Assembly: GCA_900316625.1 (NCBI GenBank)
Contig: ONDO01000016.1
Location: 1-37,603 of the forward strand
Direction of reading: 5' to 3'
DNA from: an uncultured Lachnospiraceae bacterium
Lineage (GTDB): Bacteria; Bacillota; Clostridia; Lachnospirales; Lachnospiraceae
Length of the DNA: 37,603 nt
Shown here one piece after another: positions 1 to 37,603 of the stretch. Numbering within the stretch: the stretch's first letter is position 1; the number at the start of each line of letters is the position of its first letter. The translations under genes were made by a program, and so were the position numbers. Under the pieces are notes generated by a model. The model ran no database searches. It was not told the origin of the DNA and saw only the letters and a list, made by a program, of their open reading frames with translations.

Positions 1-57
1 TGGAAGCACAGTAATGTGTGGAGCTGACTGTTACTAATCGATCGAAGGCTTGATCAA
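1..57 (+). rRNA. 23S rRNA, 3' end (partial)
   Basis: The first bases match the conserved 3' end of bacterial 23S rRNA: GACTGTTACTAATCGATCGA followed by GGCTTGA, the strand that pairs with the 5' end of the molecule. The gene starts before the window, and the exact 3' end is uncertain by several bases. No 5S rRNA gene follows within the 107 bases before the tRNA gene, which is not the usual 16S-23S-5S layout. Confidence 0.88.
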
Positions 58-107
58 GCGTTTGTTATCAGGATCATCTGTATGAAGTTTTGAAGGTACG
101 AGAAAGT

Positions 108-139
108 ATCCGTTAAGACTAGTCTTGACGGATGTTTTT
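108..139 (+). terminator. Rho-independent terminator of the rRNA operon
   Basis: ATCCGTTAAGAC (108-119) and GTCTTGACGGAT (122-133) form a 12-bp stem with one G-U pair around a tiny TA centre, followed by GTTTTT. It lies about 50 bases after the 23S end and would end rRNA transcription. Its 3' arm also carries the -35 element of the tRNA-Cys promoter. Confidence 0.75.
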
Positions 140-153
140 ATATCAGATATAAT
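125..153 (+). promoter_or_regulatory. Sigma-70/SigA promoter for tRNA-Cys
   Basis: TTGACG (125-130) and TATAAT (148-153) are separated by exactly 17 bases. The predicted start near 160 is about five bases before the mature tRNA 5' end. The -35 box is built into the 3' arm of the preceding terminator hairpin. Confidence 0.8.
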
Positions 154-164
154 CCAATTTGTTC

Positions 165-235
165 GGCGACATAGCCAAGTGGTAAGGCAAAGGTCTGCAA
201 CACCTGTATCACCAGTTCGAATCTGGTTGTCGCCT
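165..235 (+). tRNA. tRNA-Cys (GCA)
   Basis: This 71-nt sequence folds as a cloverleaf. The acceptor stem GGCGACA (165-171) pairs with TGTCGCC (228-234), the D stem is GCC/GGC, and the T arm is ACCAG-TTCGAAT-CTGGT. The anticodon loop CTGCAAC carries GCA at 197-199. U73 (position 235) is the expected discriminator base for cysteine tRNA. The 3' CCA is not encoded and must be added after transcription. It has its own promoter and terminator, so it is expressed separately from the rRNA. Confidence 0.96.
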
Positions 236-241
236 CTCGAA

Positions 242-271
242 ACAGAATCGCAATCGCGGTTCTGTTTTTTA
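242..271 (+). terminator. Rho-independent terminator after tRNA-Cys
   Basis: ACAGAATCGC (243-252 approx.) pairs with GCGGTTCTGT with one G-U pair around a four-base AATC loop, followed directly by a T run. It lies seven bases after the tRNA and ends a monocistronic tRNA transcript. Confidence 0.85.
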
Positions 272-287
272 TTGTAGGAGGTTTTAA

Positions 288-1007
288 ATGTTTTGGATCT
301 GGATTTTAGCAACGCTTAGTGCTTTTTTCTTAAAAGGACTTTGTGGATTCGCAAATACTATGGTCTTTGATTCTATTCTTGGATTTGCAGTGAATAACGT
401 AAATATCTCCCCGATTGAATTAATCCTTGGCTTTCCAACCAATATAATCCTGGCCTGGCAGAATCGAAAGAAATTAGATTATAAAGTCTGGGTTCCGATT
501 GTAATTCTTATTCTGATGGGAAGTATTCCTGGAGCACTTCTCCTGAAAGAAGTGAATGCTAAGGGATTAAAGATTTTCTTTGGTATTATGGTTGTTTTAG
601 TTGGAATAGAGATGCTTCTCCGATAGATCAGCAGTTTTAAAATGAAGGATAATAAATATCTTATGGCTATTGTAGGAATCCTTGCGGGTCTTATGTGTGG
701 TCTATTTGGTGTCGGTATTCTCCTGGCTGCATATGTGAGTCGTGTTACAGATACGACAGATGAGTTCAAGGCTAATATGAGCCTTGTATTCATTGTTGAG
801 AATATCTTTCGTATCATCAGCTATTCTCTTGTTGGTATTATTACCTTAGAATCACTGAAGATGACAGCATGTCTTTTCCCGTTCATGTTAGTGGGTTTGT
901 TCTCTGGAATATATAGCAGCAGAATTCTAGATGATAAGCTTGTAAAAAAGATCGTCATCCTTCTTTTAATTATCTCTGTAATAGTACTTGTAATTAAAAA
1001 TATATAA
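288..1007 (+). pseudogene. TauE/SafE (sulfite exporter) family permease, interrupted by an in-frame TAG
   Basis: TauE/SafE proteins are integral membrane permeases that export sulfur-containing organic anions such as sulfoacetate or sulfite; the substrate here is unknown. The reading frame opens at ATG 288 behind AGGAGG. It gives 112 residues containing the typical N-terminal half (LKGLCGFANT near residue 16, then several hydrophobic helices) and stops at TAG 624-626. The same frame continues without another stop to 1007, encoding the C-terminal half (CGLFGVG and LAAYVSR near its start, then helices). An internal ATG at 642 has no ribosome binding site. The intact frame would be about 239 residues, close to the normal family size. 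Other genes here end in TAG (trpA, the DUF438 gene, cvpA), so TAG is an ordinary stop. A nonsense mutation is the simplest reading; two co-folding half-proteins or a sequencing error are alternatives. Confidence 0.78.
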
Positions 1008-1134
1008 TTGTATATAAATCAACTTTCTATCGGAAAATTAGGAAGGCAATCCTTGCAGCACAGTAGGCTGGCGTAATCACAAGTTATGCAACAAGAGAGC
1101 CCTTTGGAGACGTATTGAAAGCGAGAGGAATGTA

Positions 1135-1557
1135 ATGAACCAGGAACTTAAGGGGAACGAGAAAATTGAAGAAGCAATATTGATGATTCAGCAGGAACCA
1201 TCCATGGATACGCTCTCCTTTGCCATTCTTTCGATTAATCGTCGAATGAGAGAAGGCGGAAAACTGATTCTCTCGGTCGAATCTGCAGCACCCGCAGAGG
1301 GACAGCTCCCTATTCGTGTGCTCGAAATCGATGGAGAAGAATGGTGGGTCGCTTTTACCTCCTTCGAGGAACAGAGTAAGGGATCGGATGCCCTTCAGTC
1401 TACCTTCCTCGTGGATATGGACCAGCTCTTCCACGCAGCTATGAGTGAGAAGCGGGTAGGGGGAATTGTACTGAACCCCTGGAATCGCACCCTGCAACTC
1501 GACCGCAAACTGATTGCAATGGTCATCGGATTACAGGATCATCCGACGGAAGACTAA
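1135..1557 (+). CDS. SseB-family protein
   Basis: A 140-residue soluble protein without signal peptide or membrane segments. The segment with EWWVAFTSFEEQ (about residues 77-88), followed by a region ending GGIVLNPWNRTLQL (about 108-121), resembles the SseB N-terminal domain, named for enhanced serine sensitivity in E. coli; its biochemical role is unknown. The start at ATG 1135 follows GCGAGAGGAATGTA. The 127 bases upstream hold no gene, and no clear promoter could be assigned. A hairpin terminator follows at 1597, so the gene is probably expressed alone or by read-through from the broken permease gene. The family assignment is by recognition of the pattern and is moderately certain. Confidence 0.68.
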   Translation: MNQELKGNEKIEEAILMIQQEPSMDTLSFAILSINRRMREGGKLILSVESAAPAEGQLPIRVLEIDGEEWWVAFTSFEEQSKGSDALQSTFLVDMDQLFHAAMSEKRVGGIVLNPWNRTLQLDRKLIAMVIGLQDHPTED

Positions 1558-1596
1558 AAGCGAAGGCCAGAAGAAAACATAATATGATTAAGATTG

Positions 1597-1630
1597 CTCA
1601 CCATGAAATAAAACATGGTGAGTATTTTTT
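1597..1630 (+). terminator. Rho-independent terminator after the SseB-like gene
   Basis: CTCACCATG (1597-1605) pairs perfectly with CATGGTGAG (1614-1622) around an eight-base A-rich loop, followed by TATTTTTT. It separates the SseB-like gene from the trp promoter 20 bases further on. Confidence 0.88.
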
Positions 1631-1648
1631 CATTAAACAAAAAACAAA

Positions 1649-1677
1649 TTGACCAAAGAATAAAGCCATGATATAAT
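1649..1677 (+). promoter_or_regulatory. Promoter of the trp operon
   Basis: TTGACC (1649-1654) and TATAAT (1672-1677) have a 17-base spacer. Predicted initiation near 1684 is just upstream of the T-box leader, so this promoter drives the leader and trpD-C-F-B-A-E-G. Confidence 0.85.
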
Positions 1678-1689
1678 TTTAATAATTTA

Positions 1690-1962
1690 ACAAGTCAAAC
1701 CGTTGAAGCGGAGATCAAAGTTGTAGAAGCGCAATACAGAGAGCCCGATCGTGCTGAGATTCGGACAGAGATGCTGGCAGCCAAATGGACCGCTGAGGGC
1801 GTGGGGAAAAGCTTAGGCCGAGTATTCCACGACGACAGACACTCGTTAGTTGTCAGAGATATGATGGTATCTCGCAAAGTGCGTGTATTATACACGAATC
1901 AAGGTGGCACCGCGGAACATCCGCCCTTGGAAGCAGTAGCTTTCGAGGGCGTTTTTTATTTT
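1690..1962 (+). promoter_or_regulatory. T-box leader, tryptophan specific
   Basis: The leader contains the T-box core AAGGTGGCACCGCGG (1901-1915), which pairs in part with the free end of uncharged tRNA. It also has an upstream stem I region with AGAGAGCC and GCTGAGAT blocks. The codon TGG at 1786-1788, within AAATGGACCGC, sits where the specifier codon is expected and would read tRNA-Trp. A 13-bp terminator stem follows. Uncharged tRNA-Trp should stabilise the antiterminator and let transcription enter trpD; with charged tRNA the terminator forms. The specificity agrees with the downstream genes. The T-box class is certain; the exact stem I boundaries are estimated. Confidence 0.93.
1922..1962 (+). 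terminator. T-box attenuator terminator (trp)
   Basis: CGCCCTTGGAAGC (1922-1934) pairs with GCTTTCGAGGGCG over 13 bp including two G-U pairs, and is followed by a T-rich run TTTTTTATTTTT. It directly follows the T-box core and is the OFF structure of the leader. Confidence 0.9.
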
Positions 1963-2044
1963 TCAAATGACGCTGGAAAGAGCATGCGGCTTAAGTAATG
2001 CAAAGTCAATATTCGTAGTATGCAAAGGAAGCAGGAGGGAAGAC

Positions 2045-3067
2045 ATGATTAAAGAAGCCATTGAAAAAGTAGTACGTAAAGAAGATCTCACTTATGAAGA
2101 AGCGAATACCGTGATGTTAGAGATCATGAAGGGAGAAACCAGTCCCACACAGAACGCAGCATTCCTCGCTGCATTATCCACTAAGTCCACACGCGCCGAG
2201 ACAATCAATGAGATTTCAGGTTGCGCTGAAGCAATGCGAAGCCTTGCTTTACCTGTCGAGCATCCTGGGATGGAAGTAATGGAGATTGTTGGAACCGGCG
2301 GAGATGGGGCGCATAGCTTCAATATATCCACTACATCTGCAATGGTTCTTGCGGCAGCGGGTGTGAAAGTAGCAAAACATGGTAACCGGGCAGCATCCTC
2401 ACTGTCTGGAACCGCAGATTGTCTGGAAGCGCTGGGTGTTAACATCCAGCAGGATCCAGACAAAGCAAGAGAGATGCTGAAAGAAGCAGGTTTCTGTTTC
2501 CTCTTTGCTCAGAAATATCACAGTGCAATGAAGTATGTTGGGCCCATCCGCAAGGAACTGGGCATTCGAACAGTTTTCAATATTCTAGGACCTCTTACGA
2601 ATCCTGCTAAGCCAGAGTTCTTCCTTCTTGGTGTCTATGATGAATATCTTGTAGAGCCTCTGGTAAAGGTACTGGATTCTCTTGGCGTGAAGAGAGCAAT
2701 GGTTGTCTACGGACAGGAGAAGCTGGACGAGATCTCGGCATGTGGACCTACGACCATCTGTGAATTAAGAGATGGCTATTATCGCACCAGCGTCATCAGA
2801 CCTGAAGATTTCGGTCTGATTGCAGGCAAGAAAGAAGAATTGGTGGGTGGCACTCCGGATGAGAATGCCAAAATTACGCTGAATATCCTCTCTGGGATCG
2901 AACAGGGAACCAAGAGAAATGCAGTTCTTCTGAATGCAGGTGCCGGACTCTTCGTAGCAGGCAAGGCAGAAAGTATTGCAGAGGGAGTCAAGCTAGCTGA
3001 AAAACTCATTGATAATGGGCAGGCAAAGAAGACGCTCGAAAAGGTGATCGAAGTTTCAAATCGCTAA
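2045..3067 (+). CDS. trpD: Anthranilate phosphoribosyltransferase
   Basis: Transfers phosphoribose from PRPP to anthranilate, the second step of tryptophan synthesis, in the cytoplasm. The 340-residue length is normal. The PRPP/Mg2+ loop GTGGDG is at 83-88, followed by SFNIST; the KHGNRAASS block is at 111-119, and [10 protein letters not shown] lies further on, all diagnostic. The frame is open upstream to 1967, but ATG 2045 is chosen because it follows GCAGGAGGGAAGAC and gives the family-typical N terminus. It is the first gene after the Trp T-box, 83 bases past the terminator. It is not fused to TrpG, unlike the enterobacterial form. Leading the operon with trpD rather than trpE is unusual. 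Confidence 0.97.
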
Positions 3068-3101
3068 TCAGAAGAATAAAAAATGAATTGAGGGAATCGA
3101 T

Positions 3102-3926
3102 ATGGCCAATATCTTAGATCAGTTAGTAGAATATGCAGCCATCCGAGTGGAAGAAGAGAAGAAGCGGATCCCAATCAATGAAGTAAGAGCTCAAGCAGAG
3201 TATCTCCATGAAACAGAAGTAGAAGACAAGGTCTTAGGAGATAAGGTAACGAATCTCTTTCCCTTTGAGGAAGCACTTAAGCGACCGGGAATCTCCTTTA
3301 TCACGGAGTGTAAGAAGGCATCCCCTTCCAAAGGATTAATCTCAGAATCTTTTCCCTACCTTGAGATTGCGAAATCTTATGAGGAGGCAGGTGCAGCTGC
3401 AATCTCAGTTCTGACGGAACCCAAATGGTTCCTGGGATCCGATGAGTATCTGAAGAAAATAGCAGAAGCTGTTAAAATTCCCTGTTTACGGAAAGACTTC
3501 ACGGTAGACCCCTATATGATCTATCAGGCCAAGAACTTAGGAGCCAGCGCCGTTCTACTGATCTGTGCAGTCCTTAGCCTCGAGGAACTTCGAGAATATA
3601 TTGAAATTGCAGATTCTCTGGGACTCTCCGCACTGGTAGAAGCACATAACGAAAGGGAGGTGGAGGTCGCGACAGAGGCATGCGCCCGCATCATCGGTGT
3701 GAATAATCGAAATCTAAAAGACTTCACTGTGGACATCAATAATAGTCTTCGTCTAAGGAACCTGGCGCCCAAGGAAACTCTCTTCGTAGCAGAATCCGGA
3801 ATCAGTAGTCCAGAGAACGTAAGAGATCTCTATCAGGGCGGCGTGGATGCAGTTCTGATCGGCGAGAGCCTTATGCGTTCCGAGGACAAGAAGGCCAAGC
3901 TACAGGAACTGAGGAGTCTGATATGA
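3102..3926 (+). CDS. trpC: Indole-3-glycerol phosphate synthase
   Basis: Closes and decarboxylates CdRP to indole-3-glycerol phosphate in the cytoplasm. The 274-residue single-domain TIM barrel shows the catalytic segments in order: ITECKKASPSKG with E69 and K71, LRKDF with K131, ALVEAHNE, GVNNRNLKDF, VAESGIS and the C-terminal phosphate-binding IGESLM. The start ATG 3102 follows GAGGGAATCGAT. It lies 34 bases after trpD and overlaps trpF by four bases (ATGA), which implies translational coupling. It is separate from TrpF, as in most Gram-positives. Confidence 0.97.
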   Translation: MANILDQLVEYAAIRVEEEKKRIPINEVRAQAEYLHETEVEDKVLGDKVTNLFPFEEALKRPGISFITECKKASPSKGLISESFPYLEIAKSYEEAGAAAISVLTEPKWFLGSDEYLKKIAEAVKIPCLRKDFTVDPYMIYQAKNLGASAVLLICAVLSLEELREYIEIADSLGLSALVEAHNEREVEVATEACARIIGVNNRNLKDFTVDINNSLRLRNLAPKETLFVAESGISSPENVRDLYQGGVDAVLIGESLMRSEDKKAKLQELRSLI

Positions 3927-4525
3927 CAAAGATTAAGATCTGTGGACTCTTCCGGCCAAAAGACATAGAAGCAGTGAATCTCTACCAGCCAGATTTTGCA
4001 GGCTTCATTATCAACTTCCCCAAAAGCCACCGGAATATAAGTCCAGCAGACCTAAAGCAATTAAAAAGTAAGCTGGATCCGAGAATTAAGAGTGTCGGTG
4101 TCTTTGTTGATCGTCCACTGAAAGAGGTAAGGAATCTTCTCGAAGAAGGAATCATCGACATAGCCCAGCTTCATGGAAGCGAAGACAGTGATTACATCAA
4201 AGCTCTGCAGACGGGAGGATATGAAGTATGGAAAGCCTTCGAGATACAGGACAGGTCAGATCTCGAGAGGGCAATCGAATCACCTGCAGACAAGATCCTT
4301 CTCGATGCAGGGAAGGGACAAGGCAGAACCTTCTCCTGGGATATCTTATCCGGACTGAAGATGGACTACATCCTGGCAGGAGGGCTCCATTCTGGAAATG
4401 TAGAGCAGGCGATAAGAAGCCTCCATCCCTTGGGACTTGATATATCATCAGGTGTGGAAAGCGATGGACTGAAAGATGCAAAGAAGATAGAAGAAGTAAT
4501 TCGGATTGTCCGAAGAATTCAGTAA
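3923..4525 (+). CDS. trpF: Phosphoribosylanthranilate isomerase
   Basis: Catalyses the Amadori rearrangement of N-phosphoribosylanthranilate to CdRP. The 200-residue (beta/alpha)8 protein opens with KIKICGLF, including the catalytic Cys7. It carries LLDAGKGQGRTFSWD around residue 127, which holds the catalytic Asp and the phosphate loop region, and ends with DISSGVESDG. Its ATG overlaps the trpC stop as ATGA, and AGGAACTGAGGAG upstream supplies the ribosome binding site. A 147-base gap separates it from trpB. Confidence 0.95.
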   Translation: MTKIKICGLFRPKDIEAVNLYQPDFAGFIINFPKSHRNISPADLKQLKSKLDPRIKSVGVFVDRPLKEVRNLLEEGIIDIAQLHGSEDSDYIKALQTGGYEVWKAFEIQDRSDLERAIESPADKILLDAGKGQGRTFSWDILSGLKMDYILAGGLHSGNVEQAIRSLHPLGLDISSGVESDGLKDAKKIEEVIRIVRRIQ

Positions 4526-4672
4526 GAACTAAGTATATTGTTTAAAATTACCACGCATATAACTCAATAGCGGATGGAATAGAACAAATAGATACGAGAT
4601 GACCCGTAGGAATTTAAGTGGTCAATATAAGGAATGATAAGCAGTCGAAAGAACGATGAGTGAGGTATAAGA

Positions 4673-5863
4673 ATGAGTGAATCGAAAGGAAGATTCGGAC
4701 GTCATGGAGGTCAGTATATTCCAGAGACCCTGATGAACGCTGTGAACGAATTAGAAGAAGCATACAATCACTACAAAGATGATCCTTCATTCAACGAGGA
4801 GCTAAAAGCCCTCTTAAATGACTATGCAGGCCGTCCGAGCAGGCTCTACTACGCGAAGAAGATGACGGAAGATCTCGGCGGTGCGAAGATCTATCTCAAG
4901 AGAGAAGATCTGAACCATACCGGAGCCCACAAGATCAATAACTGTATCGGGCAGTGTCTTCTTGCGAAAAAGATGGGAAAGACCAGAGTTATTGCAGAGA
5001 CCGGAGCAGGCCAGCATGGTGTTGCTACAGCAACCGTTGCAGCCCTGATGGGACTGGAATGTGAGATCTACATGGGAGCAGTCGATATCGAGAGACAGGC
5101 ACTCAATGTCTATAAGATGCGTCTCCTGGGAGCCAAAGTACATTCTGTAACAACTGGTACAGCAACGCTGAAAGATGCAGTATCCGAGGCAATGCGTGAG
5201 TGGACCCGCAGAATTGATGATACTCACTATGTCTTAGGTTCTGTTATGGGCCCCCATCCCTTCCCCACGATGGTAAGAGATTTTCAGGCAGTCATCTCTG
5301 AGGAAGCAAGGGAACAGATCTTAGAGAAGGAAGGCAGACTTCCAGATGCAGTACTTGCCTGTGTCGGTGGAGGTTCTAATGCCATTGGTTCCTTTTATCA
5401 CTTTATAAATGATAAAAAAGTCCGCTTGATTGGGTGTGAAGCGGCTGGAAAAGGAATCGATACCTTTGAAACAGCAGCAACGATGGCAACCGGAAAACTC
5501 GGAATCTTCCACGGAATGAAGTCTTACTTCTGTCAGGACGAATATGGACAGATTGCACCTGTATATTCGATCTCTGCAGGACTCGATTATCCAGGTGTCG
5601 GACCTGAACATGCCATGCTACACGACCAGGGCAGAGCTGAATATGTAGCAATCACAGATGATGAGGCAGTGGATGCATTTGAATATCTGTCCAGAGTTGA
5701 GGGAATTATTCCGGCAATCGAATCGTCTCACGCACTTGCTTACGCGAAGAAACTTGCACCGACGATGTCTAAGGACCAGATCATCATTGTGACCGTATCT
5801 GGACGTGGAGACAAGGACTGCGCAGCGATTGCCCGTTACAGAGGGGAGGACCTCCATGACTGA
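4673..5863 (+). CDS. trpB: Tryptophan synthase, beta subunit
   Basis: PLP enzyme that condenses indole with serine to tryptophan, in complex with TrpA. At 396 residues it is full length. The Schiff-base lysine is K87 in HTGAHKINN, the catalytic acid is E109 in AETGAGQHG, and the PLP phosphate-binding loop GGGSNA lies near residue 234; these numbers coincide with the Salmonella enzyme. It is the standard TrpB1 type rather than the longer TrpB2. The start ATG 4673 follows GATGAGTGAGGTATAAGA, a weak site. The 147-base gap before it holds no gene and no convincing promoter or terminator. It overlaps trpA by eight bases. Confidence 0.97.
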
Positions 5864-6638
5864 TCGTATTAGAGAAGCACTATCCGGGAAGAAAGCCTTT
5901 ATTCCATTTATCACATCCGGAGATCCGGACTTAGAGACCACAGAGCAGCTGGTATATGCAATGGAAAGAGCTGGAGCGGATCTGATTGAACTCGGAATTC
6001 CATTCTCAGATCCGACAGCGGAAGGCCCCGTTATTATGGAAGCCAATCTTCGTGCCCTGTCAGCCGGGGTTACGACAGATAAGGTCTTCGATATGGTAAC
6101 AGAGATTCGAAAGAACTCGCGGATTCCACTTGTCTTCATGACTTATGCCAATGTCGTGTTCTCTTATGGAACAGAACGCTTCATAAGCAGGATGGAGGAA
6201 ATCGGTATGGACGGACTGATTCTTCCCGACGTACCTTATGAAGAGAGAGAAGAATTCTCGGTTGTATGTGATCAGCACGGTATCGATTTTATCTCGCTCA
6301 TCGCTCCGACCTCTGAGGACAGAATCCGAATGATTGCGAAGGTATCCAGAGGTTTTGTCTACTGCGTATCTTCCCTTGGAGTTACCGGAACCAGAAGCCA
6401 GATTACGACGGATATCTCCCACATGGTAAGCCTTGTAAAGGAAGTGAATGACATCCCCTGTGAGGTCGGATTCGGCATCTCCGACCAGGAGACGGCGCGG
6501 AAGATGGCAACGCAGTCGGATGGCGTCATTGTGGGATCTGCAATTGTGAAGATCATTGCCCAGCATGGCAGGAATGCGGTTCCGGAAGTAGAGAAGTTCG
6601 TAAGAAGCCTTACGGCAGCGGTCAGGGAGACAGAGTAG
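5856..6638 (+). CDS. trpA: Tryptophan synthase, alpha subunit
   Basis: Cleaves indole-3-glycerol phosphate to indole, which is channelled to TrpB. The protein has 260 residues. The catalytic glutamate is E45 in [11 protein letters not shown]. The position of the second catalytic acid, normally Asp in ADGP, is Glu56 in the sequence TAEGP, a conservative change. A glycine-rich phosphate loop (VGFGIS, then VIVGSAIV) lies near the C terminus. The frame is open from 5805, but ATG 5856 is chosen because GGGGAGGA lies just before it and it overlaps the trpB stop by eight bases, typical of coupled synthesis of the two subunits. Confidence 0.96.
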
Positions 6639-6715
6639 TAGAAATGTAGAGCTTGCCCTGCATTTCCGAAGGAAGAAATCAGTCGATTGCACGGCAGGAA
6701 GATAATGGGGGAACC

Positions 6716-8182
6716 ATGAGAGAATACAGACCCATAATGGATCAGGTCTTAGATTATAAGGCTTGTGGGAAATATGATGTATTGCCGGTGAGTTGTGAGA
6801 TTATGTCGGATTTCATCACACCGATCGAGGCAATTCGAATTCTGAAGAATGTGTCAAGTCACTGTTATCTCTTAGAGTCTGCCAAGGCGGATGAGACCTG
6901 GGGACGGTATACCTTCTTAGGCTATGACCCTAAGATGGAGATTACCGTAAGAGATGGCGTGTTCAAGGCGGGAAGTCTTACAGTAGAAACAAAGGATCCG
7001 TCGAAATACCTGAGACAGATTCTGTCCGAGAACCGAAGCCCCAAGCTGGATTACCTGCCTTCCTTTACAGGAGGACTGGTAGGCTACTTCGCATTCGATT
7101 ATCTGAATTACAGTGAGCCTGGCACGAAGATGGATGTAGAGGATTCGGAAGAGTTCAAGGATGCAGATCTGATGCTCTTTGATAAGGTCATCTGCTTCGA
7201 TCATCTGGCACAGAAGATTATCCTAATGGTCAATATCCATCTGGAGGATGCAGAGACAGAATATAAGAGGGCAGTTCGAGAGCTCGAAGAGATGGTAGAT
7301 CTTCTCAAAAACGGGGAGAAGAAGGAGGAGGAAGCTGGAAGACTCACCGGTGAGATTCGTCCTCTGTTTGATGAGAAAAAATACTGCCAGATGGTAGAGA
7401 AGGCGAAGAAACATATCGTGGATGGTGATATCTTCCAGATCGTGCTCTCGAATCGTCTCGAAGCGCCATTCGAAGGAAGCTTACTGAATACTTATCGTAT
7501 GCTTCGAACCATCAATCCCTCTCCCTATATGTTCTACTTCTCGGGCATGGATGTGGAAGTTGCCGGCGCATCGCCGGAGACCCTGACCAAGCTGCAGGAT
7601 GGAGTGCTACATACCTTCCCCCTGGCTGGAACCAGACCCAGAGGTAAGACGGAGAAGGAAGATAAGGAGCTGGAAGAAGAACTTCTGCAGGATGAGAAGG
7701 AACTTGCTGAGCATAATATGCTGGTGGATCTGGGAAGGAATGACCTGGGTAAGATCTCGAAATTTGGAAGTGTGGCAGTGGAGAAACTGCATTCCATTGA
7801 GAGATATTCGCATGTTATGCATATTGGTTCCACGGTAAGAGGCCTGATCCGGGAAGACAAGGATGCCCTGGATGCCATCGAGGCAGTGCTTCCGGCAGGT
7901 ACTCTTTCTGGAGCACCGAAGATCAGAGCCTGTCAGCTGATCGGGGAACTGGAGAACAATAAGCGCGGAATCTATGGTGGTGCAATCGGTTATATCGATT
8001 TTACCGGTAATATGGATACTTGTATTGCAATCCGGATTGCCTACAAGAAGAATGGCAAGGTTTTTGTTCGTTCTGGAGCAGGAATTGTGGCAGATTCAGT
8101 GCCGGAGAAGGAATATCAGGAATGCCTGAATAAGGCTAGAGCAAGCGTGAATGCTCTGCAGATGGCGGAGGTGGAATTATGA
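6716..8182 (+). CDS. trpE: Anthranilate synthase component I
   Basis: Converts chorismate to anthranilate using ammonia delivered by TrpG; the committed step of the pathway. The 488-residue protein has the N-terminal feedback site motif LLESAK, at which tryptophan normally binds. The chorismate-binding domain carries DIFQIVLSNR, GASPETL, PLAGTRPRG and PAGTLSGAPK. An upstream in-frame TTG (6653) would add 21 residues, but ATG 6716 follows ATGGGGGAACC and matches the usual N terminus. It lies 77 bases after trpA and overlaps trpG by four bases. Placement of trpE-trpG at the distal end of the operon is not the standard order. Confidence 0.97.
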   Translation: MREYRPIMDQVLDYKACGKYDVLPVSCEIMSDFITPIEAIRILKNVSSHCYLLESAKADETWGRYTFLGYDPKMEITVRDGVFKAGSLTVETKDPSKYLRQILSENRSPKLDYLPSFTGGLVGYFAFDYLNYSEPGTKMDVEDSEEFKDADLMLFDKVICFDHLAQKIILMVNIHLEDAETEYKRAVRELEEMVDLLKNGEKKEEEAGRLTGEIRPLFDEKKYCQMVEKAKKHIVDGDIFQIVLSNRLEAPFEGSLLNTYRMLRTINPSPYMFYFSGMDVEVAGASPETLTKLQDGVLHTFPLAGTRPRGKTEKEDKELEEELLQDEKELAEHNMLVDLGRNDLGKISKFGSVAVEKLHSIERYSHVMHIGSTVRGLIREDKDALDAIEAVLPAGTLSGAPKIRACQLIGELENNKRGIYGGAIGYIDFTGNMDTCIAIRIAYKKNGKVFVRSGAGIVADSVPEKEYQECLNKARASVNALQMAEVEL

Positions 8183-8751
8183 TTCTACTAATCGACAATT
8201 ATGATTCCTTTTCCTATAATCTCTACCAGCTGATCGGTGAGATTAATCCGGATATCAGGGTAATCCGAAATGATGAACTGACGGTTGCAGAGATTGAAGC
8301 ATTAGGTCCGGACCACATTATTCTATCTCCTGGTCCTGGAAGGCCTATAGATGCAGGTGTCATCGAAGATGTGGTGAGAGAACTGGGTGGTAAGATCCCG
8401 ATCTTAGGTGTATGTCTCGGTCATCAGGCAATCTGTGAGGCGCTTGGTGCAAGGATTACATATGCGAAAGAACTCATGCACGGCAAGCAGTCGGAAGTGG
8501 AATTAGACCAGTCGTCAGTTATTTTTGGGGAATGTCCGAAGAAAGCATTGATTGCAAGATATCACTCTCTGGCAGCGGATCCTACGACAATTCCGGACTG
8601 CCTTAAGGTGACGGCAGTGACAGAGGATGGAGAAGTTATGGCGGTCGAGCATAAGGATATGCCGCTCTTTGGTCTGCAGTTTCATCCGGAATCCATTATG
8701 ACGCCGGATGGAAGAAAGATGCTGAAGGGATTTCTATCAGTGTCTGTTTAA
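8179..8751 (+). CDS. trpG: Anthranilate synthase glutamine amidotransferase
   Basis: Class I glutamine amidotransferase that hydrolyses glutamine and passes ammonia to TrpE. The 190-residue protein starts MILLIDNYDSFSYNL. It has the oxyanion motif LSPGPGRP, the nucleophile Cys in GVCLGHQA, and the His-Glu pair in LQFHPESIMT, so the triad is intact. It overlaps trpE as ATGA, which fits subunit coupling. In some Firmicutes the same subunit also serves PabB; no pabB is present here. It is the last gene of the operon before a terminator. Confidence 0.96.
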   Translation: MILLIDNYDSFSYNLYQLIGEINPDIRVIRNDELTVAEIEALGPDHIILSPGPGRPIDAGVIEDVVRELGGKIPILGVCLGHQAICEALGARITYAKELMHGKQSEVELDQSSVIFGECPKKALIARYHSLAADPTTIPDCLKVTAVTEDGEVMAVEHKDMPLFGLQFHPESIMTPDGRKMLKGFLSVSV

Positions 8752-8860
8752 TCTCTTATGGAATCGTCATTATTCCGGGCTGGTTCATAGCGTACCTTCT
8801 TAAGTATGACAGGAAGGAAAGACAACTGAGGGAAAATAGGTTGATACCATAATAGTTATT

Positions 8861-8900
8861 AGCGTTTTGTTGCAATAGCAACGGAACGCTTTTCTTTTTC
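8861..8900 (+). terminator. Rho-independent terminator of the trp operon
   Basis: AGCGTTTTGTTGC pairs with GCAACGGAACGCT around an AATA loop: 13 bp including two G-U pairs, followed by TTTCTTTTTC. It lies 110 bases after trpG. The rest of the 215-base gap (8752-8966) contains no gene that I can recognise. Confidence 0.85.
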
Positions 8901-8966
8901 TCTGTAATATGCAATTGTAAAGAAAACAAAGAAAGAACCTAAAATAGTAATTATCGGGAGAAAGAT

Positions 8967-10616
8967 ATGGCAAGGAAATTAGACTTATCCAAGACTGTCT
9001 ACGAATTAATCCAGGAATATCCTGAACTGAAAGATATTATGATTGAAACAGGGTTTAAGGATCTGGCGAATCCCAAAGTCCTTAAGACGGTGGGGCGCGT
9101 CATGACCATTCCCAAAGGCTGCGCCGTGAAAGGAATCGATGTTCCCATGGTGCTTTCAAAGCTGGGAGAGAATGGATTCGAGCTAGCCGGTTCCATGCCA
9201 AAGAGTGCCTTCGGGAAGAAGATGATGAAGAAGGCTCTTGGAGACAAAGTCTTTGAGGAGGATCAGAATGAATCTGGCTTGACCGTAGCTGAGGCTCGTC
9301 GCCATAGCCTGATCAAGTCCTACATCTCCCGCCTGTCCGAGGGAGAGGACCTGGAGTCGGTAAGAGAGGATTTCGTGAAAGAATTCAAGGATGTGGATGC
9401 TTTAGAGATCGTGAAGGCAGAACAGGCCATGATCGATGAGGGAGTGCCCCTGGCGAAGGTGCAGTCCCTTTGTGATATACATTCAGCCCTCTTCCACGGA
9501 GCGACCCGTGAGGAACAGATCGAGAATGCTGAGAAGGCGGTAATAGAGGCAAGGGCCAAGGCCAATGCGCAGGATCAGCAGGTGCAAGGAGAGACTAAGG
9601 CCAGTGAGGCCCAGGCTCTTCTGGACCAGAAGAGTAAGGAAGCCCGGGCTAAGAAGGACGAGGCCAAGTCTAAGATGGTGAGGATGATCGAGATTCCTGG
9701 TCACCCTCTCTACGTCTTCGCCCAGGAGAATCTTGGCATAGAGGCTCAGATAGAAGAGAGTAGAGAAGCCCTGGCGGCAGCGGTTGCTACAGCAGACGAT
9801 AGTCCGGAAAGAGAGGAGAAGGACCAGCATCTCCTTCGTCAAATGAAGACCATGCGAAGACTCTCGGTCCATTATGCCAAGAAAGGAGACCTTCTCTATC
9901 CCGTGCTGGCATCCCGGTACGGAGTACCTGGTCCCTCCGCTGTGATGTGGGGTGTGGATGATGAAATCCGAGATGAGATTCGTCTTCTGGCTTCCTTTGC
10001 AGGAAAAGGAGACTGGTATGATAGTATTGAAGCAGTCCTAAAGAGAGCAGAAGAGATGCTCTTCAAGGAGAGAAATATACTGTTTCCGCTCTGTGCTGAG
10101 AATTTTACGGAAGAGGAATGGAAGGGGATTGCCAGAGATTTGCAGGACTATGATCCCTGCTTTACAGAAGAGATTCCGATCTGGGATCAGGCTAGGGACC
10201 TGAAGAGACCAGAAGCTTCCATCGAAGGAGACGAAGTGCGATTCCCTGTCGGTCATATGAATGCCAAGCAGCTTTCTGCCATGCTGGATACCATTCCCTT
10301 GGAGATTACATTTATCGATAAGGATGACATCAACCGATACTTCAATAGGACGCATGGCAAGAAGCTCTTTAAGCGTCCGGATGCGGCGATTGATCGTGAG
10401 GTCTACTTCTGTCATCCAGCCAAGATAGAGCCTATGGTTCGCGGAATTATTGATGATTTCCGTACAGGAAGAAGAGATTCTGTCGATGTATGGATGAATA
10501 AAAATGACAAACCGGTTTTGGTCAGATATATGGCAGTATATAGTGATGACAATGAATTCCAGGGTACAATGGAGATTGTGCAAAATATGGAATTTGCAGA
10601 GAAACATTTTGTGTAG
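8967..10616 (+). CDS. DUF1858/DUF438/hemerythrin-like/PAS multidomain protein
   Basis: A 549-residue soluble protein with four modules. Residues ~5-70 are a DUF1858 domain (LDLSKTVYELIQEYPEL). Residues ~105-175 are a DUF438 domain. A charged, Ala/Lys/Glu-rich coiled-coil linker spans ~185-230. Residues ~240-395 form a hemerythrin-like HHE helical bundle (IPGHPLYVF, SVHYAKKGDLLYP, MWGVDDEIRDE). Residues ~415-540 form a PAS domain with the HPAK motif near its centre. Related proteins are thought to be redox or gas sensors, but no function is established. Some expected HHE iron ligands look altered (KKGD where KKE is common), so metal binding is uncertain. The start follows ATCGGGAGAAAGAT. It stands alone between terminators. 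Confidence 0.85.
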   Translation: MARKLDLSKTVYELIQEYPELKDIMIETGFKDLANPKVLKTVGRVMTIPKGCAVKGIDVPMVLSKLGENGFELAGSMPKSAFGKKMMKKALGDKVFEEDQNESGLTVAEARRHSLIKSYISRLSEGEDLESVREDFVKEFKDVDALEIVKAEQAMIDEGVPLAKVQSLCDIHSALFHGATREEQIENAEKAVIEARAKANAQDQQVQGETKASEAQALLDQKSKEARAKKDEAKSKMVRMIEIPGHPLYVFAQENLGIEAQIEESREALAAAVATADDSPEREEKDQHLLRQMKTMRRLSVHYAKKGDLLYPVLASRYGVPGPSAVMWGVDDEIRDEIRLLASFAGKGDWYDSIEAVLKRAEEMLFKERNILFPLCAENFTEEEWKGIARDLQDYDPCFTEEIPIWDQARDLKRPEASIEGDEVRFPVGHMNAKQLSAMLDTIPLEITFIDKDDINRYFNRTHGKKLFKRPDAAIDREVYFCHPAKIEPMVRGIIDDFRTGRRDSVDVWMNKNDKPVLVRYMAVYSDDNEFQGTMEIVQNMEFAEKHFV

Positions 10617-10702
10617 CTGCAGGTCAGGCACTTAATATGTAATGCTTTGCATTAAAATAATGGTCATTCTCAAGACAGACTGTATTGTAGGATAATCATC
10701 GG

Positions 10703-10736
10703 CCCGATTAGCTAAGAGGCTAATCGGGTTTTTTTG
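10703..10736 (+). terminator. Rho-independent terminator after the DUF438 gene
   Basis: CCCGATTAGC (10703-10712) pairs perfectly with GCTAATCGGG (10719-10728) around TAAGAG, followed by TTTTTTTG. Confidence 0.92.
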
Positions 10737-10774
10737 ATGGAATATGTCAGAAGGGTGCCGACTTCATCGGTCCA

Positions 10775-10783
10775 TGTTATAAT
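10775..10783 (+). promoter_or_regulatory. Extended -10 promoter for the AI-2E/GNAT pair
   Basis: TGTTATAAT is an extended -10 element (TGN plus TATAAT). The -35 position (GTGCCG region) is poor. Initiation near 10790 would give a short leader of about 35 bases. Confidence 0.6.
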
Positions 10784-10825
10784 GGCAAAAATGAATAAAC
10801 AGATAAAAGAAAGTTGGCTCGACTT

Positions 10826-12013
10826 ATGAAATGGAATAAGAACTGGAGAGAAGATCGTTGGGAAGCGAATACGATTGCGGCATGTTCAGCGGTTATACTC
10901 TATGTTGTATTAATGAATATTGGTGGAATATGGAAGGGCTTTACGAGTATCTTCTCTGTAGTCTCTCCGGTTATTCTAGGTGCAGTCATTGCTTATGTTA
11001 TTGATCCCTTTACGGTACTCATCCAGAGAACCATTCTGAAAAAGGTAAAGAGCGAGAAATGGAATCGTAGATGGGGGGTTCTGATTTCCCTCCTGGCCTT
11101 GCTTGCCTTAGTAACCATTCTGCTTCTTTCTCTCATTCCCCAGCTGTTCGATAGCGTAAGCACCTTTATGAACAATATTGAAAAGTATTCAGATAGCTAT
11201 GATGATTTCTCAGCTATCTTAATGAGCTTACCATTCGAGTTACCTCCAGCCCTGCAGGGTGCAGCATCCTCTCTGGATGGACTGATCAATTCCCTGATTA
11301 CCCTGATCAAGAGTCACCAGGGTGATCTTCTTAATGCGTCGATGAATATCGGAAGCAGTATCATGATCTGGGTTTTGGGCTTTATCCTTGCTATTTATTT
11401 TCTCTTGGCAAAGCAGCCGATCATTATCGGATTCAAGCGTTTCTTCTCTGCAGTGCTTCCTGAGAAGAAGAATCGCCATTTCAGAGATTTTTTAAGACGT
11501 TGTAACGATATTCTTGTTCGATACATCGCCTTCGACCTTGTGGATGGCTTGATCGTTGGAATCATCAACTGGATCTTCATGATGATCACAGGACTGCCTT
11601 ATGCAGTACTGATCTCGGTAGTTGTCGGTGTTACCAACCTTGCACCCACTTTTGGACCCATTGTCGGAGGCGTTGTTGGTGCCTTTATTCTGGTGCTGGT
11701 GAATCCGGGATATGCAATCTGGTTTTTGATCTTTACCCTGATCCTGCAGACGGTTGATGGCTATATCCTGAAGCCAAAGCTCTTCGGAGATTCCCTTGGA
11801 ATCTCCTCTGTCCTGATTCTGGTTTCCATCATTATTCTTGGAAGGATCTTTGGCGTTGTAGGTGTCCTTCTCTCCATCCCAATTGCAGCGATTGTGGACT
11901 TCATGTATCGTGATCTCTTCTTAAAGCCACTGGAAGACAGAGCGGAGAAAGAGACAGGAGACAAGGAATTAGAGAATGATCCCTCCGAAATAACCAAGGA
12001 GCAGGATCAGTAA
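10826..12013 (+). CDS. AI-2E family transporter (first copy)
   Basis: An integral membrane protein of about 395 residues with the AI-2E (TqsA/PerM) pattern. There is a pair of N-terminal helices, a soluble segment with amphipathic helices (~105-165), and then a run of hydrophobic helices. The family signature is near the C terminus (TVDGYILKPKLFGDSLG, then IFGVVGVLLSIPIAAI). Family members have been linked to autoinducer-2 export or Na+/H+ exchange; the substrate here is unknown. The tail after ~370 is charged and cytoplasmic. ATG 10826 is used; an in-frame TTG at 10814 follows AAAGAAAG and would add four residues, and neither has a strong ribosome binding site. It is followed after 37 bases by a GNAT gene, and a paralogue lies at 28824. 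Confidence 0.86.
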   Translation: MKWNKNWREDRWEANTIAACSAVILYVVLMNIGGIWKGFTSIFSVVSPVILGAVIAYVIDPFTVLIQRTILKKVKSEKWNRRWGVLISLLALLALVTILLLSLIPQLFDSVSTFMNNIEKYSDSYDDFSAILMSLPFELPPALQGAASSLDGLINSLITLIKSHQGDLLNASMNIGSSIMIWVLGFILAIYFLLAKQPIIIGFKRFFSAVLPEKKNRHFRDFLRRCNDILVRYIAFDLVDGLIVGIINWIFMMITGLPYAVLISVVVGVTNLAPTFGPIVGGVVGAFILVLVNPGYAIWFLIFTLILQTVDGYILKPKLFGDSLGISSVLILVSIIILGRIFGVVGVLLSIPIAAIVDFMYRDLFLKPLEDRAEKETGDKELENDPSEITKEQDQ

Positions 12014-12050
12014 TAAGTTTCGAATAACAGACAGGGACGAATCTATCAAT

Positions 12051-12671
12051 ATGCAAGCGAATATTAGAAAACTAAAAGCGGATGATATTGCAAGAATCTA
12101 TCCATACATGGTTATAGACTTTCCGGATAATGAGAGAAAGCCACAGAAGATGATCGAGGACTCCTTCGAGAGCGGTTTTATGGAAGGCTATGCTCTCTGT
12201 CAGGAAGAGGATGTAAGCGTAACAGACGGCAGCGGCATCCGAGGCGAGCTTCTCGCTTATGCCCTTTTTGTAAAGCTAGGCGATGTGCTACTCTTCGATT
12301 ATCTGGCTGTGCTTCCGGACTATCGGGAGAGCGGGCTTGGTTCTATATTTCTCGAAGAGCTTCGAAAATATCTCACGGGGTATGAGTGTGTCATCGGTGA
12401 GGTGGAAAATCCTGATTATTGCACTGATCCCGAGGAGAAGAAGGCCATGGAGCGGCGGATCCGCTTCTATCTCAAGAATGGTGTCAGAGACACCGGCGCC
12501 AGTGGGCAGGTATATACAGTGGAATACCGATTCTTCGAGCTGATTGGCAGGAAGAAGCACAGCCCGGAGGAAGCGATGGAGCGCATCGGTCGTTTCTACC
12601 ACACCTACTGGCCCAGGCAGGAAGACTATGATAAGCATGTAGTGATGCACGTGTCGCCTGGTGCTCGTTGA
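12051..12671 (+). CDS. GNAT-family N-acetyltransferase
   Basis: A 206-residue soluble protein with a GNAT fold pattern. An N-terminal substrate segment is followed by the strand LLFDYLAVLPDYR and the acetyl-CoA pyrophosphate loop ESGLGSIFLEEL (about residues 92-103). After a strand-helix unit come RFYLKNGVRDTGASG and a tyrosine-rich C-terminal region. The acceptor substrate cannot be told from the sequence. The start follows CAGGGACGAATCTATCAAT, a distant weak site, so translation may rely on the upstream permease message. Its stop codon overlaps the -35 box of the next promoter. Confidence 0.8.
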   Translation: MQANIRKLKADDIARIYPYMVIDFPDNERKPQKMIEDSFESGFMEGYALCQEEDVSVTDGSGIRGELLAYALFVKLGDVLLFDYLAVLPDYRESGLGSIFLEELRKYLTGYECVIGEVENPDYCTDPEEKKAMERRIRFYLKNGVRDTGASGQVYTVEYRFFELIGRKKHSPEEAMERIGRFYHTYWPRQEDYDKHVVMHVSPGAR

Positions 12672-12696
12672 CATCTTAGGATTCAGAAGATATAAT
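12668..12696 (+). promoter_or_regulatory. Consensus promoter of tyrS
   Basis: TTGACA (12668-12673) and TATAAT (12691-12696) with a 17-base spacer, a perfect consensus match. The -35 box overlaps the TGA stop (12669-12671) of the upstream acetyltransferase gene. Confidence 0.9.
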
Positions 12697-12702
12697 CGCA
12701 TT

Positions 12703-13046
12703 TATTGAGGGTCATCCCGGCATGATAGGCATGGCGGGTGATCGAAGGCTTTGATGGGAATCCAGTAAGCTGTAGCCGAAACCTTTGGAGAGAACTGCCG
12801 GGCGCTGCGAGGCAGAAGGAAGCTATGGACGAATTACCTCCCGGAGCTCTGCACAGAACCGTTTGCTCTTCATTTCCGAGGGAGACCTCTTCGTAAATGT
12901 AGGGCTTACCCAGTAGGCTGCAGCGTAGGTCGGCGTTAACGATTAATGAGGCAGGTAATCCTGCGAACAAAGGTGGTACCACGAGAGAATACTAAGCTCC
13001 TCGTCCTTTGATCTTCACGTTGAGGATCGGGGCGGGGAGCTTTTTC
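12703..13046 (+). promoter_or_regulatory. T-box leader, tyrosine specific
   Basis: A leader of about 340 bases with the T-box core AAAGGTGGTACCACGAGAG (12969-12987) and a terminator just after it. Upstream are typical stem blocks such as CAGTAGGCTGCAGCGTAGG (12911-12929). The codon TAC at 12835-12837, in GAATTACCTC, fits the specifier position and matches the tyrS gene downstream. Uncharged tRNA-Tyr should promote read-through. The class is certain; the specifier position is inferred from context. Confidence 0.92.
12995..13046 (+). terminator. T-box attenuator terminator (tyrS)
   Basis: AGCTCCTCGTCC (12995-13006) pairs with GGGCGGGGAGCT (13030-13041), including two G-U pairs, across a 23-base interior that itself can fold, followed by TTTTT. 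It is the OFF structure of the tyrosine T-box. Confidence 0.87.
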
Positions 13047-13120
13047 ATCTGAACGACTGCGTGGCAGCGGATGGAGATAAGTTCCGGATACTTCGATCGG
13101 TAGAAGTCAGGAGGAAAAAC

Positions 13121-14353
13121 ATGACACTTTACGAAGAACTTCAGGCAAGAGGGCTCGTTGCCCAGGTTACGGATGAGAAGCTCATCCCCGACCTTATCAA
13201 CAATGGCAAGGCAACCTTCTATATCGGTTTTGACCCGACGGCAGATTCCCTGCACGTTGGTCACTTTATGGCGCTTCTTCTGATGAAGAGACTGCAGATG
13301 GGCGGAAATAAGCCAATCGCTCTGGTTGGTGGTGGAACCGGTATGATCGGTGACCCTTCCGGACGTACGGATATGCGTTCCATGATGACCACAGATATCA
13401 TCGACCATAACTGCGAATGCTTCCGTAAGCAGATGTCCCGCTTCATCGACTTTGGCGATGGCGCAGGTCAGGCTATGATGGTTAACAATGCGGACTGGCT
13501 CCGTGACCTCAACTTCCTCGAGTTCATGAGAGATATCGGTTCCCAGTTCAACGTTGCAAACATGCTTCGTGCACGTGCTTATGAGAATCGTATGGCAAGA
13601 GAAGGCGGTCTGACCTTCTTCGAGATGAGCTACATGCTTCTCCAGGCTTACGATTTCCTTCAGCTCTACGAGAGATATGGATGTAACATGGAGTTCGGTG
13701 GAGACGACCAGTGGTCCAATATGCTGGCAGGTTCCGACCTCATCCGTAAGAAGCTGCAGAAGAATGATGCCGGTGCAATGACCATTAACCTTCTTCTTAA
13801 GCATGACGGTACCAAGATGGGTAAGACCGCAGGCGGTGCTGTATGGCTTGATCCCGATAAGACCAGCCCTTACGATTTCTACCAGTACTGGAGAAATGTA
13901 GATGATGCTGATGTTCTTAAGTTCATCCGTATGATGACCTTCCTCCCTCTGGAGCAGGTTGACGAGATGGATAAGTGGGAAGGCGCTCAGCTCAACCAGG
14001 CAAAGGAAATCCTTGCTACAGAGCTTACCACCATGGTGCATGGTTCTGAAGAAGCTGAGAAGGCGAAGACTGCAGCGAAGTCCGTATTCACTTCCGGTTC
14101 TGCAGAGAACATGCCTGTTACCAAGCTGGAGGATGAAGATTTTACCGAGGATGAGATCGATATCCGTAAGGTTCTTCAGAAGGCTGGTTTTGCAGGATCT
14201 CTTACCGAAGGTAAGCGTGCTGTAGAGCAGGGTGGTGTTTCTGTTAACGGCGAGGCTGTTACAGATCCTTTCCAGAAGTATACGAAGGCTGATTTCGAAG
14301 CAGAATTCGTTCTCCGCAAGGGCAAGAAGAAGTTCTGCAGAGTAGAACGGTAA
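13121..14353 (+). CDS. tyrS: Tyrosyl-tRNA synthetase
   Basis: Class I synthetase that charges tRNA-Tyr. The 410-residue protein has HVGH (45-48) in DSLHVGHFMALL as its HIGH motif and KMGKT (about 232-236) as its KMSKS motif. Tyrosine-binding residues lie around YDFLQLYERYGCNMEFGGDDQ, split as YDFLQLYERYGC then GGDDQW. A C-terminal S4-like RNA-binding domain (about 340-405) contains GGVSVNGEAV. It is the TyrS type, not TyrZ. ATG 13121 is chosen because GTCAGGAGGAAAAAC directly precedes it; the frame is open from 13061. Codon choice is strongly biased, as expected for a highly expressed gene. It is controlled by the upstream T-box. Confidence 0.97.
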   Translation: MTLYEELQARGLVAQVTDEKLIPDLINNGKATFYIGFDPTADSLHVGHFMALLLMKRLQMGGNKPIALVGGGTGMIGDPSGRTDMRSMMTTDIIDHNCECFRKQMSRFIDFGDGAGQAMMVNNADWLRDLNFLEFMRDIGSQFNVANMLRARAYENRMAREGGLTFFEMSYMLLQAYDFLQLYERYGCNMEFGGDDQWSNMLAGSDLIRKKLQKNDAGAMTINLLLKHDGTKMGKTAGGAVWLDPDKTSPYDFYQYWRNVDDADVLKFIRMMTFLPLEQVDEMDKWEGAQLNQAKEILATELTTMVHGSEEAEKAKTAAKSVFTSGSAENMPVTKLEDEDFTEDEIDIRKVLQKAGFAGSLTEGKRAVEQGGVSVNGEAVTDPFQKYTKADFEAEFVLRKGKKKFCRVER

Positions 14354-14371
14354 TCTAAGGCTGATTTTCGG

Positions 14372-14412
14372 ATTCCCGGCTATTCTCTATGGGTAGTCGG
14401 GGATTTGTTTTT
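14372..14412 (+). terminator. Rho-independent terminator after tyrS
   Basis: ATTCCCGGCTA (14372-14382) pairs with TAGTCGGGGAT with two G-U pairs around a 10-base loop, followed by TTGTTTTT. The next gene starts only a few bases after the T run, so it must be read by incomplete termination or by a promoter not recognised here. Confidence 0.8.
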
Positions 14413-14426
14413 AGATGGGAAATTAT

Positions 14427-14978
14427 ATGCAGGAAGTTGAGTTTTCGATTTTATACTGGTTCCAGGGACTCCATAATCCGGTTCTGGACAAGTTTGAAGT
14501 AGCAGTATCTTCCCTGGGAAATGCCGGAATCCTATGGATCGTTCTGGCACTTCTCATGGTGATTCTCTGTAAGGATAAGAAGGCCGGCTGGTCGGCAGGT
14601 GCAGCCCTGGTTTTGTCAGGAATTATCATCAATCTTCTGATCAAACCCCTGGTGGCGAGAGACCGACCCTGCTGGATCGTGGATCCATCGACTTTCGCCC
14701 AGCTGGTTCCAATCCCTAAGGATTATTCCTTCCCGAGTGGACATAGCAGCGCAGCTTTCGCCTTCTCCGTAGCAATCTTCCCTTATTACAGGAAGTGGAG
14801 CATTGCAAGCCTTGTACTGTCAGTACTGATTGCTCTGTCACGTATGTATCTCTTCGTGCACTGGCCGACCGATGTACTCTGTGGAACTCTGCTCGGCATC
14901 GCAGAGGGACTTCTGGGTATCATCATCGTGAAGTTCATCTACCAGAAGATGGAAGAGAAGAAGCAGGGAGAAATGTAG
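14427..14978 (+). CDS. PAP2-family phosphatase
   Basis: A membrane phosphatase of about 183 residues with the three PAP2 motifs. These are KPLVARDRP (K...RP, about residues 75-83), PSGHSSAAF (about 104-112) and SRMYLFVHWPTD (about 137-148) with the catalytic His and Asp. Helices flank the motifs. Members dephosphorylate undecaprenyl pyrophosphate or phosphatidic-acid-type lipids; the short form with an N-terminal EFSILYWFQGL segment resembles BcrC/undecaprenyl-PP phosphatases, but the substrate is inferred. ATG 14427 follows GATGGGAAATTAT; ATG 14415, four codons earlier, lies directly after the tyrS terminator T run and has no binding site. Confidence 0.87.
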   Translation: MQEVEFSILYWFQGLHNPVLDKFEVAVSSLGNAGILWIVLALLMVILCKDKKAGWSAGAALVLSGIIINLLIKPLVARDRPCWIVDPSTFAQLVPIPKDYSFPSGHSSAAFAFSVAIFPYYRKWSIASLVLSVLIALSRMYLFVHWPTDVLCGTLLGIAEGLLGIIIVKFIYQKMEEKKQGEM

Positions 14979-14994
14979 GGCTTTCCCATCAGAT

Positions 14995-15008
14995 ATGATT
15001 TAAATCAA
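14995..15008. promoter_or_regulatory. Palindrome upstream of the riboswitch promoter, possible operator
   Basis: TGATTTAAATCA (14996-15007) is a perfect 12-base palindrome ending ten bases before the -35 box at 15018. In its context ATGAT-TTAA-ATCAA it differs by one base from the CRP/FNR-family consensus TTGAT-N4-ATCAA. It is centred about 51 bases before the predicted transcription start. This is a sequence match only. Confidence 0.35.
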
Positions 15009-15017
15009 GAATATGTC

Positions 15018-15046
15018 TTGACGAAGGGAAAACAGGAACGTAGAAT
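15018..15046 (+). promoter_or_regulatory. Promoter of the riboswitch/cation exchanger transcript
   Basis: TTGACG (15018-15023) and TAGAAT (15041-15046) with a 17-base spacer. Predicted initiation near 15053 is just before the aptamer. Confidence 0.8.
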
Positions 15047-15052
15047 AAATTT

Positions 15053-15206
15053 ATTCGTAAGGGAGTAGTTCGCAGCGTAAAAATAAGCTGTGATCCTGTC
15101 AACAATCGCGATTATCGATATAGGATAATCTGGCAGAATCTGAAAGAATGAGACTTGCGTACATCAAGGAGATAAGTGTTTCCAGATGTACGCAGGTCTT
15201 TTTTTA
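15053..15206 (+). promoter_or_regulatory. yybP-ykoY (Mn2+-sensing) riboswitch with terminator
   Basis: The 5' block AAGGGAGTAG (15059-15068) and the 3' block CTGGCAGAATCTGAAAGAAT, then GAGACTTGC (15150-15158), match the conserved strands of the yybP-ykoY aptamer. This class binds Mn2+ and turns on exporters. The 3' strand continues into a 15-bp terminator stem, AGACTTGCGTACATC (15151-15165) with GATGTACGCAGGTCT (15185-15199), followed by seven T residues. The aptamer closing strand and the terminator share GAGACTTGC, the expected switching arrangement. The downstream gene is a cation exchanger, which fits. Assignment is by motif and context, not by a covariance search. Confidence 0.8.
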
Positions 15207-15305
15207 TGAATCGACGAAGCAATGGTTCATAGTCTGAAGAACGAGACGAGCGGATGAGACATAATAATGCCGTACGTTTCGGTAGTAGGTGAAAGGAAGT
15301 TCATT

Positions 15306-16277
15306 ATGGAATTGGTAAAATCCATCTTGATCCTTGTTGTAGGATTCGTCCTTCTGGTAAAGGGAGCGGATTTCTTTGTTGATGGAGCATCTGCGATTGC
15401 AAAGAAATTGCATATCCCATCTCTGATCATAGGTCTTACCATCGTTGCGATGGGAACCTCTCTTCCGGAATTGTCCGTAAGTGTCACAGCAGCGCTTGCG
15501 AATCAGAATTCCCTGGCCATCTCGAATGTCATCGGCTCGAACATCTTCAACCTGATGGTAGTTCTTGGAATCTGTGCCGTTATTGCACCGATTGGTGTAA
15601 GCAACATTGTAATTAAGAGGGATTATCCCTTCTCTGTATTCTGTGCAATCCTTATGGCTGTGCTTGGCTCCTTTGGGCTTACGATCAACCGTATCGACGG
15701 TATCGTTCTCCTGGTCTTCTTCGCCGGATATCTTGGTGTTATGTTCTATGATGCCAAGAAGGTAAGAAAATCAGCAGCCGAAATGGAATATGAAGATGAA
15801 ATCGACGAAGCAACCGAGGATACAGAGGACATTCCTCTCTGGAAAGGTATTCTCTTTGTCGTGGGTGGAGCAGCTGCCGTTAAATACGGTGGAGACTTCA
15901 CGGTAGATGGAGCAGTAAGTATTGCAACAATGCTTGGTGTAACGGAGACACTGATCGGTCTAACCATCGTTGCGATGGGAACCTCTCTTCCGGAACTTGT
16001 AACCTCTCTCGTCGCAGCTCGTAAGAAAGAGCTGGATATGGCAGTTGGTAATGTTGTTGGATCGAATGTCTTCAACATCCTAACCATCCTTGGTATTGGT
16101 TCCGTTATTACTCCCATAGCTTTCAATATGCAGAACTTTGTTGATATCTGCGTACTGGCAGTTTTTTCCCTCTTTGTCTGGATCTTCTGTGCGACCCGGA
16201 AGAGAATCGGCAGATTTGAAGGTGCCTTCATGCTGATCTGCTATGCAGTCTATCTGATATATATCTGCATACGATAA
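15306..16277 (+). CDS. Calcium/sodium antiporter (CaCA family), probably Mn2+/Ca2+ exporter
   Basis: A 323-residue inner-membrane exchanger with two inverted halves. Each half has an alpha-repeat: MGTSLPELS (49-57) with NVIGSNIFN in the first, and MGTSLPELV (224-232) with NVVGSNVFN in the second. An acidic cytoplasmic loop (about 160-185) joins the halves. The family exchanges Ca2+ for Na+ or H+. The Mn2+ riboswitch ahead suggests that this member exports Mn2+ as well or instead; that is inference. ATG 15306 follows GTGAAAGGAAGTTCATT; the frame is open from 15267. The two halves share an exact 33-base DNA repeat at the GTSLPE motif. Confidence 0.92.
   Translation: MELVKSILILVVGFVLLVKGADFFVDGASAIAKKLHIPSLIIGLTIVAMGTSLPELSVSVTAALANQNSLAISNVIGSNIFNLMVVLGICAVIAPIGVSNIVIKRDYPFSVFCAILMAVLGSFGLTINRIDGIVLLVFFAGYLGVMFYDAKKVRKSAAEMEYEDEIDEATEDTEDIPLWKGILFVVGGAAAVKYGGDFTVDGAVSIATMLGVTETLIGLTIVAMGTSLPELVTSLVAARKKELDMAVGNVVGSNVFNILTILGIGSVITPIAFNMQNFVDICVLAVFSLFVWIFCATRKRIGRFEGAFMLICYAVYLIYICIR
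15438..15995 (+). repeat. 33-base exact direct repeat inside the antiporter gene
   Basis: Positions 15438-15470 and 15963-15995 are identical over 33 bases (starting ACCATCGTTGCGATGGGAAC) and continue leftward with one mismatch through GGTCT. Both encode the TIVAMGTSLPE segment of the two alpha-repeats. The rest of the halves is much more diverged. Confidence 0.9.
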
Positions 16278-16299
16278 TAGAAGCATATATGTTTTTTTG

Positions 16300-16352
16300 A
16301 GCGGTTCCTTTTGTTAGATCAAAATCTGACAAGAGGAGCCGCTTTTCTATTC
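16300..16352 (+). terminator. Rho-independent terminator after the antiporter gene
   Basis: A 20-bp stem runs from AGCGGTTCCTTTTGTTAGAT (16300-16319) to ATCTGACAAGAGGAGCCGCT (16324-16343), with three G-U pairs and a CAAA loop, followed by TTTTCTATTC. Confidence 0.9.
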
Positions 16353-16400
16353 TGTGTCATATGGCGAGTGCTCTGGAGTGCTCTAGAGTGCGGCTTATGA

Positions 16401-16429
16401 TTGAAATGAGCGGTCTTGAAAGCTATAAT
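16401..16429 (+). promoter_or_regulatory. Promoter of the zinc-ribbon/metG operon
   Basis: TTGAAA (16401-16406) and TATAAT (16424-16429) with a 17-base spacer. Initiation near 16436 gives a leader of about 37 bases before ATG 16473, behind AGAAGGAGGTATTCT. Confidence 0.82.
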
Positions 16430-16472
16430 GAAGTGAAAAACTATGTACAGGCCTATTAGAAGGAGGTATTCT

Positions 16473-16829
16473 ATGGAATTCTTCGATCAGTTTAGTGATA
16501 CATTGATTTCCACCGGTAAGATGGTGGGCGAGAAAGCGAAAGATATTGCAGATGTAACCAAGCTTAGCTATCAGATCCGTGCGCTCGAGCAGGAGATCCA
16601 TGAGAAGTATCAGGAACTCGGCAAAGTTTTATATGAGGCAAATGAAGCTGGAGAAGAGCTTCCGGACGAAAGCGATGTTTTCGAAGTAATCCGCGAGAAG
16701 AAAGAAGAAGTAGATGAACTTCGTGCTCAGATTAAGATCATCAAGGGAGTTGAGATCTGTCCTTTCTGCGGAAAAGAAATCGTTAAGAACGCAGCCTTCT
16801 GCCCTCATTGTGGGGAAAAAATAGACTAA
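16473..16829 (+). CDS. Coiled-coil protein with C-terminal zinc ribbon
   Basis: A 118-residue soluble protein, function unknown. Residues ~1-30 form an amphipathic N-terminal segment. Residues ~30-93 are a predicted coiled coil rich in Glu, Lys and Leu. The C terminus holds CPFCGKE and CPHCGEK (two CxxC pairs, about 96-116), a zinc ribbon of the zinc_ribbon_2 type. The start has a near-perfect ribosome binding site, AGAAGGAGGTATTCT. No terminator lies between it and metG 67 bases downstream, so they are probably co-transcribed. Similar small proteins are common in Clostridia and have no established role. Confidence 0.85.
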   Translation: MEFFDQFSDTLISTGKMVGEKAKDIADVTKLSYQIRALEQEIHEKYQELGKVLYEANEAGEELPDESDVFEVIREKKEEVDELRAQIKIIKGVEICPFCGKEIVKNAAFCPHCGEKID

Positions 16830-16895
16830 GCTCCCATAGAGATAGTCAACAAAATAAGTGCGCACCATCAGCGCGAAAGAAACAGGAGTTTAAAC

Positions 16896-18857
16896 ATGGC
16901 AAACAGAGGAAAATACTACATGACAACGGCGATTGCCTACACTTCAGGCAAGCCGCACATCGGAAATACCTACGAGGTTGTACTCGCAGATGCGATTGCA
17001 CGCTATCGTCGTCAGGAAGGATATGATGTATTCTTCATGACTGGTACCGATGAACACGGACAGAAGATCGAGAATAAGGCTGCAGAAGCTGGCATCTCTC
17101 CCAAGGAATTCGTAGATCAGACTGCAGGTGAAGTCCGCAGAATCTGGGATCTTATGAATACGTCCTATGACAAGTTCATGCGTACGACCGATGAGGACCA
17201 TGAGAAGCAGGTTCAGAAGATCTTCAGGAAGCTCTTCGACCAGGGCGATATCTATAAGGGAGCATATGAGGGATGGTACTGCACCCCTTGCGAATCCTTC
17301 TGGACAGAATCCCAGCTGGTAGATGGCAAGTGTCCTGACTGTGGACGCCCTGTAACCAAGGCATCCGAGGAAGCTTACTTCTTCAAGATGTCCAAGTATG
17401 CGGATCGTCTGATGAAGTACTATGACGAACATCCCGAATTCATTCAGCCTGTATCCCGTAAGAACGAGATGATAAATAACTTCCTTAAGCCTGGTCTTCA
17501 GGATCTGTGTGTATCCCGCACCAGCTTCACCTGGGGAATTCCGGTTGATTTCGATCCCAAGCATGTTACCTATGTATGGCTGGATGCACTGACCAACTAC
17601 ATCACCGGTATCGGTTATGACGCAGATGGCAATAGCAGCGAGCTTTTCAATAAGAACTGGCCGGCAGATCTCCATCTAATCGGTAAGGATATCATCCGTT
17701 TCCATACCATCTACTGGCCTATTTTCCTCATGGCTCTGGATATTCCCCTTCCCAAGAAGGTATTCGGTCATCCCTGGCTGATCCAGGCAGATGGTAAGAT
17801 GTCCAAGTCCAAGGGTAACGTAATCTATGCAGATGAGCTCGTTGAGATGTTCGGTGTAGATGCGGTTCGTTACTTCCTTCTGCATGAGATGCCTTACGAG
17901 AACGACGGTATCCTCTCCTGGGAACTTCTGGTAGAGAGAATCAATTCCGATCTTGCAAATACGGTAGGTAACCTCGTTAAGAGAACCGTATCCATGACCA
18001 ATAAGTATTTCGGTGGTATTGTAACCGACACAGGCGTGACGGAAGCTGTAGATGACGATTTCAAGGCAGTCATCACCGGAACCCGCGACAAGGTAGAAGA
18101 GAAGATGAATGATCTGCATGTGGCAGACGGTCTTACCGAAGTCATCAATCTCTTCAAGCGTTGCAATAAGTACATCGATGAGACCGAACCCTGGGTTCTT
18201 GCTAAGGATGAGACGAAGACAGACCGCCTGAAGACGGTTATGTATAATCTCACCGAAGGTATCAATATCGGCGCTGCACTCCTCAAGGCGTTCATGCCTG
18301 AGACTTCTGAGAAGATCCTCGCAGAGATCAATGCAGAAGAAGTGGCATACGATGACCTCAATACCTTTGGCCATTACAAGAGCGGCAATAAGGTAACCGA
18401 AGATCCCCAGATTCTCTTCCAGAGACTCGATCTCGATGCGGTTATGAAGGAAGTCGAGAAGAGACATCCCAAGGTAGAAAAGACAGCTGAAGCAGAAGAA
18501 GCTGCTGATGCAGAGCCTCTTACTCATAAGGAAGCCGTTGATATTGACGCTTTCGGAGCTCTCGAGTTCCGTGTAGGTAAGATTATTAAGTGTGAAGCAG
18601 TTGAGAAGTCCAAGAAGCTGCTCTGCTCTCAGGTACAGATTGGAAACGAAGTAAAGCAGATCGTATCTGGCATTCGTAAGTTCTATTCCCCTGAAGAGAT
18701 GGTCGGTAAGACGGTAATGGTAGTCTGCAACTTAAAGCCCGCAAAGCTCGCTGGCGTTCTCTCCGAAGGTATGCTTCTCTGCGCAGAAGATAAGGATGGC
18801 AATCTGGCACTAATGACCCCCGAGAAGGCTATGCCCTCCGGATCTGAAATTTGTTAA
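16896..18857 (+). CDS. metG: Methionyl-tRNA synthetase
   Basis: Class I synthetase of 653 residues that charges tRNA-Met. It has the HIGH-type motif HIGN (21-24) and a zinc knuckle of CTPC (about 129-132) and CPDC (about 146-149). The KMSKS loop DGKMSKSKGN is near 301-305. An anticodon-binding helical domain follows. A C-terminal tRNA-binding (EMAP-II-like) domain from about residue 545, beginning DIDAFGALEFRVGKI, is used for dimerisation and tRNA binding. A charged Glu/Ala linker joins them. The start follows AACAGGAGTTTAAAC. Codon bias is strong. The metG-tatD-rsmA cluster is widespread in Firmicutes. Confidence 0.97.
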   Translation: MANRGKYYMTTAIAYTSGKPHIGNTYEVVLADAIARYRRQEGYDVFFMTGTDEHGQKIENKAAEAGISPKEFVDQTAGEVRRIWDLMNTSYDKFMRTTDEDHEKQVQKIFRKLFDQGDIYKGAYEGWYCTPCESFWTESQLVDGKCPDCGRPVTKASEEAYFFKMSKYADRLMKYYDEHPEFIQPVSRKNEMINNFLKPGLQDLCVSRTSFTWGIPVDFDPKHVTYVWLDALTNYITGIGYDADGNSSELFNKNWPADLHLIGKDIIRFHTIYWPIFLMALDIPLPKKVFGHPWLIQADGKMSKSKGNVIYADELVEMFGVDAVRYFLLHEMPYENDGILSWELLVERINSDLANTVGNLVKRTVSMTNKYFGGIVTDTGVTEAVDDDFKAVITGTRDKVEEKMNDLHVADGLTEVINLFKRCNKYIDETEPWVLAKDETKTDRLKTVMYNLTEGINIGAALLKAFMPETSEKILAEINAEEVAYDDLNTFGHYKSGNKVTEDPQILFQRLDLDAVMKEVEKRHPKVEKTAEAEEAADAEPLTHKEAVDIDAFGALEFRVGKIIKCEAVEKSKKLLCSQVQIGNEVKQIVSGIRKFYSPEEMVGKTVMVVCNLKPAKLAGVLSEGMLLCAEDKDGNLALMTPEKAMPSGSEIC

Positions 18858-18871
18858 GTTAGAGGGCCTTC

Positions 18872-19660
18872 ATGATATTTGAAACACACGCCCACTATGA
18901 TGATGAGAAGTTCGATACAGACCGTGTCGAACTTCTTTCCTCTATGAAAGAGGCAGGCATCGGCCACGTCATCAATGTTGGAGCTAATATGAAGGGCACT
19001 CGTGAGAGTATTCATCTTGCCCATGAATATGATTTCATCTTCGCTGCAGCAGGCGTCCATCCGGATGACGCTCCCCGGATGACCGAAGCGGATATAGAAG
19101 AGCTTCGTAAATATGGAGCGGACCCTAAGGTTGTCGCCATCGGAGAGATTGGTCCAGACTATTATTGGGAGAAGGACCCTGCGATAAGAGAAAAGCAGAT
19201 CTACTGGTGGAAACGTCAGATGGATCTGGCGCTGGAGCTTGATCTTCCAGTGATCATCCATTCAAGAGATGCAGCCGAGATTACCATGGAAGTGATGAAG
19301 GAATATGCAACAAAGGGGATCCGGGCTGTGATTCATTGTTATTCCTATTCTGCAGAGATGGCAAAAGAATTTGTAAAACTCGGCTATTATATCGGTGTTG
19401 GCGGAGTGGTAACATTTAAGAATGGAAGGAAGCTTCAGGAGACGGTTTGTCATATTCCCATGGATCGAATCCTTTTAGAGACGGATTCTCCCTATATGGC
19501 ACCGGAACCGTATCGTGGTAAGCGAAATGATTCCAGATATATCCCAGAGATGGTGAAAAAGATCGCTGAGATAAAAGGAATCTCTCGAGAAGAAGTAGAA
19601 GATATTACCTGGAACAATGCTTTTGATTTGTTCAGAAAGGCAAAAGAATGGAACATTTGA
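18872..19660 (+). CDS. TatD-family metal-dependent hydrolase
   Basis: A 262-residue TIM-barrel protein of the TatD family, which includes 3'-5' exo/endodeoxyribonucleases and D-aminoacyl-tRNA deacylase-like enzymes. Metal-binding motifs are THAH (5-8), the Glu in AIGEIG (about 92), HSRD (about 130), HCYS (about 154) and ETDSPY (about 204). It starts 15 bases after metG behind AGAGGGCCTTC, and overlaps rsmA by 13 bases. The usual partner gene rnmV (RNase M5) is not present between tatD and rsmA. The exact substrate is unproven. Confidence 0.92.
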   Translation: MIFETHAHYDDEKFDTDRVELLSSMKEAGIGHVINVGANMKGTRESIHLAHEYDFIFAAAGVHPDDAPRMTEADIEELRKYGADPKVVAIGEIGPDYYWEKDPAIREKQIYWWKRQMDLALELDLPVIIHSRDAAEITMEVMKEYATKGIRAVIHCYSYSAEMAKEFVKLGYYIGVGGVVTFKNGRKLQETVCHIPMDRILLETDSPYMAPEPYRGKRNDSRYIPEMVKKIAEIKGISREEVEDITWNNAFDLFRKAKEWNI

Positions 19661-20523
19661 CCAACCCGGTCTATATGCAGGCTGTTCTTCGTCGACATGG
19701 ATTCCGTTTTCAGAAGAAGTACGGTCAGAACTTCCTTATGAACGAAGGTGTTCTGCAGTCGATGGTAGATGCTGCAGGCGTAACAAAGGATGACTTTATT
19801 CTCGAGATCGGTCCTGGTATGGGAACGCTGACTCAGGTGCTGTCGGAGAGAGCTGGCAAAGTCCTTGCGGTGGAACTGGATGACAATCTGATTCCAATTC
19901 TGGAGGATACTCTCTTCGGAAGAAGTAATGTAGAAGTTATGCATGCCGATATTCTCAAAGTAGATCTGCATCAGATCGCAGAAGAGAAGAATGGCGGAAA
20001 GCCCATGAAAGTGGCCGCGAATCTCCCTTATTATATTACGACCCCGATTCTCATGGAGCTTCTGACCAAGAAGGTTCCTATGGAATCTGTCACTGTAATG
20101 GTACAGAAGGAAGTTGCTCTTCGCATGCAGGCTGGTCCCGGAAGCAAGGATTATGGTGCCCTGTCTCTGGCCATTCAGTATTACACAGAGCCGGAACTGG
20201 TATGTATCGCTGCACCGGATGATTTTATGCCGTCTCCCAAAGTAGAGAGTGCAGTAATCCACCTCAAGATGAGAGAGGAGCCTGCAGTTACCGATGTCGA
20301 TGAGAAGGCCCTCTTTACCGTAATCAAGGCAGTATTTGCCCAGAGAAGAAAAACACTTCTTAATAGTCTGTCCAACGGACCCGGTATGACAAATGATAAG
20401 CAGAAGATTCGCGATGTGATATGCGACATGGGTTGGGAAGAAACAATTCGTGGTGAGAAGCTTACGTTGGAGGAATTCGCAAGTCTTACCCGGGAGATGA
20501 CGAAACGTTCTATGTTTGACTAA
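19648..20523 (+). CDS. rsmA: 16S rRNA (adenine-1518/1519 N6)-dimethyltransferase
   Basis: Dimethylates two adjacent adenines near the 3' end of 16S rRNA, a late small-subunit assembly step, using S-adenosylmethionine. The 291-residue protein opens with the family pattern KKYGQNFLMN (about 24-33). It has motif I ILEIGPGMGTLT (about 50-61), the acidic VELDDN, and the catalytic motif NLPYYITTPI near residue 125. The C-terminal helical domain carries FAQRRKTLLNSL. ATG 19648 overlaps the end of tatD. The order after metG and tatD matches the conserved Firmicutes cluster. Confidence 0.96.
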   Translation: MEHLTNPVYMQAVLRRHGFRFQKKYGQNFLMNEGVLQSMVDAAGVTKDDFILEIGPGMGTLTQVLSERAGKVLAVELDDNLIPILEDTLFGRSNVEVMHADILKVDLHQIAEEKNGGKPMKVAANLPYYITTPILMELLTKKVPMESVTVMVQKEVALRMQAGPGSKDYGALSLAIQYYTEPELVCIAAPDDFMPSPKVESAVIHLKMREEPAVTDVDEKALFTVIKAVFAQRRKTLLNSLSNGPGMTNDKQKIRDVICDMGWEETIRGEKLTLEEFASLTREMTKRSMFD

Positions 20524-20537
20524 GATAGGATGACTCT

Positions 20538-22148
20538 ATGGATATCAGTCTATATCGTACTGAAGTTCAAAACTGGATTATGGAAATTCAAAGCTCGAGA
20601 GGCGCTGACTCATCGAAGACGATAGCCCTCTGCAATAAGCTCGAAGAATATGGGGATCAGACACATGATGATGCCCTGATCGGCTTCGCCTGCTTCACCA
20701 GAGGTGAGACCTATTATCTACAGAATGATATGCCGAATTTCTATCGCGAGATGCTTGACTGCCTGAAGCCCTTGGAGCGTATTCACGAGTGGGGCTATAT
20801 CGTTATGGCCAACAATATGCTGGGAATTGTCTCATTGAATCGTGGCAATGCACCTTTTGCCATGGATTACTACTTAAGATCCCTTTCGATAGCCCATAGT
20901 TACCAGCTGCCGGACCTGGAGTGGATTGTGCATATGAATATGGGTGCGCTCTATCTTAGCGTGGAAGATTATGAGAATGCGCTGGAACAGGTTGATTACG
21001 GATATCGGTATATTCTCGATCATCCTGAGGATGCGGCCTATGTTCAGAATCTGACAGCTGCCTGTGTCAACATGGGTAAGGCCTATCTTGCAACCTTTCA
21101 GATGGATAAGGCAAAAGATATTGTTAACCGGCTGGAGAGGGACTGTGTCCCTGGACTTATGGATCGCGATCGACTGGCCGTATACTGTTTTGAGGCAAGA
21201 TATTATGCATTCAAGCAGGATATCGAGGCGATGGACCACTGCATCACTGAGATCAACCGCCTGGTGGATGATACCATCTGGATCATGGATATGTTCGATG
21301 ATCTCTTCGATTATCTGGGGATGCTGGCAGATATCGGCCGCAAGGAAGAATATAACCATCTCTGGGCGATTATCTACCAGTTATCGGTGAAGACGACCGT
21401 CCTCAATCTGCAGAGAAGGCTCTTGGAACTGCAGATGAATTTCGATAAGAAGTATGAGAATCAGAGTAAGTATGAGACTACGGCACTGAAGTATGCGGAA
21501 GTATCTGTATCTCTGAGTCGTGAAAATCAGCTCATGATGTCGAATATGATCGCTCTTCGGACCAATCTGCAGGATCTTACCATGATCAATCATCAGGTGG
21601 AACGTGAGAATGAGCTTCTGCATAAGAAGTCGGAGACGGATCCTCTGACAGGTATGTATAACAGATTCCGCTTGAATACCTATTGGGAAGAGACCTTTGA
21701 AGAGGCTTATAAGCAGAAGATCCCGATTGCCTTCGAGATTCTCGATATCGATTACTTCAAGGAATTCAATGATAATTACGGACACCAGGCAGGTGACCGT
21801 TGTATTAAGATCGTCGCAGACTGCATTCAGTCCATGACTGCTTACAATGGTATCTTCTGTGCAAGATACGGCGGAGATGAATTCATCCTGGTCTACAAGA
21901 ATTACAGTGATGAAGAGGTTCTTGAATTCGCAAAAGAGCTGAAGAGAAAACTTGCAGCTCAGAAGTTGGAACATAAGTATTCCAAGATCTCGGATGTGGT
22001 AACGATCTCCCAGGGTATCTGCTGGGGTGTTCCCACAGGCTATGAGAAGGCTTGGGACTTCCTTCATACGGCGGATGCTAACCTCTACAAGATCAAGCAG
22101 AAGTCCAGAAATAACATCTGCATTGGTAAATGCGAGAGAGAAGCCTGA
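20538..22148 (+). CDS. TPR-like/GGDEF diguanylate cyclase
   Basis: A 536-residue cytoplasmic protein. Residues ~1-300 are helical repeats of TPR type (for example YLSVEDYENALEQVDYGYRY and MGKAYLATFQMDKAKDIV). A coiled coil follows at ~310-370. The GGDEF domain begins at DPLTGMYNRFRL, has LDIDYFKEFNDNYGHQAGD, and the active-site GGDEF lies at 445-449. The site is intact, so it should make c-di-GMP from two GTP. The RxxD inhibitory site normally five residues before GGDEF is absent (YNGIFCARY), so product inhibition through it is unlikely. There is no transmembrane segment; input is probably by protein contact through the repeats. It begins 14 bases after rsmA. Confidence 0.92.
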   Translation: MDISLYRTEVQNWIMEIQSSRGADSSKTIALCNKLEEYGDQTHDDALIGFACFTRGETYYLQNDMPNFYREMLDCLKPLERIHEWGYIVMANNMLGIVSLNRGNAPFAMDYYLRSLSIAHSYQLPDLEWIVHMNMGALYLSVEDYENALEQVDYGYRYILDHPEDAAYVQNLTAACVNMGKAYLATFQMDKAKDIVNRLERDCVPGLMDRDRLAVYCFEARYYAFKQDIEAMDHCITEINRLVDDTIWIMDMFDDLFDYLGMLADIGRKEEYNHLWAIIYQLSVKTTVLNLQRRLLELQMNFDKKYENQSKYETTALKYAEVSVSLSRENQLMMSNMIALRTNLQDLTMINHQVERENELLHKKSETDPLTGMYNRFRLNTYWEETFEEAYKQKIPIAFEILDIDYFKEFNDNYGHQAGDRCIKIVADCIQSMTAYNGIFCARYGGDEFILVYKNYSDEEVLEFAKELKRKLAAQKLEHKYSKISDVVTISQGICWGVPTGYEKAWDFLHTADANLYKIKQKSRNNICIGKCEREA

Positions 22149-22175
22149 TGGGAAGCCCTGATATTTGGAAATAAG

Positions 22176-22445
22176 ATGGAAAAACAAGCATATACCTATG
22201 TCCTGAAGTGTGCAGACGGAAGCCTCTATACGGGATATACAACGGATCTTGAAGCCAGAGTGGCAACCCATAATGCTGGAAAGGGTGCGAAATATACCAA
22301 GACAAGAAGACCGGTCGAACTGGTTTATTATGAAGTATTCGCCAGCAAGAATGAAGCCATGAAAAGAGAAGCAGCCATCAAGAAGCTTTCAAGAACAAAG
22401 AAACTTGAGATGATTCAGAATGGACTGAAAGAGAAAAGGGATTAG
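22176..22445 (+). CDS. GIY-YIG nuclease domain protein (UPF0213 type)
   Basis: An 89-residue single-domain protein. [17 protein letters not shown] (6-22) is the GIY-YIG core, with YTY in place of GIY and YTG in place of [17 protein letters not shown] and the conserved Glu in [13 protein letters not shown] complete the family pattern. Such stand-alone domains are putative structure-selective endonucleases; the cellular role is unknown. It follows the GGDEF gene by 27 bases with a weak site, GGAAATAAG. Its TAG stop lies inside the 5' arm of a palindromic terminator. Confidence 0.93.
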
Positions 22446-22465
22446 GCAACTGCCTAATCCCTTTT
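22434..22465. terminator. Bidirectional terminator between convergent operons
   Basis: A perfect palindrome runs from AAAAGGGATTAGGCA (22434-22448) through AC to TGCCTAATCCCTTTT (22451-22465). The flanking A and T runs give a terminator in either direction. It ends the metG operon on the plus strand and the glycosylase-tadA-GNAT operon on the minus strand. Its 5' arm contains the stop codon of the GIY-YIG gene. Confidence 0.93.
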
Positions 22466-22497
22466 GAATTACAGAAAACAGGAGCGACCATCGGTTT

Positions 22498-23049
22498 CTA
22501 CTCATTGAGATAAGAATAGAGATAGTGACTCTTCCATTCACCATGGATGCGAACATTATGACGAAGAAGACCTTCCCGCACGAAGCCAAGAGATTCGAGA
22601 AGACGAATGGAAGGTTCGTTGCTGGGTAGAACCATGGCATCAATGCGATGCAGGCCATATTCGAGACTCGTCATGAGTTCCATGACTTCAGAGACAGCCT
22701 CTCTGGCAAAGCCCTGGCGACGGAAAGCAGGATCCATCTTGTAACCAATCTCGCCATCGGAGAAGTCACCATATCTTATGTTATGAACGGAGACGGTACC
22801 AATAGGGATGGAGGAAAAGGAACGGAGAAAGATCCAGACCCGGAACATGCTTCTCTTCCGGATGAGTTCCCGCTCGGTCCGGAGGAGTCTTCGGTGGAAA
22901 TCCTCAGTGTAGAAATCCGGATGACTAATGGGTTCGATGTGTTCAAACTCTTCTGCATTTCTGCGGTAAAAGTCGAGGGTAGCAGCAGTCATATCTTCGT
23001 TCGAAGTTCTGAGTAGGAGACGAGGAGTCTCGAGGATGCGATCTGACAT
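22498..23049 (-). CDS. RimJ/RimL-type GNAT acetyltransferase
   Basis: A soluble protein of about 183 residues that begins with the typical ILETPRLLLRT of this GNAT branch. It has GEIGYKMDPAFRRQGFAREA (about 100-119), with the acetyl-CoA loop RRQGFA, and VLPSNEPSIRLLESLGF in motif B. Members acetylate ribosomal-protein N termini or small molecules such as antibiotics; the substrate here is unknown. Two adjacent ATG codons exist. The second (23049) is chosen because GGAGG lies about seven bases before it. The start overlaps the tadA stop, so it is translationally coupled, last in its operon. Confidence 0.9.
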   Translation of the reverse strand: MSDRILETPRLLLRTSNEDMTAATLDFYRRNAEEFEHIEPISHPDFYTEDFHRRLLRTERELIRKRSMFRVWIFLRSFSSIPIGTVSVHNIRYGDFSDGEIGYKMDPAFRRQGFAREAVSEVMELMTSLEYGLHRIDAMVLPSNEPSIRLLESLGFVREGLLRHNVRIHGEWKSHYLYSYLNE

Positions 23050-23561
23050 CATTTTCCTCCATCCTTTTTCTTGGATTCACGTAATTCCTTGAAGAACTCA
23101 GTAAGCATTGCAGAGCATTCTTCCTCGCAGACACCGGAAGTAACCTCACACTGGTGCATGAACTCTTTCATCTGCAGGATATTGATAATGGAACCGGCAC
23201 AGCCAGCCTTGGGATTCATACAGCCCTGAACCACTCTGGGAATTCTGGACTGGACGATGGCTCCGGCGCACATCATGCATGGTTCTAAGGTGACATACAA
23301 GGTGCAGTCTTCGAGTCGCCAGTCCTTGAGCTTCTTATTGGCCTGCTGGATTGCCATGATCTCTGCATGAGCCAGGGAAGAGTGGGCGCCATTTCTGTGG
23401 TTGTGGCCCTTACCGATGATCCTTCCCTTATGTACAATAACGCATCCGATGGGAACTTCATGACTCTTGGCAGCTTTCCGGGCTTCCTTGATTGCAATCT
23501 TCATGTAGTGCTCATCCATGCGATCCGCTTTGATCTCTTCTAATTTCTTCTTGAAAAACAT
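23049..23561 (-). CDS. tadA: tRNA-specific adenosine deaminase
   Basis: Deaminates A34 to inosine in tRNA-Arg(ACG), extending wobble decoding. The 170-residue protein contains the zinc-dependent deaminase site HAE (65-67, with catalytic E67) and PCMMCAG (94-100). NHRNG lies between them. The N terminus has about 14 extra basic residues before MDEHYMKIA; the start at 23561 is kept because ACGGAGCGTTTT precedes it. It lies 73 bases after the glycosylase/PgeF fusion gene. The gap holds a candidate -10 (TATAAT, reverse complement of 23626-23631) and a 10-bp imperfect hairpin (23591-23616), so it may also have its own promoter. Confidence 0.94.
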   Translation of the reverse strand: MFFKKKLEEIKADRMDEHYMKIAIKEARKAAKSHEVPIGCVIVHKGRIIGKGHNHRNGAHSSLAHAEIMAIQQANKKLKDWRLEDCTLYVTLEPCMMCAGAIVQSRIPRVVQGCMNPKAGCAGSIINILQMKEFMHQCEVTSGVCEEECSAMLTEFFKELRESKKKDGGK

Positions 23562-23634
23562 AAAACGCTCCGTAGGTAACTGCTTCTTCCGTCAATGTAA
23601 GACGACAATGACGGCTGTCAGCTAGATTATATCA

Positions 23635-25140
23635 TTACATGCATTCGTCCATCATCAAAAAAGCATTCTCATTCCCACGGATTCCATGAGATCTGCGATG
23701 TGAGAAGAGAATGTCTGCATTCTCGTAGGTAGAGATGCCGGAGAAGTGGATATTCTTAGCATCCACACCTGCATCGATCAGGGTGTGGTAGATGGCTGCC
23801 CATAGATCGAGCTGGTAGTGGTTTTTATTTGTCTGGATATAGATATCCTCCCACTCATCAGGACGGAAGGCTTCCTTGAACTGTTCGATGACATCGGAAC
23901 TGACCTCATATTCCTTGGCAGGAATCGAGGGGCCGATGACGCAGACGAGATCGCTCGGATTCGTACCATGTTCTCTAAGGATAGAGACCGCCTTGCCGGA
24001 GATCCTCCCAACGGTTCCCTTCCAACCGGAGTGTACCAGAGAGATACGCTTGCCAAGGGGGTCTGCCAGATAGACCGGAACGCAGTCTGCGAAGGTGGCG
24101 GAGAGGGCAATTCCCTTTTTATCTGTCCACAGTCCATCGATACCGGACAGTTTGGGTCTGCATTCCTTGCCAAGCGCAATGCCGGTATCAGCCTGGCGGA
24201 TTTCCGTAGTATGTACCTGATCTGTCATAACGATATGATCCAGGTCCGTGGATAAGTCCTCTGCAGCGAGGGTGTAGGCGTGCATAATGTTCTCCTGCTG
24301 GTCCTGGCGGGAGAAACCAAAGTTCAAGGAACCGCACTGACCCTTGGAAGTACCGCCCAGACGGGTGGTAAAGAAGGCCTGGATTCCTGGAATCTGATCC
24401 AGAGAGTGAAAGCGAATCTGAGGAAGCTTTACTGAGTGGGGATCGGAAGATTCTGCATGGCAGGCCGCTTTTTCGGAAGGGTTCTCTATGGATGTAAGCT
24501 TATACTCTTCCGGTAGAAGGAGATATCCGTCCGCGATATCCTTATCTGCATAGAAGGCTCCGCCGGCAGGCTGCAGCTTGGAGTTGGGGTCGAACATGGA
24601 CAGACTGGGAGTTAAGAGTCTTCTCCATTCATCAACCAAAGCCTCGAACCTCCAGGCGGCATTGGCGGGGCTGGAGGAGGGGAGACAGACAGCACTTCTT
24701 CCGCAGATGGGCTCCAGATATTTGAGATAATATTTCTCAGCAGTCTTACCATTCACAAAGATTCGCTCAATGGTAGAGGTTTTAAGGATTCGTTGAATAT
24801 CAACAGGAATAACATTTCGAATGGAGGAATCCGAGGAACCATCGATCTCACATTCTTCGATGACATCCCAGAGAGCGATATGGTTTGCCTTGAGGAAGGC
24901 CTTCTTCTCAGAGATGTTCTCTGGACTTGGAGCTGTGGTGATCACTTCCGGTCCCTTCTTCATTTCCGAAGGAGAGCCAAAGATTTGCCAGAGGATCTTC
25001 CAGAAGCGGTTCTGGGGATGGCCATAGTAGAAGTCGGCTTCTCTGGACTTGACGGAGGGAAAACTGCCGAGGATGAGGATCCGGCTATCTTCCTGATATT
25101 CCGGGCCGAAAGTGTGATTTGCATGTTTGATGCCTGCCAT
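23635..25140 (-). CDS. Hypoxanthine-DNA glycosylase/laccase-domain (PgeF) fusion
   Basis: A 501-residue two-domain protein. Residues ~5-180 form a uracil/hypoxanthine-DNA glycosylase domain of the UDG superfamily: ILILGSFPSVKS (21-32), DFYYGHPQNRFWK (36-48) and SSSPAN (155-160), as in TIGR04274-type deoxyinosine glycosylases that remove deaminated adenine from DNA. A linker spans ~180-240. Residues ~240-501 form a laccase/PgeF (YlmD-like) domain with the zinc ligands H310 (DQVHT), C353 (ADCVP) and H370 (HSGWKG); this family phosphorolyses or deaminates adenosine and inosine. The frame extends 16 codons further from a TTG, but ATG 25140 is chosen because TTGGAG precedes it and it gives the family N terminus. 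It heads an operon with tadA and a GNAT gene. Confidence 0.88.
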   Translation of the reverse strand: MAGIKHANHTFGPEYQEDSRILILGSFPSVKSREADFYYGHPQNRFWKILWQIFGSPSEMKKGPEVITTAPSPENISEKKAFLKANHIALWDVIEECEIDGSSDSSIRNVIPVDIQRILKTSTIERIFVNGKTAEKYYLKYLEPICGRSAVCLPSSSPANAAWRFEALVDEWRRLLTPSLSMFDPNSKLQPAGGAFYADKDIADGYLLLPEEYKLTSIENPSEKAACHAESSDPHSVKLPQIRFHSLDQIPGIQAFFTTRLGGTSKGQCGSLNFGFSRQDQQENIMHAYTLAAEDLSTDLDHIVMTDQVHTTEIRQADTGIALGKECRPKLSGIDGLWTDKKGIALSATFADCVPVYLADPLGKRISLVHSGWKGTVGRISGKAVSILREHGTNPSDLVCVIGPSIPAKEYEVSSDVIEQFKEAFRPDEWEDIYIQTNKNHYQLDLWAAIYHTLIDAGVDAKNIHFSGISTYENADILFSHRRSHGIRGNENAFLMMDECM

Positions 25141-25207
25141 AGTGCTCCAATCTATCGGGAAAGCCGAGAGGCGTTCTGCTTGGTACAATTGCTGGAAATC
25201 TCATCCC

Positions 25208-25216
25208 ATCATAGCA
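25208..25216 (-). promoter_or_regulatory. Candidate extended -10 promoter for the fusion gene
   Basis: Read on the minus strand, TGCTATGAT is an extended -10 element (TGN plus TATGAT), ending at 25208. TTGCTT lies upstream but with a 19-base spacer. It would start transcription near 25201, about 60 bases before ATG 25140. Confidence 0.45.
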
Positions 25217-25268
25217 TAGTCTGTGGGAGAGGAAGCAAGTACTATCGCCCTATCCCGGTGCTTTTCGA

Positions 25269-25297
25269 TTGACAAAAAGCAAAAGCCCCTATATAGT
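25269..25297 (+). promoter_or_regulatory. Promoter of the SRP RNA gene
   Basis: TTGACA (25269-25274) and TATAGT (25292-25297) with a 17-base spacer. Predicted initiation near 25304 is ten bases before the basal stem of the RNA. Confidence 0.85.
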
Positions 25298-25313
25298 AAG
25301 TATTCGACAGACA

Positions 25314-25483
25314 GGAGCGTATCCTGGGCTGTCCGAATATCGCATTGATGTTGGGTCTCGCGCAATGGATCCCTGCGAACCGTGTCAGGTCAGGAATGAA
25401 GCAGCACTAAGCAGGAACTTTCATGTGCCGTGAGGGTGCCTGACGGAGCGGTGTTCGGATAGTTCAGAATGCGCTCCTTTTTT
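25314..25483 (+). ncRNA. ffs: Signal recognition particle RNA (small bacterial type)
   Basis: The SRP core GTGTCAGGTCAGGAATGAAG (25383-25402), followed by CAGCAC, carries the GGAA tetraloop (25393-25396) and the asymmetric-loop strand GAAGCAGC that bind Ffh. The pair closing the tetraloop is A-U rather than the usual C-G, a compensated change. The ends pair over a long basal stem: GGAGCG at 25314 with CGCTCC ending at 25477, continuing to ATATCGC near 25343 with GCGGTGT near 25448. It is followed by TTTTTT, so the stem probably also serves in termination. No Alu domain is apparent, so this is the short form of about 165 bases before any end trimming. It scaffolds Ffh for co-translational membrane targeting. 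Confidence 0.92.
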
Positions 25484-25586
25484 GTGCCCCAATCAGGCCC
25501 GAAAGATGGGCTCACTTTCTTTACTTTCCTCTGTAAAACAATTAGAATTATGCTGTATTAGAATCATTTTTTGGATTGGTGATAGT

Positions 25587-26492
25587 ATGAGCGCACGTGA
25601 GAATACGGAGGACGTCCTCCGTCGAATTCATATCCTCTTTTCGAAGGCAGAACCTTACCAGACCAGCACCCGCCGTGTCGTCGTGGATAAGGTCGAACTG
25701 ATGGATCTCTTAAAACAGCTGAATACCTGCATCTATGACATGATGGAAGAGTATGAGATGACGCAGCAGAGCCATGATCGCGCGGAGCGTGACATGAAGA
25801 AGAAGGCAGAAGATATTGTCTTCGATGCTCGTAAGGATGCGGATGATATCTATGCGGCCTCCATTATGTATACCGATCGCGCCCTGAAGAATATTCAGGA
25901 CAGCATGGATGATACGGTGTCGAATCTGGAACACCTTCTGCTCCAGATGAAGACCCAGATCGAGCACCAGAAGAATGAAGTGCATGACAACCAGTTGGAT
26001 CTGCGCGCACGTCTTCAGGATATGGTCGATTCTGATAAGTACTTCCGTCTGATTCAGGATGAGAACCTTCGCCTGCAGAAGGAGAAGGAAGCACAGGAAG
26101 CCCAGAGTAGGAATGCTTCGAAAATGAAGAACGGCTCCCTGGATGCAGCAGATAGTAAAAATGCATCTGCTGAGGATTCGGACAACCCTTATAAAGATAT
26201 CGTCCCGGAGATTCATATCAATCCGGCTTATGATCCGGCGCAGAGAGCGGCACAGGCAGAGGCAGAAGCCAAGCCGGTGGAGAGTAAGGAAGAAGAGATT
26301 GCTTCCGTGGATTACGGAGATGACATGCCGGATCTTAGTCCGGAAGAGATGGCAGACTTGGATCGCCTTCAGGATGAACTGAATGCAGAGAAGGGTGAAG
26401 GCCCGGCCGGCAGTGCAGCCTTTGATACTGACGATAAAAAAGACAGTGGGAAAAAGCCTTTTGGATTTAGTGGCTTATTCGGTAAAAAGTAA
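25587..26492 (+). CDS. Coiled-coil protein, DivIVA-like, with acidic C-terminal tail
   Basis: A 301-residue soluble protein, function not established. Residues ~15-70 (ILFSKAEPYQ, VVVDKVELMDLLKQLN) resemble the start of DivIVA/SepIVA-like division proteins. Residues ~55-200 are a long heptad-rich helix with many Glu, Lys, Asp and Gln. Residues ~200-301 are low complexity, acidic and probably disordered, ending in the basic/aromatic GFSGLFGKK. The frame opens earlier at 25482 inside the SRP terminator, so ATG 25587 after TTGGTGATAGT is chosen. It lies 40 bases before the hydratase gene. It could be a cytoskeletal or septal scaffold; this is an inference from its architecture. Confidence 0.72.
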   Translation: MSARENTEDVLRRIHILFSKAEPYQTSTRRVVVDKVELMDLLKQLNTCIYDMMEEYEMTQQSHDRAERDMKKKAEDIVFDARKDADDIYAASIMYTDRALKNIQDSMDDTVSNLEHLLLQMKTQIEHQKNEVHDNQLDLRARLQDMVDSDKYFRLIQDENLRLQKEKEAQEAQSRNASKMKNGSLDAADSKNASAEDSDNPYKDIVPEIHINPAYDPAQRAAQAEAEAKPVESKEEEIASVDYGDDMPDLSPEEMADLDRLQDELNAEKGEGPAGSAAFDTDDKKDSGKKPFGFSGLFGKK

Positions 26493-26531
26493 TTACCATA
26501 AGAGGATTATACGAAAGGAAAAAGAAGAGAG

Positions 26532-28820
26532 ATGAAATTATTTGCAAGCGGTGCGTACCTCGTTGATGGGACAGAACTTGTAGAAGCAGTTCCCGGTGCA
26601 GAAGCCAGGGTAAAACAGCTGACTGGTAAGGATGTTAGTCCTGCGGAAGCAGCAAGAGAAACCATGGCTTATGGAATTCTCCAGAAGCACAACACTTCCA
26701 AAGATACTGAGAATCTGAAGATCAAGTTCGATAAGATGACCAGCCATGACATCACTTATGTCGGCATTATCCAGACAGCAAGAGCCTCTGGACTTGAGAA
26801 ATTCCCGATTCCTTATGTTCTTACCAACTGCCACAATTCCCTGTGTGCGGTCGGCGGAACCATCAATGAAGATGACCATATGTTTGGCCTGTCGGCTGCC
26901 AAGAAGTACGGCGGAATCTATGTTCCTCCTCATCAGGCGGTTATTCATCAGTTTGCCCGCGAGATGCTCGCAGCCTGTGGCAAGATGATACTCGGCTCTG
27001 ATTCCCACACCCGTTATGGTGCGCTCGGTACCATGGCAATGGGTGAAGGCGGTCCGGAACTTGTAAAGCAGCTCCTCGGAAGAACCTATGATATCAAGCG
27101 TCCCGAAGTGGTTGCTGTCTATCTGAAGAACGCTCCCATCAAGGGAGTAGGTCCCCAGGATATCGCTCTGGCTATCATCGGAGCAGTATTCGACAAGGGC
27201 TATGTTAAGAACAAGGTCATGGAGTTTGTTGGCCCCGGTGTCAAGAACTTAAGCGTCGACTTCAGAATCGGTGTCGATGTTATGACCACTGAGACCACCT
27301 GCCTCTCTTCCATCTGGACCACAGATGACAAGGTTCGCGAATTCTATGATATTCATGGCCGTGTAGAGGATTATGCAGAACTCAACCCCGGACAGGTAGC
27401 TTACTATGACGGTGTGATCGAGGTCGACCTTGCAGAGATTCGCCCCATGATTGCAATGCCTTTCCATCCCAGCAATGTATATACCATTGATGAGGTGAAT
27501 AAGAACCTCCTCGATGTTCTTGATGATGTCGAGAAGCGCGCACGCGTAAGCTTCGGCGACAAGATCGATTACAGCCTTCAGGATAAGGTTCGTAACGGTC
27601 GACTCTACTGTGACCAGGGTGTCATCGCAGGATGCGCCGGCGGCGGATATGAGAATATCACCGATGCCGCAGATATCCTTCGTGGCAGATCCATTGGTGC
27701 AGATGAATTCACACTGAATGTTTACCCCGCATCCATGCCCGTCTACATGCAGCTCCTTAGAAACGGCTGTGCAGCAGACATCATGGAGACCGGTGCCATC
27801 TTCAAGACCGCATTCTGCGGACCTTGCTTCGGAGCAGGAGATACGCCCTCGAATAACGGCTTCTCTATCCGTCATTCCACCAGAAACTTCCCTAACCGTG
27901 AAGGTTCTAAGATTCAGAATGGCCAGATTGCTTCTGTTGCGCTTATGGATGCACGTTCTATTGCTGCAACCGCAGCCAATAAGGGTTACCTCACTCCCGC
28001 AACGGAGATGGACGTAGAATACACCAAGCCCAAGTACTTCTTCGACAAGGGAATCTACGAGCGCAGAGTCTTCGACAGCAAGGGAGAAGCAGATCCCAAG
28101 ACCGAGCTCAAGTTCGGCCCCAATATCAAGGACTGGCCTGCCATGGCAGCGCTTCCTGAAAATATGCTCCTCAAGGTTGTTTCCGAGATTCATGATCCGG
28201 TAACGACAACAGATGAACTGATTCCTTCCGGTGAGACTTCCTCTTACCGCTCCAATCCTCTGGGTCTGGCAGAGTTCACTCTCTCCCGTAAGGATCCGGA
28301 ATATGTCGGACGTGCCAAGGAAGTACAGAAGGCAGAGAAGGCTATCCTCGCAAATGAAGAGCCGACCGCAGCCCTTCCGGAACTCAAGGAAGTATACGAG
28401 ATCATCGAGAAGAACTTCGCAGGCGCAACAAAGACCTGTGGCGTAGGATCCACAATCTTTGCTGTAAAACCCGGTGATGGATCTGCTCGTGAACAGGCAG
28501 CCTCCTGCCAGAAGGTTCTTGGTGGATGGGCAAATATCGCAAATGAGTACGCAACCAAGCGTTACAGAAGCAACCTGATCAACTGGGGTATGCTTCCCTT
28601 CCTGATCGATGCAGGTGATCTTCCCTTCAAGAATGGAGATTATCTCTTTATTCCTGGTATCAGAGAAGATGTGACAGAGAAGAAAGCTGATTTTGATGCA
28701 TATGTCATCAAAGACGGTAAGGCAGAGAAGTTCGAGTTACATATGGACTCTCTTACAGACGATGAACGAGAGATCATCCTCGATGGATGCCTGATCAATT
28801 ATTACAAGGCAAGGAGATAA
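26532..28820 (+). CDS. Aconitase-family hydratase (YbhJ-like)
   Basis: A 762-residue enzyme of the aconitase superfamily, which dehydrates and rehydrates hydroxy acids with a [4Fe-4S] cluster. The three cluster cysteines are visible as C368 (AGCAGGG), C429 and C432 (FCGPCFG). Their spacing matches mitochondrial aconitase (C358, C421, C424). [12 protein letters not shown] (about 157-168) is the substrate/cluster motif, and a C-terminal swivel domain follows ~620. It is most like the uncharacterised YbhJ/hydratase group rather than AcnA, AcnB or LeuC, so the substrate is unknown. Codon use is strongly biased, suggesting abundant expression. The start follows AAAGGAAAAAGAAGAGAG. The next gene begins four bases after its stop. 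Confidence 0.88.
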
Positions 28821-28823
28821 GCA

Positions 28824-30200
28824 ATGGACAGAGAGCCTGGCCGAAGTGAAATGATAAGATGGGGTGAAAAACCGGATCGAAATGAGTTCCGGCATTATAT
28901 GGCTGCTGCTTTTGCAGCCATCATTGCCGGCATCGTGATCATCAGTTTTTACTTTATTGTAAAGAGGTTTGATGGACTAAAAGCATCTATTGATGCGGCA
29001 AATCGCGTCCTCTTACCCTTTGTGTTCGGCCTGGCAATCGCTTTTATGATGAATCCCATCATGGAATTCTTCGAGAAGTATCTTCTGAAGTGGTTTCTTC
29101 CGAGGAAGAAGAGCGAGGAGACAATTCGTAAGACAAGACATATCATCCGTCTGATCTCATCGACGGTGGCTGTCATCGTTCTGGTAGGAATACTGGTACT
29201 CTTCTTCTCCATCGTTACACCACAGATTGTCTCGTCCATTACATATATTCTGAATCATATCAATGAACAGCTGGCTGGGGTTCTGGACTGGGCAAATCAG
29301 ATTACCGGAAAACGCTTTGAAGAAACCCTGATGTATGCCAAGGAAGACGAGAACATAGCGAACTTCATCGATAATGTTGTTGATATGGCACTGAAATACA
29401 TGAAGTGGGATGAACAGAGCGCCATGGTTTCCGGTATTACCTCGAGTGCGATGCTGGTAGGTCGTGTGATCTTCGCCTTCTTCGTAGGTCTGGTTGCAGC
29501 CATCTATATTCTGACGGACAAGGAAATCTTCAAAGGTCAGGCCAAGAAGATGGTTTATGGTGTGTTCAAACCGCAGCATGCCAACATTATTATGGAAGTT
29601 GCCCGCAAGGCACGTGATGTTTTCTATGGCTTTATCGTAGGTAAGATTATTGATTCTGCAATCATCGGTCTTATCTGCTATGTCTCAATGTTGATCCTGG
29701 GTATGCCTTACCCGGTATTGGTAGCCGTTATCGTCGGTGTTACAAATGTAATCCCGATTTTTGGACCGTATATCGGAGCAGTTCCGACCGTTACGATCAT
29801 ATTCTTTACGAATCCGACAAAGGGTATTATCTTCCTGCTCTATATCATTATTCTGCAGCAGGTAGATGGAAATATCATCGGACCTAAGATTTTGGGCGAT
29901 TCTACCGGATTGTCCGCTTTCTGGGTTCTCTTCGCGATTGTTGTGGGAGGAGGAATGTTTGGAGTGATCGGTATGCTGTTTGCAGTACCGATGATGGCGC
30001 TGATCTATTATATCTGTCAGCGCATCTTCCGTTATCTTGCACGAAAGCGAGGGTTACCGGCAGAGACTGGTGCTTATCTAAAGTTAGATATCGTTGATCC
30101 GGTAACAGGAAAAATAGTGATGATGAAGGCTCGGTCCGTAGAAGAAAAGCCGGCGGAACATAAGAGATTCGGACGCAAGAAACCCGAAGAAAAGCAGTGA
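28824..30200 (+). CDS. AI-2E family transporter (second copy)
   Basis: A 458-residue membrane protein of the same family as the gene at 10826. Two N-terminal helices (~23-45, ~58-78) precede a helix near 110-132 and a soluble segment. Several helices follow, with the signature QQVDGNIIGPKILGD and MFGVIGMLFAVPMMAL. The N-terminal 20 and C-terminal 60 residues are charged and cytoplasmic; the tail is basic (HKRFGRKKPEEK). The substrate is unknown. ATG 28824 follows AAGGAGATAAGCA, placing it in one operon with the hydratase upstream and the TPR/AAA+ gene that overlaps its end. Confidence 0.88.
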   Translation: MDREPGRSEMIRWGEKPDRNEFRHYMAAAFAAIIAGIVIISFYFIVKRFDGLKASIDAANRVLLPFVFGLAIAFMMNPIMEFFEKYLLKWFLPRKKSEETIRKTRHIIRLISSTVAVIVLVGILVLFFSIVTPQIVSSITYILNHINEQLAGVLDWANQITGKRFEETLMYAKEDENIANFIDNVVDMALKYMKWDEQSAMVSGITSSAMLVGRVIFAFFVGLVAAIYILTDKEIFKGQAKKMVYGVFKPQHANIIMEVARKARDVFYGFIVGKIIDSAIIGLICYVSMLILGMPYPVLVAVIVGVTNVIPIFGPYIGAVPTVTIIFFTNPTKGIIFLLYIIILQQVDGNIIGPKILGDSTGLSAFWVLFAIVVGGGMFGVIGMLFAVPMMALIYYICQRIFRYLARKRGLPAETGAYLKLDIVDPVTGKIVMMKARSVEEKPAEHKRFGRKKPEEKQ

Positions 30201-30214
30201 TAGAGGAGATAGGG

Positions 30215-33202
30215 TTGGGAAAGGAATACAGGGAAGACCTGGGCGAAATTCGTAGAATGATTAAAAAAGGAGAGCTGGAAGATGCTCTCTACGAACTGGA
30301 CGGAATTAATTGGCGAAAAGTTCGTAATATTAACCTGATGATGGAAGGTGCAAGACTCTATGAGCAGGCTGGAAAGCCAGACGTCGCTCGAGAGATTCTT
30401 GAGATGGCGCATGAGCGTTCTCCGATTGGAAGAATGATTCTCTATGAGCTCTGTCTGCTCTGCATCCGTTTGAACGATCTGGATGAAGCAAAGGCTTACT
30501 ATGAAGACTTTGTAGAACTTGCCCCAAAGGAATATCATAGATATATCCTCAAGTATCGTCTGGCCCAGGCACGCGGTGCAGATGACCCTGCTCTGATCGC
30601 AATCTTAGAAGAATTAAAAGATAACGAATTCTTAGAAGAGTGGGCATATGAACTTGCCTGCCTCTACCATCGTACTTCCCAGGTAGATAAGTGTATCGAT
30701 CTCTGCGATGAGATTGCTCTATATTTCGGAGAAGGCCCTTATGTAGAAAAGGCGCTGGAGCTGAAGATGATCTACCATCCCCTGAATAAGGATCAGGAAT
30801 CTCAGTACAGACATTCTGCTGGAAGTTCGGACGGACTGACGGAGGTTCATGCCGGAGATAACCTGAATTCGGGCGAGATTGTTGCACATGATATGACAAT
30901 CCCCAAGGTGGAAATCAGACCGGAGAGGTTCAATACCATTAACCTGCAGGCTGAGATCAAGAAGAATATCGATGAGATCATGCAGGCAACAGAGACCGGA
31001 GAAGTCTCTGAGACAATGGAGAATCTGAAGGATCTGATCGGTGATATCCCTTACCTCGCTGTTCCTGACGAAAAGCAGGAGAAAGAGGAGGAAGCTGCTA
31101 AGCCGGAAGAAGAACCCGGTATCATGGAGATGTATCAGCAGCATCTGAATGAGGAATATGATGGACAGTTGTCCTTAGATCTGCCGGAGAAAAAGGGAAG
31201 CGATCCCCAGATTGAAGGACAGATGACAATTAAAGATGTCATGGATAACTGGGAGAAGACCAAACGCGCGGCTGAAGCGGCTCTGCAGGAAGCAGATGCA
31301 AAGAAGCTCGAAGATGCGAAGAAGAAGGCTCTCGAAGAGGCGAACCACATTATGGATCGTCTGGAGAATGTTGCGCCCCAGCTGGATGCAGGTATTGCGC
31401 CTCAGGAACTTCTGAAGCAGGAGTACCTGTCCAAGGCAGATGAACCTAAGACAGCAGCGGAAGCGGAAGAAGACGATGTAGAACTTCCGAAAATTGATAT
31501 TACAGATCTTCCTTCTGAAGAAAGGAAGGAAAGTGAGAAATTCAGCATTCCCAAAGTGGGTCCGGGTGGTGAGATCAGCGGTGTAGGACTCGAGGTACCG
31601 GTTGTTGGTGCGGCAGGAGTTCTCCGTGATCATGAGCCGGTAAGTGTAAAGCCCTCTTCAGCTGAAAAAGCAGCAGAATGGACACCCAAGTCTCTGGATG
31701 CAGAGGATGGGGTGAGAGCTGCAGTGGCTGCAGAAGAATCAGTAGCGGCTGTAGAAGAACCTGAAGCGGATGCAGCTGCAGCGGCAGAAGAGCAAAGGAG
31801 AGAGTCTTACAGAGATGCGAACCGCCTCCTGGCCAGTGTGAACGATATGCTGCAGCGCGAGATAGACCGCGCGAATGGTTACGAAGTAGAGGAAGAGATT
31901 CCGAAGCCTCAGGCAGAGATGGAAGATGAGATCGAACTTCCTAAGATCGACTTCTCCGACATCGATCCGGATGAGGATGATGAGGACCTCAAGCAGCTGA
32001 ATCCGACCCAGGCAGAAGTTGCAGAAGCAGAGCGCGAAGAAAAGATGGAACAGGAGCGTATTCTGACGGAAGAAGAGCCGGAAGAAGAGACAGAGAAGCA
32101 GGTAGATGATTCTGAAGCTCTTGCAGATGCTCTGATCCATGGTACCGAGCCAGATCTCTTCCCGTCCAAGCAGGAAGAGGCAGAAGCGGAAGCTGTAGAA
32201 GATTCTTTCGAAACGGAAGAAGATTCCCTTCCTGAGGAAGACTTCGATCAGACGGCAGTACTTCCGGCGGAAGAAACCATGGAGCAGCTGAATGTGCCCT
32301 ATGAAGAAGTTGCAGAAGTAGCGGAAGAAGAGCCGGAACTTTCTGTAGCAGAGGAGATGGAAAGCAAAGAAGCGGAACCCGTTGTGGACAAGCTGTCCGA
32401 TAGTCTCTTAAGTCAGGCGGAAGAACTTGTAGACGAAGCGAGAAATGAGCTTCCTACCGTTCGTCTTACCGAGGAACAGCGTGATCTCTTCGAGTATTTC
32501 ACGCCGATCGATGGTATGGAGAGTCATATCACAGCTGCAATTGCTAAGGCGAAGTATAGATTAGAAAAAGGTCTGCCTGCTACGAGCGGCAATGTAGCAA
32601 TTGTTGGTGGACACGGCAGCGGTAAGACAACGCTTGCAAAGGGTATTATTGAAGTTCTGCAGCAGACTTGTGGCAAGCCGGGCAGAAATGTCGGTCGTAT
32701 TGATGGTGATAAGTTAAATAACAAGGACCTTCAGAGTCTCTATTCTAAGATCCGTGGAGGCTGTCTTGTAATCGAACGAGCTGGAGAGATTAAGAAGGAA
32801 ACGATCGTATCCCTTAATCTCCTGATGAATAATGATACGGACGGAACCCTGGTCTTCATCGAAGATACCAAGGATGGAATTGATCATGTTCTGAGACTGG
32901 ATGGGGAATTCGCAAAGCGTTTCAGCCAGAAGATTGTCATTCCACTCTTCAGCGTCGAAGAACTGGTTAACTTCGGTCGTAAGTATGCACGTGATAATGG
33001 ATATGAAGTCGATGAGATGGCTGTACTTGCAATGTATGACCGCATTAACAAGATGCAGAGACTCGATCGCCCGACCTATCTTACTGAAGTTGCTGAGATT
33101 ATGGATGAAGCGATCGAGAGATCATCCAGAAAGGGATTTTTCCATAGAAAACATGTAAATGAGGACGGTAAATCAATCCTTGTTGAAAAAGATTTTCTGT
33201 AA
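30215..33202 (+). CDS. Large acidic TPR/AAA+ protein
   Basis: About 995 residues, no known name. Residues ~1-190 are TPR-like helices (EDALYELDGINW, AKAYYEDFVELAP). Residues ~190-745 are very acidic, Glu/Ala/Pro rich and mostly disordered. They carry repeats of a short motif: TIPKVEIRPE (~229), ELPKIDITDLP (~420), SIPKVGPGGE (~445) and ELPKIDFSDID (~575). Residues ~755-950 are an AAA+ domain closest to the CbxX/SpoVK group. Walker A GGHGSGKTT is at ~798-806. The Walker B position reads CLVIERAGE, lacking the usual Asp-Glu, and FAKRF may be the arginine-finger region. TTG 30215 is chosen because GAGGAG lies seven bases before it; a GTG at 30197 overlapping the upstream stop is the alternative. 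Confidence 0.82.
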   Translation: MGKEYREDLGEIRRMIKKGELEDALYELDGINWRKVRNINLMMEGARLYEQAGKPDVAREILEMAHERSPIGRMILYELCLLCIRLNDLDEAKAYYEDFVELAPKEYHRYILKYRLAQARGADDPALIAILEELKDNEFLEEWAYELACLYHRTSQVDKCIDLCDEIALYFGEGPYVEKALELKMIYHPLNKDQESQYRHSAGSSDGLTEVHAGDNLNSGEIVAHDMTIPKVEIRPERFNTINLQAEIKKNIDEIMQATETGEVSETMENLKDLIGDIPYLAVPDEKQEKEEEAAKPEEEPGIMEMYQQHLNEEYDGQLSLDLPEKKGSDPQIEGQMTIKDVMDNWEKTKRAAEAALQEADAKKLEDAKKKALEEANHIMDRLENVAPQLDAGIAPQELLKQEYLSKADEPKTAAEAEEDDVELPKIDITDLPSEERKESEKFSIPKVGPGGEISGVGLEVPVVGAAGVLRDHEPVSVKPSSAEKAAEWTPKSLDAEDGVRAAVAAEESVAAVEEPEADAAAAAEEQRRESYRDANRLLASVNDMLQREIDRANGYEVEEEIPKPQAEMEDEIELPKIDFSDIDPDEDDEDLKQLNPTQAEVAEAEREEKMEQERILTEEEPEEETEKQVDDSEALADALIHGTEPDLFPSKQEEAEAEAVEDSFETEEDSLPEEDFDQTAVLPAEETMEQLNVPYEEVAEVAEEEPELSVAEEMESKEAEPVVDKLSDSLLSQAEELVDEARNELPTVRLTEEQRDLFEYFTPIDGMESHITAAIAKAKYRLEKGLPATSGNVAIVGGHGSGKTTLAKGIIEVLQQTCGKPGRNVGRIDGDKLNNKDLQSLYSKIRGGCLVIERAGEIKKETIVSLNLLMNNDTDGTLVFIEDTKDGIDHVLRLDGEFAKRFSQKIVIPLFSVEELVNFGRKYARDNGYEVDEMAVLAMYDRINKMQRLDRPTYLTEVAEIMDEAIERSSRKGFFHRKHVNEDGKSILVEKDFL

Positions 33203-33220
33203 AACGGGGGTAGGGGAATT

Positions 33221-35122
33221 ATGAGATATTTCACGGAATATGACATGTATCTGTTTGGACAGGGCACACATTACGATATCTATCGTAAACTGGGTGCACA
33301 TCCGGCAGAGGAGAATGGGCAGAAGGGCTTTGTCTTTGATGTCTGGGCACCACATGCTGCCGGTGTGAATGTAATCGGCGAATGGAATAATTGGGATGAA
33401 ACGAGAGATGTCATGCAGCGCCTCGAGCCGACAGACATTGGCATCTACGAATTGTTTGTACCGGACGCAAAGGAAGGGCAGCTCTATAAATTCCTGATCC
33501 ATACGAAGACTGGAGAGAAGCTATATAAGGCGGATCCTTTTGCAGTGATGTCTGAAGTTCGCCCAGGTACGGCTTCAAGACTTGCTGTTCGTGATCAGTA
33601 TCACTGGACAGATGACAAGTGGATGAAGAATCGTGCCAAGGAGGATCGCCCCTACTACGAGCGTCCCATGACAATCTATGAAGTTCATCCTGGTTCCTGG
33701 AAGAGACATCCGGGCAGGGATGATGATGGATTCTATTCTTATCGTGAATTTGCAGAATCCCTTACGGAATACGTGAAGGACATGGGTTATACGCATGTAG
33801 AATTAATGGGTATCTCAGAGCATCCTTTTGACGGCTCCTGGGGTTATCAGGTAACCGGATACTATGCACCGACCTCTCGCTATGGAGGTCCGGATGATTT
33901 TGCATACCTGATTGACTATCTGCATAAGCATAATATCGGTGTCATCCTGGATTGGGTACCTGCCCATTTCCCCAAGGATGCGCATGGACTGGCAGATTTC
34001 GATGGTCAGCCTCTCTACGAATATGCAGATCCCAGAAAGGGGGAGCATCCGGATTGGGGTACCAAGATCTTCGACTACAGTCGAAATGAAGTCCGTAACT
34101 TCCTGATCGGTTCCGCTCTTATGTGGATCGAGAATTATCATGTGGATGGTCTTCGTGTGGATGCGGTTGCATCCATGCTCTATCTGGATTATGGAAAAAA
34201 AGCCGGTCAGTGGGTTCCGAACCAGTATGGCGGTAACGAGAATCTCGAAGCAATTGAATTCTTCAAGCACTTAAATACCCTGATCCAGGGCAGAAATCAT
34301 GGTGTTGTTACCATTGCGGAGGAATCGACGGCTTGGCCCAAGGTTACCGGCAATGTTACGGAGGACGGTCTTAATTTCTCTTACAAGTGGAACATGGGCT
34401 GGATGCATGACTTCCTGGATTACATGAAGTTAGATCCTTATTTCCGCAAGGACAACCATAATAAGATGACCTTCGCAATGTCCTACAATGAGTATGAGAA
34501 GTATATTCTGGTACTCTCTCATGACGAAGTGGTTCATCTGAAGTGTTCCATGATCAATAAGATGCCTGGTGTAGGCGTGGATAAGTTCAAGAACCTGATT
34601 GCAGGTTATGCTTTCATGATGGGACACCCTGGTAAGAAGCTGCTCTTCATGGGTCAGGACTTCGCGCAATATCAGGAATGGTCCGAAGCGAGAGAACTCG
34701 ACTGGTATCTTCTGGAGAATCCCAATCATCAGGCGGTGAAGGACTTCCTTAAGGATATGCTCCACATTTACACCAAGTATCCTGCTATGTACGAACAGGA
34801 TATTAATTGGAATGGTTTCGAGTGGATCAATGCCAACGATTCTTATCGCAGCATCTTCTCCTTTGTCCGTAAGTCGAAGGATGGCAAGAACAACCTTCTC
34901 TTTGTTGTGAACTTTACGCCGGTTGCATATCCGGAATATCGCGTGGGCGTTGCCGAGAACCGCAAGCACAAGCTGGTGATAAACAGCGAGAGCGAGAAAT
35001 ATCTGGGAAGCCAGAAGAAATATAAAAAAACCTTTACGCCGAAAAAGCAAGAGTGCGATGGCAGACAGTATTCGATCGAATATCCACTCGCAGCTTATGG
35101 CGTTGCTGTATTTGTGTATTGA
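33221..35122 (+). CDS. glgB: 1,4-alpha-glucan branching enzyme
   Basis: Introduces alpha-1,6 branches into glycogen. The 633-residue GH13 enzyme has an N-terminal CBM48 beta-sandwich (~20-120; DVWAPHAAGVNVIGEWNNW). The (beta/alpha)8 domain carries the nucleophile D314 (GLRVDAVAS), the acid/base E367 (TIAEEST) and the transition-state Asp D435 (LSHDEVVH). A C-terminal beta domain completes the usual length. The residues after the last motif read HLKCSM where HGKxS is common. The start follows GGGGGTAGGGGAATT, 18 bases after the TPR/AAA+ gene. No other glycogen gene lies in the window, so it is detached from any glgCDA cluster seen here. Confidence 0.95.
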   Translation: MRYFTEYDMYLFGQGTHYDIYRKLGAHPAEENGQKGFVFDVWAPHAAGVNVIGEWNNWDETRDVMQRLEPTDIGIYELFVPDAKEGQLYKFLIHTKTGEKLYKADPFAVMSEVRPGTASRLAVRDQYHWTDDKWMKNRAKEDRPYYERPMTIYEVHPGSWKRHPGRDDDGFYSYREFAESLTEYVKDMGYTHVELMGISEHPFDGSWGYQVTGYYAPTSRYGGPDDFAYLIDYLHKHNIGVILDWVPAHFPKDAHGLADFDGQPLYEYADPRKGEHPDWGTKIFDYSRNEVRNFLIGSALMWIENYHVDGLRVDAVASMLYLDYGKKAGQWVPNQYGGNENLEAIEFFKHLNTLIQGRNHGVVTIAEESTAWPKVTGNVTEDGLNFSYKWNMGWMHDFLDYMKLDPYFRKDNHNKMTFAMSYNEYEKYILVLSHDEVVHLKCSMINKMPGVGVDKFKNLIAGYAFMMGHPGKKLLFMGQDFAQYQEWSEARELDWYLLENPNHQAVKDFLKDMLHIYTKYPAMYEQDINWNGFEWINANDSYRSIFSFVRKSKDGKNNLLFVVNFTPVAYPEYRVGVAENRKHKLVINSESEKYLGSQKKYKKTFTPKKQECDGRQYSIEYPLAAYGVAVFVY

Positions 35123-35137
35123 TCTTGTGTAGAATGG

Positions 35138-35166
35138 GCCGGGCTTCAGCATGAAGTCCGGCGTTT
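35138..35166 (+). terminator. Rho-independent terminator after glgB
   Basis: GCCGGGCTTC (35138-35147) pairs with GAAGTCCGGC (35153-35162) with one G-U pair around AGCAT, followed by GTTTT. The short T run suggests a moderate terminator, and the next gene starts only ten bases later, so some read-through is likely. Confidence 0.7.
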
Positions 35167-35176
35167 TGGTAATCGA

Positions 35177-36592
35177 ATGGAAGATAAGAAGATAATCAAA
35201 CTGCAGATCTCTCAGGATGGGAAGGTTACAAGACTGGACCAGGATGGAGAGGGTGCTGTAAAGAGGCCGGAAGATAAGAGGGATGATATTCTGTCTCCCG
35301 GAATCGACCTTCTGGAGGCTGAGGAGGAGAAGAAAGGCCCGATGCAGGGGGATTCTGACAGGAATCGTGTCGAATCGGTGGATGATGATGACGATGACAA
35401 TGATGACGACGGAGATGGATCCGAGGACCCTTTTGATGGAATTCTGCCGGAGATGGCAGAGGAGAAAAGATGGCCAGCCTGGAAGAAGATGCTTCTGATT
35501 ACCAGTATCATGGCCCTGCTTTTTGGCGCTGCTTATCTTATTCTGCAGTTACGCCACTTTGATATGTTTACGGTTGAGCATACGGAAGAAGTGAAGAGAG
35601 CGTCTGCTTCAAAGTATCTGATGTTGCAGGAAAACCTCGTGAAATACAATAACGATGGCGCAATCTATGAGGATGGCAGTGGAAGAACCATATGGAACGA
35701 AACCTATGAGATGACAGATCCAATTGCCAAAAAGTCCGGAAATATGATCATTATCTATGACAGAGAGGGATCGTCCATTCATATTATGTCAACGACAGGC
35801 GCGAAGGGTGTGATCAATACGTCGCTTCCGATCACGAATGCGGATGTGTCTTCGGAAGGCAATGTGGCGATTCTGATGCAAAATGGTGGAACCGGCCACC
35901 TGGAGATTATGAATCCCAAGGGGGATGTGCTGGCTTCCGGTGAAGTGCACTTTGAGAACAGTGGATATCCGCTGGGCATCGCCATCTCACCGAACTCGGA
36001 GAAACTTATGGTATCCCTGCTTTCGGTAAAGGAAGGCAAGCCATCCACCATCATCAATTTCTATAATTTTGGAAATGCCGGCCAGAAGGCGATCGATAAT
36101 ATTGTTTCTACATATACATATGAAGGAATGGTGGCGCCGGAGATTGATTTCTTCGAAAATGGAAGAGCGCTTGCCTTTGGAAATGATCGAATTCAGCTCT
36201 TCGATGCAGGAGCAAAGCCGAGAGAATCAACAAGGATAAAGCCTAAGGGGGACATGATTAGTGTCTTCCATAACGACAGCATCGTGGGTTATCTGACCCA
36301 GGAAGAGGATGAGGATAGTAAGGAATTACAAGATACGATCGAAGTCTATTCTACCCGTGGATTCCATCGTTATTCGAAGAAGATAGATTCTTCCTATAAT
36401 GAAGTCGTGCTGATGGACAACAATGAAGTAATGGTTTCGGATGGCAAGGATATTGCTTTCTATAATACCTATGGTGTGAAGCGGTTTGAATACAGCTTTG
36501 AAAACACCGTATATGCAATTCTTCCTCAGAATATTGGAAGAGAATATCTGGTGGTATATCAGGATTCAATCGATCGCATTAAGTTGAGATAA
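35177..36592 (+). CDS. DUF5711-family membrane-anchored protein
   Basis: A 471-residue protein. Residues 1-100 are cytoplasmic and highly acidic, with a near-continuous Asp run at 69-80. One transmembrane helix lies at ~104-125 (KKMLLITSIMALLFG), so topology is N-in. The external part (~126-471) consists of repeated beta-strand units resembling a beta-propeller (IYDREGSSIHIMS, VSSEGNVAILMQ, AISPNSEKLMVS, FENGRALAFG). This pattern fits DUF5711, found in Clostridia; no function is known. The start lacks a clear binding site. The stop overlaps the cvpA start as TAATG, so the two are coupled. A structural or sensory role at the envelope is an inference. Confidence 0.8.
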   Translation: MEDKKIIKLQISQDGKVTRLDQDGEGAVKRPEDKRDDILSPGIDLLEAEEEKKGPMQGDSDRNRVESVDDDDDDNDDDGDGSEDPFDGILPEMAEEKRWPAWKKMLLITSIMALLFGAAYLILQLRHFDMFTVEHTEEVKRASASKYLMLQENLVKYNNDGAIYEDGSGRTIWNETYEMTDPIAKKSGNMIIIYDREGSSIHIMSTTGAKGVINTSLPITNADVSSEGNVAILMQNGGTGHLEIMNPKGDVLASGEVHFENSGYPLGIAISPNSEKLMVSLLSVKEGKPSTIINFYNFGNAGQKAIDNIVSTYTYEGMVAPEIDFFENGRALAFGNDRIQLFDAGAKPRESTRIKPKGDMISVFHNDSIVGYLTQEEDEDSKELQDTIEVYSTRGFHRYSKKIDSSYNEVVLMDNNEVMVSDGKDIAFYNTYGVKRFEYSFENTVYAILPQNIGREYLVVYQDSIDRIKLR

Positions 36593-37353
36593 TGGAGTCT
36601 TCAATGGTCATTAATGGATTCTTCGTAAATATAGTGCTCGTCGTTTTTCTGCTTGTCTGGCTTTTACTTGTTATTAGAGGTTTAAGTCGAGGCCTGATTG
36701 GTATGCTCTTAGGCGTGATCTCCTGGATCTTCTTAATCATATTTACGTCCTGGCTCTACCCTGTGCTTCAGGGAGGAATTGCGGGAAATGATAATCTCAT
36801 GAAGAATATAGAGCTTACCGCAGAACGACAGGTGAATCGGCAAGAAGAGAAGACAGGGATAGATGACTGGCTGGAATCTATTACGAGTGCAAGTGATGCC
36901 AAATCCAAAGAACTAAAGGATAAAGGTATGACTCTTCCGAAGTTTATGGAACATACCTATGACGAGACGATAGACCAGGGCGCAAATCTAATAGGTGAAA
37001 GTGCATTGACAGCCTATGACAGTGTGCATAAGGCGCTGGTAAGTACCTTTTCCGGCTTTCTCGTAAAGGGACTTGCCATCCTTGCAACGATCATTGTGGC
37101 TTCTGTCATCGTCTGTATCCTGAAAAACATCATTCGTCTGATTGGAAAATTACCAGTGGTCCATGGAATCAGTCGATTCTTTGGTGGAGTCTTAGGTTTT
37201 ATCGAAGGAGCACTCCTCATTTGGCTGATCATGTACCTGGCAAACTGTCTCCAGGGAAGTACGCTTGGTGCTCTTATTGCGAGTGGAGTAGAACAAAGTG
37301 TATTTCTTTCTTTCTTAAATTCTATAAATCCCTTCGTTACAATTTTCGCATAG
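36592..37353 (+). CDS. CvpA-family membrane protein
   Basis: A 253-residue membrane protein with the CvpA layout. Two N-terminal helices (~9-29, ~33-58) contain RGLSRGLIGMLLGVISWI. A long polar segment (~60-145) follows, and then two or three C-terminal helices with VHGISRFFGGVLGFIEGALL, the family signature. CvpA proteins are linked to colicin V production and envelope integrity in proteobacteria; the role in Firmicutes is not known. It overlaps the upstream DUF5711 gene by one base. A second ATG four codons in (VINGFF) is possible. It is the last protein gene before the rRNA operon. Confidence 0.83.
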   Translation: MESSMVINGFFVNIVLVVFLLVWLLLVIRGLSRGLIGMLLGVISWIFLIIFTSWLYPVLQGGIAGNDNLMKNIELTAERQVNRQEEKTGIDDWLESITSASDAKSKELKDKGMTLPKFMEHTYDETIDQGANLIGESALTAYDSVHKALVSTFSGFLVKGLAILATIIVASVIVCILKNIIRLIGKLPVVHGISRFFGGVLGFIEGALLIWLIMYLANCLQGSTLGALIASGVEQSVFLSFLNSINPFVTIFA

Positions 37354-37379
37354 AACGCTTATGTAGTAGATGCATCCTA

Positions 37380-37407
37380 TTCGGCTCACTAGATATAGTG
37401 AGCCGAA
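37380..37407. terminator. Perfect palindrome after cvpA, possible terminator
   Basis: TTCGGCTCACTA (37380-37391) pairs perfectly with TAGTGAGCCGAA (37396-37407) around GATA: 12 bp. On the plus strand it is followed by A residues rather than T residues, so it is not a canonical intrinsic terminator. It may still stop transcription before the rRNA promoter. Confidence 0.5.
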
Positions 37408-37437
37408 AAAAGTTTAAAAATAATATTAAAATTATCC

Positions 37438-37469
37438 TTGACATGGTATATCCCGTTTGTTAATATAAT
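37438..37469 (+). promoter_or_regulatory. Promoter of the downstream rRNA operon
   Basis: TTGACA (37438-37443) is followed by two overlapping -10 candidates, TAATAT (37461-37466, 17-base spacer) and TATAAT (37464-37469, 20-base spacer). An AT-rich stretch from 37408 could act as an UP element. The leader after it matches pre-16S leaders. Confidence 0.7.
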
Positions 37470-37603
37470 CAAGCGCGTTGGAGAACAGTCCAACAGCACA
37501 AAACAGATCTTTGATAACTGAACAGTGAAACAACCTTGAAATTTCTTTATAAGATTTTCATAAGAACGCGTCTATTTCATAGACAACCTTAAAGCAGTAA
37601 AGC
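37470..37603 (+). other. Leader of a following 16S rRNA gene
   Basis: GATCTTTGATAACTGAACAG (37507-37526), then TGAAAC, resembles the sequence found ahead of 16S genes in Firmicutes, where it takes part in the pre-16S processing stem. GTTGG and CCAAC (37477-37493) form a small hairpin before it. The mature 16S sequence itself is not reached. Confidence 0.6.

Follow-up and report, generated by a model that had tools for sequence, protein, structure and literature searches.

A hypoxanthine-DNA glycosylase joined in one reading frame to a PgeF/DUF152 domain in a small bacterial clade

Introduction

In a 37,603-nucleotide stretch of DNA from an uncultured Lachnospiraceae bacterium, referred to here as the window, one gene joins a hypoxanthine/deoxyinosine-DNA glycosylase (HDG) domain to a PgeF/DUF152 domain and lies next to tadA. 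Is this a genuine bifunctional protein, and do its two halves serve one pathway? The role of the PgeF/DUF152 family is itself contested, with the available portions of the literature assigning it to peptidoglycan-precursor editing (PMC8844914) or to purine-nucleoside metabolism (PMC6978800).

Results

Architecture of the fusion protein

The fusion gene starts at an ATG at position 25140 of the minus strand, closely preceded by a GGAG, and contains no internal stops across 501 amino acids (Table 1). Its product scores 123.5 bits against TIGR04274 (DNA-deoxyinosine glycosylase; cut-off 80, residues 11-172) and 149.2 bits against TIGR00726 (PgeF; cut-off 141.15, residues 266-497), and the Pfam cut-offs for UDG and Cu-oxidase_4 are passed as well. 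With one open frame and both curated cut-offs passed, the initial annotation was right to describe an intact UDG-superfamily domain continuous with PgeF. The motifs it had named are present, GSFPS at residue 25, YYGHPQNRFWK at 38 and SSSPAN at 155, and its residue numbers H310, C353 and H370 are correct.

The two domains are separated by a linker; in our alignment (A1), the 43 standalone rows hold hardly any residues in its columns 176-240 (0-6 of 65). Five linker residues, F196, Y197, K200, D204 and Y206, are invariant across five fusions and, by eye, present in a sixth (G1242), giving the shared pattern FYxxKxxxDxYx.

Table 1. Features of the fusion locus in the window
Feature	Residues	Position	Strand	Basis or remark
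HDG-PgeF fusion gene	501 aa	23635..25140	(-)	ORF and NCBIfam profile matches
HDG domain	11-172	24625..25110	(-)	TIGR04274; identical span by genome search
Linker	173-240	24421..24624	(-)	Alignment with standalone proteins
Linker motif FYADKDIADGYL	196-207	24520..24555	(-)	Alignment of fusions
PgeF/DUF152 domain	241-501	23638..24420	(-)	TIGR00726 and Q308, H310, D335, C353, H370, W373
tadA, tRNA adenosine(34) deaminase		23049..23561	(-)	NCBIfam profile, locus comparison; neighbour, judged outside the unit
Large bacterial SRP RNA gene		25256..25491	(+)	Divergent from fusion; recurrent neighbour of tadA

Distribution and origin of the fusion

A search for the domain pair found six genomes with the fusion, spread over three genus codes (g1, g84 and g250): the window's own (G000) and five others that carry it in an open frame (G201, G083, G257, G390 and G1242). 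The fear that the fusion might be confined to a single genome with a frameshift at the junction is thereby dispelled. Pairwise identity is 46-56% over the ten pairs formed by the five proteins other than that of G1242.

The surveys behind this count overlap. In a family draw of 200 genomes, each of a different genus code, 195 match either half; among the matches listed, both domains fall in one match only in G000 and G083, the same two that are PgeF-fused among the long frames obtained when a 200-genome family draw is searched for HDG. Nine genomes of the window's genus were searched, with the fusion present in G000 and G201. At E<=1e-64, a 397-genome family draw that repeats many genomes of earlier draws returned six genomes, four with fusions (G000, G083, G257 and G390) and two with standalone PgeFs, while 295 genomes of the order yielded no fusion besides the window's. 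G1242 came from a search at E<=1e-62 that covered 79 relatives of G083, and at this threshold three of six genomes of g84 carry the fusion; both E cut-offs apply to the best stretch, so that a fusion whose halves have both diverged might have escaped. L031 (uncultured Clostridiales RUG055) holds the same two domain sequences as G257 on a contig of equal length and was counted once. None of 75 plasmid-collection and 17 phage-collection records covered 80% of the query, the matches being partial only, and a scan of viral contigs found no relative of the fusion. No HDG-PgeF fusion appeared in the titles and abstract beginnings of open-licence PMC articles, a search that does not establish absence from print.

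The fusions of G390 and G1242 (L112:1889-3679 (+) and L161:1462-3189 (+)) have extra loops in both domains, Ala/Gly-rich by eye, which adjoin otherwise conserved sequence.

In a quick tree of 78 HDG domains a single branch sets the five fused HDGs apart from the rest (SH-aLRT 91), and in a careful tree of 45 PgeF domains the five fused PgeFs are grouped with a support of 100/100; G1242, found later, is in neither tree. As the fused halves group together in both trees, we conclude that the fusion arose once. Among 96 HDG loci and 53 PgeF loci (duplicates counted, flanks mostly 1.5 kb), both domains occur together in 13 loci, all of them the fusion itself. No locus holds them as separate genes, so that no ancestral gene pair is visible in the sample.

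At E<=1e-3 the fused gene is the only match to either half in G000, G201, G083, G390 and G257, of which G000 (84% complete) and G390 (88%) could conceal a separate HDG or PgeF copy. As sole HDG and sole PgeF, the fusion must carry both functions, if these are kept.

Two observations would fit an artefact of assembly or frameshifting, or else a pseudogene fusion in decay: among the matches listed in the family draw nearly all others are single-domain, and the draft assembly to which the window belongs (1.93 Mb in 52 contigs, the window being one of them) is 83.65% complete. Against such an origin stand the open and divergent fusions of six genomes, catalytic residues that are kept, and the monophyly of both halves; we rejected this explanation, which the independent genomes refute and which has next to no probability left. 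The fusion is a real domain architecture, conserved in a small clade and found nowhere else in the sampled genomes, made of ordinary parts whose coupling is unproven.

The glycosylase half

All five fusions scanned pass TIGR04274. Among 73 other HDG rows, 21 alignment columns are at least 97% conserved, and all five fusions retain 17 of these in common. Conserved residues retained throughout include G25, P28, Y39, N44, F46, A89, D92, S155, S157 and A159; W47, G101 and P158 are kept in four of five fusions and W91 in two, with Tyr in the other three. The window's domain has an insert at about residues 57-70, where the 73 other rows have gaps. By sequence, the best-scoring solved chain is 2l3f (4.5e-12).

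UDG family 6 comprises the hypoxanthine DNA glycosylases, which are reported, in the available text of two papers, to excise hypoxanthine and not uracil from DNA (PMC5387724, PMC8438529). The domain passes the equivalog cut-off of TIGR04274, the model of the Methanosarcina barkeri hypoxanthine-DNA glycosylase of this family, and differs from the 150-position model in being joined to PgeF. Judged by its family, the N-terminal half would remove hypoxanthine, that is, deaminated adenine, from DNA and leave an abasic site.

The PgeF half and its active site

The four other fusions scanned score 144.7-167.5 bits against TIGR00726. Q308, H310, D335, C353, H370 and W373 are kept in all five fusions aligned, and by eye the catalytic residues are also kept in G1242. 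The first five correspond to Gln69, His71, Asp89, Cys107 and His124 of E. coli YfiH, whose Trp127 is kept too. The accessible part of one study describes YfiH as a UDP-MurNAc-L-Ser amidase with a Cys107/His124/Asp89 site plus Gln69, a hydrolysis rate of 274,084 nmol/min/mg, and an Arg235 that binds the substrate carboxylate (PMC8844914). By alignment Arg235 corresponds to N490, with R488 two residues before it, Tyr227 to H481 and Arg128 to K374, and the other fusions aligned likewise have Asn, His and Lys there. The Asn and the His at the first two positions are shared with the four standalone relatives shown.

The residues H310, C353 and H370 equally match the ribose-coordinating His80-Cys125-His142 of the DUF152 purine enzymes (FAMIN/YlmD type). 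In the portion of the work available, recombinant YlmD and YfiH act in vitro on adenosine, which yields inosine and adenine, and on inosine, which yields hypoxanthine; FAMIN's own purine rates are called low (PMC6978800). The purine-contacting Arg59 of YlmD is Tyr289 in the window protein, numbered by hand count; this position is Y/F/W in all five fusions, Y/F in the four standalone relatives shown, and Arg in E. coli YfiH. His47, the YlmD gatekeeper near the bound purine, is Ser277 (likewise by hand count).

Compared with PgeF, YfiH, YlmD and FAMIN (DUF152, TIGR00726, PF02578), the fusion thus passes the equivalog and keeps the His-Cys-His triad together with the Asp and Gln of YfiH, but is joined to a glycosylase, sits on a long stem branch, and has Asn for Arg235 of YfiH and Tyr for Arg59 of YlmD. 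On alignment, it appears to fit the catalytic core of both the YfiH-type and the YlmD-type activity, and the full ligand contacts of neither. The PgeF half may or may not act on adenosine and inosine, as the initial annotation claimed: YlmD and YfiH do so in vitro, but E. coli YfiH hydrolyses UDP-MurNAc-L-Ser and Arg59 has given way to Tyr. The half is not securely a purine enzyme.

The stem of the fused PgeF clade is long, at 1.05 changes per column against a median end branch of 0.48. A Cys pair (positions 407 and 410), each member of which is present in 37 of 39 standalone relatives, is gone from the fusions, and R483 stands where 34 of the 39 have Ala. The long stem and the loss of the Cys pair suggest that the specificity of the fused PgeF may have shifted. 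After such a shift the PgeF half could act on a damage product linked to base-excision repair, either a damaged nucleotide or a repair intermediate; the R483 substitution, the conservation of a private linker motif and the recurrence of repair enzymes as HDG partners would be in keeping with this too. However, the Cys pair is likewise missing from E. coli YfiH, in which the residue aligned with R483 is also Arg, so that neither change implies a new activity. Moreover, of 25 columns that do not vary among 39 standalone PgeFs, 20 are unchanged in every one of the five fusions, and in a sole copy the ancestral role would have been lost. We consider such a repurposing unlikely.

Genomic neighbourhood and tadA

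On the strand of the fusion, tadA follows 73 nt 3' of it, and a GNAT-like gene (NCBIfam matches below cut-off) overlaps tadA by 4 nt; all three are co-directional in the window. In four of four other fusion genomes tested, all drafts (G201, G083, G390 and G257; G1242 lay outside the test), tadA and the fusion are on different contigs. In G201, where a contig end is about 1.2 kb from the fusion, the immediately following gene is something other than tadA. An SRP RNA gene is found in the flanks (up to 1.5 kb) of 10 of 19 tadA loci other than the window's. G204, from the window's genus, has the order TatD-RsmA-tadA-SRP RNA-DivIVA-like (protein names by eye); the window keeps TatD, RsmA, the SRP RNA gene and a similar DivIVA-like gene, with tadA reversed relative to G204. 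Since the G204-type order is broken in the window and tadA recurrently lies near the SRP RNA gene, the adjacency of fusion and tadA looks like a local rearrangement.

When window positions 20538-25140 are compared with the G204 locus (L142), the genes between RsmA and the SRP RNA gene of the window include a GGDEF gene, the GNAT-like gene, the fusion and a small gene that is GIY-YIG-like by eye.

The 79-nt stretch that spans the gap between fusion and tadA has no unusual fold (z -0.61). On the fusion strand the gap contains no terminator-like site and one promoter-like site (9 of 12; such sites are overall at chance level). Co-transcription of the two genes is possible in the window's genome; the gene order is not conserved. 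An all-against-all comparison of the 15-32 kb part of the window with the loci of G201, G083, G390 and G257 gave a single shared neighbour, a ClpX-like gene (by eye) several kb from the fusion, in G201 and G083. One shared neighbour at such a distance gives no sign of a pathway operon. By eye, G390 and G1242, which belong to one genus, appear to share neighbours.

The initial annotation had proposed a local adenine-deamination module; of this, the intact and conserved two-domain fusion is supported and the link to tadA is not. In such a module HDG would clear hypoxanthine from DNA, and the PgeF half would deaminate or phosphorolyse (deoxy)adenosine and (deoxy)inosine, for an inosine-free pool or purine salvage. 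The in vitro conversions by YlmD and YfiH, the matching ribose-coordinating triad and the fusion of HDG elsewhere to NUDIX, MGMT and MutY enzymes are consistent with it; the replacement of Arg59 and His47 and the unlinked tadA of the four other genomes argue against it. What a DNA glycosylase releases, moreover, is a free base and not the nucleoside that PgeF would take as substrate, so that a direct relay between the halves is not obvious. We regard the module as rather improbable.

Other fusions of the HDG domain

HDG scores above its cut-off in 120 of 200 family, 61 of 196 order, 114 of 291 class and 37 of 299 phylum genomes, or 332 genome matches with overlaps between the draws counted. 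In 21 distinct genomes of these four surveys, the window's included, the match lies in an open frame of at least 240 amino acids. By eye, seven of these have only an open N-terminal extension (G046, G154, G913, G896, G977, G1167 and G1188), and 14 have a recognisable second region; G206, from the genus search, was added to the 14 for the list of partners.

Besides PgeF, the C-terminal partners are NUDIX (G189, G265), MGMT/Ogt (G206; G815, G857), MutY (G162), acylphosphatase (G043), an alpha/beta-hydrolase-like (G917) and a cupin-like region (G1039), the latter two below Pfam cut-offs, and two unknowns (G086, G885). The C-terminal regions at L052:700-1983 (-) and L129:1553-2404 (+) have no Pfam match at E<=0.001. 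The HDG-MGMT fusions (L045:1141-2061 (-), L127:1511-2515 (+) and L128:1044-2126 (-)) have two separate origins on the HDG tree, and that of G206 lies within the window's own genus. The tree also separates the two HDG-NUDIX fusions (L027:1084-2070 (-) and L114:1433-2410 (+)). In HDG-MutY (L077:1920-3581 (+)) the MutY part exceeds its curated cut-off (HhH-GPD and NUDIX_4), which places two DNA glycosylases in one chain. As in the window, the same glycosylase stands N-terminally with its partner behind it in one frame; in contrast to PgeF, the partners of these three types are DNA repair or NUDIX enzymes, and none of the HDG halves joined to them belongs to the PgeF-fused clade.

HDG is thus a repeated joiner of other enzymes. 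With G815 and G857 taken as one, there are ten independent events with non-PgeF C-terminal partners, five of them repair or NUDIX, a class drawn after the fact and with no background rate for the 5/10. This share suggests that HDG partners are not random.

N-terminal partners include a glycosyltransferase in two genomes of different genus codes, G172 and G063 (L065:592-1974 (+), L083:1-1206 (-)); in G063 the gene is cut by the contig end, its HDG is below the cut-off and its glycosyltransferase is a putative one. In G569 (L115:3102-5918 (-)), the part in front of HDG, continuous in frame with it, is by eye an EF-G/ribosome-protection-like protein that includes a NYN-like stretch. Matches below the cut-off comprise an HDG with an internal insert (G062) and weak UDG-like parts of longer proteins (G1101, G1179); G993 and G707, also below it, have no BLAST match to HDG. 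A separate MGMT gene lies near a separate HDG gene in G202, G203, G120 and G009, and a NUDIX gene does so in G135.

Discussion

The fused frame is intact, both halves pass their curated families, catalytic residues are kept, the fusion has a single origin, and it is the sole copy in five genomes. The chemical activities of each half we infer from their families. To a lineage-restricted, once-formed bifunctional protein made of two independent enzymes, with the PgeF half as a peptidoglycan-precursor editor, we give about an even chance. Alongside the glycosylase, the PgeF half would then work in the cytoplasm as a hydrolase in its own right; most likely it would remove mis-charged UDP-MurNAc-L-Ser during peptidoglycan precursor synthesis, possibly with weak purine-nucleoside activities. 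The fusion would mainly couple expression and dosage and would not form one pathway; we infer this coupling, which is unproven. A shared adenine-damage pathway of the two halves is possible and likewise unproven.

We favour two independent enzymes with PgeF as precursor editor because the rate of E. coli YfiH on UDP-MurNAc-L-Ser is high and the purine rates of FAMIN are called low, as far as the available parts of those reports go. We favour this reading also because the fusion is the only PgeF in the five genomes tested, and because B. subtilis PgeF (YlmD) complements an E. coli yfiH defect, as cited in the accessible portion of an annotation paper (PMC5743806). HDG is also fused to partners without an evident purine role, Cys107, His124, Asp89 and Gln69 of YfiH are all matched, and there is no sign of a pathway operon. 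Counting against this reading are the repair and NUDIX enzymes among the HDG partners (5/10), the alignment of YfiH Arg235 with Asn490, the long PgeF stem and the loss of the Cys pair. Given the repair share among these partners, we treat a damage-linked role of the PgeF half, over the module and the repurposing together, as a tentative minority possibility.

As a conserved natural protein, the HDG-PgeF fusion is a defined case in which both claims about DUF152 are testable side by side. We also consider, as distinctly doubtful, that the PgeF half has turned into, or brings to light, an enzyme that acts on purine nucleosides or nucleotides arising from damage, for example deoxyinosine, in which case a single protein would rid DNA and the precursor pool alike of deaminated adenine. 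If true, this would bear directly on the dispute between the cell-wall editing and the purine-enzyme view of DUF152 proteins.
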